The notes under the pieces: model-generated
Seen by the model: only the letters and a program-made list of their open reading frames with translations
What the model was told of the DNA's origin: nothing
Database searches by the model: none
In this document: positions 1 through 64,000 of the stretch, piece by piece
Layout: every line of letters starts with the position of its first letter
How positions within the stretch are numbered: position 1 is the first letter of the stretch
Source: Serratia sp. H1w
GTDB taxonomy: Bacteria; Pseudomonadota; Gammaproteobacteria; Enterobacterales; Enterobacteriaceae
Assembly (NCBI RefSeq): GCF_000633355.1
Contig: NZ_AYMQ01000056.1
Coordinates: 1-64,000 of the forward strand
Length of the DNA: 64,000 nucleotides
Direction of reading: 5' to 3'
Translations under genes and position numbers: made by a program

Positions 1-7
1 CGGTCTG

Positions 8-143
8 TACACTCCCACAGGGCGAGGGAGCTAGTCCGGAGTCGGTGGGTAATCTGTGCCGCTTCGGAAGGTACGGTATTACGTCAAGCCGTCAACGAAC
101 TCGATCAGTTCCCTCTCCCTGGGGAGAGGGTTAGGGTGAGGGG
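8..143. repeat. Paired inverted REP-like palindromes (family A), copy 1
   Basis: The right half (111-143) is a palindromic CCCTCTCCC/GGGAGAGGG core followed by TTAGGGTGAGGG. A degenerate partner in opposite orientation lies at 8-32. The same paired arrangement recurs at 5073-5244 and 26625-26800. It lies downstream of the minus-strand CorA-like gene. No coding potential is seen here. Confidence 0.7.
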
Positions 144-148
144 GCTGG

Positions 149-1129
149 CTATAACCAACCGGAACGCTTGAGCTTTTGGTACAGGAAGAAGCAGCCAGCG
201 ACCGTGACGCCCAGCGTCGTGTGGTAAGCCCAGGGAAACTTCAATTCGGGCATATCGGTGAAGTTCATACCGTACAGGCTGAAGATCACCGTAGGGATAG
301 CCAGTATTGCCCCCCAGCCCGCCAGGCGTTTAACCACCTCGTTTTGCTTGACCGTGACCAGCGCCAGATTGACGTGCATGGCGTTGGTCAGCATTTCGCG
401 CATATCGTCCAGCGTGCTGGCTACCTGCCGGGTGTGGTCCTGCACGTCGCGCACATAAGCTCGCAGCTCTTTGGGGATCACATCCTCATGCAGATGGATC
501 AGTTGGTTGCAGATCTCATCCATCGGCAGGGCCGCATTACGCAGGCCGAGCAGGTGACGGCGCAGGCTGTAGACGTTTTCGATGGCGGTTTCGTCAAACT
601 CCGAACGGAACATATTGGACTCGATGTCTTCGATCATCGTTTCAAACTTGCCGACGATATGGCGATAGTTGTCGACGATAAAATCCAATACGGTATACAG
701 CGCAAAACCAGACCCGTGGCACAGTTGCTTAGGGTTTTCCTCTGCTTTGGCACGAATGGGGGCATAGCTTGCGGAGGCTCCGTGACGCACGCTGATCAGG
801 AAGTTTTTGCCAACGAAAAAGTGGGTTTCACCGTATTCGACTTCCTCATTTTCCCAGCGTGCGGTTTTCACTACGATAAACAGCGAATCACCGTAGGTCT
901 CTATTTTCGGCCGCTGGTGGGCGCAGAGGGCGTCTTCAATCGCCAGATCGTGCAGGCCGAATTCCTCCTGGATCTTGCGCATAAAGGCATCTTCCGGTTG
1001 CCACAAGCCCAGCCAGATAAAGGTATCCGGCTCTTTGACCACTTCACTGATATCGTCAATCGTCACGTCGGCCAGCCGTTTACCGGCCTGATACGCCACG
1101 CAGTTGATGACCATCTCTTGGGTTTCCAT
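149..1129 (-). CDS. CorA-family divalent cation transporter
   Basis: A 326-residue protein of the CorA metal-ion transporter family (Mg2+/Co2+/Ni2+ or Zn2+ channel, pentameric, inner membrane). The long soluble N-terminal domain is followed by two C-terminal membrane segments. The family signature YGMN sits at the end of the first one (GMN at residues 287-289), with the typical short loop FTDMPEL and a basic C-terminal tail. Length fits the family. It is not the E. coli ZntB sequence, and whether it is the housekeeping CorA or an extra paralogue cannot be decided here, so no symbol is given. It is transcribed alone or with the acetyltransferase gene 11 nt upstream on the same strand. Family assignment is firm; the ion is not. 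Confidence 0.9.
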   Translation of the reverse strand: METQEMVINCVAYQAGKRLADVTIDDISEVVKEPDTFIWLGLWQPEDAFMRKIQEEFGLHDLAIEDALCAHQRPKIETYGDSLFIVVKTARWENEEVEYGETHFFVGKNFLISVRHGASASYAPIRAKAEENPKQLCHGSGFALYTVLDFIVDNYRHIVGKFETMIEDIESNMFRSEFDETAIENVYSLRRHLLGLRNAALPMDEICNQLIHLHEDVIPKELRAYVRDVQDHTRQVASTLDDMREMLTNAMHVNLALVTVKQNEVVKRLAGWGAILAIPTVIFSLYGMNFTDMPELKFPWAYHTTLGVTVAGCFFLYQKLKRSGWL

Positions 1130-1140
1130 TGCGTTACCTG

Positions 1141-1560
1141 TCAGTCAGTGAGGGTTTTGGTGAAGAAATAGCGCTCATGTTTTACCGGGTAATCGTGCAG
1201 CGTCATCTGAAGCTGGTAGCCCAACTTTTCGTAGAATGGGCGGGCCTGAAAGCTGAAAGTATCAACCCGAGCGTAACGGCATCCTGCGGCAATTGCCTGC
1301 CGCTCTGCCTCCTGGATGATCTGCTTGCCGACGCCTTCACCCCGCAGCGCCTCGGAAACCCAAAGCAACTCGATGCTCAGCCAATGACCCACGGTACTGC
1401 CGGTTAACCCCGCAATTTTATTGCCGTGATCGTCGAGGGCAAAAACCCCGATATTCTTGTTCAGGATATCGCCGACAAATTGGTGATTGAATGCTTTCAA
1501 ATGATTGCGAATTTCTTCGGTATCTGCGGCTTGTAGAGCGTCTGTTACGGTGATTTTCAT
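1141..1560 (-). CDS. GNAT family N-acetyltransferase
   Basis: A 139-residue single-domain GNAT acetyltransferase. The acetyl-CoA pyrophosphate-binding segment reads LRGEGVGKQIIQEAE (Q/RxxGxG/A motif), followed by the C-terminal RPFYEKLGYQ strand-helix typical of the fold. The substrate is unknown; the family acetylates amines on small molecules or protein N-termini. The stop lies 11 nt before the start of the CorA-like gene on the same strand, so the two may be co-transcribed, but no functional link is evident. The ATG has an AGGAGG-like site a few bases upstream. Confidence 0.85.
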   Translation of the reverse strand: MKITVTDALQAADTEEIRNHLKAFNHQFVGDILNKNIGVFALDDHGNKIAGLTGSTVGHWLSIELLWVSEALRGEGVGKQIIQEAERQAIAAGCRYARVDTFSFQARPFYEKLGYQLQMTLHDYPVKHERYFFTKTLTD

Positions 1561-1623
1561 CGTGCCTCCTGGATCAATCCACTAACTTAAGCACAGCAAA
1601 TGGAAAATGCAACATATTGAAAT

Positions 1624-2040
1624 TTAGGCGCGTTTGAGGTCGATGGCGGTAAGTACCTGGTCGGATTTCATTAAGAAAATACGTTTTACCGTGTCGTCGC
1701 TCAGAGGATGCGGGTCTGCATAAACTGAGTGGTATCCTTTGGGAAAGCCTGCAACAGTAATTTCCTGCAGGATCCGCTGTTCTACCTGACTGACACCACC
1801 TTCCAGCATTTCCATTGCATGGATCACTATGTCATGGCGAAGGTGACGGCGCCTAAGTTGATTGATAAACCCAGGAAAGAACTGCGGGACCAGGTTGTAC
1901 AGGCAGAATTCGGCAACAAAGAATTGGCCAATTAGCAGTCGTTGGGTGCTGAAATCGGCAGCGCCGGAGGCGGTCTTCTGTGTCTCAAGGCTTTTCAGCG
2001 TCAGATGGTTGCGGCGTACCTGTAAATAAAACAATGACAT
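1624..2040 (-). CDS. yjaA: YjaA-like stress-response protein
   Basis: A 138-residue protein that I align by eye with E. coli YjaA (127 residues): the N-terminal MSxxYxQxRRNxxT, the block FSxQRLLIxxFFVAE and a central SALEM/HAMEM-LEGGxSQVEERIL segment are shared. E. coli YjaA is reported to be induced by acid and peroxide stress; its biochemical role is not known. No signal peptide or membrane segment is visible, so it is probably cytoplasmic. In E. coli the gene lies elsewhere on the chromosome, so its position beside gstB is specific to this lineage. The symbol rests on that recalled similarity. Confidence 0.75.
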   Translation of the reverse strand: MSLFYLQVRRNHLTLKSLETQKTASGAADFSTQRLLIGQFFVAEFCLYNLVPQFFPGFINQLRRRHLRHDIVIHAMEMLEGGVSQVEQRILQEITVAGFPKGYHSVYADPHPLSDDTVKRIFLMKSDQVLTAIDLKRA

Positions 2041-2092
2041 ACTTCTTCGTACCTCCGTTGTACGACGTGCCCCGGCAGGGGCACTGTGGCAA

Positions 2093-2713
2093 TCAGGTGA
2101 GTGGTATCATTACTGCGTGTTGGTAAGCCGGGCGGGCGCACAGCCGTTGGTACCAGCGTTCCATATGCGGGCTGGGCTGACGCTTGATCGGCATGGAGAA
2201 CCAGGCGTAAACAAAGCTGCCGAGCGGAATATCGCCAATCCCGAACTCTTGGCCAGAGAGATAAGGTTGTTCAGCCAATGTCCGCTCGATGATGGCAAAA
2301 TGTTGTTCCAATTCGGCGATGGCGGCCTCGATCTGGGCCATATCACGTTTTTCGGGCGGGGTACGAACCATGCCCCAGAACACGGTGCGGAAGGGGGCAG
2401 TAATGGTTGAGGTATTCCAGTCCATCCACTTTTCTGCCGCGGCACGGGCCTGGAGATCCTGCGGGTAAAATGGCGCCTGGCCGAACTTGGCCGCCAGATA
2501 GCGCACGATGGTATTGGACTCCCACAACACGAAATCCTCATCCTGCAACAGCGGCACCAGGCCGTTGGGGTTGAGGGAACGGTAAGGCTCATCGTTAACC
2601 TTGCCGTAGGCACCACCGGCGTTGATATGGGTATAATTCAACCCCAGTTCAGCGGCACACCAACGCACTTTTTTGACGTTGTTGGAATTTTCACGGCCCC
2701 AAATGGTCAGCAC
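2093..2713 (-). CDS. gstB: Glutathione S-transferase GstB
   Basis: A 206-residue GST with an N-terminal thioredoxin-like domain (LTIWGRENSNNVKKV, then NPNGLVPLL and WESNTIVRYLAAKFG, the glutathione-binding ESxxI element) and a C-terminal helical domain containing GVGDI/GIGDIPLGSF. The sequence follows E. coli GstB closely, including EKWMDW and VRTPPE-RD; E. coli GstB handles bromoacetate and similar electrophiles. I place the start at the GTG at 2713: an AGGAGG lies 6 nt before it, while the ATG 15 nt further upstream overlaps that ribosome-binding site and would add MRRCF. In E. coli gstB is likewise next to dacC; here a HAD gene separates them. Confidence 0.88.
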   Translation of the reverse strand: MLTIWGRENSNNVKKVRWCAAELGLNYTHINAGGAYGKVNDEPYRSLNPNGLVPLLQDEDFVLWESNTIVRYLAAKFGQAPFYPQDLQARAAAEKWMDWNTSTITAPFRTVFWGMVRTPPEKRDMAQIEAAIAELEQHFAIIERTLAEQPYLSGQEFGIGDIPLGSFVYAWFSMPIKRQPSPHMERWYQRLCARPAYQHAVMIPLT

Positions 2714-2787
2714 AAAGCACCTCCTCATCGACTGGATAAAAGTAACTGTAATACCTACGCTACAAAGCCGCTTTTGTCACCTTGAAA

Positions 2788-3444
2788 TCAGCGTTCCCAG
2801 TGGCACACTTCCCAACCGTGCTGTTCGGCCAGCGTGCTCAGATCGCTATTCGGGTTGATGACGGTGGCATTGTCGACATATTCCAGCATGGCCTTATCGT
2901 TAATGGAATCACTGTAGCCGTGGCTATGGGCAAATTGCCGTTCAGGATGTTGCTGTAACCATTGTTGCAGGCGGATGACCTTACCTTGTTGATAGGTCAT
3001 GGTGCCGTAGGTATTGCCGGTAAAACGACCTTCTGCCACTTCGACGCCGATAGCCAATGCCCCATCGGCTCCCAGTTGTTCGGCGATGGGGGCAACCAGA
3101 TGTTCACCCGTTGCCGAAATAACCAGAATGCAATCGCCGCGTTCGCGATGCCATTGCATACGCTCGCGTGCCGCAGGGTAGACGCGGGGTAGGATATCCC
3201 GGCGAATATAGCGCTGTACCCAACCTGCGACGGTCTGGGTACTCAGACCCGTCAGCGGAACCAGCGTTGCCTGCATATACTCTTCCATCGACAGTTTTCC
3301 CTGATAGTAGGATTGCATCAGCAGTTGCTCCTGGCGCTCCAACTCCGCTGGCGCGAACCCTTCGGCCACCAACCAGCGGACCCACAGGCTGGCGCTGTCA
3401 TCATCAATCAGGGTTTCGTCCAGGTCGAACAGGGCTAAGTCCAT
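2788..3444 (-). CDS. HAD-IB family phosphatase
   Basis: A 218-residue HAD-superfamily hydrolase of the SerB-like IB subclass. Motif I is FDLDET (nucleophile Asp7, acid/base Asp9), motif II VISATGE, and the C-terminal motif III/IV region reads GYSDSINDKAMLEYV. Such enzymes dephosphorylate small phosphometabolites or phospholipid precursors; the substrate here is unknown. The start is taken at 3444, where MDLALFDLDET gives the standard N-terminus and GGAGA stands upstream; the frame is open 55 codons further but that extension is not family-like. It diverges from dacC across a 417-nt gap. Confidence 0.85.
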   Translation of the reverse strand: MDLALFDLDETLIDDDSASLWVRWLVAEGFAPAELERQEQLLMQSYYQGKLSMEEYMQATLVPLTGLSTQTVAGWVQRYIRRDILPRVYPAARERMQWHRERGDCILVISATGEHLVAPIAEQLGADGALAIGVEVAEGRFTGNTYGTMTYQQGKVIRLQQWLQQHPERQFAHSHGYSDSINDKAMLEYVDNATVINPNSDLSTLAEQHGWEVCHWER

Positions 3445-3861
3445 CAATATTTCTCCGGCAAGGAAAGCTCTTGGGATACAGGATAACGGATACGTGCGGC
3501 GGCCAGCCAGTTGCCGCAGTGAGATGCGCTGAGCATAAGTCGCTTTGATGACAGTGCGACGACGGTTTGTTGAAGGTTTGCCTAACCTGGCGTACGGCCT
3601 GATTGCCAACCCATTTCTCTGCGGTTACGTACAGTTATGTAAAAAATCAGAAAAATCAGCCTTAACCCTGCAAAAATAAGAGCAATCTAATAAACTCTCA
3701 GCAAGGGCACTTTCGGTGCCGCGTTGGCCCAAATGGGAGCCGCTGGCTATTGCGCGGTTGGCAGCGCGGCCTGGTGCCACTCTCGCTGGTTGGCTGAAAA
3801 CGTGAACATGTTTGAAAGTTAACGCTATTTCAATGGTTTGAATGGACACTCTGGCGACGTC
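3445..3861. other. Intergenic region between HAD gene and dacC
   Basis: A 417-nt divergent intergenic region that should hold the promoters of both flanking genes. I see AT-rich stretches around 3640-3690 but no box good enough to name. Open frames here (3445-3609 and 3625-3849, minus) have no recognisable protein features. Confidence 0.5.
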
Positions 3862-5067
3862 ATGATGAAAAATAATAGTACCACCCCTCTGGGTAAATTG
3901 GCCCTCAGCGTAGGCGTCATGTTATTGGTAATGCCTGCCGCACAGGCAGCAGAGGCTCCGGCCGCACCGCAGGTCGATGCGAAAGCCTATGTATTGATGG
4001 ATTACAACAGCGGCAAGATCCTGGCAGAAGGCAACGCAGATACCCGCCTGGATCCCGCGAGTCTGACTAAAATCATGTCCAGCTATGTGATTGGTCAGGC
4101 GATTAAAGCCGGTAAAATCAAACCGGACGATCTGGTCACCGTAGGCAAAGATGCCTGGGCCACCGGTAACCCGGTGCTGCGCGGTTCCTCATTGATGTTT
4201 ATCAAACCCGGCGATCAGGTGCCGGTCTCTGAACTCAACAAGGGCATCGTCATTCAATCAGGTAACGACGCCAGCATCGCCTTGGCGGATTTCGTGGCAG
4301 GGAGCCAGGATTCGTTTGTTGGCTTGATGAACAATTACGGCAAGTCCCTTGGTCTGCAAAATACCCACTTCCTGACCGTGCATGGTCTGGATGCCGAAGG
4401 GCAATACAGCACCGCACGCGATATGGCGTTGCTGAGTCAGGCGCTGATCCGCGACGTGCCGGATGAGTATGCGCTGCATAAAGAAAAAGAGTTCACCTTC
4501 AACAAGATCCGCCAGATTAACCGCAACCGTCTGCTATGGAGCACCAACCTGAACGTGGACGGTATCAAGACTGGCTACACCGGTGGGGCCGGGCACAACC
4601 TGGTTGCCTCGGCAACCGATGGCCCAATGCGCCTGATTTCGGTGGTGCTGGGTGCTCCGAGCGATCGCGTGCGCTTTAGTGAAAGCGAGAAACTGCTGAC
4701 CTGGGGTTTCCGTTTTTATGAAACCGCGACGCCGATCAAAGCCGACAAAGCGTTTGTGACGCAGAAGGTGTGGTTTGGTGACGTGAGTGAGGTTCCGCTA
4801 GGCGTAGCGAAGGATGCCGCGGTCACTATTCCTAAAGGGCAGATGAAAAACCTGAAAGCCAGCTATAAGCTGAACCAGCCTACGTTGGAAGCTCCGCTGG
4901 CGAAAAATCAGGTGGTGGGTACCATTGATTTCCAACTGGATGGTAAAACTATCGAACAACATCCGCTGGTGGTGATGCAGGAAGTACAGGAAGGGAACTT
5001 CTTCGGCCGCATGTGGGATTTTGTGATGATGAAGCTGACTCAGTGGTTTGGCGGCATCTTCGGCTGA
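3862..5067 (+). CDS. dacC: D-alanyl-D-alanine carboxypeptidase DacC (PBP6)
   Basis: A 401-residue low-molecular-mass penicillin-binding protein that removes the terminal D-Ala from peptidoglycan pentapeptides in the periplasm. A signal peptide (cleavage near AQAA-EAP, residue 30) leads to the class motifs SLTK (Ser67 nucleophile), SGN (SGNDAS) and KTG (KTGYTGG). The C-terminal DUF/PBP5-C domain ends in an amphipathic membrane anchor ([21 protein letters not shown]). Sequence is closest to E. coli DacC rather than DacA, including FNKIRQ-NRNRLLW. I use ATG 3862; a TTG at 3838 in frame would add eight residues ahead of the signal peptide and has no better ribosome-binding site. Confidence 0.93.
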
Positions 5068-5072
5068 TCGCG

Positions 5073-5244
5073 CTCCCTCACCCTAACCCTCTCCCACAGG
5101 GAGAGGGGACCGTTCTGTGCTACCTATCTACTCTTGCATCAGTCTTCAATTTCGTGGTCGTTACATGTCAAAAATTTACTCCTGCACCTGAATTCAGCGC
5201 TGTACCAGCTCCCTCTCCCTGTGGGAGAGGGTTGGGGTGAGGGG
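5073..5244. repeat. Paired inverted REP-like palindromes (family A), copy 2
   Basis: The left unit (5073-5108) reads CCCTCACCCTAACCC followed by CTCTCCCACAGGGAGAGGG. The right unit (5209-5244) is its inverted counterpart, GGGAGAGGGTTGGGGTGAGGGG. About 100 nt of unrelated sequence separates them. The pair fills the convergent gap between dacC and sdaB and could form a large stem-loop ending both transcripts. Confidence 0.8.
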
Positions 5245-5248
5245 TAAA

Positions 5249-6616
5249 TCAATTACACGCCACAACCTTGATCGCCAATCCGCCCTGTGATGTCTCGCGG
5301 TATTTGGAGTTCATGTCCTTGCCGGTCTCGTACATGGTCTCGATCACCTTATCCAGGCAAACGCGCGGCTCGCTGGTGCGTCGCAGTGCCATACGTGCGG
5401 CGTTGACTGCCTTCACGGCGGAGATCGCGTTACGTTCGATACAAGGCACCTGAACCTGCCCGGCCAGTGGATCACAGGTCAGCCCAAGATGGTGCTCCAT
5501 GGCAATCTCTGCGGCGATACAAACCTGTGCCGGGCTACCGCCCATCAACTCTGCCAAACCGGCCGCGGCCATTGAGCAAGCCACGCCGACTTCCCCTTGG
5601 CAGCCCACTTCGGCACCGGAAATTGAAGCATTCATCTTGTACAACGTGCCGATCACTCCAGAAGCCAGGAAATAGCGACTGTAGGAATTGGTGTTCACCG
5701 GGCGGATAAATTGGTCGTAATACGCCAGTACCGCCGGGATAATGCCGCAGGCCCCGTTGGTGGGGGCCGTCACCACCCGGCCACCCGCCGCATTCTCTTC
5801 GTTGACCGCAAACGCGAACATGTTGATCCAATCGACCACGTTCATCGGATCGGTATTGTTCTTGTCACCGGTGACCAGGATGCGACGCAATGCAGCGGCA
5901 CGGCGTTGTACCTTCATCGGGCCAGGTAGCAACCCCTCGGTATTCATACCGCGTTCGATACCGTCGCGCATCACCTGCCAGACATCGGCGAAGTGTGCTT
6001 CGATTTCAGCTTTGCTGCGCAGTGCCAGTTCGTTCTGCATCACCAAGCCGGAAAGCGAAAGTCCGGTATCTTTACAGTGTTGCTGCAAATCCAGCGCGGA
6101 GCGGTAAGGGTAGGGGACCGCTACACTATTGCTGGCCGATTGACCGAAGCTTGCTTCATCAACGATAAACCCACCGCCGATGGAATAATAAGTTTTGCTG
6201 TGCAGTAACCGATCGCCAGCATAGGCGCTGATCGACATGCCGTTTTCATGCAGCGGCAGGTTGGTACTGTGGAAGTTCATACCGCCGAGCGGTGGAAAAT
6301 CGACTTCGTGCACACCCTTTGCCAGCAACAGGCGGCCACGTTGTTCTACATCGCGAATAAAACCTGGGATGCTGTCGATGTCCACGTCATGAGGCAGATT
6401 ACCCGCCAGGCCCATAATAATCGCGATATCGGTATGGTGCCCTTTACCCGTCAATGACAGTGAGCCGTAGACGTCAACCGCTACTCGCGTTGTGTCGTGG
6501 AGCTGTCCGGCTGCCAGCAAATCATCGATAAACAGTTTACCGGCTTTCATCGGGCCGACGGTGTGGGAACTGGAAGGGCCGATGCCAATTTTGAAAATGT
6601 CGAAAACGCTGACCAT
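5249..6616 (-). CDS. sdaB: L-serine ammonia-lyase SdaB
   Basis: A 455-residue iron-sulfur L-serine deaminase converting serine to pyruvate and ammonia. The N-terminal beta domain starts VSVFDIFKIGIGPSSSHTVGPM and contains GSLSLTGKGHHTD; the alpha domain carries the substrate and cluster-binding TNGACGIIPAV, EVGCQGEVGVACSM and TCDPLAGQVQVPCIERN, whose cysteines bind the [4Fe-4S] cluster. Length equals E. coli SdaB. The gene follows sdaC on the same strand (135-nt gap with a stem-loop), so uptake and breakdown of serine form one unit; that context favours SdaB over SdaA. Confidence 0.93.
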   Translation of the reverse strand: MVSVFDIFKIGIGPSSSHTVGPMKAGKLFIDDLLAAGQLHDTTRVAVDVYGSLSLTGKGHHTDIAIIMGLAGNLPHDVDIDSIPGFIRDVEQRGRLLLAKGVHEVDFPPLGGMNFHSTNLPLHENGMSISAYAGDRLLHSKTYYSIGGGFIVDEASFGQSASNSVAVPYPYRSALDLQQHCKDTGLSLSGLVMQNELALRSKAEIEAHFADVWQVMRDGIERGMNTEGLLPGPMKVQRRAAALRRILVTGDKNNTDPMNVVDWINMFAFAVNEENAAGGRVVTAPTNGACGIIPAVLAYYDQFIRPVNTNSYSRYFLASGVIGTLYKMNASISGAEVGCQGEVGVACSMAAAGLAELMGGSPAQVCIAAEIAMEHHLGLTCDPLAGQVQVPCIERNAISAVKAVNAARMALRRTSEPRVCLDKVIETMYETGKDMNSKYRETSQGGLAIKVVACN

Positions 6617-6719
6617 AGTCTCGCTTCCTTCTTGAGGTTAATTCCCCTCTGCCTGCCGTTGTTATTGGCTGGTGGGTAATGCTTGGTTCGCGGCGGGGTG
6701 GGAGGGGGAGATTCGAGAT

Positions 6720-6743
6720 AGCCGGTGCCATAAGGCACCGGCT
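6720..6743 (-). terminator. Stem-loop between sdaC and sdaB
   Basis: A perfect 10-bp inverted repeat AGCCGGTGCC/GGCACCGGCT with a 4-nt loop lies 8 nt after the sdaC stop. No U-tract follows on the minus strand, so partial termination or mRNA processing between sdaC and sdaB is more likely than a full terminator. Confidence 0.55.
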
Positions 6744-6751
6744 GAGCGTGA

Positions 6752-8050
6752 TTAACCGAACAGGGTGTACAGGATGGCAGAGATGGCAATCAGCCCCATC
6801 ACGACCACAAATACGTTGCTGATGTGGCCGCTGTACTTGCGCATGGCAGGCACTTTACGGATAGCGTACATCGGCATCAGGAACAGCAGCATCGCGATGA
6901 TTGGGCCACCCAGGTTCTCGATCATGCCCAGAATGCTTGGGTTCAGCGTCGCGACGATCCAGGTGGTCACCAGCATGAAGATGGCGGTGATGCGGTTCAG
7001 TTTGTTGGTGGTGATGGTCTTGCCACGGCTTCTCATCGATTTGGCGATCATGCCGTTAAAGCCTTCACGAGCACCGAGGTAGTGGCCCAGGAAAGATTTG
7101 GTGATGGCGATAAAGGCGATCACTGGCGCGATGTACTCGATAACCGGGTTGTTAAAGTGGTTAGCCAGGTAAGACAGGATGGAGATGTTTTGCGCTTTAG
7201 CTTCGGCCAGATCCGCCGGGGACAGGCTCAGCACGCAGCTGAAAACAAAGAACATCACGGTCAGCACCATCATGATGTGTGCATAACCCAGGATGCGGGA
7301 ACATTTCTTCTCGGCGTCAACGCCGTATTCTTCACGTTTGGCTACCGCAAAGGCTGAGATGATCGGTGAGTGGTTGAAGGAGAACACCATTACCGGGATT
7401 GCCAGCCACAGGGTGATCACCAGGCCGTGGCCCAGGCTGCTGCCAGAACCGGCCAGCGAAACGTTTTCGAAGATGGCGCTGGTCCAGTTAGGGATCAGAT
7501 ATACCGCCAGCAGCATCAGTACCGCAACAAACGGGAATACCAGGATACTCATGGTCTTCACGATGGCCTGCTCACCGAAACGTACGATGCCCATCAGGCC
7601 CACGATCAGGATCAGCGACAGAATGGCGCGCGGTGGCGAGGTCATCCCCAGTTGGTGGGTGATGAAGCTGTCCACGGTGTTGGTGATCGCGACGCTATAG
7701 ACCAGCAGGATTGGGTAAATGGCGAAGAAGTAGAGCAGGGTGATCAGCTTACCAGCGCTGATGCCAAAGTGCTCTTCTACGACTTCGGTGATGTCTTCAC
7801 CAGGGTTTTTGCCAGACAGCACGAAACGGCACAGGCCACGGTGGGCAAAGAAGGTCATCGGGAAAGCGATGATGGCCATGATGATCAGCGGGATCAAACC
7901 ACCGATACCGGCGTTGATTGGCAAGAACAAGACGCCAGCGCCGATGGCGGTGCCGTAGAGGCCCAACATCCACATGGTGTCTGATTTACGCCAGGCCGTG
8001 CTGGAACCTGAGGCTGCAGAGGCGATAGTGCCGGTCTGTGTAGTGTCCAT
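6752..8050 (-). CDS. sdaC: Serine/proton symporter SdaC
   Basis: A 432-residue inner-membrane transporter of the HAAAP family that imports L-serine with protons. The N-terminus [10 protein letters not shown], then [29 protein letters not shown], matches E. coli SdaC, and about eleven hydrophobic segments follow. I set the start at 8050 because the homologous N-terminus begins there; the in-frame ATG 21 nt upstream adds MFTSEIF. It heads the sdaC-sdaB unit. A 967-nt upstream region suggests elaborate control; E. coli sdaC responds to CRP and Lrp. Confidence 0.94.
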
Positions 8051-9017
8051 AAATATCTCCGAGGTGAACACGATAATTTAAAATCAAAAGAAAAACTTAA
8101 GGTTAAAATCCGCTGGTGAAATAAGTTGCTATGCCGCCAGTGGTAAAATCAGTAGTGACAACTAGAGGTTGAATTGCGCCTCTGAATTGTTTATCAGGCT
8201 AATTAACGGGCTAACCTGTCAAAATGGTTTCTGCTGTTAAAGGGGCCAACACCGATGCTTCTGTCGGCGGGGAAACTGCCCACCGATTTTGTTGGCGGCA
8301 AGATAACGATTTGCAGCAGAAACAACCGTGATCGTGCTCTCAAATGCGTGATGTGTGTGGTTAAAGGCTTTTATTGTAAATTTTCATGCAAATGTTGCGT
8401 ATTTGTGCAAAACATCATGCTGCAATCGCTCTCACTAAAACCACAGTCTTTATCCGGTTTGTATGATGTTTGGCCAGATAAAAACCTGCCTTATGTGGCA
8501 GGGCGAGCAATATATTTTATGTGCTGGTTTCGGTCTAGCTAAAAAGCCGGATTAAGCCTGTTTAGTGATATAGATCACATTTAACTATCAGGGGGGTAAA
8601 TGGTTATCTATTTGATTATTTTGACTTTTTTTGATTTTTGTTGATTATTACATCCTATTTCGCAGCAAGGCTAGTGCGATAAAAAAACGTTCCTATTCAT
8701 CATATGAATAAAGATAAATCCTGATTATTTGTGTAAATTCAGCCAATGATCTGGCCATAAAAAGTGGCATAGCGGGGTAGATAGTGGTGGCAGGCTGTTT
8801 TATCCGGGTAAGGAGTGGTGCAATTTAGCGCTATTAATCTTCATGGAGAATAATAACCTTGGCAAGTTGTTGCAATTTATTAACCTGTAATTATCGCTCA
8901 ATAGGAATTTTTTCAGTTTAATTGTGCAAAAATAAAACGGCATTTAACGGCGTTCGGCAACCGCGTCCTTCAATGGGGCGCTGAAGGACACGGTATAAAT
9001 CGGCTGCGGGAGCGGGG
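8051..9017. other. Long intergenic region upstream of sdaC
   Basis: 967 nt without a credible gene. It is AT-rich between 8580 and 8760 and between 8870 and 8960. A CRP-type site lies at 8562-8583. A stem-loop GTCCTTCA/TGAAGGAC stands at about 8966-8992, just downstream of the deoR stop. A 95-codon frame at 8255-8542 has no ribosome-binding site and no protein features. The region probably holds the sdaC promoter and a long 5' untranslated leader. Confidence 0.5.
8562..8583. promoter_or_regulatory. CRP-type binding site
   Basis: The core GTGATATAGATCACA gives both half-sites of the CRP consensus TGTGA-N6-TCACA with correct spacing (one mismatch, left T to A). It lies about 510 nt upstream of the sdaC start. 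Serine deaminase/transport genes are catabolite controlled in E. coli; assignment to sdaC here is an inference from position. Confidence 0.55.
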
Positions 9018-9782
9018 TCAAAAACGCAAAGTAACCGCGTGCAGGTTAAAAAACTCGACGAACTCGGGGTCGGGTTGGCGATCGGTGATCACCTTATCGA
9101 ACAACGCCAGCGGCCCGATGCAGGCGGGCTTGGTTTGGGCAAATTTGCTGTGGTCGGCCACCAGGATCTTTTGCTGTGCCTTGTCTAACGCCTTATGTTT
9201 CATTGCCAGCTCATCAAAGTTGTAGCAGGTTGCGCCGTGCTGCAAAGTGATACCAGCCGCCGAGATAAAGGCCACGTTAGGGCAGATATGGTCCAACTCG
9301 TTATGCTGGCCAATGGCGGTAAAAATGTAGTTGCTTGGTTTGAATTCGCCGCCGCACAGGATCACCTTGCAGTTAGGTTTGTCCTGCAGTGCCAGGAAGG
9401 TATTGAGTGAGTGGCAGATGGCGGTAAAGGGCAGTTCATCGGCAATGGCGTCGATAATGGCCGGGGTGGTGGTGCCACAGTCAAAGAATACCGTGTCATT
9501 TTCGTTGACCAACGGTGCTGCCAGCAGGCCAATGCGGCGCTTTTCGGCGACCTGTTTGGCTTTCTGATCGGAGACGAAGTAATTGGTGACCCCGTTGATA
9601 CGTGGATCGGCTACGACGTAACCCCCAAGCAACACCACAGCAGCGGGTTCGGCACTGAGATCGCGGCGGATAGTCATTTCCGAGACGCCGAGCAGTGCGG
9701 CTGCTTCTTTCAGGTGGATCTTGTCAGAACGCTTTAGAGCCTGAACTAACCGGTTGATACGTTCGTCGCGCCGGGTTTCCAT
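9018..9782 (-). CDS. deoR: Deoxyribose operon repressor DeoR
   Basis: A 254-residue DeoR-family repressor. The N-terminal winged helix-turn-helix is IHLKEAAALLGVSEMTIRRDL (about residues 22-42), followed by VVLLGGYVV, and the C-terminal sugar-phosphate sensor domain contains FFDCGTTTP. It aligns with E. coli DeoR itself, which represses deoCABD until deoxyribose-5-phosphate binds. Here it lies 162 nt downstream of deoC on the same strand, so it may be co-transcribed with a target gene, unlike E. coli, where deoR is separate. ybjG lies close by as in E. coli. Two DeoR-type operators occur at 10670 and 10779. Confidence 0.93.
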   Translation of the reverse strand: METRRDERINRLVQALKRSDKIHLKEAAALLGVSEMTIRRDLSAEPAAVVLLGGYVVADPRINGVTNYFVSDQKAKQVAEKRRIGLLAAPLVNENDTVFFDCGTTTPAIIDAIADELPFTAICHSLNTFLALQDKPNCKVILCGGEFKPSNYIFTAIGQHNELDHICPNVAFISAAGITLQHGATCYNFDELAMKHKALDKAQQKILVADHSKFAQTKPACIGPLALFDKVITDRQPDPEFVEFFNLHAVTLRF

Positions 9783-9860
9783 CAGTTATTCCTACAGGTC
9801 TATACCCCAGGTTGCTGGTATAGAGGAGCCAAAAGTATCTTTCGTTCGCTCCAACACAAT

Positions 9861-9910
9861 AATGCGGAGTAGTGCAGACCCAGTTTGCACTGAGGGCACA
9901 ACCCCGCATT
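9861..9910 (-). other. Structured spacer between deoC and deoR
   Basis: Nested inverted repeats: outer AATGCGG (9861-9867) with CCGCATT (9904-9910), inner AGTGCA (9871-9876) with TGCACT (9886-9891). A second small repeat CTATACC/GGTATAG sits at 9800-9823, just upstream of deoR. No U-run follows on the minus strand, so partial termination or RNA processing between deoC and deoR is the likely role. Confidence 0.45.
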
Positions 9911-9944
9911 AAAAGTCGCTATAACTAGATAGAGCTAGCGAAAA

Positions 9945-10625
9945 TCAGTAGCTACCAGCGGCAGCCGCATTGCCAGAAACGATGGCAACGCCCGAGCTGG
10001 TGCCGATACGTGTTGCACCGGCGGCAATCATTTTCTCTGCGGTAGCGCGATCGCGCACTGCGCCAGAGGCTTTGACGCCCATCTCGCTGCCTACGGTAGC
10101 ACGCATCAGCTTAACGTGTTCTTCACGGGCGCCGCCGGTGCTGAAACCGGTAGAGGTTTTCACGAAGGCCACGTCCAGTTCACGACACATTTCACAAACC
10201 ACAACGATTTGTTCATCGCTGAGCAGACAGGTTTCCAATATTACCTTCAACGGGATAGCCGCGCAAACTTCACGCACTGCGGCGATATCAGCTTTAACTT
10301 CCTCATTCAGACCGCTTTTCAGCCAACCGACATTGATCACCATATCGATTTCCTGTGCGCCTGCGGCAATGGCAGCTTTGGCTTCGAAAGCCTTCGAGAC
10401 GGTCAAACCCGCCCCCAGAGGGAAGCCGATAACCGAACATACTTTAACGTTGCTTTCCTGTAACAGGTGAGCGGCCAGCGGGACATAACCCGAGTTAACG
10501 CAAACGGCATAGAAATTATGCTGACGCGCTTCTTCGCACAGTTGGTTGATCTGGCTTTCCGTGGTGTCCATAGCCAGCAGGGTATGGTCGATATAGCTAG
10601 CGTAATCAATCTGTTCAGTAGTCAT
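9945..10625 (-). CDS. deoC: Deoxyribose-phosphate aldolase (short form)
   Basis: A 226-residue class I aldolase that splits 2-deoxyribose-5-phosphate into glyceraldehyde-3-phosphate and acetaldehyde. The Schiff-base lysine is Lys156 in [13 protein letters not shown]; the proton relay Lys185 lies in VKASGAVRD and Asp94 in EIDMVINVG. It belongs to the shorter DERA type found in Bacillus and many other bacteria, not the roughly 259-residue type of the E. coli deoCABD operon. It probably forms an inducible deoxyribose unit with deoR downstream and the divergent DeoX-like gene. The C-terminus [10 protein letters not shown] is typical of the short form. Confidence 0.92.
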
Positions 10626-10669
10626 GGTAATTCCTCAGTGGGTATATAAACGCTTTGGGATGTTAGTGA

Positions 10670-10685
10670 TGTTATTATCCTAACA
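10670..10685. promoter_or_regulatory. DeoR-type operator (deoC side)
   Basis: TGTTATTATCCTAACA matches the E. coli DeoR operator TGTTAGAATTCTAACA at 13 of 16 positions and keeps both TGTTA/TAACA arms. It lies 45 nt upstream of the deoC ATG. An additional half-site TGTTAG starts at 10661. Binding by the DeoR encoded here is an inference. Confidence 0.7.
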
Positions 10686-10778
10686 TTGTCACATGGCGAT
10701 TGGTAGTTGTATTAACACTAATTTTTTAGTCATAAGCGGAATTGATGAGCACTGCTCGCCACAGGATTTGCCGGTAAA

Positions 10779-10794
10779 TGTTATTTAAATAACA
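10779..10794. promoter_or_regulatory. DeoR-type operator (deoX side)
   Basis: TGTTATTTAAATAACA is a perfect palindrome with the TGTTA/TAACA arms of the DeoR operator (10 of 16 identities; the centre differs). It lies about 57 nt upstream of the DeoX-like start and 109 nt (about ten helical turns) from the operator at 10670, a spacing that would suit repressor looping. Confidence 0.6.
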
Positions 10795-10851
10795 TAGATT
10801 ACACATTGACCAATCCGTTCGCTGTGCAACGACTGCCCCTGAGGAAAGAAG

Positions 10852-11670
10852 ATGAAGACGATCATGACTCTGAACCCTGGACTGTTCGGCAAAATGCCGA
10901 ATGAAGTGTATCGCGGTGCCGGTTTTACGGTTACCGCGTTTATGTTTCCTGGTGAGGTTGCCGCATTGGCGCTGCAAAACCAGCGGGGCACCTTAACGCT
11001 GCTGCCCTATCAGGATTTGATGGTTTGGGATGCCGTATTTGACGGCAAGTCCCTCAAATCAAACGTTGGCCACGCGCAGCCCCGGCGTAATGATGCCCGT
11101 GGTTGTTTTGCATCTCATCAGGGCTTGCCGGCTAATCATGGTCCGGTGGTTGATGTTTGGCTGGAGGTGGAGGAAGACGCAATTACAGTGCGAGCCAGCA
11201 CTGCCGAGAGTCAATGCCGCACTCAACCGGCGGTTCAGCTAGCCGCCAACAGCACACAGTTCAGTATTGAAATGGTGATCAATAACCTGGCCGAGCAGGC
11301 TCAGCCATTGAGCTATATGTGCCATATGAACTATGCCTGTGAGGAGGGGGCCGTATTCCGCCAGAACCTGCCGGGCTGTGCGCTGAATATCCGTGATAAT
11401 CCGCAGCGGATCATTTGCTCAGACGATCTTTCGTTATACGTCGATCAGGCAGAGTTCTTTATGCTGACGCCGTGCGGCAGAAGGTATGTGACCCGTTTTT
11501 CCACCGGCCAATTCAGCTATGCCGTCTTACAGCGGCCACGGGCTAACTCGCGAGCGGCGGCTTTTATCCAGCCAGCCAGTTGCAGCCCAGAGATTGCTGC
11601 CACATCAATGGCAGCAATGTTAAAAGCGGGAGAGAAGCGGGAATTTCGTGTGACGACGGGCGTGCTATAG
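10852..11670 (+). CDS. DeoX-like DUF4432 aldose epimerase homologue
   Basis: A 272-residue protein of the galactose-mutarotase-like fold, DUF4432 type, resembling DeoX of the Salmonella deoQKPX deoxyribose operon. Shared blocks are SVTAF/TVTAFMFPGEVAALALQNQRG, LTLLPYQDLMVWDAVFDG, MCHMNYA and RFSTGQFSYAVLQ. It is expressed divergently from deoC, which supports a role in interconverting deoxyribose anomers. By recall it is shorter than DeoX (over 320 residues) and seems to lack the middle segment carrying an HGE-type catalytic His, so it may be a compact or reduced form. ATG 10852 follows GAGGAAAGAAG. Confidence 0.72.
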   Translation: MKTIMTLNPGLFGKMPNEVYRGAGFTVTAFMFPGEVAALALQNQRGTLTLLPYQDLMVWDAVFDGKSLKSNVGHAQPRRNDARGCFASHQGLPANHGPVVDVWLEVEEDAITVRASTAESQCRTQPAVQLAANSTQFSIEMVINNLAEQAQPLSYMCHMNYACEEGAVFRQNLPGCALNIRDNPQRIICSDDLSLYVDQAEFFMLTPCGRRYVTRFSTGQFSYAVLQRPRANSRAAAFIQPASCSPEIAATSMAAMLKAGEKREFRVTTGVL

Positions 11671-11693
11671 CCGCAGGGGCAAGCCCCTGCGGC
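11670..11693. terminator. Convergent stem-loop after the DeoX-like gene and ybjG
   Basis: A perfect 11-bp repeat GCCGCAGGGGC/GCCCCTGCGGC with a 2-nt loop starts on the last base of the DeoX-like stop codon and ends 5 nt from the ybjG stop. No U-run occurs on either side; it may act as a bidirectional RNA end-protecting hairpin. Confidence 0.55.
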
Positions 11694-11698
11694 AGGCA

Positions 11699-12304
11699 TT
11701 ACTCCTTTACCCAACCCTTGCGGATCGGGAAGGCGAACAGGAAATGGTACAGGCGCGTCAAACGTTGGGCGATGGCATCGCCAAACAGGTTCCATACCAA
11801 TTGGGCAAACAGGCAACCCACGCAGCCCAGCAGGAAACCGCCAACCATATCCAGCGGCCAGTGCACGCCGAGGAATACGCGCGACCAGGCGATGGCAACT
11901 GCTACGGCCATTAGCAAAACACCGGACCAGGCACGATGCCAACACAAGAAGGCCAGGGCGAAGGTGAAGATGGCTGTGCCATGATCGCTGGGGAAAGAGC
12001 TGTCTGGAGCATGCGCCAGGAAGGTATAGCCGATCCCGGCGACAAACGGGCGCTCATGGGGCAACAACGCACCGATAGCGGCCGCGGCGCTCATGGCAAA
12101 TAACAGAGCAATAGTCGTTTTGGCTACCACTTCTCGCTGTGCTGTCAGTTGGCTATGCGCCCCCCAGAGCCACAGGCCGACAATCAGCAGCGGGATAATG
12201 GCGATCAGATCCCGCGCGATGAAAGTGGCAAGATCGATCAACCATTCCGGGCTGGCCGGAGTCGCATTGATCCAGGCGAAAAGAAGATAGTTCAACTGCT
12301 CCAT
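11699..12304 (-). CDS. ybjG: Undecaprenyl-diphosphatase YbjG
   Basis: A 201-residue PAP2-superfamily inner-membrane phosphatase that recycles undecaprenyl diphosphate, the lipid carrier for peptidoglycan and O-antigen. PAP2 motifs are visible: KxxxxxxRP-like HERPF, SFPSDHG (catalytic His) and SRVFLGVHWPLDM. Five or six hydrophobic helices surround them, and the C-terminus IRKGWVKE matches E. coli YbjG (IRKGWVRD). In E. coli ybjG also neighbours deoR. The gene starts 6 nt after the stop of another PAP2 gene on the same strand, so the two are probably co-transcribed. Confidence 0.93.
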   Translation of the reverse strand: MEQLNYLLFAWINATPASPEWLIDLATFIARDLIAIIPLLIVGLWLWGAHSQLTAQREVVAKTTIALLFAMSAAAAIGALLPHERPFVAGIGYTFLAHAPDSSFPSDHGTAIFTFALAFLCWHRAWSGVLLMAVAVAIAWSRVFLGVHWPLDMVGGFLLGCVGCLFAQLVWNLFGDAIAQRLTRLYHFLFAFPIRKGWVKE

Positions 12305-12310
12305 TAAGTA

Positions 12311-13069
12311 TTACCTCGTCTTACGGCGGATATAGCCGCTGATACACCAATAAACAGCCAACTGGCTGAACCAGACCCACCACCCGGCCCACAGGTTATG
12401 GGAAAGAAAATGCGCGCCCCGCATGATCTGGCCAAAGCCCATCAGCATGCCAAGCGTGATACCGCCGAACCAACACCAGTAAGCCAGGCGTGGGCGTTGC
12501 GGATAAAACAGGAAGAACAACGCCATCACGGCAAAGCCACTGGAAGCATGGCCACCGGGGAAACAACGGCCAGGCCCCGGAAACGCGGGTGTGGTGCCAA
12601 ACAGTGGGAACGACATCGCCTTGCCACCGTACTCCAGCAGATCCCAAGGGCAGGAATGTGCGCTGGTGGCTTTCAGGATCCCCACCACTAATGGCCCAAT
12701 GCCGATCAACAGCATGGTGACTATCAGCCGTGGATTACGGCGATAAATTCCCCAAAACAGCGCCAACACCGCCCCGGTAATCACTGAAATCTTTAACAGA
12801 CGATGGTTAATCAGATCCAGCCAGTAGTTGTTCTGCCAAGGGAAGCGCTGGTTGGCGGCGTCATACCAATAATTGCTGACTGCCCAATCCAACTGTTCAT
12901 TGCGTGACAGCCAGATAAACAGCAAACCCGTCACCAACAACCCAAAGGCTTGCCAACGGTAAAAGGATGTAGGCAAGGAGTAAAGGGAGGTAGTCTTAAT
13001 TTGGCTTACCGTTGAGGATTGATTTAATGAAGATTGTTTGGCGTTTGACGAGTTCACACGGAGGCTCAT
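12311..13069 (-). CDS. PAP2-family membrane phosphatase, PmrA-box upstream
   Basis: A 252-residue PAP2 enzyme with about six membrane segments. Motifs: KATSAHSCPWDL (phosphate-binding Lys), CFPGGHASSGF (catalytic His) and MRGAHFLSHNLWAGWW. It differs clearly from YbjG in sequence and in having a 40-residue polar N-terminus. Substrate is unknown; related proteins act on phosphatidylglycerophosphate, lipid A phosphates or undecaprenyl diphosphate. A PmrA-type box 37 nt upstream suggests induction with polymyxin-resistance genes, which would fit a lipid A or C55-PP role. It is probably the first gene of a two-gene unit with ybjG. Function beyond PAP2 is inference. Confidence 0.85.
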   Translation of the reverse strand: MSLRVNSSNAKQSSLNQSSTVSQIKTTSLYSLPTSFYRWQAFGLLVTGLLFIWLSRNEQLDWAVSNYWYDAANQRFPWQNNYWLDLINHRLLKISVITGAVLALFWGIYRRNPRLIVTMLLIGIGPLVVGILKATSAHSCPWDLLEYGGKAMSFPLFGTTPAFPGPGRCFPGGHASSGFAVMALFFLFYPQRPRLAYWCWFGGITLGMLMGFGQIMRGAHFLSHNLWAGWWVWFSQLAVYWCISGYIRRKTR

Positions 13070-13105
13070 AGGCGATAACAGATCGGCTTACTGTAATCTT
13101 CCTGC

Positions 13106-13122
13106 CTTAAGAAAACCTTAAT
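13106..13122 (-). promoter_or_regulatory. PmrA (BasR) box-like direct repeat
   Basis: CTTAAGAAAACCTTAAT fits the PmrA consensus YTTAAK-N5-YTTAAK exactly on the plus strand, and nearly so on the minus strand (ATTAAG-N5-CTTAAG). It lies 37-53 nt upstream of the PAP2 start; a TACAGT hexamer about 14 nt downstream on the minus strand could be its -10. Ecotin starts 117 nt away in the other direction, so control of either gene is possible. Confidence 0.6.
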
Positions 13123-13238
13123 GGATAGCGATCTCGGCAACCGGCCTGCGTAGTGATATCCAGAATTGACCTATAATTTAACGGTGAAAACTGTGCTAGC
13201 GTGGCCGGGTATTAGATAATGAATTGTAAGGATAAAAA

Positions 13239-13751
13239 ATGAACAAGCTTTCTATGGTAGTGACCAGCCTGCTGATGGCTGCGTCCGTCAGCGCTTTTGC
13301 CGCCACCACCGCCGAAAATGACGATCTCAATATGCAGCCGTTGGAGAAGGTCGCGCCGTTCCCGAAAGCGGAACCGGGGATGAGCCGGCAGGTCATTTAT
13401 TTGCCCAAGCAGGAAAATGAAGAGAACTTTAAGGTTGAGCTGCTGATTGGCCAAACGTTGGAAGTGGATTGCAACCGCCACATGATGGGGGGCAACCTGG
13501 AGAGCAAAACGCTGGCCGGTTGGGGTTACGACTACTTTGTGCTGGCGAAGCTCTCGGCTCCGGCCTCTACCATGATGGCTTGCCCGGATAATACCAAGCG
13601 TCAGGAGTTTGTGGCTGCTCATCTGGGAGATGCCGCGATGCAGCGCTATAACAGCCGCCTGCCGATCGTCGTGTATGTGCCGAAGGATGTAGAGGTGCGC
13701 TACCGCATCTGGTCAGCCAGTGAAAATACCGGCCGTGCGGTAATTAAATAA
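13239..13751 (+). CDS. eco: Ecotin, periplasmic serine protease inhibitor
   Basis: A 170-residue ecotin with a signal peptide (cleavage after SAFA, about residue 21). Ecotin is a homodimeric periplasmic inhibitor of trypsin-fold proteases, including neutrophil elastase and blood proteases. The family blocks [58 protein letters not shown] and the reactive loop STMMACPD, with Met-Met at the P1-P1' positions, are all present, as are the two cysteines of the disulfide. Length fits the family. ATG 13239 follows TAAGGATAAAAA. It stands alone, with its own upstream region shared with the PAP2 gene. Confidence 0.95.
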
Positions 13752-13763
13752 TCGCATTCTAAT

Positions 13764-13811
13764 GTAGGGGCGCCGCATGCTGCGCCCGTTTAGCCGCATG
13801 CTACGCCCGCT
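13764..13811. repeat. GCCGCATGCTGCGC palindromic repeat (family B), two tandem units
   Basis: GTAGGGGCGCCGCATGCTGC continues into GCCC, then a second unit GCCGCATGCTACGCCCGC. Similar units occur at 37912, 55431 and 60504, and a related one at 26704. It fills the convergent gap between eco and the LpxA-like gene. Confidence 0.65.
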
Positions 13812-13818
13812 TACCTAT

Positions 13819-14610
13819 CTAGCGAATAATGCCGCGCGCCGAGCGTGAGAAGAAAGAGTTAAACCACTGCAGCAGCGGATAGGTTTCGCTCAAGCGTTGC
13901 GCCTCCTGTTTCACTTCATCGATCGCCAGCGCATTGTGGTACAACATGTTATACAGTGCCAGGATCACCTGCTGTTGCTGGCTATCCAACGATTGGAAGG
14001 CTACCGCTGACTCGTTGACCCCGATGGGGGCCGCATGGTTGCCACTGGCGCGGACAAACGGTGGAACATCCTGCACGACCCCGGATTGATTGGCGATGTG
14101 TGCATGGGCACCCAGCAGACAAAACTGATGGATGGCGCACATAAACCCAATCTGCACAAAATCAGCCAGTTCAACATGCCCGGCCAACCCCGAGTTATCA
14201 CCGATCACGGTGGTATTGCCGACAATGCAATCATGACCAATATGGACGTTGTTTAAGAACAGGTTGTCATTGCCAATGGTGGTTCGGCGATATCCTTGCA
14301 CGGTACCGCGATGAATGGTCGCATTTTTGCCGATCCGATTCCTGTCGCCAATCACCACGTCGGTGGCTTCACCGGCATATTTCAAATCCTGATTCACTTC
14401 ACCGATGGTGGAAAACTGCCCGATAACGTTATCGCGGCCAATACGGGTGAGGCCGTTGATGCTTACGTGGGAAGCTATGACCGTATCGTCACCGATCTCG
14501 ACGTCGGCTGCGATGATGCAAAAGGGGCCAATGCTGACGCGCGCACCGATAATCGCCCCCGGTTCGATCAAGCTGTTGCTTGCGACCCGGGCAGAGGGAG
14601 AGATTGACAT
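13819..14610 (-). CDS. LpxA-like acyl-ACP--UDP-GlcNAc O-acyltransferase paralogue
   Basis: A 263-residue left-handed beta-helix acyltransferase, equal in length to E. coli LpxA (262) and collinear with it (GEVNQDLKYAGE, ATIHRGTVQG, VHIGHDCIVGN, GVVQDVPPFV, RSARGIIR). The catalytic and structural histidines corresponding to E. coli His122, His125, His144 and His160 are all kept. The chain-length ruler Gly173 is Asn174 here, and the KRRGFSR segment (Arg204 region) is replaced by AFQSLDS. It stands alone next to eco, not between fabZ and lpxB, so it is probably a second, specialised enzyme with altered acyl or nucleotide specificity. Start 14610 has AGGA 8 nt upstream; a longer frame adds 17 residues. 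Confidence 0.85.
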   Translation of the reverse strand: MSISPSARVASNSLIEPGAIIGARVSIGPFCIIAADVEIGDDTVIASHVSINGLTRIGRDNVIGQFSTIGEVNQDLKYAGEATDVVIGDRNRIGKNATIHRGTVQGYRRTTIGNDNLFLNNVHIGHDCIVGNTTVIGDNSGLAGHVELADFVQIGFMCAIHQFCLLGAHAHIANQSGVVQDVPPFVRASGNHAAPIGVNESAVAFQSLDSQQQQVILALYNMLYHNALAIDEVKQEAQRLSETYPLLQWFNSFFSRSARGIIR

Positions 14611-14963
14611 TGCATTATCCTGGAGATGGCGCGTGGCGTTGCCGACATCGGGCCCAATCATGGGTAAATGACTAAGCCGAAGTGTGGATTAATCAGAGAA
14701 TAAACGTCGAATGGGAGGGGGGTAGGATTGGGCCATTGAAGGCCACTGATTGTTCTTATCGACAAGGCGAGTATAAGGAATGCTCAGGCGCAGCACGCTA
14801 TCTTATATTTTATTTATTTTCTGAACCTTTCCGTAATGACGGATGAGGCACGGATTATGGTCGCAGCACGTCCAGCTAGCAGGCAACAACTCTCACGCTA
14901 GGCTAGAATTAATAGGTAGATGATGGTCAGGCTGGGTATTAGGCAATACGGAGGGCTGACAAC
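14611..14963. other. Intergenic region between LpxA-like gene and usp gene
   Basis: 353 nt, divergent. It should contain both promoters; an AT-rich tract at about 14800-14825 is the only striking feature. I see no gene and no clear operator. Confidence 0.5.
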
Positions 14964-15389
14964 ATGACTTATCAACATATCGTTATCGCTACCGATCTGA
15001 GTGAAGATGCCGAATTGGTGGTGCGAAAGGGCTCTGAATTGGCTAGTTCGCTAAACGCCAAGTTGTCGCTGATTTATATCGATGAACAAGCCAGTCACTA
15101 CAGCGAATTTGGTAGTGGCGAGTTCAATTATACCGATAAGACCTTCTCCGAACGGGTGAGGAATATGCTTAACGCCATTCAGCAGCAGACGGAGTACCCC
15201 ATCAGTGAAGTGATCATTGGCCGTGGCGAACTCAGCGAAGCACTGAATAATGCTATCCATGAAAAGGGGATTGATTTGGTGATTTTCGGTCACCACTACG
15301 ATATGTGGAGCCGTTTGGTGTCCAGCACGCGACGCACGATCAACCACATTGCGGTGGATATGCTGGTGGTGCCGCTGGTGAAAAGCTGA
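14964..15389 (+). CDS. UspA-family universal stress protein
   Basis: A 141-residue single Usp domain beginning with the standard beta strand YQHIVIATDLSEDAELVVRKG. The C-terminal part GHHYDMWSRLVSSTRRTI..VDMLVVPL is like E. coli UspA/UspC (GHHQDFWSKLMSS), which lack the G-x2-G-x9-G-S/T ATP motif, so a non-ATP-binding Usp is likely. These cytoplasmic dimers accumulate under starvation and oxidative stress. It is a lone gene, preceded by GGAGGGCTGACAAC. Which of the E. coli Usp proteins it corresponds to cannot be settled by eye. Confidence 0.88.
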   Translation: MTYQHIVIATDLSEDAELVVRKGSELASSLNAKLSLIYIDEQASHYSEFGSGEFNYTDKTFSERVRNMLNAIQQQTEYPISEVIIGRGELSEALNNAIHEKGIDLVIFGHHYDMWSRLVSSTRRTINHIAVDMLVVPLVKS

Positions 15390-15510
15390 GGTGGAGATTT
15401 TGAATCTGAGAATGCCCGGCACCACAACAATTTAGAACAGTTTTCCCTCACCCAGTTTTATCCAAAAGGATGAGGGAGCTGACGTCAGGCTCGGAAGTTA
15501 ATATGTGGCA

Positions 15511-15554
15511 CGTATACAAAAATTCCTCCTTTGAGCGAGAAATTTTTGTATACG
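15511..15554. repeat. 14-bp perfect inverted repeat downstream of usp gene
   Basis: CGTATACAAAAATT (15511-15524) and AATTTTTGTATACG (15541-15554) flank a 16-nt loop, followed on the plus strand by TTTTTATAAG. It could end the usp transcript, although the stem is AT-rich. A second CCCTCA/TGAGGG hairpin lies just upstream at 15444-15477. Confidence 0.55.
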
Positions 15555-15584
15555 TTTTTATAAGTTCGTTAAATTTCAGGCAAC

Positions 15585-15664
15585 AAAAAACCCGTTAATC
15601 TTGAACCTAAAAAGGCGGGACTAACGGGCTCCACAAAATGGGGACATCAAAGAAAAGCAGTGGC
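15585..15664 (-). ncRNA. rybB: RybB small regulatory RNA
   Basis: An 80-nt Hfq-dependent sRNA of the sigma-E response that represses outer-membrane porin mRNAs. The 5' end GCCACTGCTTTTCTTTGATG is the conserved RybB seed and early body; the following CCCCATTTTGTGGAGCCC also matches E. coli. The 3' end is a terminator stem CCCGTTA/TAACGGG followed by six U residues. Only the apical part of the terminator loop differs from E. coli. It lies downstream of ybjL on the same strand, the same neighbourhood as in E. coli, and has its own sigma-E promoter. Confidence 0.95.
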
Positions 15665-15670
15665 ACTAAT

Positions 15671-15698
15671 TCAGACTATGTCCCGATCGAAAAGTTCT
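15671..15698 (-). promoter_or_regulatory. Sigma-E promoter of rybB
   Basis: On the minus strand AGAACTT (15692-15698) and GTCTGA (15671-15676) match the sigma-E consensus GGAACTT/TCTGA, with 15 nt between them and the RybB 5' end 6 nt downstream. This is as good a sigma-E promoter as can be recognised by eye. Confidence 0.88.
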
Positions 15699-15758
15699 GC
15701 CTGTTGCTAGAAAAAGCAAAAAATATTTTGCCATGACATCATCGCTCAGCCAGCCTGA

Positions 15759-17447
15759 CTACCCCATGATGGCTGGCCAGATCACCACGATGAGCGAGCC
15801 TGCCAAGGTTAACAACACGTTAGCGATGGCATAGGTGCCTGCGTAACCTAATGCAGGGATATTACTACGTGCAGTGTCGCTTATGATTTCCATCGCTGGG
15901 GCACAGGTACGCGCTCCCATAATGGCGCCAAACAGCAGGGCACGGTTCATTCGCAGGATATAGGCACCAAACAGGAAGCAGATCACCACCGGCACCAGGC
16001 TGACAATCAGGCCGGCGACGAGCATCTGGCCACCGACTGCGCCAAGGCTATGGCCGATACCGGCACCCGCACTCAGACCCACACCGGCCATAAACACCAT
16101 CAGGCCGAACTCTTTCACCATATTCAACGCGCCCTGGGGGATATAACCAAAGGTCGGGTGGTTGGCCCGCAGGAAGCCCAGCATGATGCCGGACATCAGC
16201 AGCCCGGCGGCGTTACCGATACCAAAGGAGAAGCTACTGAACTGAATGGTGATCTGGCCAATCAGCAGGCCGATAATAAAGAAGGCACAGAACGCCAGCA
16301 GATCGGTGACCTGGCTATGAATGGAGATAAAGCCAATCTTCTCCGCCACGCTTTTTACCCGGCGGGCATCGCCACTGACCTGCAACACATCGCCTTTATT
16401 CAACACGATGCTGTCATCGATCGGCATTTCAATCTGGCTGCGGATCACCCGGTTCAGGAAGCAGCCATGATCGGTCAGCTTCAACTGACTCAGGCGCTTG
16501 CCGACCGCATTGCTGTTTTTTACCACGATCTCTTCGGTGACAATGCGCATATCCAGCAGATCGCGGTCAAACACTTCCTTTCCGTTACGGAAACTTGGGT
16601 CCAGGCGTGCGTGCGCATCAGGGTAGCCAACCAGGGAAATTTCGTCCCCGACCTGCAACACCGCATCTCCGTCCGGGTTGGCCAGAATACCATTACGGCG
16701 AATTCGTTCGATGTAGCAGCCGGTCTGGCGGTAAATGCCCAGCTCACGCAGGTTTTTGCCATCAGCCCAGGCAACCAGCTCCTGACCAACGCGATAGGCG
16801 CGGATCACCGGTAAATAGACCTTGCGCTGGCTATCGGCATCAAGGCCGCGTTCACGGGCAATTTGTTGGGCTGAGGTAGAGAGATCCTGATGCTGCAATT
16901 TCGGCAGGTAACGAGCGCCGAAGATCAGGCTGACCAGACCAATCAGGTAGGTCAGGGCATAGCCCAGGCTCAGATGATCCTGCGCGGCAAGCAGCGCCGG
17001 GCCGTTGGTGATGGTATTACGTAGCGTATCGCCAGCCCCCACCAGCACCGGCGTGGAGGTCATCGAGCCGGCGAGCATACCGGCGGTAAGGCCGATATCC
17101 CAGTGGAATAGCTTGCCCAGGCCGAGAGCGAGCACCATCGCGGTCCCCACCATCACCAGAGCCAGCATGAAGTAGTTTTTGCCGTCGCGGAAAAATATCG
17201 AGAAGAAGTTGGGCCCAGCTTCAACGCCAACACAAAAAATAAACAGCATAAAACCGAGGCTCAAGGCTTCGGTGTTAATGGCAAAGTGCTGCTGGCCAAG
17301 CAACAGCGAGACCACTAAAACGCCAATGGAATTACCGAGTTGAACGGAGCCAAGACGAACCTTTCCGAGGCAGAGCCCCAGGGCGAGTACCACAAACAGT
17401 AACAGGATGTAGTTACCGTTTAACAAACTTGCGACGTTTATGTTCAC
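15759..17447 (-). CDS. ybjL: YbjL, AspT/YidE-type transporter
   Basis: A 562-residue inner-membrane protein of the aspartate:alanine exchanger family; substrate unknown. Two blocks of about five transmembrane helices flank a cytosolic part with two TrkA-C (RCK_C) domains (roughly residues 205-375, [25 protein letters not shown] and [16 protein letters not shown]). It is nearly collinear with E. coli YbjL (561). The start is the GTG at 17447, giving the N-terminus [20 protein letters not shown]; no clear ribosome-binding site precedes it. The frame stays open 52 codons upstream without family similarity. rybB lies downstream. Confidence 0.92.
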
Positions 17448-17791
17448 GGGGGATAACTTATTGTTTACCAGTAAGTTCTTGATAAAGAACACTATAAGAG
17501 TTAGATTCAGCCATAGAGTATATGGATAAAACTTATATAACAACCAACCATCGGAAGGCGAGCCGAACCATCGAATGGCGGCGCTTATTCTAGTCGCTAT
17601 CACGTATGACAGCCAGCATAAAGCTGTGTCGGTATACGTATTTAACCCTTTTTGACCAAGGAAAAAGCTCAGCCAGCGCTGCCGATTTCGGCCGCGTATC
17701 GCAAGGTCTGTGCGATAGGCTGTTTTTTACGATGTATTCAGCGGTCACATCGCGATACCCGTCGGTTTTCGGGTATGGAAGGGAGAGGTGG
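17448..17791. other. Divergent intergenic region ybjL-ybjM
   Basis: 344 nt containing the promoters of ybjL and ybjM; AT-rich near 17480-17545. In-frame extensions of both genes cross part of it but show no conserved sequence. I see no named binding site. Confidence 0.5.
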
Positions 17792-18181
17792 ATGGTGGGT
17801 TATCGATACTGGGTGGGCATTTTCAGCTGTTTTCTGCTCTTTAGCCTGGTTTTTCTTGTCCAGAAGAGCGGTACCGTCGGCGTGACGGAGTCTGAGCATC
17901 ATGGTGAAACCGGCCTGCTGTTGTTTATTATTCCCGGTTTTATCGCCAGCTATTTGTCTAGTAAGCAGCGTATCCTGTGTCCTTTGCTTGGCGCACTGTG
18001 TGCGGTACCGCTGTGTCTGATTATCCGCCACTTTTGGTTGACGCCCGGCTATTCGTTCTGGCAGGAGTTGGCTTACGCGGTCAGTGCCGTGTTCTGGTGT
18101 GTTCTGGGCGGGATGTTGTATTTACTGATACGCGCGATGTTGCATGCGTGGCAACAGTTTACTTTGCGGCAAAAATCCTGA
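17792..18181 (+). CDS. ybjM: Inner membrane protein YbjM
   Basis: A 129-residue protein with four predicted membrane segments, alignable with E. coli YbjM (125): ETGLLLFIIPGFIASYLSSKQ and YSFWQELAYAVSAVFWCVLGGMLYLL are the shared blocks. Function unknown. The start at 17792 is preceded by GGGAGAGGTGG, and it begins where the homologue does; upstream frame (from 17606) is not family-like. The gene ends at a bidirectional terminator shared with grxA. Confidence 0.88.
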   Translation: MVGYRYWVGIFSCFLLFSLVFLVQKSGTVGVTESEHHGETGLLLFIIPGFIASYLSSKQRILCPLLGALCAVPLCLIIRHFWLTPGYSFWQELAYAVSAVFWCVLGGMLYLLIRAMLHAWQQFTLRQKS

Positions 18182-18185
18182 GCAT

Positions 18186-18218
18186 AAAAAAGGCCACCTT
18201 TATTCGGTGGCCTTTTTT
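18186..18218. terminator. Bidirectional terminator between ybjM and grxA
   Basis: AAGGCCACC/GGTGGCCTT stem with a 7-nt loop, flanked by A-run and T-run on both sides, so it works on either strand as an intrinsic terminator. Confidence 0.9.
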
Positions 18219-18233
18219 GTTCGAGCGTGAAGC

Positions 18234-18497
18234 TTACTGGAACAGATTCAGGTTTTCTTTGGCGTAGGCTTCAAAATCGGTGCAGCCGCCAATGTGGTCC
18301 TGATCGATAAAGATCTGCGGTACGGTTTCAACCGGTTTGCCCACGGTTTTTTCCAAGTCGGCCTTGGTGATGCCTTCGGCGTGGATATCAACATAGCGGA
18401 AGTTGAAATCGTCACGCTCTTCAGTCAATTTCTCTGCCAGCTCTTTAGCACGGACACAGTAAGGACAGCCCGGACGCCCGAAGATTACAGCAAACAT
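18234..18497 (-). CDS. grxA: Glutaredoxin 1
   Basis: An 87-residue glutathione-dependent thiol-disulfide oxidoreductase; it reduces ribonucleotide reductase and, in E. coli, resets OxyR. The active site CPYC is at residues 11-14 (FGRPGCPYCVRAKELA), and the glutathione-binding TVPQIFIDQDHIGGCTDF follows. Length is that of GrxA. It diverges from ybjC across 238 nt; OxyR control, known in E. coli, is likely but I could not mark an OxyR site with confidence. ATG follows TAGGAGTGTTAC. Confidence 0.96.
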   Translation of the reverse strand: MFAVIFGRPGCPYCVRAKELAEKLTEERDDFNFRYVDIHAEGITKADLEKTVGKPVETVPQIFIDQDHIGGCTDFEAYAKENLNLFQ

Positions 18498-18735
18498 GTA
18501 ACACTCCTAGTCTGTTATTAATAATTAACCGTTATTGTAACGACATTCCTTCCGTCATAAAAAGACTTCAGTTGCGCAATCACTCACGTCATGGCGCTTA
18601 CTATGCCCGTTGGCAGGGCTAAAAAAAAGCAGGATCTGCCTCTTGGTCTGATTTATAGAACCGATTAATCATCTAGGGCTGTTGCTACGTGGGTGAATTC
18701 ACTACACTGAGCACAGTGAGTCTGGAGATAAAAAT

Positions 18736-19035
18736 ATGCGTTCATTCGGTGACTTACCGCGTTCGGTGCTGGTGCTTGAAGGCCTGGGTATGGTGCTGTT
18801 GATACTCTCTTATCTGAGTATTCATGACTACGTGCGTTTGCCGGGCATACTGGCTTCGCAGCAGGCGGCGGTTGGCATGATTTTTCTTGGCGTCTTCCTG
18901 ATGGTGCCTGCGGCCGCATTTTTGGTCTGGCGCGTAGTACAAGGATTGAGCCCGCTACTGCGTGGTGGCATGCCGCCGCAGAACGATCGGCGTACCCCGC
19001 CAAAAGATAAACAAGACCAGGGACCGCAGGACTAA
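18736..19035 (+). CDS. ybjC: DUF1418 membrane protein YbjC
   Basis: A 99-residue protein with two membrane segments (about residues 10-28 and 45-68) and a charged C-terminal tail rich in Pro, Arg and Asp. It matches E. coli YbjC (95) in the N-terminus MRxxGxLPxxVLxLExxGMxLL and in MIFLGVFLMVPAA. Function unknown. In E. coli the next gene is the nitroreductase nfsA; here rimK follows directly after 57 nt, so nfsA is missing from this position. Start has CTGGAG upstream. Confidence 0.9.
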   Translation: MRSFGDLPRSVLVLEGLGMVLLILSYLSIHDYVRLPGILASQQAAVGMIFLGVFLMVPAAAFLVWRVVQGLSPLLRGGMPPQNDRRTPPKDKQDQGPQD

Positions 19036-19092
19036 ACGCGGCTATGGGGAATGCCTGCCAATGCAGGTGATCAACGCCTTTAGGGGTGACGA

Positions 19093-19995
19093 GTGAAAAT
19101 TGCCATTCTTTCACGCGATGGTTCGCTGTACTCATGCAAAAGACTGCGTGAGGCTGCCGAGCAGCGTGGGCACCGTATCGATGTTATCGATCCGCAGTCT
19201 TGCTATATGAATATCAACCCGGCGGCACCGAGCATTCATTATCGCGGCCGCCAGTTGGAACGGTATGATGCGGTGATCCCGCGCATCGGTTCCGCTATTA
19301 CGTTTTACGGCACCGCCGTGCTGCGCCAGTTTGAACTGCTCGGCAGCTATCCGCTCAATGAGTCCGTGGCCATTACCCGGGCACGTGACAAGCTGCGTTC
19401 GCTGCAACTGCTGGCGCGCCAGGGGATTGACCTGCCCATTACCGGTTTTGCGCATTCGCCGGATGATACCGGTGATTTGATCGAGCTGGTGGGGGGCGCA
19501 CCGCTGGTGGTGAAACTGGTCGAAGGCACCCAGGGGATCGGCGTGGTATTGGCCGAAACCCGTCAGGCGGCGGAGAGCGTCATCGACGCCTTTCGTGGCC
19601 TGAACGCGCATATCCTGGTGCAAGAATATATCCGCGAAGCCAACGGCTGCGACATTCGTTGCCTGGTTGTTGGGGGCAGGGTGGTCGCAGCGATTGAACG
19701 CCAGGCAAAGCCGGGGGAATTTCGTTCCAACCTGCATCGCGGCGGCACTGCCCGTAAAGTACATATCACCGCCAAGGAGCGCGCCACGGCGATCAAGGCC
19801 GTTACGACGCTGGGGCTGGATGTGGCTGGGGTCGATATTCTGCGTGCCGATCGTGGCCCGCTGGTGATGGAAGTGAACGCCTCACCGGGGTTGGAAGGCG
19901 TAGAAACCACCACCGGGCTGGATATTGCTGGCATGATGATCGAGTACATCGAACAACGGGCCCGACCTGGCTTTCGTCTGAAATCTGGCGGCTGA
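19093..19995 (+). CDS. rimK: Ribosomal protein S6 glutamate ligase RimK
   Basis: A 300-residue ATP-grasp ligase that adds glutamate residues to the C-terminus of ribosomal protein S6 and is stimulated by c-di-GMP in some species. Seen: N-terminal [18 protein letters not shown], the ATP-grasp loop [12 protein letters not shown], and metal ligands in [17 protein letters not shown]. Length equals E. coli RimK. The start is GTG 19093, preceded by TAGGGGTGAC. It is followed by ybjN as in E. coli, with ybjC before it; the three may be one transcript. Confidence 0.95.
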
Positions 19996-20170
19996 GAAAA
20001 TGGCGCTTTTCGCTGTCGTGCCAAGCCTGTACGCGCAGTAACAGGTGTAGATATCCCGTGCAGTGTGGTCGCATTAGTGAATTAAGCGGCTTTGATCGTG
20101 GCATCTCGATTGAATATTCCGTAAGCTATGCGCCTTTTCATGTTTTTGAACCCTGTGAGGCTGGTAATTT

Positions 20171-20650
20171 ATGGATTCACTCATCGTCCCCGATTTGGCG
20201 TTATTACGACGTTGGTTGGATCAATTGGGGATCTCGTTTTTTGAATGTGATTCTTGCCAGGCACTGCACCTGCCACACATGCAAAACTTTGACGGCGTAT
20301 TCGATGCCAAGCTCGATCTGGTGGACAATGTGATCCTGTTTTCCGCGCTGGCCGAAGTCAAGCCAACCGCGCTGATCCCGCTGGTGGCCGATCTCAGTCA
20401 AATCAATGCCAGTTCGCTGACCATCAAGGCCTTTGTCGATATTCAAGACGACAACCTGCCAAAACTGATCGTGTGCCAGTCCCTGAGCATTGCCGTGGGC
20501 GTTGCCTTTGAGCAGTTTGCCCACTTTATGCAACAGGGCGAAGAGCAGATCTCGATGGTGATCCTGGAAGCCCGGGCGAACGATCTGCTGTTTATGGGTG
20601 ATGAAGAAGAGAACCCGGCTACCGTAGCCAGCCAGCCGATGCTGCATTAA
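20171..20650 (+). CDS. ybjN: YbjN family protein
   Basis: A 159-residue cytoplasmic protein with the type III secretion chaperone-like fold reported for the YbjN family; in E. coli it affects motility, biofilm and the SOS response when overexpressed. Shared blocks with E. coli: SFFECDSCQALHLPHMQNFDGVFDAKLDLVDN, INASSLTIKAF, DDNLPKLIVCQSLS and EEQISMVILEA. No membrane segment. ATG 20171 is preceded by GAGGCTGGTAATTT. A stem GTGCCGC/GCGGCAC at about 20669-20690 lies downstream. Confidence 0.93.
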   Translation: MDSLIVPDLALLRRWLDQLGISFFECDSCQALHLPHMQNFDGVFDAKLDLVDNVILFSALAEVKPTALIPLVADLSQINASSLTIKAFVDIQDDNLPKLIVCQSLSIAVGVAFEQFAHFMQQGEEQISMVILEARANDLLFMGDEEENPATVASQPMLH

Positions 20651-21046
20651 TCCCCGCTGTACATTATGTGTGCCGCAGATCTGGCGGCACGCAGCCCTGA
20701 CTTCCCCTCACAACCAGATATTCTGCGTTTCTCCCCTTATTGCCAGATATTTCTCGTCTTTTCGGGCGTTATTGCCGCATCACATACAGAACACGTGCAT
20801 AATTAATCGATAAAAGGCGTTTTTTACCCTGGAGGCTGGCACCGTCTGGCAACTCCGGTTATGCTGCTGATCTTGCTAAAGGCTCACGCTCCTGTTTGTG
20901 ACCTCGTGGGCTGGCAGGTGAGAAAATCGCATGCAATCAACTGCATAGCTATTCACTCGCCATCGCAACGGTTGCGCTCGGCTAATCAAAGGCGTTGTAT
21001 CCAGCCAGGATACACATTTACCCCCTTGTTTTGGAGGAAGTTACGG
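20651..21046. other. Intergenic region upstream of potF
   Basis: 396 nt. A GC-rich hairpin (20669-20690) follows ybjN. AT-rich sequence at 20795-20825 probably contains the pot promoter. The frame open from 20861 into potF is not conserved. A TGGCAC..GGCAA pair near 20838 resembles a sigma-54 promoter but has wrong spacing. Confidence 0.5.
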
Positions 21047-22156
21047 ATGGTCACCCAACGTAAAAAGTGGTTATCGGGTGTGGTTGGCGGCTTGCTGATG
21101 ACGGCTTGCTTCACCGCGTCGGCCGCAGACAATACGCTGCATATCTATAATTGGTCCGACTACATTGCGCCGGATACTTTGGCCAAATTCCAGAAAGAAA
21201 CCGGCATTAAAGTGGTTTATGACGTCTTTGATTCCAACGAGGTTCTGGAAGGCAAACTGATGGCGGGCAGCACCGGTTATGATCTGGTGGTGCCATCATC
21301 CAACTTCCTCGAGCGCCAGTCCAAAGCCGGTATTTTTGAGCCGCTGGACAAGAGCAAGATACCGAACTACAAAAACCTTGATCCCGAAATGCTGCAACTG
21401 GTGGCGCATAACGACAAGGAGAATAAGTACGGTATCCCTTACATGATGGTCACCACCGGTATTGGCTATAACGTCGATAAGGTCAAAGCGGTACTGGGTA
21501 AAGATGCCCCGGTCGACAGCTGGGATCTGATCCTCAAGCCGGAAAACCTGGAGAAACTGAAAAGCTGTGGTGTTTCCTTCCTGGATGCGCCAAGCGAAGT
21601 GTATGCCACCGTGCTGCACTATCTGGGCAAAGATCCTAACAGCACCAATGCGGAAGATTACACCGGTGCAGCCAACGATCTGCTGATGAAGCTGCGCCCG
21701 AATATCCGTTACTTCCACTCCTCCCAGTACATTAACGATCTGGCGAATGGGGATATCTGCGTGGCGATTGGCTGGTCTGGCGATATCATGCAGGCTGCCA
21801 ACCGTGCCAAAGAAGCCAAAAACGGCGTGAATGTGGCTTACTCGATCCCTAAAGAAGGGGCGCTGACCTACTTTGACATGTTTGCGATGCCAGCAGATGC
21901 CAAAAACAAGGACGCGGCCTACCAGTTCCTGAACTTCCTGCTTAAGCCAGAGGTGATCGCGGACGTCAGCAACCACGTGTTTTATGCCAACGCGGTGAAA
22001 GACGCTACGCCATTGGTCAATGCCGAGGTGCGTGATAACCCGAACGTTTATCCACCGGCAGATATTCGCGCCAAACTGTATACGTTGAACGTACAGTCGC
22101 CGAAACTTGACCGTGTCATTACCCGCTCATGGACTAAAGTTAAAAGCGGCAAATAA
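21047..22156 (+). CDS. potF: Putrescine-binding periplasmic protein PotF
   Basis: A 369-residue solute-binding protein of the PotFGHI putrescine ABC importer. The signal peptide ends at TASAAD (about residue 26); the mature start NTLHIYNWSDYIAPDTLAKFQKETG is diagnostic. Ligand-contact regions VPSSNFLERQ, and AIGWSGDIMQA are present. The start at 21047 follows GGAGGAAGTTACGG; an open frame 62 codons upstream is not homologous. A 127-bp palindromic repeat starts on the base after the stop, separating it from potG. Confidence 0.95.
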   Translation: MVTQRKKWLSGVVGGLLMTACFTASAADNTLHIYNWSDYIAPDTLAKFQKETGIKVVYDVFDSNEVLEGKLMAGSTGYDLVVPSSNFLERQSKAGIFEPLDKSKIPNYKNLDPEMLQLVAHNDKENKYGIPYMMVTTGIGYNVDKVKAVLGKDAPVDSWDLILKPENLEKLKSCGVSFLDAPSEVYATVLHYLGKDPNSTNAEDYTGAANDLLMKLRPNIRYFHSSQYINDLANGDICVAIGWSGDIMQAANRAKEAKNGVNVAYSIPKEGALTYFDMFAMPADAKNKDAAYQFLNFLLKPEVIADVSNHVFYANAVKDATPLVNAEVRDNPNVYPPADIRAKLYTLNVQSPKLDRVITRSWTKVKSGK

Positions 22157-22283
22157 ATACCCGTCGTCTTTCAAACTGCAGCGTTGTTACCTGCACTTAC
22201 TCACCCCAGTCACTTACCCAAAAGTAAGCTCCTGGGGATGAGTAAGCTTGTCGCCTAGCTGCAGCTCGAAATCCATAGGGTAT
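22157..22283. repeat. Yersinia/Serratia-type palindromic repeat (YPAL-like) in potF-potG gap
   Basis: A 127-bp element beginning ATACCCGTCGTCTTTCAAAC with CTGCAGCG and ending in the mirror CTGCAGCTCGAAATCC then GGGTAT. Its centre holds CTTACTCACCCCAG..CTGGGGATGAGTAAG, so the whole folds into a long imperfect hairpin. It resembles the Yersinia palindromic sequences (YPAL) I know from Yersinia and Serratia genomes. It begins on the base after the potF stop and so lies inside the pot mRNA. Confidence 0.75.
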
Positions 22284-22390
22284 TATTGAAATATTGAAAG
22301 GTAGGTGGGGTAACACCCGCCTGCATTGCCATTTTGGGCCATGGCAATTGCTGTGGTTGTTCGTACTGCTTTAGCCGGAGAGCACCCCGA

Positions 22391-23524
22391 TTGAACGACG
22401 TTATCCCCCGTCCTCAAGCCAAATCGCAGAAGGTTTTCACCCCTCTGCTGGAAATCCGTAACCTCACCAAAACCTTTGATGGCCAAAACGCGGTTGAAGA
22501 CGTCAGCCTGACGATCTACAAGGGCGAAATCTTTGCGCTGCTGGGGCCGTCTGGCTGCGGGAAGTCTACGTTGTTGCGCATGCTGGCCGGCTTTGAACAG
22601 CCGACGGAAGGGCAGATTGTCCTCGATGGTCAGGACATGTCCCACGTGCCGCCCTACCAGCGCCCGGTCAATATGATGTTCCAGTCCTATGCGCTGTTCC
22701 CCCATATGACGGTAGAGCAGAACATCGCGTTTGGCCTGAAGCAGGACAAAATGCCGCGCCCGGAAATTAACGAGCGCGTTGCCGAAATGCTGACGCTGGT
22801 GCATATGCAGGAATACGCCAAGCGTAAGCCACACCAGCTTTCCGGCGGGCAACGCCAGCGTGTGGCACTGGCACGCAGCCTGGCTAAACGGCCAAAGTTG
22901 CTGTTGTTGGATGAACCGATGGGCGCGTTAGACAAGAAACTGCGCGATCGTATGCAACTGGAAGTGGTGGATATTCTGGAACGCGTGGGCGCGACCTGTG
23001 TCATGGTGACCCACGATCAGGAAGAAGCCATGACCATGGCTGGCCGTATCGCCATCATGAACCGTGGCAAGTTTGTGCAAATCGGTGAGCCGGAAGAGAT
23101 TTACGAGCACCCGAACAGCCGTTTCAGCGCCGAGTTTATCGGTTCGGTCAACGTGTTCGATTGTGTGCTGCTTGAACGGCGGGACGATGCGCTGATCCTG
23201 CAAAGCCCGGGTTTACGGCATGCTCTGAAGGTCGATCCTGACTCTTCAGTGGTGGATGGCGTGCCAATCCAGGTCGCGTTGCGTCCGGAAAAAATCATGC
23301 TGTGTGAAGAAGTACCGGAAGACGGCTGCAACTTTGCGGTGGGTGAAGTGGTGAACATCGCCTACCTGGGCGATCTGTCGATTTACCACGTCAAGCTGCT
23401 CAGCGGGCAGATGATCAGTGCGCAATTGCAGAACGGCCATCGCTTCCGTAAAGGGATGCCGACCTGGGGTGATGAAGTGCGCCTGTGTTGGGAAACCGAC
23501 AGCTGTGTCGTGCTGACGGTGTAG
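22391..23524 (+). CDS. potG: Putrescine ABC transporter ATPase PotG
   Basis: A 377-residue ATPase of the PotFGHI importer. Walker A GPSGCGKST, ABC signature LSGGQRQR and Walker B LLLLDEPMG are in order, followed by the C-terminal TOBE-type regulatory domain (VALRPEKIML). Length equals E. coli PotG. The start is a TTG at 22391 (MNDVIPRPQAK), as its N-terminus aligns with E. coli MNDAIPRPQAK and GGAGAGC lies upstream; the open frame reaches further up but is not conserved. Unusual start and upstream hairpin may set a low PotG level relative to PotF. Confidence 0.94.
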   Translation: MNDVIPRPQAKSQKVFTPLLEIRNLTKTFDGQNAVEDVSLTIYKGEIFALLGPSGCGKSTLLRMLAGFEQPTEGQIVLDGQDMSHVPPYQRPVNMMFQSYALFPHMTVEQNIAFGLKQDKMPRPEINERVAEMLTLVHMQEYAKRKPHQLSGGQRQRVALARSLAKRPKLLLLDEPMGALDKKLRDRMQLEVVDILERVGATCVMVTHDQEEAMTMAGRIAIMNRGKFVQIGEPEEIYEHPNSRFSAEFIGSVNVFDCVLLERRDDALILQSPGLRHALKVDPDSSVVDGVPIQVALRPEKIMLCEEVPEDGCNFAVGEVVNIAYLGDLSIYHVKLLSGQMISAQLQNGHRFRKGMPTWGDEVRLCWETDSCVVLTV

Positions 23525-23548
23525 TTGAGAAAGTGAGGAGTAACCACC

Positions 23549-24511
23549 ATGACATTGCTTTCTGAACGTTCGCCGGAGCCTCCGGCAAGAGTACCCGGCC
23601 CGATCAAAGCCTTTATCCAACGGTTGCAGATGGCCCATGGCCGCAAGCTGGTGATTGCACTGCCGCTGCTGTGGCTGCTGCTGTTGTTTATGCTGCCGTT
23701 CCTGATCGTGTTCAAGATCAGTCTGTCTGAACTGGCCTTGGCGGTACCGCCTTATACCGACCTGATGAGTTGGGCCGACGGCAAACTCGATATTGCGCTG
23801 AACTTTGCCAACTACCTACAGCTGACAGACGATCCGCTCTACATTGATGCCTATCTGCAATCCTTGCAGATCGCGGCGGTTTCAACGCTGTGCTGTCTGG
23901 TGATCGGCTACCCGCTGGCGTGGGCGGTGGCACACAGTAAACCGTCAACCCGCAATATTCTGCTGTTGCTGGTGATCCTGCCTTCCTGGACGTCATTCCT
24001 GATCCGCGTATATGCCTGGATGGGGATCCTGAAGAATAACGGGGTGTTGAACAACTTCCTGATGTGGCTGGGGGTGATCGATCAGCCGTTGGTGATCTTG
24101 CATACCAATCTGGCGGTGTATATCGGCATCGTTTATTCCTATCTGCCCTTTATGGTGTTGCCGATTTACACCGCGTTGACGCGCCTTGACTACTCGCTGG
24201 TGGAAGCCTCGTTAGATCTGGGGGCCAAACCGTTGAAAACCTTCTTCAGCGTGATCATGCCGTTGACGCGGGGTGGCATTATTGCCGGATCGATGCTGGT
24301 GTTTATCCCGGCGGTCGGGGAGTTTGTGATCCCGGAACTGCTTGGCGGGCCGGACAGCATCATGATTGGCCGCGTGCTATGGCAGGAATTCTTCAATAAC
24401 CGTGACTGGCCGGTTGCCTCGGCGGTAGCCACCGTGATGCTGCTGTTGCTGATTGTACCTATTCTCTGGTTCCACAAGCACCAGAACAAGGAAATGGGAG
24501 GGCAGGGATGA
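23549..24511 (+). CDS. potH: Putrescine ABC transporter permease PotH
   Basis: A 320-residue inner-membrane permease with six transmembrane helices. The EAA loop that docks on PotG reads VEASLDLGAKPLKTFFSVIMP. A polar N-terminus (about 30 residues) precedes the first helix. ATG 23549 follows GTGAGGAGTAACCACC; the end overlaps potI by 4 nt (ATGA), which implies coupled translation. Same order as E. coli. Confidence 0.95.
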   Translation: MTLLSERSPEPPARVPGPIKAFIQRLQMAHGRKLVIALPLLWLLLLFMLPFLIVFKISLSELALAVPPYTDLMSWADGKLDIALNFANYLQLTDDPLYIDAYLQSLQIAAVSTLCCLVIGYPLAWAVAHSKPSTRNILLLLVILPSWTSFLIRVYAWMGILKNNGVLNNFLMWLGVIDQPLVILHTNLAVYIGIVYSYLPFMVLPIYTALTRLDYSLVEASLDLGAKPLKTFFSVIMPLTRGGIIAGSMLVFIPAVGEFVIPELLGGPDSIMIGRVLWQEFFNNRDWPVASAVATVMLLLLIVPILWFHKHQNKEMGGQG

Positions 24512-25353
24512 ACAACTTGCCGGTAGTGCGCTCACCGTGGCGAATAGCGATCCTGGTGATCGGTTTCACCTTCCTTTACGCACCGATGCTGATGCTGGTG
24601 ATCTACTCGTTCAACAGCTCCAAGCTGGTTACCGTGTGGGCGGGATGGTCATTCCGCTGGTATATCGAACTGTTCCACGATTCGGCAATGATCAGCGCAG
24701 TCGGCCTGAGTTTGACCATTGCGGCAGCCTCCGCCACGGCGGCGGTGATCCTCGGCACCATTGCCGCGATGGTGATGGTACGCTTTGGGCGTTTCCGGGG
24801 TTCGACCGGGTTTGCCTTTATGCTCACCGCGCCGTTGGTTATGCCAGACGTGATCACCGGCCTGTCGCTGCTGCTGCTGTTTGTGGCAATGGGGCATACC
24901 TTTGGTTGGCCTTCCGAGCGTGGGATGTTCACCATCTGGCTGGCGCACGTCACCTTCTGTACCGCCTACGTGTCGGTGGTTATCAGTTCGCGCTTGCGCG
25001 AGCTGGATCGCTCGATCGAAGAGGCGGCGATGGATCTGGGCGCAACGCCGCTGAAAGTGTTTTCGGTGATCACCTTGCCGATGATTGCTCCGGCTCTGGT
25101 TTCCGGCTGGATGCTGGCGTTTACCCTGTCGTTGGACGATCTGGTCATTGCCAGTTTCGTCGCCGGACCTGGAGCCACCACCTTGCCGATGTTGGTATTC
25201 TCCAGCGTGCGCATGGGGGTTAACCCAGAGATCAACGCTTTGGCGACGCTGATCCTGCTGGTGGTGGGGATCATCGGGTTTATCGCCTGGTGGTTTATGG
25301 CGCGGGCGGAAAAACAGCGTGCGCGTGAGTTGCAAAGAGCCGCTCGTGGTTGA
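24508..25353 (+). CDS. potI: Putrescine ABC transporter permease PotI
   Basis: A 281-residue second permease of the putrescine importer, six transmembrane helices, with the EAA loop IEEAAMDLGATPLKVFSVITLP. It is the last gene of potFGHI; a GC-rich terminator follows 27 nt after the stop. E. coli has ybjO between potI and rlmC; here there is no gene in that position. Confidence 0.95.
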   Translation: MNNLPVVRSPWRIAILVIGFTFLYAPMLMLVIYSFNSSKLVTVWAGWSFRWYIELFHDSAMISAVGLSLTIAAASATAAVILGTIAAMVMVRFGRFRGSTGFAFMLTAPLVMPDVITGLSLLLLFVAMGHTFGWPSERGMFTIWLAHVTFCTAYVSVVISSRLRELDRSIEEAAMDLGATPLKVFSVITLPMIAPALVSGWMLAFTLSLDDLVIASFVAGPGATTLPMLVFSSVRMGVNPEINALATLILLVVGIIGFIAWWFMARAEKQRARELQRAARG

Positions 25354-25380
25354 TGTCCTGGTGACTCATTGAGCTTTAAG

Positions 25381-25404
25381 CGCCGCCTGACTGGGCGGCG
25401 TTTT
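25381..25404 (+). terminator. Terminator of potFGHI
   Basis: CGCCGCC/GGCGGCG stem with a 6-nt loop followed by TTTTGTTTTC, 27 nt after the potI stop. Confidence 0.88.
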
Positions 25405-25496
25405 GTTTTCTCCTACCCTGGTAAACAGGTTTTTCTCCGCGTTGGGTGATACAATCTGCGCCCTCATTGTTCATCCTGGTTTAACGGTTACTATTC

Positions 25497-26624
25497 ATGC
25501 ATTGCGCTTTGTATTCGGCGAACACCTGCCGTTCCTGTCAGTGGCTGGAAAAGCCTTATTCCCAGCAACTGGAAGAAAAACAACATCATCTGCAATCCTT
25601 ACTGGCGGATCGCGATGTCGTGCAGTGGCTGGAACCGGTGACGGGTGAACAGAGTGCATTTCGCAACAAGGCGAAAATGGTGGTCAGCGGCAGCGTTGAG
25701 CGACCGTTGCTTGGCATGTCGCACCGTGATGGCACGCCGGTAGATCTGTGTGATTGCCCGCTGTATCCGGCCAGCTTTGCCCCTATCTTCGCGGTCTTGA
25801 AAAATTTCATTCCCCGTGCCGGATTAACGCCTTATAACGTGGCGCGTAAGCGTGGCGAGCTGAAGTATTTGCTGTTGACGGAAAGCACCTTCAGCGGCGG
25901 CCTGATGCTGCGCTTTGTGCTCCGCTCCGAGAGTAAGCTGGCGCAGCTGCGTGCCGCTTTGCCTTGGTTACAACAGCAGTTGCCCCAGTTGAAGGTGATC
26001 TCCGCCAATATCCAGCCAGTGCACATGGCGATCATGGAAGGCGAACAAGAAATTCCCCTGACCGAGCAGCAGGCGTTGGAAGAGCAGTTCAACCAGGTGC
26101 CGCTGTATATTCGCCCGCAGAGCTTTTTTCAAACCAATCCGCAGGTGGCCAGCCAGCTGTACGCCACCGCACGGGACTGGGTGCGGGCGCTGGGTATCGC
26201 CAGCATGTGGGATCTGTTCTGCGGTGTCGGCGGCTTCGGCTTACATTGCGCTCAACCGCAAACCAGGCTGACTGGCATCGAGATCAGCGGAGAGGCGATT
26301 GCCTGTGCCAAACAGTCGGCGCAAACCCTCGGCTTACAGCAGGTGGATTTTCAGGCGCTGGATTCAACCCGATTTGCAACCGCTGAGGGGGAGGTTCCTG
26401 AATTGGTCTTGGTGAACCCGCCGCGGCGGGGAATTGGCAAGGAACTGTGTGATTATCTCAACCGTATGGCACCGGGTTATATTCTTTATTCCAGCTGTAA
26501 TGCGCTAAGTATGGCGAAGGATTTGGCGATGCTGCCTGATTACCGCGTGGAACGCGTACAGCTGTTTGATATGTTCCCGCACACCGCTCATTACGAAGTA
26601 CTGATGCTGTTGGTGCGGAAATAA
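25497..26624 (+). CDS. rlmC: 23S rRNA (uracil(747)-C5)-methyltransferase RlmC
   Basis: A 375-residue SAM-dependent enzyme methylating U747 of 23S rRNA. N-terminal cysteines C3, C11, C14 and C87 ([14 protein letters not shown], then CDCPLYP) are placed for an iron-sulfur cluster. The SAM site is [13 protein letters not shown], followed by LVNPPRRG and the catalytic cysteine in YSSCNA. Length equals E. coli RlmC (RumB). It starts without a strong Shine-Dalgarno. It is downstream of the pot terminator and followed by a palindrome pair. Confidence 0.95.
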
Positions 26625-26800
26625 TCCCCTCACCCGAGCCCTCTCCCAAAAGGAGAGGGGACTAAACGTTCTACAGTTTTACTCTCGCATCTGACCTTAA
26701 CACGGGCGCAGCATGCAGCGCCTCTACGCAGTGCCACATTAGCTGCCAACGACGCTGAACTGGCTCCCTCTCCCTGTGGGAGAGGGTTGGGGTGAGGGGA
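26625..26800. repeat. Paired inverted REP-like palindromes (family A), copy 3
   Basis: Left unit 26625-26660 (CCCCTCACCCGAGCCCTCTC, then CCAAAAGGAGAGGGG) and right unit 26763-26800 (CCCTCTCCCTGTGGGAGAGG, then GTTGGGGTGAGGGG), about 100 nt apart. Between them lies a family B relative GGCGCAGCATGCAGCGCC (26704-26722). The pair occupies the convergent rlmC-artJ gap. Confidence 0.8.
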
Positions 26801-26801
26801 C

Positions 26802-27536
26802 TTACTGCGGGAACCACTTATCGTTGATCGCCTTGTAGGTACCGTCCGCCTTGACCGCATCCAGCGCAGCATTCAGCTTGACCAATAGCGCCTGATTATC
26901 CGGACGCACGGCAATCCCTAAACCGGTGCCAAAGTACTGTGCGTCGGTCACGTGCTCGCCAACAACGGCCAGCTCCGGATTGCTTTTCAGCCACTCATTC
27001 ACTACCGCAGTATCCCCGAATACGCCATCGATACGGCCATTTTTCAGCTCCAGCACGGCGTTTTGGTAGCTGTCATACGACACGGTATTGATCTCTGGGT
27101 GCTTGTCCTGCATGTATTTTTGATGCGTGGTGCCGTTCTCCATCCCCAGTTTCTTGCCTTTCAAATCCGCCAGCGAGGTGAATTTGCCTTTCTGGGCAAT
27201 AACAATGGCTGAGTTGGCATAATAGGGCTGGGTAAAGGTCACTTGCTTGCTACGCTCTGGCGTGATGTCCATACCGGAGATCACTGCGTCATATTTCTTG
27301 AATTTCAGCGCCGCGATCAGGCTGTCAAAGGCCTGGTTGGTGAAGGTGCAGTCGGCTTGCATCTGTTTGCACAGGGCTTTGGCCAGATCGATATCAAAAC
27401 CAACGATCTGGTTATTGGCATCCAGAGATTCAAACGGCGGGTAGGTTGCCGAAGAGGCGAAACGAATGGTGTCTGCGGCGGTGGCGTTAAAGGTGATCCC
27501 GGCGAGAATGGTGGCAGCAAGTAACAGCTTTTTCAT
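26802..27536 (-). CDS. artJ: Arginine-binding periplasmic protein ArtJ
   Basis: A 244-residue periplasmic solute-binding protein specific for L-arginine in E. coli. Signal peptide MKKLLLAATILAGITFNATA, then ADTIRFASSATYPPFESLDANNQI; the ligand-binding GFDIDLAKALCKQM and GMDITPERSKQV are present. It is a paralogue of ArtI 1.6 kb away, diverging at the N-terminus and in the hinge. Start at 27536; an in-frame ATG 69 nt upstream would precede the signal peptide. An ARG box lies about 100 nt upstream, and a terminator of artPIQM separates the units. Confidence 0.93.
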   Translation of the reverse strand: MKKLLLAATILAGITFNATAADTIRFASSATYPPFESLDANNQIVGFDIDLAKALCKQMQADCTFTNQAFDSLIAALKFKKYDAVISGMDITPERSKQVTFTQPYYANSAIVIAQKGKFTSLADLKGKKLGMENGTTHQKYMQDKHPEINTVSYDSYQNAVLELKNGRIDGVFGDTAVVNEWLKSNPELAVVGEHVTDAQYFGTGLGIAVRPDNQALLVKLNAALDAVKADGTYKAINDKWFPQ

Positions 27537-27637
27537 CGGTACGGCTCCTGTCGTAAATTTGATTTTTGTCTCGCCACCTTTATTCTGACAACGACCAAAA
27601 GGCATTGTGAGTGGCTATGCCGATAACAATGCCATTT

Positions 27638-27655
27638 AGTGAATTATTATGCAAT
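27638..27655 (-). promoter_or_regulatory. ARG box upstream of artJ
   Basis: TGAATTATTATGCA (27640-27653) matches the ArgR half-operator consensus TGAATWWWWATTCA except one base. A weaker second box follows at about 27657-27672. The position, about 100 nt before artJ, fits ArgR repression as in E. coli. Confidence 0.65.
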
Positions 27656-27684
27656 ATAAATGACTATAAAATTATTTTGGTCAT

Positions 27685-27711
27685 AAAAAAGCCCCGCGCA
27701 GGGCAGGGCTT
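27685..27711 (-). terminator. Terminator of artPIQM
   Basis: On the minus strand AGCCCTGC..GCGGGGCT forms a stem followed by six U residues, 18 nt after the artM stop. Confidence 0.85.
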
Positions 27712-27728
27712 GGTCATCGTGGACTGGC

Positions 27729-28397
27729 TCAGTTACGCCGTTCAAACGCCAACGCGCGGCGTTCAACCATCCGCATCAAGAGTGTCAGCAGGCCGTTAAC
27801 GCACAGGTACACAATGCCAGCGGCACCGAATACCATCACGTCATAAGTCCGGCCATACATCAGCTGGCTGTAGCCCATCACTTCCATCAGGGTAATGGTA
27901 TAGGCAAGAGAGGTACTCTTGAACACCAGCACCACTTCATTGGAATAAGAGGACAAGGCACGTTTGAAAGCATACGGCAGCAGAATGCGCAGCGTTTGCT
28001 GGCGTGACATGCCCAGCGCTTCACAAGATTGCCACTGGCCCGCCGGAATAGCACGCACCGCACCATGGAACAGCAGGGTGGTATAAGCCGCACTGTTCAA
28101 CGCCAACGCAATCATTGCGCAGAGCCAGGGTTGCGACAGCAGGTTCCACAACCAGGGATATTCACGGATCGCCGGGAACTGGCCGGGGCCGTAGTAAATC
28201 AGGAAGATCTGTACCAGCAACGGTGTACCGGTGAACAGCGTAATGTAGACCTTCACCAACTGCGTCAGTACCGGCGTTTTTAACGTCAGGATCACCGTCA
28301 GCACTAACGACATCAGCAAGGCGACCACTAATGCCACGATGGTCAGAGACAGGCTGGTGTGCAGGCCTTTGATGATTTCGGGTATGAACTCAAGCAT
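27729..28397 (-). CDS. artM: Arginine ABC transporter permease ArtM
   Basis: A 222-residue inner-membrane permease of the ArtPQM complex, five transmembrane helices. The EAA-type loop CEALGMSRQQTLRILLPYAFKRALS lies before the fourth helix, and LYSVTLMEV-like TITLMEVMGYSQ follows. It overlaps artQ by one base (artQ stop and artM start share A at 28397). Same order as E. coli artPIQM. Confidence 0.94.
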   Translation of the reverse strand: MLEFIPEIIKGLHTSLSLTIVALVVALLMSLVLTVILTLKTPVLTQLVKVYITLFTGTPLLVQIFLIYYGPGQFPAIREYPWLWNLLSQPWLCAMIALALNSAAYTTLLFHGAVRAIPAGQWQSCEALGMSRQQTLRILLPYAFKRALSSYSNEVVLVFKSTSLAYTITLMEVMGYSQLMYGRTYDVMVFGAAGIVYLCVNGLLTLLMRMVERRALAFERRN

Positions 28398-29113
28398 CAG
28401 GCTGGCCCCCGCTCAAAACGCGTCGTGCGCAGTTCGATCCGCTTAAGGATGTACTGGCTCAGTAGGGTGACAACTAGATAGATTGCCGCTGCGATCACAT
28501 ACCAGGTAAACGGCTCCTGGGTGCGGGTGGCAATGCTCTTGGTCTGCAACATCAAATCGTTAACGCTGATCAACGACACCAGCGCGGTATCTTTCAGCAG
28601 CACCAGCCACTGATTACCCAGCCCCGGAAGGGCATGACGCCACATTTGCGGCATAATCAAGCGAAAGAAGATGGCTGTCTTGCTGAGCCCCAAGGCCTGG
28701 CCGGACTCCCATTGGCCCTGTGGCACCGCTTTCAGCGCCCCACGCAGCGTTTGCGACGCGTAGGCCGAATAGAGCAGGGCCAAGGCGATAACGCCGCACA
28801 GGAACGGGCTGACTTCGAAATTATCGATCGACAGTTGCACCGGCAGTTGGAACAGGCCGAAGTTCAGCACGAAGCCGTCGGACAGCACCATCAGCAGCTG
28901 CGAAGAGCCGAAATAGATAAACAGCACCACCAGAATTTCTGGCAAGCCGCGCAGCAGCGTCACCCAGGCGGTGCCGAGCCAACTGACCGCTTTCCAGCGG
29001 GATGACTCCCAGACGGCAAACAGCATCGCCAGGATCAGCCCAAGAACCAGGGCACAAACGGCAAGGCCGACGGTCATCCCGGCGGCGCTAGCTAAAGGTT
29101 GGATTTCATTCAT
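28397..29113 (-). CDS. artQ: Arginine ABC transporter permease ArtQ
   Basis: A 238-residue inner-membrane permease, partner of ArtM. The ABC-docking loop reads [28 protein letters not shown], and [20 protein letters not shown] follows as in polar amino acid permeases. It starts 9 nt after artI, consistent with one mRNA for artPIQM. Confidence 0.94.
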
Positions 29114-29122
29114 GGATAATGA

Positions 29123-29854
29123 TTACTGCTGGAACCATTTTTTGTAGATGGTCTCGTAAGTCCCATCCTGCTTGATTTTATCCAGGGCAGCGTTGAATTT
29201 GCCCTGCAGTTCGGTGTTTTGCAGGCGCATGGCGATGCCCAGGCCGCTACCGAAGTAGTCTTTATCCGTCACTTTATCGCCCACGGCGGTCAGCGCAGCG
29301 TTATCTTTCAGCCACTCGTTGACCACTGCGGTATCACCAAACACCGCATCAACACGGCCATTTTTCAGATCCAGGATGGCGTTCTGATAGCTGTCGTAGC
29401 CCACGGTGGTGATTTCCGGGTGCTTATCGTTGAGGAATTTCTGGTGCGTGGTGCCGTTTTGCACGCCAACGCGTTTGCCTTTCAGCGCGGCAACGTCGGC
29501 CACTTTGCCTTTCTCGGCAATAAACAGGGCCGAGTTATCGTAGTAAGGCTTGCTGAACAGCACCTGCTTTTCGCGCTCAGGGGTGATATCCATACCGGCC
29601 ATTACTGCGTCGAAGCGCTTGAACTTCAGGCTTGGGATCAGACTGTCGAAGCCCTGGTTGGTAAAGGTGCACTCAGCCTGCATCTCTTTACACAGCGCAT
29701 TGGCCAGATCGACGTCGAAGCCCTGGATTTTGTTATCCGCCGCCACAAACTCGAACGGAGGGTAGGAAGCTTCGGTAGCGAAACGGATAGTTTCAGCTGC
29801 TGAGGCAGAAACGTTGATGCCAGCCAGAACGGCGGCGATTAGTAGTTTTTTCAT
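29123..29854 (-). CDS. artI: ArtI, periplasmic amino acid-binding protein
   Basis: A 243-residue periplasmic binding protein with signal peptide ending ASAAE. It shares GFDVDLANALCKEMQ, GMDITPEREKQVLFS and VFGDTAVVNEWL with ArtJ. It is encoded inside artPIQM, 32 nt after artP. In E. coli its ligand is not arginine itself, so the substrate here is left open. Length and order fit ArtI. Confidence 0.93.
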   Translation of the reverse strand: MKKLLIAAVLAGINVSASAAETIRFATEASYPPFEFVAADNKIQGFDVDLANALCKEMQAECTFTNQGFDSLIPSLKFKRFDAVMAGMDITPEREKQVLFSKPYYDNSALFIAEKGKVADVAALKGKRVGVQNGTTHQKFLNDKHPEITTVGYDSYQNAILDLKNGRVDAVFGDTAVVNEWLKDNAALTAVGDKVTDKDYFGSGLGIAMRLQNTELQGKFNAALDKIKQDGTYETIYKKWFQQ

Positions 29855-29886
29855 CGCAAATTCCCTGAGAACAGCAAATAACGCTA

Positions 29887-30615
29887 TTAGTGTGATAAGT
29901 AATTGGCAAACTCTACGGTTTGCGGTTGTGCAAACAGGCTGGCATCGCCCTGTTCGACGATATGGCCGTTTTCCATATACACCACGCGGCTGGCGGTTTT
30001 ACGCGCGACTTCAACCTCATGGGTAACGATCACCTGGGTAATACCGGTGCCGGCCAACTCACGAATGATGCTGACGATCTGTGCGGTAATTTCCGGATCC
30101 AGTGCGGCCGTCGGTTCATCGAACAGCAGCACCTGAGGTTCCATCATCAGCGCACGGGCAATCGCTACGCGCTGTTGTTGGCCACCGGAGAGATGCAGCG
30201 GGAAACGATCGGCAAAATCGGTCAGACGTAACCGGGTCAGCAACTTGTCGGCACGCGCCATCGCCTGGGCCTTGGTCAGGCCAAGTACGCGGCAGGGAGC
30301 TTCGATCAGGTTTTGCACCACGGTCAGATGCGGCCAGAGATTGTACTGTTGGAAGACCATGCCCACGTTTTGGCGCAGTTCACGGATGGATTTCTCCCCC
30401 GGCGACTGTTTAAAGTCGAACTTGTTGCCCGCAATTTGCAGGTGGCCAGAACGCGGCATTTCAAGCAGGTTAAGCACCCGCAGCAGCGAACTCTTGCCTG
30501 CGCCGCTTGGACCAAGCAGCACCAGAGTCTCGCCGGCAGGGCAATCCAGTGTAATGTTAAACAGCGCCTGATGTGCGCCGTAAAAGCAGTTGATATCTTT
30601 TAGTTGAATACTCAT
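29887..30615 (-). CDS. artP: Arginine ABC transporter ATPase ArtP
   Basis: A 242-residue ATPase energising ArtQM. Walker [10 protein letters not shown], signature LSGGQQQR, Walker [13 protein letters not shown] and the H-loop VTHEVEVA are in order. The N-terminus [19 protein letters not shown] matches E. coli ArtP, which fixes the start at 30615; an in-frame ATG 21 nt upstream gives a near-duplicate MSIQFQR. It is the first gene of artPIQM, with ARG boxes just upstream. Confidence 0.95.
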
Positions 30616-30623
30616 GCGCTGAA

Positions 30624-30677
30624 ATTGAATAGACATTGATGCCGTGAATGGTAACTTCCACAGAATACTTATGCAAT
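30624..30677 (-). promoter_or_regulatory. ARG boxes upstream of artP
   Basis: TGAATAGACATTGA (30626-30639) and GAATACTTATGCA (30663-30675) resemble ArgR half-operators (TGAATWWWWATTCA), 10-60 nt upstream of the artP start. The centre-to-centre distance of about 37 nt is longer than the usual 21, so only one may be used. Confidence 0.5.
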
Positions 30678-30876
30678 CTTTGTGAGTTAAAATTTATTAG
30701 TACGCGGCAGAATCGCTAAAGAATAGCATAAGATACCGCGAGCGCTGGCTGAACGGCGGATTTGTCGCGCAGAGTGTGAGCTTGATAGCCAATTTTCTCA
30801 AACTGATGGATTTTTGAGCATCGAAAGGGTTTTTTGGCAACCGGGTAAGCTATTACGCCCGGCTGCCAGTTCGCTG

Positions 30877-31425
30877 TTACTGGTTCTCAAGGACCTGGCG
30901 CAGCGTACCGCTGGCGGCATGTGCCGGGATGTTCAGGAAGCGGATGTCGTCGACCACCCAACAAGTCCCTTCGCGCACCATCAGCACTTCTTCCTGCCAG
31001 TTGATTGCACTGGCGCCGTCTTTTTGGTGGGTCAGTTGCACACGCAGCGGGATGTTTTTGGCATCGGTGTTAGGGATGGTGGAGGCGCTGGCTACCGTTG
31101 CGCTGGTTGGCCCCTGGGCATTGCCAGAGAACAGATCGCCGGTGATGGTGTGTTTACCGGGATGCTGACTTGCGCTCACAAAATCCTGATACAGCACATG
31201 GCTCAGGTAAGGTTGCAACTGTGCCAGGCGGCTAGTGTCCGGCAGCGCGTTGCTTGGGCCTTGCTGAATGCGCAGATCATAGAACTTCTGGGCTACCGTA
31301 TCCGGGCCACCTTCTACGCAAGGTCCGGTGCGAACCCCTACATCCTTGAAGGCGGGATCAACGGTGGTACAGGCGCTCAGGAACAGGGCCAAGGGTAAAA
31401 CAACAGCAAGCGTTTTTGTTTTCAT
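30877..31425 (-). CDS. ybjP: YbjP family lipoprotein
   Basis: A 182-residue outer-membrane-type lipoprotein. The lipobox LSAC ends at Cys19, with Thr at +2, which predicts the outer membrane. The rest is a DUF3828-like fold (QWEEVLMVREGTCWVVDDIRF). It resembles E. coli YbjP, whose function is unknown. A GC-rich stem (GGCAGCCGGGC) follows the stop but has an A-run, not a U-run, so it is not a classical terminator. It diverges from ybjQ. Confidence 0.88.
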   Translation of the reverse strand: MKTKTLAVVLPLALFLSACTTVDPAFKDVGVRTGPCVEGGPDTVAQKFYDLRIQQGPSNALPDTSRLAQLQPYLSHVLYQDFVSASQHPGKHTITGDLFSGNAQGPTSATVASASTIPNTDAKNIPLRVQLTHQKDGASAINWQEEVLMVREGTCWVVDDIRFLNIPAHAASGTLRQVLENQ

Positions 31426-31601
31426 CTCATAACCTTATGTGAAAGTCTCTCAACCATGAAGACCGAAAACCTCGGGACTAGCCTACAGTATAAAGGCGTT
31501 TTGGGTCCTTGCATTGGTGCTGTGTGCCATTGTGCCACAGAACATCCGTTAAAATTAGTTGTCCTACCACAGCAATGATTTGATTTTACGAGGAGTTCTT
31601 G

Positions 31602-31925
31602 ATGCAATTGTCCACTACCCCCAGCCTGGAAGGGTTTACCATCACCGAATATTGTGGCGTCGTCACCGGTGAAGCCATTCTGGGGGCCAATATCTTCCGT
31701 GATTTTTTTGCTGGCGTGCGTGATATCGTTGGCGGCCGTTCCGGCGCCTACGAGAAGGAGTTGCGTAAGGCGCGTCAGTTGGCCTTTCAGGAGTTGCAGG
31801 AGCAGGCCAAAGAGTTGGGGGCCAATGCGATTGTCGGCATCGATATCGATTACGAAACCGTGGGTAAAGACAGCACCATGTTGATGGTCAGCGTCAGCGG
31901 CACCGCGGTTAAAGTCAGCCGCTAA
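31602..31925 (+). CDS. ybjQ: YbjQ family protein (UPF0145)
   Basis: A 107-residue cytoplasmic protein of the heavy-metal-binding-like YbjQ family that forms pentamers in structures; function unknown. Conserved blocks: [45 protein letters not shown] (abridged here to its start and end) and [16 protein letters not shown]. The start is ATG 31602 with GAGGAGTTCTTG before it; a TTG one codon earlier is in frame. Length equals E. coli YbjQ. The small gene after it may be co-transcribed. Confidence 0.93.
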
Positions 31926-31957
31926 GCGGCAATATTGTGAAATAACAAGGACGTTAA

Positions 31958-32230
31958 ATGGAAAGTACTGAACAAGGATGCAATGAACTGCAACAGAAAA
32001 TCAGCCGGCTAACCCAATTGATGACCTGGTTGTTGATCGGGGGAGTTGTCACGCTTGGAATGGCTCTCCTCAAGCTTTTTACCGGCGAGTTCGATCCTAT
32101 CTACCATTCGATTGAGGCTGCGCTTGGGGTGTACTGTCTGGCAACGTGGTGCAAGAGCTATTCCGACAGACAAAAGCTGGTGCAGAAACTGCAAGCGGCC
32201 AAGACAGCGCCAGATTCGCTCGTTTCATGA
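31958..32230 (+). CDS. Small membrane protein, unknown
   Basis: I do not recognise this 90-residue protein. It has a short amphipathic N-terminus with a heptad-like NELQQKISRLTQL, a hydrophobic segment LMTWLLIGGVVTLGMALL (about residues 20-40), a second weaker one around EAALGVYCLATWC, and a basic C-terminus (DRQKLVQKLQAAK). It starts 32 nt after ybjQ with AAGGACGTTAA upstream, so it is probably translated from the ybjQ mRNA. It is not in the E. coli locus. An 11-bp inverted repeat lies downstream. Confidence 0.6.
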   Translation: MESTEQGCNELQQKISRLTQLMTWLLIGGVVTLGMALLKLFTGEFDPIYHSIEAALGVYCLATWCKSYSDRQKLVQKLQAAKTAPDSLVS

Positions 32231-32277
32231 TGCACCGTTAATTAACCGCTCTGGCACGGCAATGATTTGCCCTGATG

Positions 32278-32317
32278 CAACTACCGCCGCACCGTTTGTG
32301 ATAAAGGGCGGTAGTTG
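32278..32317. terminator. 11-bp inverted repeat between small membrane gene and DUF3300 gene
   Basis: CAACTACCGCC (32278-32288) pairs with GGCGGTAGTTG (32307-32317) around an 18-nt loop in a convergent gap. It is followed by ATGTCAATAT rather than a U-run, so termination is possible but not certain. Confidence 0.5.
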
Positions 32318-32345
32318 ATGTCAATATCCGCATTAAGCGGCAGCC

Positions 32346-33767
32346 TTATCCCTCCTTGTGTTCCTCTTTTCTTACTGGCAAATGTTCCTGTGGACGCTTA
32401 TTCACGCTGACGTGATGCGCAAGCATAGGGGCCGGAGGCTGATGGATCTGCGGTGTTGGTAATTTCGGATGCACTTGTGGAGTAATAGGTGGATGCTCAA
32501 TAGGTTGTGCATGAACGACGGTTTGTTTTTCAGGAGCCGCAGGTTGTCTGACAGGATGATTCATCACGGTGCCAGGGTGGATACTCGGCGACTGCGCCAG
32601 AGTATTGTGGCTGCCAGCAGGGAGTGACTCATGCGCGAGTTGTGTCATATGGAAATTTGGGGCGGTCATAGGAATCTTGGCGTGGGGCATGACGGTGGTT
32701 GGCCCAAACCGAGGAACTGGCAAGGTAGCCGCGCTGGATGACGGATGTACCATCGTCGGCGCAGTAAAATGAGGGATCTGGCCATTGTTAGCCTGCGCTG
32801 GGAAATTATAGTGGTCGTGACTGTCGTAATGATTCACCGTACTGTAGCGACTGACGTTATTGTACTCATTGACGTTCACCACCGTGGCTGGGTGGGAAAA
32901 ATAAGGCTGATTGTTATACATCACCGGTTGATGCCTGCCATCGTAATGCCCGTCCCAGTGAACATCCCAGTCGTTCCAACCGTGATGGTGGTCGTTGATT
33001 ATCGCCCCTAGCGCAACGCCGGCACCAAAGCTGATAATACCGGTAGTCAGCATTTCGCCACCGCTGAAGCCTGAAGGGGCGGCGTAATGGTAGCCGGGGT
33101 AAGCCGCTATTGGCCCACCGTAGGCCACCCAAGGATCGTAATAAGGCACATACAGCACGTCCGGCTGGCTGGGTTCAATCACAATAGTCTGTGGTGGGGC
33201 CATGACCAGGCTCTGGGGAGCGATATAATCAGGGGGCGCAGCAGAGACGACAACCCGCTGCTGCGGCGTATTTTTCAGCGTACCTTTATGTGCGGCGCGT
33301 TGGCGCATGACCTGAATAGCGTTCATCACATCGGTGGGATCGTTGAGATAAGCGTTGCCCAGTTGCGTCGTCCAGGCGATATTTTTTGCCATCTGATCGA
33401 TAATATCAGGGAACAGTACCAGACTGCGGACGCTGTTGTCCCAAGGTTGAGTATTGGCCGCGTTGCTCAACGCTGCGGGTTGTCGACCTGGGTTTTGCGT
33501 CAGCCAGTTATCGGCAGCGGTGATCTGATCGGGATACCCCGCACCTGCTAATACCTGCGCCAGCAATTTATCTGGGAATAGCGCGATTGGGCTGACCAAC
33601 TGATACAGTTGATCGGCGCTCAGTGGCGTGTAAGCCTGAAGCACCGGCTGCGTTGGTGCCTGAGAGGGGATTATTGGTGTTGCTGCGGTAGTGTTTTTTT
33701 GATCGCAACCACTAAGTGGCAGCAGGGCAATAGCTACCAGGCAGGCTAAAACGCTGGGCTTGAACAT
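32346..33767 (-). CDS. DUF3300 lipoprotein
   Basis: A 473-residue predicted lipoprotein: lipobox LSGC ends at Cys21, Asp at +2 (an inner-membrane retention signal in E. coli). A DUF3300 domain follows (LYQLVSPIALFPDKLLAQVLAGAGYPDQITAADNWL start, DVLYVPYYDPW end, about residues 45-260). After it come a His/Asp/Trp-rich stretch (HHHGWNDWDVHWDGHYDG) and a long low-complexity tail rich in Pro, His, Gln and Thr. E. coli YacH is a relative; function is unknown. The His-rich part may bind metals (inference). Start 33767 has GGAG upstream; it diverges from amiD and is absent from the E. coli locus. Confidence 0.82.
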   Translation of the reverse strand: MFKPSVLACLVAIALLPLSGCDQKNTTAATPIIPSQAPTQPVLQAYTPLSADQLYQLVSPIALFPDKLLAQVLAGAGYPDQITAADNWLTQNPGRQPAALSNAANTQPWDNSVRSLVLFPDIIDQMAKNIAWTTQLGNAYLNDPTDVMNAIQVMRQRAAHKGTLKNTPQQRVVVSAAPPDYIAPQSLVMAPPQTIVIEPSQPDVLYVPYYDPWVAYGGPIAAYPGYHYAAPSGFSGGEMLTTGIISFGAGVALGAIINDHHHGWNDWDVHWDGHYDGRHQPVMYNNQPYFSHPATVVNVNEYNNVSRYSTVNHYDSHDHYNFPAQANNGQIPHFTAPTMVHPSSSAATLPVPRFGPTTVMPHAKIPMTAPNFHMTQLAHESLPAGSHNTLAQSPSIHPGTVMNHPVRQPAAPEKQTVVHAQPIEHPPITPQVHPKLPTPQIHQPPAPMLAHHVSVNKRPQEHLPVRKEEHKEG

Positions 33768-33969
33768 GATTGACTCCGCTTCTTGGTATACCGGCGATAC
33801 TTTGAGGCTAACACGCAGACTGCAACTCGCTGGCTGGGTTAACACTCCCTTGCAAATCAGAGAGGAGTTTCATGGTTTGTTGATTAACTGGGTGATTAGA
33901 TACAGCTTAATCCATGTCGGTAACACATTGTCGGGCTGACCGGCGGATGATAAATACAGGAAGGAACAG

Positions 33970-34803
33970 GTGAAAATCAGAGCAGGGATAGTAGCTTTCA
34001 TGCTGCTGGTGGGGTGCCAAAACGTTCAGCATGATACCGTCGTCGATCACGGTAGCTATCAATTGGAAATCCTGCATCAGGCACCGGGTGCCGATCAACG
34101 TATTCGTTTCCTGGTGATGCATTACACCGCAGAAAACTTTCATTCCTCGCTGAAGACGCTGACGGATGAACACGTCAGCGCGCACTATTTGTTGCCCGCC
34201 CATCCGCCATTGCAGGGCGGCAAGCCGGTGGCTTATCAACTGGTGCCGGAAGCTATGCGCGCTTGGCATGCCGGGGCCAGCAACTGGCGTGGGCGGACCA
34301 ATCTGAACGATACCTCGATCGGCATTGAGATCGTCAACCAAGGCTATAGCCGTAAGTTGCTGGAGACTGACTGGCAGCCTTATACACCAGAGCAAATTGC
34401 GTTACTGATCCAGCTTAGCCGCGATATCGTACAGCGTTACGCGCTGCAGCCGACAGATGTGGTAGGGCACAGTGATATTGCTCCGCAGCGCAAACAGGAT
34501 CCCGGTCCACTTTTCCCTTGGCAGCAGCTGGCGCAGGCAGGTATTGGCGCCTGGCCGGATGAACGGGAGGTGGCGCGCTATCTGGCGGGTCGTGACAAGC
34601 ATGCGCCGGTGGCAATGGCATCACTGTTGGAAAAGCTGGCGCGCTATGGTTATGGTGTCGATCCCGCGTGGGATGCCAAGCAGCAACGGAACCTGATAGC
34701 GGCGTTTCAGATGCATTTCCGGCCCAGCGATTATCGCGGTGAGCCGGATGCAGAAAGTGAGGCGATTATTGAGGCGTTACTGAGTAAATACGGGGCTTCA
34801 TAG
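33970..34803 (+). CDS. amiD: N-acetylmuramoyl-L-alanine amidase AmiD
   Basis: A 277-residue zinc amidase lipoprotein that cleaves the muramic acid-L-alanine bond, including anhydro-muropeptides, at the outer membrane. Lipobox LVGC ends at Cys16. The Amidase_2 domain carries the zinc ligands in VMHYTAENF, and [18 protein letters not shown]; a C-terminal peptidoglycan-binding domain (PG_binding_1) covers the last 75 residues. Start GTG 33970 follows GGAAGGAACAG. It ends in a 6-bp overlap with the convergent ybjS. Confidence 0.94.
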
Positions 34804-35808
34804 TCCGTGCAGATTACCGTGCTCTTTCAACCAGCGGGCGGTACGGCTGATGCCTTCTTCCAACGACACCTGCGGCTGATAACCCAGCTCCTGCTGCGCC
34901 CGCGTGGTGTTCAGCGTCAGATCGAAGTTGAGTTTAGCTACGCCATAATGGGTCAAGACCGGCTCTTTTTCGCTTTTACTGCCCAGCTTTTCCATGCCAC
35001 GTGCCATCATATCCAGCATCGGGTAGGGCACCGAGCGGATGCGGCACTTCATTCCCAGTTCGTCGATCAGCTGTTGCAGCACCGTGCGCAGCGTGCAGGC
35101 TTGCAGGTTGGAGATATTATAAGCCCGTCCTGAAGGGGTATCTTCCTTCATGGTGGCTAACCACATGGCGTGCACCGCATTATCCAGATAGGTCATATCG
35201 ACCAGCGCATCGCCACCACGCGGCAACAGCAGGCTGCCGTAATGTTTGATCATGTGCAGCAGGCGCGGCAGCATGATCTTGTCATGCGGGCCAAATAGCC
35301 CCTGTGGACGCAGGATGGTGAAGTGGGTTTGCGGGTTGGACAGCGCCAGCTGTTGTACCACCAGTTCCCCAGCGGCCTTACTGCGGGCAAACTCGTTGGC
35401 GTAACGGGCCGGACGGAAGTCTTCATCCACATTGCGGTGATGGTGATAATCGAAGTAAATGGCTGGCGATGAAATATGAATAAACTGCTCTACGCCGTAG
35501 GCCGCAGCCCACTCGCCTAAACGCCGGGTTGCACGGACGTTGGCCAGTTCGAAGGCTTCTTCTGTGCCCCATGGGGAAGTGAAACCGGAGCAGTGCCACA
35601 GCACGTCCACATCCGCCAGCATGGCTTTGGCCTGGGAAGAGATCAGGTTGGTGAGATCGCAATGGATGAATTCGGCACCCAGTTTTTCCAGCAGGCAGCC
35701 CATGGCCTGATTACGCCCGGTGGCACGCACTTTTACGCCTTGGCGGCGGAGATATTCAACGGCGTTTCGGCCTAACCCACTGGTTGCACCGGTGACCAAT
35801 ACCTTCAT
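34798..35808 (-). CDS. ybjS: NAD-dependent epimerase/dehydratase YbjS
   Basis: A 336-residue extended SDR enzyme. The N-terminal Rossmann glycine motif is TGATSGLG; the sequence follows E. coli YbjS ([54 protein letters not shown]). The substrate is unknown; sterol-like 3-beta-hydroxysteroid dehydrogenase similarity has been noted for this group. Start 35808 gives [11 protein letters not shown]; seven extra codons upstream are not conserved. It lies 151 nt downstream of ybjT on the same strand, perhaps one transcript. Confidence 0.92.
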
Positions 35809-35959
35809 AACGAACTCTATTCTCACCAAAAATCAGGATGCGGGGGGCGTTGTAGCGCGCCCCAGCAAATAAGATGCCATTCTTTCGTGATTTCGTGCGC
35901 TATGCAATCGGAAAGGACCCAACCGCAGCAGCAAACTGTGCGGTTGATCGAGAATTGGT

Positions 35960-37402
35960 CTATTGAGGACGCTGGTTATCGTACTCTTCGGCCAACTGGG
36001 CAATACGTTTGGCCATGCCACGGAAAATAAACAGGTGAGCGGGCATCATGACAAACCAGTACAGCAGTCCGCTGAAACCGGCAGGATGCCACCAGGCGCG
36101 CACATCGAGCTGACGGCGATCGCCCAGGTCCTTGATGCTGAAAGTCAGGCGACCCAGCCCCGGCGCTTTCATCCCGAACATCAACGCCAACTGGCGTAAT
36201 GGCTTCTTGGTGATCACCTTCCAGCCATCGACCAAATCGCCAACTTCCAGAGTGTCACGTTGCGGTCGGCCATAAACGATGCCGTTGCCGATCATATCGT
36301 CCATACGGGCGCGGATCTGCCAAAGAATATTGCCGTAGAAATATCCCTCTTTGCCGCCCAACTGCTGCACGACATGCCATAGCGCCTCACTGGAAGCCTG
36401 CGTTTCCACCTCACAACCTGCATGTTTGGGATAGAAGCCATAGCCGGGGCGCCAGCGGGCCCGGGCTTCAGGATCGTAACCCCAGTCGGCAGAGTCGACC
36501 ACCTCATCTTCGCGGCGTAGCGTTTCCTTCACGGCATCATCAAAGGTTTGTAGCGGCTGTGGGATCAAGGTTTGCAGCGGTTTGCCATCGGCAGGCAAGT
36601 CATGATTCAACCCCTGGATGAGCGCGCTGGCAATTGAAGTTGGCACCGAGGTGATCATGCTGATAAACCAGACCGAGATAAAGCGTGTCGGCAGGGGAAC
36701 CGGGATCAGCCAGCGCTTTTTGCCGCTGATCTTGATAAAACGCTCGAACATCGTTTGGTAACTGATGTACTCCGGCCCGGCGACGTCAAAAATCCGGTTT
36801 TCATGCGCTGGATGTTGCAGCAGCTCGGTCAGGTAGGTGAGCAGGTTATCCAGGGCGACCGGGGAGGATTTTGAACGTACCCAGCGCGGTGGCGTCAGGA
36901 TTGGCAGGTTGTAGACCATATCGCGCATGATCTCGAACGCGGCAGAGCCAGGGCCAACCACGATACTGGCGCGTAGTTCGGTGACCGGGATACCGCTTTG
37001 GCGCAGGATCTCACCGGTCAGTTTACGGGCGATGAGGTGAGGGGAACTGTCGCCCTCGGGTTGCAGCGCGCCAAGGAAAATGACCTGTTTGACGGTAGAT
37101 CCTCGCAGGGCATCGCGCAGATTCTCTGCTGCCTGACGTTCCTTTTCGATAAAGTCATCGCCATCGCCCATCCCGTGGATCAGGTAGTAAACGGCATCGA
37201 TCTGCCAGAGCGCTGCCGTGAGCGTTTCCGGACGATAGACATCCACGTAACGGCAGTTCACGTGCGGCCAATTTTGCTCTTCCAACCATTCAATACGGCG
37301 CGCTGCGGCGGTGATCTCGTGGCCCTGCTCGGTCAGGCGAGGGATCAGGTGCTGGCCGATATAACCGCTGGCGCCAAGAACCAGAATACGTTGGGAAGTC
37401 AT
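35960..37402 (-). CDS. ybjT: SDR-type protein YbjT with DUF2867 domain
   Basis: A 480-residue protein: N-terminal atypical SDR domain ([11 protein letters not shown] nucleotide motif, about residues 1-290) followed by a DUF2867 domain ([48 protein letters not shown] at the C-terminus, one membrane-like segment). It matches E. coli YbjT (476). Function is unknown. It shares its strand with ybjS and diverges from the DUF1294 gene. Confidence 0.92.
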
Positions 37403-37554
37403 TGCGCTGCCTTATTTTAATGATGTTGGTGTGAGCGTAAATTATAGGATGCCAAATTAGCAGGGTAATTGCACTTTTTGCATGGATATCAGGAGTTGCA
37501 TCTGCACGGTGGGCAGTTCACACTACGCAGCGTTCAAGCAACGAGCCATGTCCG

Positions 37555-37902
37555 ATGAAACTCAATTCCCTGTGTTACTTCCTGCTGCTAATTGCCCTGG
37601 CTGGCAGCCTGTGTTTTCCCGCTCCGCTGTGGACCTGGTTACTGCTGGTAAACCTGCTGACCCTGCTGATCTACGGCGTAGATAAATTGGCTGCCTGCAA
37701 AAGTTGGCAACGGGTGCCGGAAATCACTCTGTTGCTGTTCGGCGTGCTGGGCGGTTGGATCGGCGCGATTGTGGCGCAACGGCTATTTCGCCATAAAACG
37801 CAGAAACAACCGTTCAAAACCTATTTTATTCTTAGTGTCGTGCTGAATTTGCTGTTGGTACTGGCTGTAGGCTACTGGCTCTATGGCCGGATGGTGGTTT
37901 GA
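37555..37902 (+). CDS. DUF1294 family membrane protein
   Basis: A 115-residue protein with three or four hydrophobic helices and the DUF1294 core YGVDKLAACKSWQRVPEITLLLFGVLGGWIGA. DUF1294 domains occur alone or fused to cold-shock domains; function unknown. ATG 37555 has no strong ribosome-binding site. The gene is not part of the E. coli locus; a palindromic repeat follows directly. Confidence 0.82.
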   Translation: MKLNSLCYFLLLIALAGSLCFPAPLWTWLLLVNLLTLLIYGVDKLAACKSWQRVPEITLLLFGVLGGWIGAIVAQRLFRHKTQKQPFKTYFILSVVLNLLLVLAVGYWLYGRMVV

Positions 37903-37911
37903 TTTATCAAC

Positions 37912-37933
37912 GGGGTGCCGCATGCTGCGCCCC
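37912..37933. repeat. GCCGCATGCTGCGC palindromic repeat (family B)
   Basis: GGGGTGCCGCATGCTGCGCC(CC): a near-perfect palindrome in the convergent gap after the DUF1294 gene. Confidence 0.65.
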
Positions 37934-37950
37934 GATATCAATAATCTACG

Positions 37951-38944
37951 TTAAGGTTTCTTCTCGCCTTTGACTACCGGGGCATACTCAACCGGTACCC
38001 ACGCATAGCCTTTACCTTCGACACGCACGTGGCCCAGACCAGGGAACGGTAAATGCGCTCCGCCAACCCACAGCTTGTTTTTAGCCGCATCGGCAAACAC
38101 CTTTTGCCGGGTAGCGATCGCCTGTTTGGAATCTGTGTCAAAGTCTACCGCGACTTCAGGCTCGGCAAATTGCAAAGAGTGACTGTGAACGATATCCCCC
38201 CACAGCAGCAGTTTCTGCCCGCCAGAGCTAAACAGGTAAGAGGTATGCCCAGGCGTATGGCCCGGCGTCGCGATCACTTCCAGGCCAGGGAGTAACTGCT
38301 CCCCAGGGCTGTATAGCTTCAACTTGCCCTGTTCAGCATAAGGGGCAACGGCGTCTTGCACCATTTTGAACATCGGTTGCGCGTCCTTGGGAGCTTTGAG
38401 AGCCACCTCCTTACTCAACCAGTAGTCACCATCGGCCTTGGAGGCATAGACGGTGGCGTTAGGAAAGGCGGCTTTACCCTGATCGCTGACGCCACAGGCG
38501 TGATCGGGGTGCAGATGCGTCAGCAATATCGTGTCAACCTGCTCTGGCTGATACCCTGCCGCGCGCAGGTTGCTCTTGATGGCCCCCAACGTCGGGCACA
38601 AAACACTGTGCAGTACCGGCATCAACCAGGACCAGATGCGTTCCGGTGTTCACCAGAAATGCGTTTACTGCCGTCTGTATGCCTGACTTGCTGTCGGTAA
38701 ACATGCGGGCGAACAGCTTTTGCATATCCGGCTCGCTGATGCCGTGGAACAGTTTGCTGTCCAGATTGACGTAACCATCGTACAGCGCCGTCACTTCCAG
38801 GTTACCCAGCATCATGCGATAAAAGCCGGGAGCCTGCGTTTGCTGTTGGGCTGGGGCCGTGGCGGCGCTGGCTGGCAAGGTAAACATCATTCCACTGCTA
38901 GCAAGGGTAAGAGCTAATAACGTCTGGCAAAATTTATGACTCAT
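37951..38944 (-). pseudogene. Secreted MBL-fold hydrolase, broken by 1-nt insertion
   Basis: Two frames together give one metallo-beta-lactamase-fold hydrolase of about 330 residues. The first (from 38944) has a signal peptide (PASAATA) and FYRMMLGNLEVTALYDGYVNLD; the second has PTLGAIKSNLRAAGYQPEQVD, the zinc motif THLHPDHACG and TPGHTPGHTSYL. They meet at about 38598: removing one base (A on the plus strand, T in the gene) turns CFVPDVG into CFGPTLGAIK, the expected family sequence. So a 1-nt insertion, or a sequencing error, breaks it; a translated product would lose both zinc sites. No E. coli equivalent is known to me. It stands 93 nt downstream of the ltaE pseudogene. Confidence 0.85.
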
Positions 38945-38999
38945 AGAGGATATCCCTTCAGGTATTGGAACCAGGCTGAGATTGCTGGCTAGGCGAGAG

Positions 39000-39021
39000 C
39001 CGGGATGCGGGGGCATCCCGG
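39000..39021. terminator. Stem-loop between ltaE and the MBL gene
   Basis: CCGGGATG/CATCCCGG perfect 8-bp stem with a 6-nt loop. A short T-run occurs only on the plus side (GTTTTA); on the minus strand no U-run follows, so it may only partly separate the two genes. Confidence 0.45.
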
Positions 39022-39037
39022 TTTTACTGCAAAAAAC

Positions 39038-40054
39038 TTACGCGTGTTGCTGCAGGAAATCCTGCCACAGATCGACCACTTTTTGCAGATCCTGGCGGCT
39101 AACGTTGAGGTGCGTCAGGATACGGGTCAACGGCCCGGCACTGATTAACACGCCGCGTTCACGCATCCAGGGGCCGAGCTTGGCCGCCAGTTCCGGAGAT
39201 TGACGCAGGTATAGCACGTTGGTTTGTGCGCCCGGTTCGGCGATGTCTACGCCAATATCACGCAACTGCTGTTCGAGCCATTTGGCGTTGTCATGATCCT
39301 CTTTCAGCCGCTCGACGTTGTGCTCCAACGCATACAGCCCGGCAGCCGCCAGAATACCGGCCTGACGCATACCGCCACCGGTCATCTTGCGCCAGCGATT
39401 GGCACGCTGAATAAACTCTTCGCTACCGCATAGCAGCGAGCCGACCGGTGCACCCAAGCCTTTCGACAGGCAAATGGTGAAGGTATCGCAGTACTGGGCA
39501 ATGTCTTTCAGCGGTACGTTCAGCGCTACCGCGGCGTTGAAAATGCGCGCGCCGTCAATATGCAGGGCCAGCTTGTGTTCACGGGTGAACTGCCAGGCCT
39601 GTTGTAGATATTCCAGCGGCAGCACTCGGCCACTGATGGTGTTTTCCAGGCTCAGCAAACGCGTCTTGGCGAAGTGAATATCATCGGGCTTGATGGCGGC
39701 GGCAACCTTGTCTAACGGCAGTGTGCCATCGGGGTTGGCTTCAATCGGTTGGGGCTGAATACTGCCCAGCACGGCTGCGCCACCGGCTTCATATTTGTAG
39801 TTATGCGCCTGCTGGCCAACGATATATTCCTCACCGCGCTGGCAATGGCTCAGCAAGGCTACCAGATTAGCCTAGGTACCGGTGGGCAAGAATAATGCCG
39901 CTGGTTTGCCAGAGAGTCTGACCGCTTCGGCCTGGAGGGCGTTAACGGTGGGATCGTCGCCATACACGTCGTCGCCGACGTCTGCCTGTGCCATGGCGGT
40001 GCGCATCTCTGCGCTCGGTTGGGTAACGGTGTCACTGCGTAAATCGATAAGCAT
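39038..40054 (-). pseudogene. ltaE: Low-specificity L-threonine aldolase with internal amber codon
   Basis: The frame encodes a full-length LtaE (338 codons; E. coli 333), a PLP enzyme splitting threonine and allo-threonine to glycine and acetaldehyde. It begins [14 protein letters not shown] and carries [14 protein letters not shown] and the PLP lysine in CLSKGLGAPVGS. Codon 61, in FLPTGT-x-ANLVALLSHC, is TAG (39872-39874); homologues have Gln there, so one C-to-T change of CAG explains it. Unless suppressed, translation stops after 60 residues and the enzyme is lost. Everything after the stop is intact and conserved, which points to a recent event or a sequencing error. It lies downstream of poxB as in E. 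coli. Confidence 0.9.
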
Positions 40055-40161
40055 ACGGGTCCTTGGTAGCCGATGAGGAAGTGGCTTTTATCATAACCGG
40101 ATTAGCGCGTGGCAAAAGCGGAAAATGCAGGGACAACCCACTTGATTGTCCCCGCTAGGAA

Positions 40162-41883
40162 TTATCGTAACCAATTGGTTTTAGCCAGCTCGACGACTTC
40201 ATCACCCCGGCCATTGATGATCGCGCGCAGCATATACAGGCTGAAGCCTTTAGCCTGCTCGAATTTGATCTGCGGCGGCATTGCCAGTTCCTGTTTGGCG
40301 GTAACCACGTCGAGCAACGCCGGGCCTGGATGGGCCAACAGTTCCTGTAATGCGCCATCCAGTTCGGAGGCTTTTTCGACCCGTATGCCTTTGATGCCTG
40401 CGGCGTTGGCAATGGCGGCAAAGTCCGGGTTATGCAGATCGGTGCCGTCGGTAAGGTAACCACCGGCTTTCATCTCCATCGCCACAAAACCCAGCACGCT
40501 GTTGTTGAACACCACCACCTTGACCGGTAGCTTCAACTGGGCCAGCGATAGAAAGTCCCCCATCAACATGGTAAAACCACCATCGCCGCACAGGGCGATC
40601 ACCTGTTTATCCGGTTCGGTGGCCTGAGCCCCAATCGCTTGTGGCATGGCGTTAGCCATTGACCCATGGTTGAACGAACCGAGCAGTCGGCGTTGACCAT
40701 TCATTTTCAGATAACGTGCGGCCCACACCGTTGGCGTGCCGACATCGCAGGTGAAGATCGCGTCCTCAGTGGCGTAATGGCTGATTTGCTGCGCCAGGTA
40801 TTGTGGATGGATCGGTTGGTTGTCATTGGCGGTTGCCAATCCGTCGAGATCTTTACGCGCTTCCCGGTAATGTTCCAACGCCTTATCCAGAAACTTGCGA
40901 TCGCTTTTGGCTTGCAGCTGTGGCAGCAAGGCGCTGAGCGTCGTTTTGATATCCCCCATCAGCGCCATATTCACCGGGCAATGAGCGCCGATGCTACCGG
41001 GGTTGATATCGATTTGAATAATATTGGCATTGGTCGGATAAAACGCCCGGTACGGAAACTGGGTACCGAGCAGCACCAGCGTATCCGCATTCATCATGGC
41101 GTGGTAGCCGGAGGAGAAACCGATCAGTCCGGTCATGCCGACGCTGTAGGGGTTATCCCATTCAATATGCTCTTTACCACGCAGGGCATGGACAATTGGG
41201 GCCTGCAGCAGCTCGGCTAGCTTGACGACTTCATCATGGGATCCGGCACAGCCGCTGCCACACATCAGGGTGATATTTTTGGCGTTGTTCAGCGTTTCGG
41301 CCAGTTTTTGCAACTCGCTCATCGGTGGCTGCATCAATGGATGCGCAGGCGTATGCCACACCATGCTGGCATCTTCCGGGGCCATTTGCAGGGCAACGTC
41401 GCCCGGCAGCACAATCACCGAGACGCCGCGGTTGAGGATCGCTTTACGCATGGCGATCTCAAGCACGCGGGGCAGTTGTTCTGGATTGGAGACCAACTCG
41501 CAGTAGTGACTGCATTCGCGGAACAGCTCTTGCGGATGGGTTTCCTGGAAATAGCCGCTGCCGATCTCGCTGGAAGGAATATGGGCGGCGATAGCCAGCA
41601 CCGGGACGTGATTACGGTGGCAATCGAACAGGCCGTTGATCAGATGCAGGTTGCCGGGGCCGCAGGAACCTGCGCAGACCGCCAGTTGGCCGGTAAGCTG
41701 TGCTTCGGCACCGGCGGCAAAGGCGGCGACCTCCTCATGACGGGTGCCCATCCAGGCAATGGTGCCCATCCGGTGCAGGCTGTCGCTCAGGCCGTTGAGT
41801 GAATCGCCGGTGACGCCCCAGATGCGTTTTACACCGGCCTGTTCCAGCGTTTTGGCGATCAGCGTGGCTACTGTTTGCTTCAT
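40162..41883 (-). CDS. poxB: Pyruvate dehydrogenase (quinone) PoxB
   Basis: A 573-residue thiamine-diphosphate/FAD flavoprotein that oxidises pyruvate to acetate and CO2 and passes electrons to ubiquinone at the membrane. Seen: [18 protein letters not shown] at the N-terminus, TPP-binding [18 protein letters not shown], and the C-terminal membrane-binding region ([29 protein letters not shown], abridged). Length equals E. coli PoxB (572). Start 41883 gives [17 protein letters not shown]; a few upstream codons are not conserved. E. coli poxB is sigma-S dependent; I could not mark the promoter. ltaE follows in the same direction. Confidence 0.95.
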
Positions 41884-42002
41884 CGTTCCTCCAGTCATTA
41901 TGCAAAATGAGGGGTACTCGCCCGGTTAGAGGCAAACAGAAAGTGTAGAAGGGCATTAGGGGTTACGCTTACCGATATGTGCCCCATCGGGTGATGGGGC
42001 GC

Positions 42003-42272
42003 TAGGCTGTGTCCCTCAATTGACCGTGGTGCCGTCGCAGACACAAAAGCCCGTAATCAAGGCGGAGGGTGCAGGGCCTAGTGGGTCTAAGTTCAAGCCC
42101 GACAACGCTGAGTACGGGCTTTTGGGGCGCGACCCTTCGGGCTGGGGCCATTTGAACGCGTAGCTGGGTTACTCCCTGCTTATTTGGGACCACCAAGCCT
42201 TACAGTTTGTACCTTGCAACGCGTCCAAATGACCCCCAGCGGCGCTCACGTGCAATTGGGGGACACAGCCTA
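42003..42272. mobile_element. 270-bp MITE-like element with 26-bp terminal inverted repeats
   Basis: The ends are TAGGCTGTGTCCCTCAATTG.. (42003-42028) and its mirror ..CAATTGGGGGACACAGCCTA (42247-42272), 26-bp repeats with only three mismatches. TA at both tips suggests TA target duplication. Inside are AAAAGCCCGTA/TACGGGCTTTT (42045-42055, 42113-42123) and CATTTGAACGCGT/ACGCGTCCAAATG (42149-42161, 42219-42231). No transposase is encoded; a 64-codon minus frame spanning most of it is not protein-like. It sits 3 nt after the hcr stop, in the poxB-hcr gap; a separate hairpin GCCCCATC/GATGGGGC (41981-42000) borders it. Confidence 0.8.
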
Positions 42273-42275
42273 AAC

Positions 42276-43280
42276 TCAGGCGAGGGTGACATCGCTGTGG
42301 AGTTGGCAGCTACAGGCCAGCACGTAGCCTTGCTCGATTTCCGCCGGGGTTAACGTCATGGTGCTGCTGGTGGTGTATTGGCCATCGATAATGCGGGTCT
42401 TGCATGAGCCGCAGACGCCAGCCCGGCAGGCGGCATTGACCGGTAACTTGTGGGATTCCAACGCCGCAAGCAGGGTGCTGCCGACCAGCACACGGAACTC
42501 ACGCAGCGGCTGACCAATGCGCAGCGTCAATTGTTCACCTTGCCCATCATCAACTTCTGCTGAGGTGTGAAACTGTTCCTGGTGGAAATTGGCTGCCGGT
42601 ACGCCGAGCCGTAGGCAAAGCTGTTCAACCTGCTGCATGTAAGGGGCAGGGCCGCAGGTCATCACGGTGCGCGAGGCGATATCCGGCACGACCTGTTGCA
42701 ACACCTGCTCGTTGATGCGGCCAGACAGGAAACCGGGCTGTGCATCCTGTTCTGCCATCAACGTCAACTGGAGTTGCGGATGAGCGGCGGAGAGTTGCTG
42801 CCACTGTTCGGCAAAAATCACATCCGCAGGCGTGCGAACGTTGAAGATCACCTTGATGTCACATTGCGGGCGGTTGACTACCAGCCAACGACACATGGAA
42901 ATTATTGGTGTGACGCCACAGCCCGCGGCCAGCATCAGGTAGCGATCGCTTGGGTATTGAACGCAGCTAAACTCCCCTTGGGCATCTGACAGCCACAGTG
43001 TCTGGCCAGGTTTGACCTCTTGCGTCAGCCAGCGCGAGCCGAGGCCATCAGGTAAGCAACGCACGCTGATGCTGATAAAAGGACTCAGGCCGGGCGAAGA
43101 GGAGAGGGTATAGGCACGCAGCGTGTCTTCACTGTCGCGAATACTGACCAACGCAAACTGACCGGGCTGATACGGGTAAAAGTCGTTGTTGATCAGATTC
43201 AGCGTCCAGACGTCGGCAGTTTCCTGGTGCAGGGAATGTACCTGCATCGGGTTGGGGCAAAGTGGGCTGGGTTGGCTCAT
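42276..43280 (-). CDS. hcr: NADH oxidoreductase Hcr
   Basis: A 334-residue flavoprotein that passes electrons from NADH to the hybrid cluster protein. Order: FAD-binding ferredoxin reductase domain (RAYTLSSSPG), NAD-binding domain (AAGCGVTPIISM, TCGPAPYM) and a C-terminal [2Fe-2S] domain (CRAGVCGSC, then a Cys near VLACSC). It matches E. coli Hcr. Start 43280 has GAGGTGCCCC before it; the in-frame ATG 12 nt upstream is less likely. It is 55 nt downstream of hcp and probably in one mRNA. A MITE-like element begins 3 nt after its stop. Confidence 0.94.
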   Translation of the reverse strand: MSQPSPLCPNPMQVHSLHQETADVWTLNLINNDFYPYQPGQFALVSIRDSEDTLRAYTLSSSPGLSPFISISVRCLPDGLGSRWLTQEVKPGQTLWLSDAQGEFSCVQYPSDRYLMLAAGCGVTPIISMCRWLVVNRPQCDIKVIFNVRTPADVIFAEQWQQLSAAHPQLQLTLMAEQDAQPGFLSGRINEQVLQQVVPDIASRTVMTCGPAPYMQQVEQLCLRLGVPAANFHQEQFHTSAEVDDGQGEQLTLRIGQPLREFRVLVGSTLLAALESHKLPVNAACRAGVCGSCKTRIIDGQYTTSSTMTLTPAEIEQGYVLACSCQLHSDVTLA

Positions 43281-43335
43281 GGGGCACCTCAAAACAAACG
43301 GGGCCGCCGCGATGGGCAGCCCCGGAAAATCGGCC

Positions 43336-44985
43336 TTAGCCGAGAAGGGATTGCATGTCCTGCTCTACGGTGGTGACCGAGCGCAGGCCGAATTTCTCAT
43401 TCAGCACCGCTAACAGATTGTCGGTCAGGAAGGCTGGAGCGCTTGGGCCGGTAACGATATTTTTCACCCCCAGCGACAGCAGCGTCAGTAGAATGACGAT
43501 CGCTTTCTGCTCGAACCATGACAACACCAGGCTGAGCGGCAGGTCATTGACCGTTCCGCCCACTTTCTCGGCGAGTTTGACCGCCAGCATCACGGCAGAA
43601 TAGGCGTCGTTACATTGGCCCACGTCCAATAGGCGCGGCAGACCTTCCAGCGTACCGAAGTCCAGCTTGTTGAAGCGATATTTACCGCAGCCCAGCGTCA
43701 TGATCAGGCAATCTTGCGGCACGTTGCGGGCAAAGTCGGTGAAGTAGCTGCGTTCATCACGGCTGCCATCACAACCGCCAACCAGGAAGACGTGGCGCAG
43801 TTTTTTCTGCACGACCAGATCGACGACGGTATCCGCGGCGCTGAGCAATACCTGGCGGCCAAAACCGACGGTGATCAGGTGTTCAATCTCGCTGTAAGGG
43901 AAGCCAGCCAGCTGCTGCGCCTGAGCGATCACGGTGCTGAAATCATCACCTTCCAGATGGTTAACACCTGGCCAGCCAACGATGCTGCGAGTCCAGATGC
44001 GATCGCCATAATTACCGACGTTCGGATCGATAATGCAGTTGGAGGTCATGACGATCGAACCCGGGAATTTGGCGAATTCGGTCTGCTGATTCTGCCAGCC
44101 GCTGCCGTAGTTACCCACCAGATGCGGGAATTTTTTCAGCTCGGGGTAGCCATGGGCTGGCAACATTTCACCGTGGGTATACACGTTGATACCGGTGCCT
44201 GCGGTCTGTTCCAGCAGCAAGCGCAGATCTTTCAGATCGTGGCCGGAAATCAGGATCGCCTTGCCCGCGACTGGGCGCACATTGACCGTAGTCGGCTGTG
44301 GATCGCCAAAGGCGCTGGTTTCACCGCGATCCAGAATGGCCATCACGCTGAAGTTCATTTTACCGATGGCCATCGAGTTGTTAAGCAGGGTGTCCAGATC
44401 GCTCGGTTGAGTGCCCAGCCAGGCCATAAAGGCGTGGTAATCGGCATAGATCTGATTGTCGAACTGGCCCAGCACATGGGCATGTTCCATGTAGGCGGCG
44501 GCCCCTTTCAGGCCATACAGGCACAACATGCGCAGGCCGTGGATATCGTCGCCTACTGCGGCTTTATCGTTATTGAGGGCAAATTGCGCGGCCTGTTGCA
44601 ACAGGGCAGGCATATCGTCACCGGCCAGTTGCAGCTGAGCCAGAGGGTGATCGACCCGTACGCTGGCATCGAGCAGACGGCAGCGAACCGCCAGCGAATC
44701 ACGCAGGGCTATGGTGTCACGCGCATAGCCGATAATGCGTGCGGAATCGAAGTTGACGTTGGTCAGCGTAGAGAAGAAGGCGCGTGGGGAAAAACTGTCG
44801 ACATCATGGTCGATAATCCCCAACGCACGCGCCTGCAAGGCCCAGGCAGACAGTCCTTGCAGCGCCGCTATCAACAGATCCTGCAGGTCTGAAGTTTCTG
44901 CCGTTTTCCCGCACATCCCTTGAGCGTAGGAGCAGCCGTTGCCTGCCGGTGTCCGGATGGTTTGTTCACATTGCACACAGAACAT
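43336..44985 (-). CDS. hcp: Hybrid cluster protein Hcp (NO reductase)
   Basis: A 549-residue iron-sulfur-oxygen protein that reduces nitric oxide to nitrous oxide under anaerobic or nitrosative stress, with Hcr as reductase. N-terminal cysteines C3, C6, C18 and C25 ([19 protein letters not shown]) bind the first cluster; the hybrid cluster ligands lie in [25 protein letters not shown] and [12 protein letters not shown]. Length equals E. coli Hcp (550). NsrR- and FNR-type sites lie upstream, fitting induction by NO and anaerobiosis. Confidence 0.96.
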
Positions 44986-45002
44986 AATCGCTTCCTTTTT
45001 TA

Positions 45003-45025
45003 AAGTTGCATTTATAATGCTTGTT
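45003..45025 (-). promoter_or_regulatory. NsrR-type site upstream of hcp
   Basis: AAGTTGCATTTATAATGC (then TTGTT) fits the NsrR consensus AAGATGCATTT-AAATRCATCTT, with the core GCATT-TAT-AATGC perfectly symmetric. It is 18-40 nt upstream of the hcp start. Confidence 0.65.
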
Positions 45026-45086
45026 TTGAAGCATAGATCGATGGCGCAACCTTAAAAAGGCTTTTGTGACACAACTTTAACAAAGA

Positions 45087-45100
45087 TTGATTTAGAACAA
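45087..45100 (-). promoter_or_regulatory. FNR-type site upstream of hcp
   Basis: TTGATTTAGAACAA keeps nine of the ten defined bases of the FNR site TTGAT-N4-ATCAA, about 100 nt upstream of the hcp start. Confidence 0.55.
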
Positions 45101-45166
45101 ATTGGCGTGCGGATGGGAATTATTACGATTTTGAATATCGGGCGCAGCGAACCGCGCCCGATATTA

Positions 45167-46063
45167 TCAGGAGAACAGAGCTATCAACACCGGGGCCAAC
45201 AGGCTCAGCAGGAATCCGTGCACGATGGCCGGAGGCACCATTTCCATCCCACCGCTGCGTTGCAATACAGGCAGCGTGAAGTCCATTGAGGTGGCACCGC
45301 ATAAACCTAATGCCGAGGAGCGACTGCGGCGCACCAGCGTAGGTAGCAACATAATGGCCACCAGCTCACGGGCCAGATCGTTGAAGAAGGCGGCGCTGCC
45401 CATCACCGGGCCATAGGCGTCGGTGATCAGAATGCCGGAAAGGGAATACCAGCCAAAACCTGAAGCCATAGCCAAACCGGCTTTCAGCGGCAATCCCAGC
45501 AGCAGTGCGGCGACGGCTCCACCGACCAGCGAACTGACAGCCACCACCACGGCGACCATCATGCCACGGCGATTGAGAGCGATCTGGCGCAGCGTCATCC
45601 CGCTGTTGCGTAACTGCGCCCCCACCAATAACAGCAGAAACAGCAGGGCGTATTCACTGCCCTGGCCAGCAAATTGCAGCCAGTGCCATTGGGTAAGACC
45701 CAGGGCAAAACCACCCACCACTACCCCGCAGAGTTTCAGGGATTCCAATGCCATATGCAGACGCGAGGGTAACGTTTCTTGCTTGTGAGCACTGCGCCAA
45801 GGGCGACGGCGTTCAAACACTGCCAGCCACAGGAGATTGGCGCAGAAAATGCACAGGAAAAACACCAGGGTATACTGAAAGATCAACAGCAGATTGCTGC
45901 TGAGGTTTTCCAGGAATGCCAGGCTGATCCCCATAAAGAACAGGATCACATACACCATCCAGCTCAGCAGGCGGTTAATGGCCCGGATCAGGGTGACGCT
46001 ACGCAAGGGGACAAGATAACCGACGATCAGCGGTATCAGTATAATCAGCAGTCCTGAATACAT
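45167..46063 (-). CDS. lysO: Lysine exporter LysO
   Basis: A 298-residue inner-membrane protein exporting L-lysine and the antimetabolite thialysine (E. coli YbjE/LysO). Eight or so membrane helices; family blocks SWMVYVILFFMGISLAFL, SLKLCGVVV, NRRGMMVAVVVAVSSL, and GLCGATSMDFTLPVLQRSGG are present. Start 46063 (MYSGLLIILIPLIVGYL) aligns with E. coli; three extra codons upstream are possible. It diverges from ybjD. In E. coli aqpZ lies between them; here no aquaporin gene is present. Confidence 0.93.
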   Translation of the reverse strand: MYSGLLIILIPLIVGYLVPLRSVTLIRAINRLLSWMVYVILFFMGISLAFLENLSSNLLLIFQYTLVFFLCIFCANLLWLAVFERRRPWRSAHKQETLPSRLHMALESLKLCGVVVGGFALGLTQWHWLQFAGQGSEYALLFLLLLVGAQLRNSGMTLRQIALNRRGMMVAVVVAVSSLVGGAVAALLLGLPLKAGLAMASGFGWYSLSGILITDAYGPVMGSAAFFNDLARELVAIMLLPTLVRRSRSSALGLCGATSMDFTLPVLQRSGGMEMVPPAIVHGFLLSLLAPVLIALFS

Positions 46064-46147
46064 GTGAAGCAAGCGTCCTTTTGATTTTAAGGGAACGGCA
46101 AACCCAACACGCTAACCAAAATAATCTTCTGAGTAAAGTGGCTGATT

Positions 46148-46163
46148 TGCGGTGTTTACCGCA
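46148..46163. repeat. Perfect 16-bp palindrome in lysO-ybjD intergenic region
   Basis: TGCGGTGTTTACCGCA: 6-bp arms with a 4-nt centre, between the divergent lysO and ybjD genes, close to both starts (about 85 nt). It may be an operator or a leader hairpin. A second imperfect repeat GCAGG/CCTGC follows. Confidence 0.4.
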
Positions 46164-46241
46164 CGTGCAGGAATGTCTGCTTGACCTGCAATGGCTTTAT
46201 TGCTCATCCTCAAGGTATCAGGCGAATAAAGGAGTCAGCAG

Positions 46242-47897
46242 ATGTACCTGGAGCGCATTGAGATTGTAGGATTCCGCGAAATTAACCGGCTTTCACTGAC
46301 GCTGGATGATAACACCGTATTACTCGGGGAAAATGCCTGGGGTAAATCCAGCCTGCTGGATGCCATGACCTTTTTGCTGGCGCCGGAACAGACGCTGTAT
46401 CGCTTCGAAGCCAAAGACTTCTACTTCCCACCGGGTGAGGAGGCGGCCAAAGAGCGCCATTTGCAGATTATCTTCACCTTCTGCGAGAAAGATCTTGGCC
46501 ATGCGCACCTACCGCGCTATCGCCATCTTTCACCGCTGTGGTCGAAGGGGGAAGATAACCTGAGCCGTATTCATTACTGCTGCGAAGGGGAGTTGGCCGA
46601 TGACGGCACGGTATGTACCTGGCGGCGTTTCCTTGATGCCGATGGCAACGCTTTACACCTGCACCATATCGATCAACTGGTACATGCCCTGATCCGCATC
46701 CATCCGGTGCTGCGGCTGCGTGATGCGCGCTTTATTCGCCGCCTGCGGCCCAGCTCGCTCAGCGATCGCCTCCCCGCCGATAATGAAGCTCTGGCACAGC
46801 AGTTGGATCAACTGACACGTGAACTGGTGCGTAATCCGCAGAAACTGACCAATTCCGAACTACTGCAGGGGCTGGCGGCGATGCAGCAACTGCTCGAACA
46901 CTATTTTGCCGAGCAAGGCTCACAGGTTGCCGGGCCTCGCCATCGTCGCCAGCCGGAACAACAGGCGTGGCGATCGTTGGACAGCATCAACCGTATGATT
47001 GCCGAACCGAACAGCCGCAGCATGCGTCTGATCCTGTTGGGGATGTTTTCCACGCTGTTACAGGCCAAAGGCAACGTAAAGCTCGATCCCCATGCCCGGC
47101 CATTATTGCTGGTAGAGGACCCAGAAACACGCCTGCATCCTATCATGCTGTCGGTGGCCTGGGGGTTGCTCAATCAGATGCCGCTACAGCGCATTACCAC
47201 CACCAATTCCAGCGAACTGGTATCGCTGGTGCCGGTGGAGCATATTTGCCGCCTGGTGCGCGAATCGGCCCGAGTGGCCACCTATCGCCTTGGGCCAAAG
47301 GGGTTAAGTGCAGAGGATGGGCGGCGCATTGCGTTCCACATCCGCTTTAACCGGCCAGCCTCGTTGTTTGCCCGTTGCTGGCTGCTGGTGGAAGGAGAGA
47401 CCGAGGTGTGGTTGCTCAATGAACTGGCGCGCCAGTGCGGCTATCGTTTTGAATCCGAAGGCGTGCGGGTGATTGAGTTCGCCCAGTGCGGGCTGAAGCC
47501 ATTGCTGAAGTTTGCCCGCCGCATGGGCATTGAATGGCATGTGCTGGTGGATGGTGATGAAGCTGGCAAGAAATACGCCAACACCGTGCGCAGCATGCTG
47601 GATAACCACGAAGATAACGAACGCGATCGCCTGACCGCGCTACCCGCTCCGGACATGGAACACTTCATGTATCGCGAGGGATTCAGTTCGGTCTATCATC
47701 GGGTGGCCTCAATACCGTTAAAGGTACAGATGCCGGTGCGCAAGGTGATCCTCAAGGCGGTGCATCACACTTCCAAACCCGATCTGGCGATTGAAGTGGC
47801 CATGCAGGCTGGTGCGTGGGGCACCGATTCTGTACCACCATTGCTGAAGAAGATGTTTTCCCGCGTGATGTGGCTGGCGCGGGGCCGAGCGGATTAG
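46242..47897 (+). CDS. ybjD: OLD-family ATP-dependent nuclease YbjD
   Basis: A 551-residue overcoming-lysogenization-defect family protein: N-terminal ABC/SMC-like ATPase with Walker A GENAWGKSSLLDA (about residues 29-41) and a signature/Walker B region LLLVEDPETRLHP, followed by a C-terminal TOPRIM nuclease domain (LLVEGETEVWLLNEL; VLVDGDEAGKKYA). It matches E. coli YbjD (552). OLD proteins are ATP-driven nucleases; some act in phage defence, but YbjD has no established role. Not in a defence island here. It overlaps the convergent ybjX by 4 bp. Confidence 0.93.
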   Translation: MYLERIEIVGFREINRLSLTLDDNTVLLGENAWGKSSLLDAMTFLLAPEQTLYRFEAKDFYFPPGEEAAKERHLQIIFTFCEKDLGHAHLPRYRHLSPLWSKGEDNLSRIHYCCEGELADDGTVCTWRRFLDADGNALHLHHIDQLVHALIRIHPVLRLRDARFIRRLRPSSLSDRLPADNEALAQQLDQLTRELVRNPQKLTNSELLQGLAAMQQLLEHYFAEQGSQVAGPRHRRQPEQQAWRSLDSINRMIAEPNSRSMRLILLGMFSTLLQAKGNVKLDPHARPLLLVEDPETRLHPIMLSVAWGLLNQMPLQRITTTNSSELVSLVPVEHICRLVRESARVATYRLGPKGLSAEDGRRIAFHIRFNRPASLFARCWLLVEGETEVWLLNELARQCGYRFESEGVRVIEFAQCGLKPLLKFARRMGIEWHVLVDGDEAGKKYANTVRSMLDNHEDNERDRLTALPAPDMEHFMYREGFSSVYHRVASIPLKVQMPVRKVILKAVHHTSKPDLAIEVAMQAGAWGTDSVPPLLKKMFSRVMWLARGRAD

Positions 47898-48835
47898 GGG
47901 AAGTGTGAGCCGATCCCTCGCTGCAATTCATCCAGTAGCTGATAACGGCGGCGATATTCGGCGCGTTTTTTACTGGCGATCTCTGCCATCGGTTTGCGGG
48001 CGATACACTCGGGTAACAGAAAATAACCGTTATCGAGCTTCCTGCCTCCCAGGGAAAGCCAAAAGAGATCGTAATCGGCATGCAGCAGGCCTTTCTTTTT
48101 GTTGTGGTAGCGCCAGTTTTGATAGATATGGCTGGTGTTGCCTACCGCGATTATCTGGCGGATACCCAATTGCTGTGCCAGATGGCATATCCCCTCCAGC
48201 ACCAGGCGTTTGGGAAACAGGCCGTGACAGGCCTTGGTCATGTGCTGGATCTCCGCATGGGGCACTCCACAATTGGCGCCTTGCAGACCGCCGATAAACA
48301 GCGTGGGTTGCTGCTGGTAATTCATCAGGGTGAAGGTCATTTCTGCCAGCATAATTCCTTGGCTATTGCGTAGCAGCAGGGTGGCTTCGCCTTCTTTGTT
48401 CAGATGGTCGAGAGACGCCAGTTGCAGGCAGATCTGCTCGCCATTCTTATCCTGCACCTTGCTTAAGGTAAAAGGTTGGCTGCCAAGGTGGCCGAGGCGC
48501 ATTCTCAACGGCATGCACTGGGCGATCAGATTGTAGTGATCGCGCAGGGCTAACAGGCGGTCGAGGCGGCTCATGTTGGCAGCCAGATAGGGGCGATGCA
48601 GTTTGCATGGCAGGTTGGGCTGCGCATGTAAAATTTCATCCAGCAGAGGGTTGGCAGCCAGCGTATTGAGCAGACAACGGGTCGTTGGCCAACTGAGTAG
48701 CGAACGGCTGAGAAATTTGAGGCGAAATGAGGTTTTTGCCCAGGCTTTGCTGGGCATCTTTTCACCGTTGAGCAGCGCCATCATCAGTCGACTGGCCGGT
48801 TTGGCCGATATCAGTGGATAGCTGAGCTGAGACAT
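47894..48835 (-). CDS. ybjX: VirK/YbjX family protein (DUF535)
   Basis: A 313-residue protein of the VirK/YbjX family, linked in Salmonella and Shigella to resistance to antimicrobial peptides and to virulence; biochemical role unknown. Conserved: FTLSKVQDKNGEQICLQLASLDH, FIGGLQGANCG, AVGNTSHIYQNWRYHNKKKGLLHADYDLFW. Start 48835 (MSQLSYPLIS) is preceded by GAAGGATTTCATC; a further 25 codons are open upstream. PhoP control, known for relatives, is plausible; I saw only isolated GTTTA half-sites. Confidence 0.92.
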   Translation of the reverse strand: MSQLSYPLISAKPASRLMMALLNGEKMPSKAWAKTSFRLKFLSRSLLSWPTTRCLLNTLAANPLLDEILHAQPNLPCKLHRPYLAANMSRLDRLLALRDHYNLIAQCMPLRMRLGHLGSQPFTLSKVQDKNGEQICLQLASLDHLNKEGEATLLLRNSQGIMLAEMTFTLMNYQQQPTLFIGGLQGANCGVPHAEIQHMTKACHGLFPKRLVLEGICHLAQQLGIRQIIAVGNTSHIYQNWRYHNKKKGLLHADYDLFWLSLGGRKLDNGYFLLPECIARKPMAEIASKKRAEYRRRYQLLDELQRGIGSHFP

Positions 48836-49030
48836 GATGAAATCCTTCTCTGTGTAAAAACACCACTTCATCAAGGCTGCACTAAACGGTGGGTCAATAC
48901 GGCATGACAAAACCGGCTTGTCAGTAACTTGTTGAGCCTGGGTTTAGTGATTGGCCACGCAACATGCTAATTTACTTCGGTTACCGATATGGGTAGCTAA
49001 AGCACGCTAGGAAATAGGTAGGAACAGACA

Positions 49031-50146
49031 TTGACGTGGTTATTAAAACGTAAAAAACGCGGGTTGGTGGTATGCGCCGTTCTGGTGGTGCTCGCCATTT
49101 TGGCTTATTGGCGTTTCAGCCATCCGGCCCCGGTAGAGTTTAAAACGGTCAAGGTGGCTAAACGCGATCTGGAGCAAAGCGTACTGGCGACCGGCCAACT
49201 GGATGCGGTGCGCAAGGTTGACGTGGGGGCCCAGGTCAGCGGACAGTTGGAGAGCCTGAAGGTCGAGATTGGCGATAAGGTACAAAAAGGCCAACTGCTC
49301 GGCATTATCGATCCCCAGCAGGCGCAAAACAGCATTCGCGAAGGCGAGGCCACGCTACAGCAACTGCAAGCCCAACTGCAACAGGCGCAGGCGGAGCAGC
49401 AACTGGCCGAGGTTACCTTGCAGCGTAACCGTGAACTGGCCAAGGTGCAGGCAGTGTCACGCCAGGATCTGGATCAGTTCGCCACCAATCTGGCGGTGAA
49501 AAAGGCACAGGTTGCCACCACCCGGGCAGAGATCGCCAAAAATCAGGCCAGCCTGGACACCGCCAAGATCAATCTGGCCTATACCCGCATCGAAGCACCG
49601 ATGGACGGTGACGTGGTGCAGATCACCACCTTGCAAGGCCAAACGGTGATCGCTGCGCAACAAGCGCCCAATATCCTGACGTTGGCCGATATGAGCACCA
49701 TGCTGGTGAAGGCACAGGTTTCCGAGGCGGATGTGATCCATCTCCAGCCGGGGCTGAAAGCCTGGTTTACCGTGCTGGGAGATCCGAGCAAACGCTTTGA
49801 CGGCGTGCTGAAAGACATTCAGCCCACGCCAGAAAAGGTCAACAACGCCATTTTCTATTACGCACGCTTCGAAGTGCCAAACCCACAGGGTTTGCTGCGT
49901 TTGCAAATGACCGCGCAGGTGCATATTCAACTGGCTGGCGTCAGCGATGCGCTAGTGATCCCGCTGGTGGCATTAGGGGATCAGATCGCCGATAACCGTT
50001 ACCACATTTCGGTGCTGCAACAGGGTAAGGAAGAGAAGCGGGAAGTCACGATCGGCATTCGCAACAACGTGGATGTGCAGATTATCAGCGGGTTGCAGGC
50101 CGGTGAAGAGGTGATAGTCAGCCGCGGCGGCGCGGAGGCCAGCTGA
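49031..50146 (+). CDS. macA: Macrolide/peptide export adaptor MacA
   Basis: A 371-residue periplasmic membrane-fusion protein that links MacB to TolC. One N-terminal membrane anchor (residues 12-27) is followed by the lipoyl/hairpin region ([14 protein letters not shown]; long Gln-rich coiled coil about 95-175) and a beta-barrel ([35 protein letters not shown], abridged). Start is TTG 49031 with AGGAACAGACA before it, giving [11 protein letters not shown]. The stop overlaps the macB start (TGATG). Sequence is close to E. coli MacA. Confidence 0.94.
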
Positions 50147-52092
50147 TGACCGCACTGTTGGAACTGAGTGATATCCGGCGTAGCTATCTCTCCGGCGATC
50201 AGACCGTGGACGTGCTGAAAAACGTCAGTCTGCGTATTGACGCCGGTGAGATGGTGGCGATTATGGGGGCTTCTGGCTCTGGTAAATCGACGCTGATGAA
50301 CATTCTTGGCTGCCTGGACAAACCCAGCGCCGGGACCTACCGCGTCGCCGGGCAGGACGTGGCGACGCTCGATGGTGATGCGCTTGCCCAGCTACGGCGC
50401 GAACATTTTGGTTTTATCTTCCAGCGTTATCATCTGCTGCCTCACCTGAGTGCGGCACATAACGTGGAAGTGCCTGCGGTGTATGCCGGGCTGAGCAAGA
50501 CTGCACGGCGCGCAAGAGCGGCAGCCTTGTTGCAACGCCTGGGGTTGGGGGAACGTATCTCCTATCGGCCAAGCCAGCTTTCCGGTGGGCAGCAGCAGCG
50601 CGTCAGTATTGCGCGGGCCTTGATGAATGGCGGCCAGGTCATTCTGGCGGATGAGCCGACCGGTGCGCTCGACAGCCATTCCGGCGAAGAGGTGATGACG
50701 ATCCTCAAGCAACTGCGCGAGCAGGGGCACACGGTGATTATCGTCACGCACGATCCGGCGGTAGCCCAGCAGGCGGAGCGGATTATCGAGATCCGCGACG
50801 GAGAAATCATCGCCGACTCCCGGCCACAGGCGCAGGGCAACCCGCAGGCCAAGATGCTGGAACTGGCCACGCCAGCGCCTTCCTGGCAGCAGATGGCTGG
50901 CCGTTTCCGTGAGGCATTGGTGATGGCTTGTCGCGCCATGGCGGCCAACAAGATGCGCACGGCATTAACCATGCTGGGGATCATCATCGGCATTGCCTCG
51001 GTGGTGTCGATCCTGGTGATTGGCGACGCGGCCAAGCAGATGATCCTGGCAGACATCAAATCCATCGGCACCAACACCGTGGACGTTTATCCCGGCAAAG
51101 ACTTTGGTGATGACGATCCCACCCTCCGTCAGGCGTTGAAGTATGGCGATCTGAGCGCGTTGCGTGAGCAGCCCTATGTCAGTGCGCTGTCGCCGAATAT
51201 CAGCAGCAGCATGCGGCTGCGGTTTGGTAATATCGATGTTGCTGCCAATGTCGCGGGCGTCGGTGAGCAGTATTTTCGGGTTTATGGCATGACGTTTTCA
51301 CAAGGGGTCGGCATTGACGCCATGCAGGTGCAGTCTCAGGCGCAGGTGGTGGTGATCGACGCCAACACCCAGCGCCGCCTGTTCCCGTATCAAAAGAACG
51401 TCGTGGGTGAGGTGATCCTGGTTGGCAATATGCCCGCTACGATAGTGGGTGTCGCGCAGGAAAAGCAGTCGATGTTCGGCAGCAGCAAAACGCTGAGCGT
51501 ATGGGTGCCCTACAGCACCATGGCCAACCGGTTGATGGGGAACGACTACTTTGATTCGATCACCGTGCGTATCCGTGATGGCTACAACAGCCAGGAGGCG
51601 GAGCAGCAGTTGACGCGGTTGCTGACGTTACGCCACGGCAAGAAAGACTTCTTCACCTACAACATGGACAGCCTGGTGCAAACCGCGGAGAAAACCACCC
51701 GCACGCTGCAACTGTTCCTGACGCTGGTGGCGGTGATCTCGCTGGTGGTCGGGGGGATTGGGGTGATGAATATCATGCTGGTCTCGGTTACGGAAAGGAC
51801 GCGTGAAATCGGCATTCGTATGGCGGTCGGGGCGCGCTCCGGCGATGTCCTGCAACAGTTCCTGATCGAGGCTGTGCTGGTTTGCCTGGTGGGGGGCGCG
51901 TTGGGGATCGCTCTGTCGTTCGCCATTGGTCTGCTGGTGCAGTTGGCGATGCCGGGGTGGCAGGTCAGCTTCCCGCCGCTGGCCCTGCTGAGTGCGTTCC
52001 TGTGTTCCACCGGGATTGGTGTAGTGTTCGGTTATCTACCGGCACGCAGTGCTGCGCGATTGAACCCGATTGATGCGTTGGCGCGAGAATAA
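50146..52092 (+). CDS. macB: Macrolide/peptide ABC exporter MacB
   Basis: A 648-residue inner-membrane ABC exporter acting with MacA and TolC on macrolides, enterotoxin and heme-related or siderophore substrates. N-terminal ATPase: Walker A GASGSGKST, signature LSGGQQQR, Walker B VILADEPTGALD. Four transmembrane helices: one after residue 270 (LTMLGIIIGIASVVSILVIG), then a large periplasmic domain and three C-terminal helices (NIMLVSVTERTREIGIRMAVGAR between them). Translationally coupled to macA. Confidence 0.95.
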   Translation: MTALLELSDIRRSYLSGDQTVDVLKNVSLRIDAGEMVAIMGASGSGKSTLMNILGCLDKPSAGTYRVAGQDVATLDGDALAQLRREHFGFIFQRYHLLPHLSAAHNVEVPAVYAGLSKTARRARAAALLQRLGLGERISYRPSQLSGGQQQRVSIARALMNGGQVILADEPTGALDSHSGEEVMTILKQLREQGHTVIIVTHDPAVAQQAERIIEIRDGEIIADSRPQAQGNPQAKMLELATPAPSWQQMAGRFREALVMACRAMAANKMRTALTMLGIIIGIASVVSILVIGDAAKQMILADIKSIGTNTVDVYPGKDFGDDDPTLRQALKYGDLSALREQPYVSALSPNISSSMRLRFGNIDVAANVAGVGEQYFRVYGMTFSQGVGIDAMQVQSQAQVVVIDANTQRRLFPYQKNVVGEVILVGNMPATIVGVAQEKQSMFGSSKTLSVWVPYSTMANRLMGNDYFDSITVRIRDGYNSQEAEQQLTRLLTLRHGKKDFFTYNMDSLVQTAEKTTRTLQLFLTLVAVISLVVGGIGVMNIMLVSVTERTREIGIRMAVGARSGDVLQQFLIEAVLVCLVGGALGIALSFAIGLLVQLAMPGWQVSFPPLALLSAFLCSTGIGVVFGYLPARSAARLNPIDALARE

Positions 52093-52103
52093 CCGCAAAA
52101 ATA

Positions 52104-52134
52104 AAAATGCCAGTCATACGGCGGCTGGCATTTT
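52104..52134. terminator. Bidirectional terminator between macB and cspD
   Basis: AAAATGCCAG/CTGGCATTTT stem with an 11-nt loop in the convergent gap, flanked by A- and T-rich tracts on both sides. Confidence 0.8.
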
Positions 52135-52169
52135 AACTTGGCTATGCAGAAGGGGGCTGGTGGGAGCGT

Positions 52170-52391
52170 TTAGGCCATGGCCTCGCTTTCCAGCGGCATA
52201 ATCAGGCTCGCGTGGTTCCCTTTCGGCCCTTGATGCACGTCGAACCTGACCTGTTGGCCTGCTTTCAACGTTCGGTAGCCATCCATTTTAATTGTTGAAT
52301 AATGCGCGAAGATATCTTCACCGCCGCCTTCCGGGCAGATAAAACCGAACCCTTTGGCGTTATTGAACCATTTAACAGTACCCGTCTCCAT
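52170..52391 (-). CDS. cspD: Cold shock-like protein CspD
   Basis: A 73-residue cold-shock-domain protein; CspD inhibits DNA replication in stationary phase rather than responding to cold. The nucleic-acid-binding motifs RNP1 KGFGFI (then CPEGGGEDIFAHY) and RNP2 DIFAHYS are present. The C-terminal ESEAMA tail distinguishes it from CspA. A perfect 8-bp hairpin lies 63-82 nt upstream of the start. It diverges from clpS as in E. coli. Confidence 0.94.
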   Translation of the reverse strand: METGTVKWFNNAKGFGFICPEGGGEDIFAHYSTIKMDGYRTLKAGQQVRFDVHQGPKGNHASLIMPLESEAMA

Positions 52392-52725
52392 GCTTCTACA
52401 TCCCTCGCAACGCTATTTTTAGATGAGATGAATAACTGATTCTGGTGAGTCCCTGCTGGTCAAAAGACCAGCAACCCACGAATTTACACTCTAGAGCAAA
52501 TGATCATCACGTCAAGGGATCGGCCAATGAGCGCTTCGAGCAGTTCGCCAAAGTTTGAACTAGTTAACGCTATTGACATGCTTTGGTAACAATTTATCGC
52601 CGCGATTATTCGCTTTGTGCTGCGGCACGTTACCCGCGAAGATGGTAAAATGATCTCGATAACCCAGTTTGAATAACCCGAACATGGCCCCATATACTGA
52701 GGCATGGCAGAGAAGATGAGCAGCG
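52392..52725. other. Divergent intergenic region cspD-clpS
   Basis: 334 nt. TGCTGGTC/GACCAGCA with an AAAA loop (52454-52473) forms a strong hairpin that would lie in the cspD promoter or leader. No protein-like frame and no other feature is evident. Confidence 0.5.
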
Positions 52726-53046
52726 ATGGGCAATAGCAACGATTGGCTAAATATTGAGCACTTGGCCGAAGAAAAACAAATCGATGCGGTAAAACCGCCG
52801 TCAATGTATAAAGTTATACTTAACAACGACGATTACACACCGATGGAATTTGTGATTGACGTTCTGCAAAAGTTCTTTTCTTATGATATTGAACGTGCAA
52901 CGCAACTGATGCTCACGGTCCACTATCAAGGCAAGGCGATCTGCGGTGTTTTCACCGCCGAGGTCGCGGAAACCAAGGTGGCCCATGTGAACCGTTACGC
53001 AAGGGAGAACGAGCATCCGTTGCTCTGTACGCTGGAAAAAGCCTGA
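52726..53046 (+). CDS. clpS: ClpAP adaptor ClpS
   Basis: A 106-residue N-recognin that delivers N-degron substrates (Leu, Phe, Tyr, Trp N-termini) to ClpAP. The flexible N-terminus is followed by the core [28 protein letters not shown], and the hydrophobic pocket region ([31 protein letters not shown]). Length equals E. coli ClpS. It is 26 nt upstream of clpA and probably co-transcribed. Confidence 0.96.
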
Positions 53047-53072
53047 AAAGGCAATCTATTGGGGAGGTGCCT

Positions 53073-55352
53073 ATGCTCAATCAAGAATTGGAACTCAGTC
53101 TCAACATGGCTTTCGCCAGAGCGCGCGAGCACAGACATGAGTTTATGACCGTGGAGCACCTGTTGCTGGCGTTACTCAGCAACCCTGCCGCGCGCGAAGC
53201 GCTCGAGGCTTGTACGGTGGATCTGGCCGCGTTACGCCAGGAGCTGGAAGCCTTTATCGAACAAACCACACCGACGCTGCCTACCAGCGAAGAGGAGCGC
53301 GACACCCAGCCGACGCTCAGCTTCCAGCGTGTGTTGCAGCGTGCGGTATTCCACGTGCAGTCCTCCGGCCGGAGCGAAGTGAGCGGTGCCAACGTGTTGG
53401 TGGCGATCTTCAGCGAACAGGAGTCCCAGGCGGCATACCTGCTGCGTAAACACGACGTCAGCCGTCTCGACGTGGTGAACTTCATTTCACATGGTACACG
53501 TAAAGATGAGCCGGGCCAGGCACCTAATGCGGAAAACCCGGTAAACGAAGAGCAGCCTGGAGGGGAAGACCGTATGGAAAACTTCACCACCAACCTCAAC
53601 CAACTGGCCCGAGTGGGCGGTATCGATCCGCTGATTGGCCGTGACCGTGAACTGGAGCGTGCCATTCAGGTGCTGTGCCGCCGCCGTAAAAACAACCCGC
53701 TGCTGGTGGGGGAATCCGGCGTAGGTAAAACCGCGATTGCCGAAGGTCTGGCCTGGAGGATCGTGCAGGGCGACGTGCCGGAGGTTATGGCTGACTGCAC
53801 GCTGTACTCGCTGGATATCGGCTCATTGCTGGCGGGCACCAAATACCGTGGCGACTTTGAGAAGCGCTTCAAGGCGCTGCTCAAGCAACTGGAACAGGAT
53901 AAGAACAGCATCCTGTTTATCGACGAAATTCACACCATCATCGGTGCCGGTGCGGCTTCTGGTGGGCAAGTGGATGCCGCCAACCTGATCAAACCGCTGC
54001 TGTCGAGCGGCAAGATCCGGGTGATCGGCTCGACCACCTATCAGGAATTCAGCAATATTTTCGAAAAAGACCGTGCGCTGGCGCGTCGCTTCCAGAAAAT
54101 AGATATCACCGAACCGACGCCGGAAGAGACCATTCAGATCATCAACGGTCTGAAAACCAAGTACGAAGCGCACCATGACGTGCGTTACACCGCCAAAGCG
54201 GTACGTGCGGCGGTGGAGCTGTCGGTGAAATACATCAACGACCGTCATCTGCCGGACAAAGCGATCGACGTGATTGATGAAGCCGGTGCGCGTAGCCGCT
54301 TGCTGCCGGTTAACAAGCGTAAGAAAACGGTCAACGTGGCGGATATCGAATCGGTGGTGGCGCGCATTGCGCGTATCCCGGAAAAAACCGTCTCGGCCAG
54401 CGATCGCGACGTGCTGAGAAGCCTGAGCGACCGTCTGAAAATGCTGGTGTTCGGCCAGGATCCGGCTATCGAAGCGCTGACCGAAGCGATCAAGATGAGC
54501 CGTGCCGGTCTGGGCCAGGATCGTAAACCTGTCGGTTCCTTCCTGTTCGCCGGGCCGACCGGAGTGGGGAAAACCGAAGTTACGGTACAGTTGGCCAAGG
54601 CTCTGGATATCGAGCTGCTGCGCTTTGATATGTCCGAATATATGGAACGTCATACCGTCAGCCGTTTGATTGGTGCACCTCCGGGCTACGTCGGTTACGA
54701 TCAGGGCGGCCTGTTGACCGATGCGGTGATCAAACATCCGCATGCGGTAGTGCTGCTTGATGAAATCGAGAAGGCGCACCCGGACGTGTTCAACCTGCTG
54801 CTGCAGGTAATGGATAACGGGACGCTGACCGATAACAACGGTCGTAAGGCAGACTTCCGTAACGTGATCCTGGTGATGACCACCAACGCCGGGGTACGCG
54901 AAACGGAACGCAAATCGATTGGCCTGATCGAGCAGGACAACAGCATCGACGCGATGGAAGAGATCAAGAAGGTGTTTACGCCAGAATTCCGTAACCGTCT
55001 GGACAACGTCATCTGGTTCAACCATCTGTCTCCGGCGGTGATCCAGCAGGTGGTCGACAAGTTTATCGTTGAACTGCAAGCACAGCTGGATGCCAAGGGC
55101 GTGTCGATGGAAGTGAGCGACGAAGCGCGTGATTGGCTGTCAGTGAAAGGCTATGACCGTGCGATGGGCGCTCGCCCAATGGCGCGTGTGATGCAGGAAA
55201 GCCTGAAAAAACCGCTGGCCAACGAGCTGCTGTTTGGTTCACTGGTTGACGGTGGTTCGGTGAAAGTCGAACTGGATAAAGAGAAGAAACAGCTGACTTA
55301 CCACTTCCTCAGCGCCCAGAAGCGTAAAGCGGATGAAGGTGCAGTGCACTAA
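53073..55352 (+). CDS. clpA: ATP-dependent Clp protease ATPase ClpA
   Basis: A 759-residue double-AAA+ unfoldase that feeds substrates into ClpP. N-domain with two Clp repeats (HRHEFMTVEHLLLALL), D1 Walker A GESGVGKTA, D2 Walker A GPTGVGKTE, and the ClpP-docking IGL loop (RKSIGLIEQ). Start ATG 53073 with GGGGAGGTGCCT before it; a GTG two codons earlier is in frame. E. coli ClpA has 758 residues. An intrinsic terminator follows 21 nt after the stop. Confidence 0.96.
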   Translation: MLNQELELSLNMAFARAREHRHEFMTVEHLLLALLSNPAAREALEACTVDLAALRQELEAFIEQTTPTLPTSEEERDTQPTLSFQRVLQRAVFHVQSSGRSEVSGANVLVAIFSEQESQAAYLLRKHDVSRLDVVNFISHGTRKDEPGQAPNAENPVNEEQPGGEDRMENFTTNLNQLARVGGIDPLIGRDRELERAIQVLCRRRKNNPLLVGESGVGKTAIAEGLAWRIVQGDVPEVMADCTLYSLDIGSLLAGTKYRGDFEKRFKALLKQLEQDKNSILFIDEIHTIIGAGAASGGQVDAANLIKPLLSSGKIRVIGSTTYQEFSNIFEKDRALARRFQKIDITEPTPEETIQIINGLKTKYEAHHDVRYTAKAVRAAVELSVKYINDRHLPDKAIDVIDEAGARSRLLPVNKRKKTVNVADIESVVARIARIPEKTVSASDRDVLRSLSDRLKMLVFGQDPAIEALTEAIKMSRAGLGQDRKPVGSFLFAGPTGVGKTEVTVQLAKALDIELLRFDMSEYMERHTVSRLIGAPPGYVGYDQGGLLTDAVIKHPHAVVLLDEIEKAHPDVFNLLLQVMDNGTLTDNNGRKADFRNVILVMTTNAGVRETERKSIGLIEQDNSIDAMEEIKKVFTPEFRNRLDNVIWFNHLSPAVIQQVVDKFIVELQAQLDAKGVSMEVSDEARDWLSVKGYDRAMGARPMARVMQESLKKPLANELLFGSLVDGGSVKVELDKEKKQLTYHFLSAQKRKADEGAVH

Positions 55353-55372
55353 GCGGTAAGGAGTTAACAAAA

Positions 55373-55400
55373 AAGCGATGCCAAGGCATCGCTTTTTTTA
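55373..55400 (+). terminator. clpA terminator
   Basis: AGCGATGCC/GGCATCGCT stem with a 2-nt loop, preceded by an A-run and followed by seven T, 21 nt after clpA. Confidence 0.92.
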
Positions 55401-55430
55401 TACGTGAAATTCACGGAGTATTTCATTTGT

Positions 55431-55455
55431 AGGATCGCCGCATGCTACGCCCGAT
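55431..55455. repeat. GCCGCATGCTGCGC palindromic repeat (family B)
   Basis: AGGATCGCCGCATGCTACGC, then CCGAT; a variant unit between the clpA terminator and a further hairpin. Degenerate partial copies appear to continue to about 55500. Confidence 0.5.
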
Positions 55456-55504
55456 CAGCTGCATGGTGCACCTGTTAAGCTGCATACCGCGTCTGTTCAA
55501 AATG

Positions 55505-55585
55505 AGTGAGCCCTCTCAGTTTACCTGCGCCAAGACAACTCGGTGGAGAACGTTGCTGCGGCGGTAAACGGAAAGGGCTCTTTTT
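55505..55585 (+). ncRNA. Candidate structured transcript or second terminator before infA
   Basis: GAGCCCT (55508-55514) pairs with AGGGCTC (55574-55580), and inside it GTTTACC (55519-55525) with GGTAAAC (55563-55569) around a 37-nt loop, with TTTTT directly after on the plus strand. The form is that of an sRNA 3' end, but I see no convincing promoter between 55400 and 55505; it could also just block read-through into the infA antisense strand. In E. coli the serW tRNA gene lies at this position; no tRNA is here. Confidence 0.35.
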
Positions 55586-55634
55586 GAGGGATCACATCCT
55601 CGGTGTCGCCAGTGGTTGGCGACGGGTGAGCCGA

Positions 55635-55871
<237 letters not shown>

Positions 55872-55959
55872 CTACCATAGTTTTTAACCGGCAAGATAAT
55901 GCCGAAAAACCCACATTATGTAAAGGAGTGTCGGTGAACAATGCACCGATCCCACAAAA

Positions 55960-56685
55960 TTAGTCAGTCTGGGTGGGTAGTACAACCAGCTGTAGGGGTA
56001 TGACTTGCGCTGTCCAGCACTCCGGCGCTAAGGTCCTGCGCTGAAGGTTGCTCAACTGCTGTAAAAATAGGCGGCGGGGGATTTCCCTCGCTCCAAGCCG
56101 GGCAGTGTGAGCGTTAAGCACCTGACAGTCAACCAATTCCCCACCATAAGCGGCAAAATGGCGGCAAAACGCAAATAAAGCACACTTTGAGGCATTGGTC
56201 GTGCGGCTGAACATCGATTCCCCGCAAAACAGCGCCCCTTGAGCCACGCCGTACAGGCCGCCAACCAACGTTTCCCCCTGCCACACTTCAATGGAATGGG
56301 CATGTCCCAGATGATGCAACTGTAGATAGGCTTGCTGCACTTCCTCGCCGATCCAGGTGCCTTCGTCGGGACGGTATGAGCAGGCGGCGATCACGGCGGC
56401 AAAATCATGGTTAAGGGTAATACGGAACGGATCGCTGCGTAGGAAGCGCTTGAGGCTGCGGCTGACGTGATATTCCGCAGGGAACAGCACCGCCCGCGGG
56501 TCCGGTGACCACCAGAGGATGGCTTCCCCTGGCGAATACCAGGGAAAGATACCGCGCTCATAGGCCGCCAGCAGTCGCGCAGGCGCAAGATCGCCACCAA
56601 TGGCCAGCAGACCATTAGGATCGTGCAGAGCGCCCTCTGGTGAAGGAAACGCGACGGACTGCGATGACAGCTTAACAATGCGCAT
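55960..56685 (-). CDS. aat: Leucyl/phenylalanyl-tRNA--protein transferase
   Basis: A 241-residue enzyme that attaches Leu or Phe to proteins with N-terminal Arg or Lys, making N-degrons read by ClpS-ClpAP. GNAT-like fold; conserved [26 protein letters not shown] (abridged), [17 protein letters not shown], and [16 protein letters not shown]. Length fits E. coli Aat (234). Its nearness to clpS-clpA reflects the shared pathway. It is 30 nt downstream of cydC, so it may be in the cydDC mRNA. Confidence 0.95.
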
Positions 56686-56715
56686 AAAACCTCTTAGCGT
56701 TGCCTACAGGCCGTT

Positions 56716-58452
56716 TTACAGCGATACATGGCTGATACGTTGATGGAACTGGGCATAACGGCCAGGCTGGCGCATCAGCGCGGCATGGCTGCCTTGTTCG
56801 ACGATACTGCCGCCATCCATCACGCAGATGCGATCGAAATGTTCCAGCCCATATAATCGATGAGTGACCAGGATTAACGTCTTGCCTTGGCAATGCTGGC
56901 GGAGCAGGGCCAGGATCTGTTGCTCGGTTTCGGCATCCAATCCTTCGGTAGGTTCATCCAGCAACAACAGCGGTGCCTGATGCAGCAGGGCACGGGCAAT
57001 GCCTAAACGGCGTTGTTCACCCCCGGAAAGCTGACGGCCACCTTCACCCAGCCAGGCATTCAGTCCTTCGTTTTCCAGCAACTTATCCAGCCCAACCTGT
57101 TGCAGGACGAGGTTTAACGCCTCATCGTTGGCGGCAGGGGCGGCGATACGCAGATTTTCACGCAGCGTAGAGCTGAAGATATGCACCCGTTGGCTCACCA
57201 CCGTGGTCATGGCGCGCAGCGTTGCTTCATCATAGCTAGTCAGCGGCTGGCCGTTGAGCTGGATTTGGCCGCTGTCAACATTCCAGGCTCGGGTCAGCAA
57301 TTGCAGCAGGGTCGATTTACCGCAGCCGGTACGACCCAACAGCGCGATGTGCTCGCCAGCGGCAATGGACAACGTCACGTTGTTCAACACCGGTAGCGGC
57401 TGGTCGGGATAGGTGAAGGACACCTCACTCAGTTGCAGCGCCGCGCCCGGTTGTGAAGCTGGGCCGCTGGCAGGGAAGGTGACTTCCGGTTGTTGATCGA
57501 TGATTTGTTTGACGCGGGTGGCTGAAGCGATCACCTGGCCCAGATGTTGGAACGCGGCGGCAACGGGCATCATGGCTTCAAAAGAGGCCAGGGCGGCAAA
57601 GGCAAACAGGGCAATCAACGCTCCGGGTTGGGTGTCGCCACCGATCCCCGCAGCAGCAAGCCACATCAGCAGTGTGACGGTGAGGCCGCTGGCCAGGATC
57701 ATCAATGCCTGAGTGATCCCCCCAAGCGAAGCCTGTTGCCACTGACGGCGCTGCCAACGCTGTTCGGTCGCGTTGAGTTTTTGGCGGAAAGTGTCTAGCG
57801 CACCGAACACCACCAGCTCGGCCTGCCCCTGTAGCCAGGCGGTCAGGTCTGTGCGGTATTGACTGCGTAACAGGGTCAACTCTTCCCCGATGGGCTTACC
57901 TGCGCGATAGAAAATCGGCGGTACGGCCAGCAGCAGCAATAACAAAATTCCGCCCAACGTCAGAGCCAGTGGAACATCCAGCCAGCTAAGGCCGAAAGTG
58001 ACCACCACAATCACCACCGCAGCGCTGACCATCGGCGAAATAACGCGTAGGTAGAGGTGATCGAGCGTATCGACATCGGCCACCAGGCGGTTGAGCAGCT
58101 CAGCCTGACGGAAACGGGCAATACCACCCGGTGACAGCGGCAGGATCTTGCGGAAGGTGAATACCCGCAGATGGGACAATACGCGGAAAGTGGCATCATG
58201 GCTGACGACCCGTTCTGCATAACGGCCGGCGGTACGGAAGATTGCCGCGCCCCGTACGCCAGCGGCCGGTAGCATGTAGTTGAAGGTCGTCAACCCCGCC
58301 AGTCCGGCCAGCGAGGAGGCGGCCAGGAACCATCCGGACAAGGCCAGCAAGCCGATACTGGCCAGCAAGGTGACGATGGACAGGACGATGCCCAGCAAAA
58401 TCAGGAACGTGTGGCGGCGATACAACGCCAGGAATGGCAGCAAAACGCGCAT
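56716..58452 (-). CDS. cydC: Thiol exporter subunit CydC
   Basis: A 578-residue ABC half-transporter; with CydD it exports glutathione and cysteine to the periplasm, needed for cytochrome bd assembly. Six membrane helices (about residues 10-320), then ATPase with Walker A GRTGCGKST, signature LSGGEQRR and Walker B LLLLDEPTEG. Start 58452 lies 2 nt after the cydD stop; the frame open further upstream runs into cydD and is a shadow. E. coli CydC has 573 residues. Confidence 0.95.
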   Translation of the reverse strand: MRVLLPFLALYRRHTFLILLGIVLSIVTLLASIGLLALSGWFLAASSLAGLAGLTTFNYMLPAAGVRGAAIFRTAGRYAERVVSHDATFRVLSHLRVFTFRKILPLSPGGIARFRQAELLNRLVADVDTLDHLYLRVISPMVSAAVVIVVVTFGLSWLDVPLALTLGGILLLLLLAVPPIFYRAGKPIGEELTLLRSQYRTDLTAWLQGQAELVVFGALDTFRQKLNATEQRWQRRQWQQASLGGITQALMILASGLTVTLLMWLAAAGIGGDTQPGALIALFAFAALASFEAMMPVAAAFQHLGQVIASATRVKQIIDQQPEVTFPASGPASQPGAALQLSEVSFTYPDQPLPVLNNVTLSIAAGEHIALLGRTGCGKSTLLQLLTRAWNVDSGQIQLNGQPLTSYDEATLRAMTTVVSQRVHIFSSTLRENLRIAAPAANDEALNLVLQQVGLDKLLENEGLNAWLGEGGRQLSGGEQRRLGIARALLHQAPLLLLDEPTEGLDAETEQQILALLRQHCQGKTLILVTHRLYGLEHFDRICVMDGGSIVEQGSHAALMRQPGRYAQFHQRISHVSL

Positions 58453-58454
58453 GA

Positions 58455-60221
58455 TTAAAGCTCCCCGCTGCGGTGTGCAATCAGTTTGGCAAACAGACCG
58501 GGCTGGGCGCTGAGCGTGGCGTAGTTGCCCTGCTGCACGATCTTCCCGCTGTCCATCACCCAAATCTGGTCGTAATCTTCGGTATCTTCCAACTGGTGCG
58601 TGACCAGCAGGGTAGTTTGCTGATGGGAAGCCGCATTGAGCGCCTGCATCACCAGGCGTTCGCTGTGGGCGTCCAGACTGGCCGCAGGTTCATCCAGTAA
58701 CAGCAAGCGGCGAGGGCTGAGCAGCGCCCGCGCTACGGCTACACGCTGAGCTTGCCCAACGGAAAGACGAGCCGCGCCATCACCCAGGTCAGTTTCCAGC
58801 CCCTTTGGCAGATGCGGCAGGAACTCGCTGACGTATGCCTGCTCGACGGCCTGTTGCAGCTGAGCCTCGCTGGCCTGAGGGTAACCGAGCAGAATATTTT
58901 CCCGCAGGGTTTGTGCTGGCAGATGGGGGTTTTGACCCACCCAGCCCAGTTGCTGACGCCAGTTAACCGCAGCCAGCTCGCGCAGCTCGATGCCGTTGAT
59001 CTGCAATGAACCGCGATAGGGCAGAAAACCGAGTAGCAGATTCAACAGCGAGCTCTTCCCGGCACCGCTAAGCCCGACCAAGGCGATACGCTGATTGGGG
59101 AGTAGGGTAAAATCAAGCGGTCCGGCTAGCAGTACGCCATTGGGGGAGAGAATTTCCAGCTCCCGGGCCTGAACCGTCAGCGGCTCTTCGCTATTTAGCG
59201 TTTGCGCGCCATTCCCAACCTGCTCGCCTTCGGCTGCCAGGAAAGTTTCCAGTGCTTCAGCTGCGCCCACGGCCTGTGCTTTGGCGTGGTAAAACGCCCC
59301 CAGATCGCGCAACGGTTGGAAAAACTCCGGCGCCAGGATCAGCACCAGGAAACCGGCAAACAGCGTAACGCCTGTGCCGTAACTGCCAAAGTCCAGCTCA
59401 CCGAGGTAGGAGAAGCCAAAATAGACCGCAACCATGGCGATGGAAAGCGAGGCGAAGAATTCCAGCACCGCAGAGGAGAGGAAGGCCAGGCGCAGTACTT
59501 CCATGGTGCGCTGGCGGAAATCTTCTGACGATTTGGCAATGTGGTCGGTTTCTGCCTGGCCGCGATTAAACAAACGCAACGTATCCAGGCCGCGCAGGCG
59601 ATCGAGGAAGTTGCCGCTAAGCCGGGCCAATGCAACAAAGTTACGGCGGTTGGCATCGGCGGCCCCCATCCCGACCAGAGCCATAAACAGCGGGATCAGC
59701 GGGGCGGTCGCCAGCAGGATAAACCCGGCGGCCCAGTTGATAGGGAAGACGGTGATCAGGATCAGCAGCGGAATAAACACGGCCAGATACATTTGCGGCA
59801 GATAGCGGGAATAGTAATCCTGCATGTCTTCGATTTGCTCAACGATGATGCTGGCCCAACTACCGGCAGGTTTGCCCTGGATCCAGGCGGGGCCAAGCTG
59901 TTGCAGCTTATCCAATACCTGAGAGCGCATACGTTGGCGGATAACCTGCCCGCAGATAAAGCCAACCCGTTCACGCAGCCAGCTCAGGAAGGCCCGCAGG
60001 GCAAAGGTGGCTGCCAGCCAGATAAACGATGAGACAAGCTCAGCGCGAGGCTGGTGCTCAATAATCAGGGCATGGAGCAGGGAGGCCAACAGCCAGGCCT
60101 GGGCGACAATCAAAATGCCGCTTGCCAGACCTAACAGCATGGATAAACGCAGCCAACGCTGCGCCAACGTACTCTGTGTTTTGAGCCAACGGGTTAACTG
60201 GTGCTGTCTGGTTTTTTTCAT
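58455..60221 (-). CDS. cydD: Thiol exporter subunit CydD
   Basis: A 588-residue ABC half-transporter, same length as E. coli CydD. Membrane domain first, then ATPase with Walker A GLSGAGKSS, signature LSVGQAQR (the Val is also in E. coli) and Walker B LLLLDEPAAS. It is the first gene of cydDC; trxB lies upstream on the same strand with a terminator between. Confidence 0.95.
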   Translation of the reverse strand: MKKTRQHQLTRWLKTQSTLAQRWLRLSMLLGLASGILIVAQAWLLASLLHALIIEHQPRAELVSSFIWLAATFALRAFLSWLRERVGFICGQVIRQRMRSQVLDKLQQLGPAWIQGKPAGSWASIIVEQIEDMQDYYSRYLPQMYLAVFIPLLILITVFPINWAAGFILLATAPLIPLFMALVGMGAADANRRNFVALARLSGNFLDRLRGLDTLRLFNRGQAETDHIAKSSEDFRQRTMEVLRLAFLSSAVLEFFASLSIAMVAVYFGFSYLGELDFGSYGTGVTLFAGFLVLILAPEFFQPLRDLGAFYHAKAQAVGAAEALETFLAAEGEQVGNGAQTLNSEEPLTVQARELEILSPNGVLLAGPLDFTLLPNQRIALVGLSGAGKSSLLNLLLGFLPYRGSLQINGIELRELAAVNWRQQLGWVGQNPHLPAQTLRENILLGYPQASEAQLQQAVEQAYVSEFLPHLPKGLETDLGDGAARLSVGQAQRVAVARALLSPRRLLLLDEPAASLDAHSERLVMQALNAASHQQTTLLVTHQLEDTEDYDQIWVMDSGKIVQQGNYATLSAQPGLFAKLIAHRSGEL

Positions 60222-60429
60222 CAGGTAGTCTGCGTCGCCGATGCCTGTTGTAGCAGGCTTGGTTAACGTACTGTTAAAAAAGTGTTTGTCTCAGCCGGAA
60301 ATAAGACAAGTGAACGCTAATGTTACCTCGTCACTCGTTAGACGTGAAATAAATATCCCTTTCATAACTTGGGCAGCAGTCACGTTTTTAACGTGGATAG
60401 GGTTGTTTTGAACGTTTAACTGCGGGGGG

Positions 60430-60518
60430 ATAAAAATAAGGCGGCCAATTGGCCGCCTTACTACTGCTGAAGCTTTATCAGCAGGTTCGCTACGTAGCGA
60501 ACCTGCATGCTGCGCCCG
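60430..60518 (-). terminator. trxB terminator and adjacent palindromes
   Basis: AAGGCGGCC/GGCCGCCTT (60438-60459, AATT loop) is followed on the minus strand by TTATTTTTAT: an intrinsic terminator for trxB. Upstream of it a perfect 26-bp palindrome GCAGGTTCGCTAC/GTAGCGAACCTGC (60481-60506) joins a family B unit (ATGCTGCGCCCG, 60504-60518). The rest of the 309-nt gap to cydD carries its promoter; I see nothing else. Confidence 0.75.
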
Positions 60519-60530
60519 TTTGCAGTTAAG

Positions 60531-62191
<1,661 letters not shown>

Positions 62192-62686
62192 ATGGTAGAT
62201 ACTAAAAAACGCCCGGGTAAAGATCTCGACCGTATCGATCGCAACATCCTCAATGAGTTGCAGAAGGATGGGCGCATTTCGAACGTCGAACTTTCGAAGC
62301 GCGTGGGGTTATCCCCAACCCCTTGTTTGGAGCGTGTGCGCCGTCTTGAGCGTCAAGGCTTTATTCATGGGTATACCGCATTGCTTAACCCGCATTATCT
62401 GGATGCATCCTTGCTGGTCTTCGTGGAAATCACGCTGAACCGCGGTGCGCCAGACGTGTTTGAGCAATTCAACTCAGCGGTGCAAAAACTTGAAGAAATC
62501 CAGGAGTGTCATCTGGTTTCCGGTGATTTCGACTATCTGTTGAAAACCCGTGTGCCAGATATGTCAGCTTACCGTAAGCTGTTAGGCGAAACTCTGTTGC
62601 GTTTACCGGGGGTTAATGACACCCGTACTTACGTCGTGATGGAAGAAGTGAAACAGAGTAACCGTCTGGTTATCAAAACACGGTAA
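62192..62686 (+). CDS. lrp: Leucine-responsive regulator Lrp
   Basis: A 164-residue global regulator, nearly identical to E. coli Lrp (164). The helix-turn-helix is ISNVELSKRVGLSPTPCLER; the C-terminal RAM domain senses leucine (HLVSGDFDYLLKTRV). Start 62192 (MVDTKKRPGKDLDRIDRN); the frame is open 13 codons further. Lrp is the known regulator of sdaC-type serine genes and of amino acid uptake, so several genes of this window may be targets. Confidence 0.97.
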   Translation: MVDTKKRPGKDLDRIDRNILNELQKDGRISNVELSKRVGLSPTPCLERVRRLERQGFIHGYTALLNPHYLDASLLVFVEITLNRGAPDVFEQFNSAVQKLEEIQECHLVSGDFDYLLKTRVPDMSAYRKLLGETLLRLPGVNDTRTYVVMEEVKQSNRLVIKTR

Positions 62687-62744
62687 GGTGCAGGTGCAAA
62701 ACCTGATTAAATTCGTTACACTCCTGTTTATTCATACAGTTTTG

Positions 62745-62768
62745 GCGCCGGGGAAGATTCCCGGCGCT
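62745..62768 (+). terminator. lrp terminator
   Basis: GCGCCGGG/CCCGGCGC stem with a 7-nt loop, 58 nt after lrp; the T-run after it is weak (TGTTACTC). Confidence 0.65.
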
Positions 62769-62806
62769 GTTACTCTATCCGTCAACAGGAACCTGGAGTG
62801 CCTTTC

Positions 62807-64000
62807 TTGAGCCAGGAATACACAGAAGATAAAGAAGTTACCCTGAAAAAACTCAGCAGTGGGCGGCGTTTGCTCGAGGCTGTGTTGATCGTGGTGGCCA
62901 TTTTTGCCGTTTACCTCATGGCTGCGTTGGTCAGTTTCAATCCTTCCGATCCCAGTTGGTCGCAAACTGCCTGGCATGAGCCGATCCACAATCTGGGCGG
63001 CGGCGTAGGCGCATGGTTGGCCGACACGTTGTTCTTCACCTTTGGGGTCCTTGCCTATGCGATCCCGCCGATTATGCTGGTGTTGTGCTTGTCGGGTTAC
63101 CGTCGGCGCGATAACGGCGAGTACGTCGATTTCTTCGGACTTTCGTTGCGTTTGATCGGTACGTTGGCGCTGGTGCTTACCTCGTGTGGCCTGGCCGCGT
63201 TGAACGTTGACGATCTCTATTACTTCGCTTCCGGCGGGGTGATTGGCAGCCTGTTGAGCAATGCCATGTTGCCGTGGTTTAACGGTATTGGCGCCACGTT
63301 GGCGCTGCTTGGCATTTGGGCCGTGGGGTTGACCCTGTTCACCGGCTGGTCGTGGCTGGTGATTGCGGAAAAAATTGGTGGCGTGGTACTGGGAGTCGCT
63401 ACCTTTATGACCAACCGTTCACGCCGTGAAGACCGCTATCACGACGATGATGACATCGTGCTCGATGATCGTGAGGAAAGCGGCCAACAACAGACAACCG
63501 CTGCTTTGGCCGAAGAAGAGAACGACGTGTTGTTCTCTGCGCCTTCCGTGACCGAAACCGCCGAGGAAGCCGCACAAGATGCCGCCGATCCTTTATTGAG
63601 CGGTTTGCGTGCCAGCGATGATGAAATCCCGCTAGCCGAATCCACTCCGGTCGTTAGCGATATCCCGGTGATGCCGAAAGCGGCCGTTCAGGCTCCTGTC
63701 ACCGTGGCCCCGGTAGCGCCTGCTTCCATCAATCAACATTCATTAACCCCTGCGCAGCCACAAGACACACCGCCGCTGTATTCGTTTGAAGTGCCAGAAG
63801 AAACGCCGGCACCGAGAACGACACGCGTGGTGGAGCCTTATCGTGAAGAACGTGAGCCGCGCCTGGGTGATTGGCAGACCCCCGTTGCAGCAAAACCGGA
63901 GCCGTCACCGTTTGATTTCTCTGCGGCTCAGCGGGATAGCGACGATGTCATGGGTTCTACCGGCTTCAGCGCCACAGAAGCTGTGAAGCCAGCGGCAATT
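62807..64000 (+). CDS. ftsK: DNA translocase FtsK (5' part)
   Basis: The first 398 codons of FtsK, which runs off the window. FtsK links cell division with chromosome dimer resolution: an N-terminal four-helix membrane domain for the septum, a long linker and a C-terminal RecA-like motor (not in this window). Start is TTG 62807 (MSQEYTEDKEVTLKKLSSGRR), identical in placement to E. coli, with GGAG upstream. Helices are visible about residues 25-45, 75-95, 110-130 and 165-185 (VVLGVATFMTNRSRRED after). The linker is rich in Asp, Glu, Pro, Ala and Gln as usual. Confidence 0.96.
   Translation, partial: MSQEYTEDKEVTLKKLSSGRRLLEAVLIVVAIFAVYLMAALVSFNPSDPSWSQTAWHEPIHNLGGGVGAWLADTLFFTFGVLAYAIPPIMLVLCLSGYRRRDNGEYVDFFGLSLRLIGTLALVLTSCGLAALNVDDLYYFASGGVIGSLLSNAMLPWFNGIGATLALLGIWAVGLTLFTGWSWLVIAEKIGGVVLGVATFMTNRSRREDRYHDDDDIVLDDREESGQQQTTAALAEEENDVLFSAPSVTETAEEAAQDAADPLLSGLRASDDEIPLAESTPVVSDIPVMPKAAVQAPVTVAPVAPASINQHSLTPAQPQDTPPLYSFEVPEETPAPRTTRVVEPYREEREPRLGDWQTPVAAKPEPSPFDFSAAQRDSDDVMGSTGFSATEAVKPAAI

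Follow-up and report, generated by a model that had tools for sequence, protein, structure and literature searches.

The protein encoded at positions 13819-14610 on the minus strand of the 64,000-nucleotide stretch of DNA analysed here (the window) is a second LpxA of its genome, present beside a housekeeping copy. Together with its relatives it forms an old clade of LpxA paralogues, patchily spread over the Enterobacterales, whose members are found as a lone gene at many sites. From the residues that are kept and changed in this clade, it is proposed with moderate confidence that the orphan protein may be a portable O-acyltransferase that is active, uses a changed acyl donor and acts on UDP-GlcNAc or a close acceptor, giving a product other than standard lipid A.

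The open reading frame was confirmed as a real gene of 263 codons, its product (263 aa) matching the LpxA models TIGR01852 (258.6 bits, cut-off 231) and NF003657 (281 bits, cut-off 226) over the full length; this cut-off test was run on the window protein alone. Hexapeptide repeats (PF00132) were found by sequence, and the phmmer alignment with Escherichia coli LpxA (1lxa) was gap-free at 53.6% identity, each position of the window protein being that of E. coli plus one. The NeuD/PglB/VioB sugar acetyltransferases belong to the same fold class as LpxA, but their model TIGR03570 gave only a weak match of 73.4 bits, under the cut-off of 160.8, and the orphan is plainly LpxA-derived. The start codon is the ATG at 14610, from which 7 nt separate an AGGA (14618-14621, minus strand), the likely ribosome-binding site. 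An in-frame ATG upstream, at 14661, is a less likely start, because 18 of the 24 upstream regions that were aligned have CAGGA directly before the position of ATG 14610.

The host genome (6.13 Mb in 240 contigs) contains another lpxA at C57:87047-87829, inside an lpxD-fabZ-lpxA-lpxB cluster, and the protein of this copy is 53.2% identical to the orphan and 79.8% identical to E. coli LpxA. The orphan gene, examined for cluster membership, stands outside any such cluster. The original prediction of a second LpxA away from fabZ-lpxA-lpxB was thus confirmed. It would have fallen with a genome lacking another lpxA or with a glycine at the ruler position, and neither was found, since the normal lpxA exists on contig C57 and the ruler residue is asparagine.

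Residues were counted over distinct sequences, 55 orphan rows being reduced to 41 by merging identical ones, and are given in E. coli numbering. The 58 controls consisted of 23 Enterobacterales LpxAs, 18 order-level matches, which include two proteins of the window's own family, and 17 class-level matches from 15 genomes, two of which contributed two each. Ten catalytic and sugar-site residues (Gln73, Asp74, Lys76, Arg100, His122, His125, Asp126, His144, His160 and Gln161) are kept in 41/41 orphans, compared with 23/23 Enterobacterales, 17/18 order-level and 9/17 class-level controls. The phmmer alignment with 1lxa likewise bore out the earlier statement that His122, 125, 144 and 160 are all retained in the window protein.

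The acyl groove showed a different picture. Met, Phe or Tyr occupies position 170 in 58/58 controls and in 0/41 orphans, which have Arg in 15 and Lys in 10 cases. Position 155 is Gly or Ala in 57/58 controls (23/23, 18/18 and 16/17) and in 9/41 orphans, these nine being Ala, with Phe in 15 and Ser in 6; the blockade is weaker in Rahnella-like members, which have Ala or Ser here. Asn137 is present in 56/58 controls and in 4/41 orphans, 26 of which carry Asp, and in the orphans Ile152 is replaced by Gln (25) or Arg (6), Thr157 by Cys (37) and Cys174 by Gln (26). The window protein itself, with Phe156, His171 and Asn174 at E. coli positions 155, 170 and 173, lacks the hydrophobic-groove pair Gly/Ala155 and Met/Phe/Tyr170. 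The exchange of Gly173 for Asn174, first proposed from an alignment by eye, was upheld by the gap-free alignment. It is real, but as a sign of specificity the ruler residue alone is weak evidence, since distant LpxAs also vary at 173: the 17 class-level matches have Met in 6, Gly in 3 and Arg in 2, with six further states, Asn and a gap among them, seen in one match apiece. In the orphans this position is Asp in 27/41, the Asn of the window protein being found in 1/41.

On the side of the protein that would receive the donor, Arg204 is present in 56/58 controls (23/23, 17/18 and 16/17) and in 2/41 orphans, 35 of which, among them the window protein, have Phe; Arg205 is kept in 10/17 class-level matches. 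The residues of the Arg204 segment had been described as lost; they are indeed changed, LKRRGFS to VAFQSLD, but by substitution without a gap. The mean net charge of residues 196-232 is -2.7 in the orphans as against +3.3 in 51 distinct non-orphan LpxAs, and nine chosen positions carry basic residues in 9% of cases in the orphans and in 99%, 80% and 57% in the controls. Charged residues (D/E/K/R) at 152/155/170/173 amount to 40% in the orphans; the control sets have 0%, 0% and 4%. In the groove, the orphans are 22% and the class-level set 38% identical to E. coli, the overall identities being 49% and 46%, respectively. Because the groove and basic positions were picked from papers and partly from the alignment itself, these percentages describe rather than test the difference, and the single-position counts are fairer. 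Some donor-side contacts remain, since Arg258 is kept in 41/41 and Asn198 in 34/41 orphans.

According to the literature, G173 and M169 form the ruler, and H160, R258, Q161, R204, R205 and N198 are suggested to meet ACP (PMC6408518); G173 and R204 are essential (PMC4322802); acyl-pocket residues have been described for Pseudomonas aeruginosa LpxA (PMC6820557); and a modelled LpxA-AcpP complex, whose structure is unsolved, has a hydrophobic patch for the lipid (PMC10863985). The basic face of LpxA may dock ACP. Loss of most of these basic positions, suited to an acidic ACP, across the clade weakens the case for an acyl-ACP donor, which had been assumed in the original prediction. The AlphaFold model of the orphan protein, built with 32 sequences, was too poor to measure the groove (pLDDT 75, pTM 0.66). 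Compared by VIA-align for the left-handed beta-helix fold, it had LpxA chains as the leading matches (Z 19.6 and 18.3), but with an rmsd of about 12 Å at 42-54% identity, which is read as a wrongly wound helix in the model.

A profile made from eight orphan-type proteins gave 31 matches of at least 363 bits in 30 of the 392 family genomes sampled; the remaining matches listed reached at most 349 bits, leaving a gap below 363. All 30 carrier genomes have at least one further LpxA match below this gap, read as the canonical copy, and none of the 31 clade matches contains a stop codon. Within the genus of the window's genome the orphan gene occurs in 3/7 genomes. Carriers among the best 80 loci include Serratia oryzae, Edaphovirga, Buttiauxella, Citrobacter, Dryocola, Budvicia, Cedecea, Ewingella, Lelliottia, Hafnia psychrotolerans, Rahnella and Rouxiella, some of these being genera reputed to be cold-tolerant. 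In 369 genomes sampled from the class, a match at E 1e-85 or better was obtained in the own genome and in G066 only, the latter scoring 308 bits, less than the weakest clade member (363).

The 41 distinct orphans formed one clade (SH-aLRT 99), with 42 canonical proteins outside it (support 99), in a quick maximum-likelihood tree, which comprised 87 rows and was midpoint-rooted and computed without bootstrap. A phylogeny had been proposed earlier for the Yersiniaceae; the paralogue clade extends beyond them, patchily over the Enterobacterales. The branch bearing on whether the orphan/canonical split predates the order had a support of 93 and was not starred. Four other paralogues, denoted X (genomes G046, G220, G367 and G054:C34; loci L046 7389-8192(-), L047 7083-7871(-), L178 and L179), were separated together with the orphans from the canonical rows with support 99, G054:C34 being placed weakly within this joint branch. 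Like the orphans, they are second LpxAs in genomes of the same family and are devoid of Arg204/205; unlike them, they have other residues at 155/170/173 and, in G046 and G220, a gap at 203-205, and those of G046 and G054:C34 occupy other sites than the orphans do. Two genomes of other gammaproteobacterial families, G444 (L249, L264) and G448 (L258, L265), also gave two LpxA matches each over the cut-off, the weaker copies differing at positions of the catalytic set.

In the window the orphan gene stands between ecotin (eco, 13239-13751; NF002987, 240 bits, cut-off 162) and a universal-stress-protein-like (usp-like) gene (14964-15389; best model 117 bits, cut-off 202), and its GC content is unremarkable. 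The block 13788-14882 between these neighbours has no counterpart in G002, of the same genus, which contains at this place a ycaC-like fragment, paired by eye with the ycaC-like gene of G004 (226 bits, cut-off 310). Between eco and the orphan gene there is a GC-rich palindromic repeat (13768-13808), and similar short sequences recur dozens of times elsewhere in the own genome and in G004. Further away, the gene of a PAP2-family protein at 12311-13069(-), which matches a lipid A phosphatase model weakly (59.5 bits, cut-off 275), is adjoined by an undecaprenyl-diphosphate phosphatase gene at 11699-12304.

The eco neighbourhood, to which attention had been drawn, is correct for the window but common to only 2/26 loci. 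The neighbours were read at 26 of 27 loci, L060 having given no ORF and being left out, and the orphan gene was found alone in nine contexts. In 7/26 loci it follows a GH88-family glycosidase gene and precedes a gene which we take to be argS. In 10/26 it is divergent from an EptA/MCR-3-like gene, one further locus representing the other flank of the same site; these ten loci belong to Rahnella, Ewingella, Hafnia, Rouxiella and one further Enterobacterales genome. The call of a phosphoethanolamine-lipid A transferase related to EptA/MCR-3 was made by profile search on L069 only (5950-7674, minus strand; below the MCR cut-offs and above the general family cut-off), and the nine other loci were joined to it by clustering. 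The remaining six contexts are single sites, one of which adjoins an IS240-type transposase. Budvicia aquatica and Lelliottia sp. WAP21 each have two orphan copies at different sites (L058, L066 and L067, L083, respectively).

Plasmid records gave 55 matches and phage records 14, all below 60% identity, the best being 53.6%, annotated lpxA, among the 20 plasmid matches listed and 51.7% among the five phage matches listed. A megablast comparison of the Citrobacter copy with E. coli genomes gave no match. Ends of a mobile element were not found, because the sequence downstream, compared by eye, is not common to different sites.

Upstream of the gene a putative promoter is, by contrast with the differing flanks, common to unrelated sites, and includes a box, a -10 element and a dyad in the leader. 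In the window the box GTTCAGAAAATAAATAAAATATA (14804-14826, minus strand) lies near -40 to -60 from the inferred start, the position of an UP-element or an activator, and is followed after 28 nt by the -10-like TATACT (14770-14775, minus strand). The 23-bp box, GTTCANAAAATAAANAAAATATA, was found with at most two mismatches in 23 of the 41 distinct upstream regions (15 exact), each time 27-28 nt before a TATNCT, and was absent at that level from 18/41, among them those of Buttiauxella, Citrobacter, Budvicia, Lelliottia and Edaphovirga. A 26-base form of the box, allowed up to three mismatches, has a single occurrence in the own genome, before the orphan gene, and the reversed control has none. 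Across the 392 genomes, 12/12 exact matches stand just upstream of a clade member; of six one-mismatch matches four do so, the others being located in G419 and in a 0.5-Mb genome. The G419 match (C7:58475-58497) is on a different contig from that genome's orphan gene; the latter begins close to where a short contig ends, and either an assembly break or an insertion may have parted the two. Two-mismatch matches are many; those of G393 and G159 stand just upstream of a clade member, and the others look like chance, since the reversed control also matches at this level.

The leader contains an AT-rich inverted repeat, GATTAATCC...GGCTTAGTC (14670-14694, minus strand), a candidate operator or RNA hairpin, with a similar dyad upstream of several relatives elsewhere. 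An Rfam search of the leader gave nothing above the gathering score, the one match having 18.1 bits against 50 and lying on the opposite strand. As the generic sigma-70 scan returned one site, on the plus strand, and did not flag the proposed promoter, the -10 assignment is based on conservation. Compared by eye, the box did not fit those of PhoP, PmrA, CRP or Fur. Judging from this conservation, the promoter accompanies the orphan gene in part of the clade.

Substitution ratios indicate that the orphan gene is under purifying selection: for the own genome against G004, the nearest pair, the orphan had a dN/dS of 0.055 and the housekeeping lpxA one of 0.036, other orphan pairs reaching up to 0.17 among those listed. 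That the clade would represent a decaying, functionless duplicate is hardly credible. The orphan does evolve faster than the housekeeping gene, the proteins of the own genome and G004 being 93% and 98% identical, respectively, but the low dN/dS contradicts decay, as do the lack of stops in the 31 clade matches, the ten invariant active-site residues and the conserved box in 23/41 upstream regions.

The earlier suggestion of a second acyltransferase, probably catalytic and of altered specificity, is strengthened by the family data far beyond a single ruler residue. The following mechanism could be drawn from them. The LpxA catalytic and amino-sugar-site residues are retained, and in an active trimer His125 would still deprotonate a hydroxyl on the sugar of UDP-GlcNAc or of a closely related nucleotide sugar. 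The acyl groove is rebuilt: polar or bulky residues have come in (Gln for I152, mostly bulky residues for G155, Arg/Lys for M170, Asp for N137 and Gln for C174), which may suit a short or polar acyl group. With Arg204/Arg205 and most basic positions of the C-terminal domain lost, the donor would probably differ from the usual 3-hydroxymyristoyl-ACP and might be CoA or another carrier. The product may then be an O-acylated nucleotide sugar for an envelope glycan or glycolipid; that it is probably other than ordinary lipid A follows from the rebuilding of the fatty-acid pocket and of the likely carrier-docking face, and from the occurrence of the copies alone at many sites. As a counterpoint to a changed donor, the window protein still passes the curated LpxA cut-offs.

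The main rival is an enzyme of condition-specific lipid A, as the original prediction had suggested, which would use 3-hydroxyacyl-ACP, perhaps shorter, and alter the 3/3' acyl chains when its promoter is active. This is rather doubtful, although several features speak for it: the own conserved promoter of many members, the divergent EptA/MCR-3-like gene at 10/26 loci and the presence of cold-tolerant genera among the carriers. In E. coli the chain becomes shorter when position 173 carries a larger residue (G173M, PMC6408518), and a role in the cold has been raised for the pair of LpxA homologues in Psychrobacter cryohalolentis (PMC4557000). Against it, Arg/Lys170, Gln152 and Gln174 would make the groove polar and not merely shorter, position 170 is Met/Phe/Tyr in 58/58 controls, and the P. 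aeruginosa LpxA, which is specific for C10, keeps Gly151, the inferred equivalent of 155 (PMC6820557). The loss of Arg204 and of most of the basic positions also speaks against a role in condition-specific lipid A.

The active sites of LpxA are clefts between neighbouring subunits, and the orphan could also act as a subunit of mixed trimers, tuning or damping the activity of the housekeeping enzyme. Its retained catalytic residues and the further LpxA match in 30/30 carriers agree with such a role, which is nevertheless unlikely: mixed trimers of the Segatella copri LpxAs were modelled as less favourable (PMC12643348). Moreover, at 53% identity to the host LpxA, the interface would need to fit many hosts. 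Target-bypass genes often look lone and patchily spread, as this gene does, and a spare or inhibitor-resistant LpxA replacing a blocked housekeeping enzyme has to be considered; it is decidedly improbable, since a bypass needs the normal product while Arg204 and the hydrophobic groove are lost, and the further LpxA match is present in all 30 carriers.

Compared with housekeeping LpxA (E. coli 1lxa/2jf2 and the own C57 copy), the orphan has the same length, a gap-free alignment at 53-54% identity and the same catalytic and amino-sugar residues. It differs in its polar groove, its non-Gly ruler, the loss of Arg204/205 and of most C-terminal basic positions, the lack of fabZ, lpxB or lpxD neighbours, its optional presence and its own promoter. 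Second LpxAs are also known in Legionella. Second LpxA homologues have been reported beside a normal copy in P. cryohalolentis (PMC4557000), S. copri (PMC12643348) and Geobacter sulfurreducens (PMC3087551), the two LpxAs of S. copri keeping the catalytic residues at about 45% identity to each other; the accessible portions of these papers describe them without a groove residue analysis or a mobile clade. Literature searches, whose scope excluded most subscription journals, gave no paper on this clade among the matches listed.

It is tempting to speculate, as a tentative possibility, that the clade represents a widespread mobile LpxA-derived enzyme of the Enterobacterales that uses a non-ACP donor to make a nucleotide sugar, unknown until now, with a short or polar acyl group, on a branch off UDP-GlcNAc outside lipid A and with a promoter box unique in the genome. 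LpxA, the textbook case of a hydrocarbon ruler, is also an essential target for drugs. The two curated "equivalog" models would name the orphan lpxA, which can lead metabolic models, calls of essentiality and surveys of drug targets astray. A natural family with a kept catalytic site and a rebuilt donor side separates the donor-serving from the acceptor-serving parts of LpxA, and the orphan family may reveal a new O-acylated nucleotide sugar.
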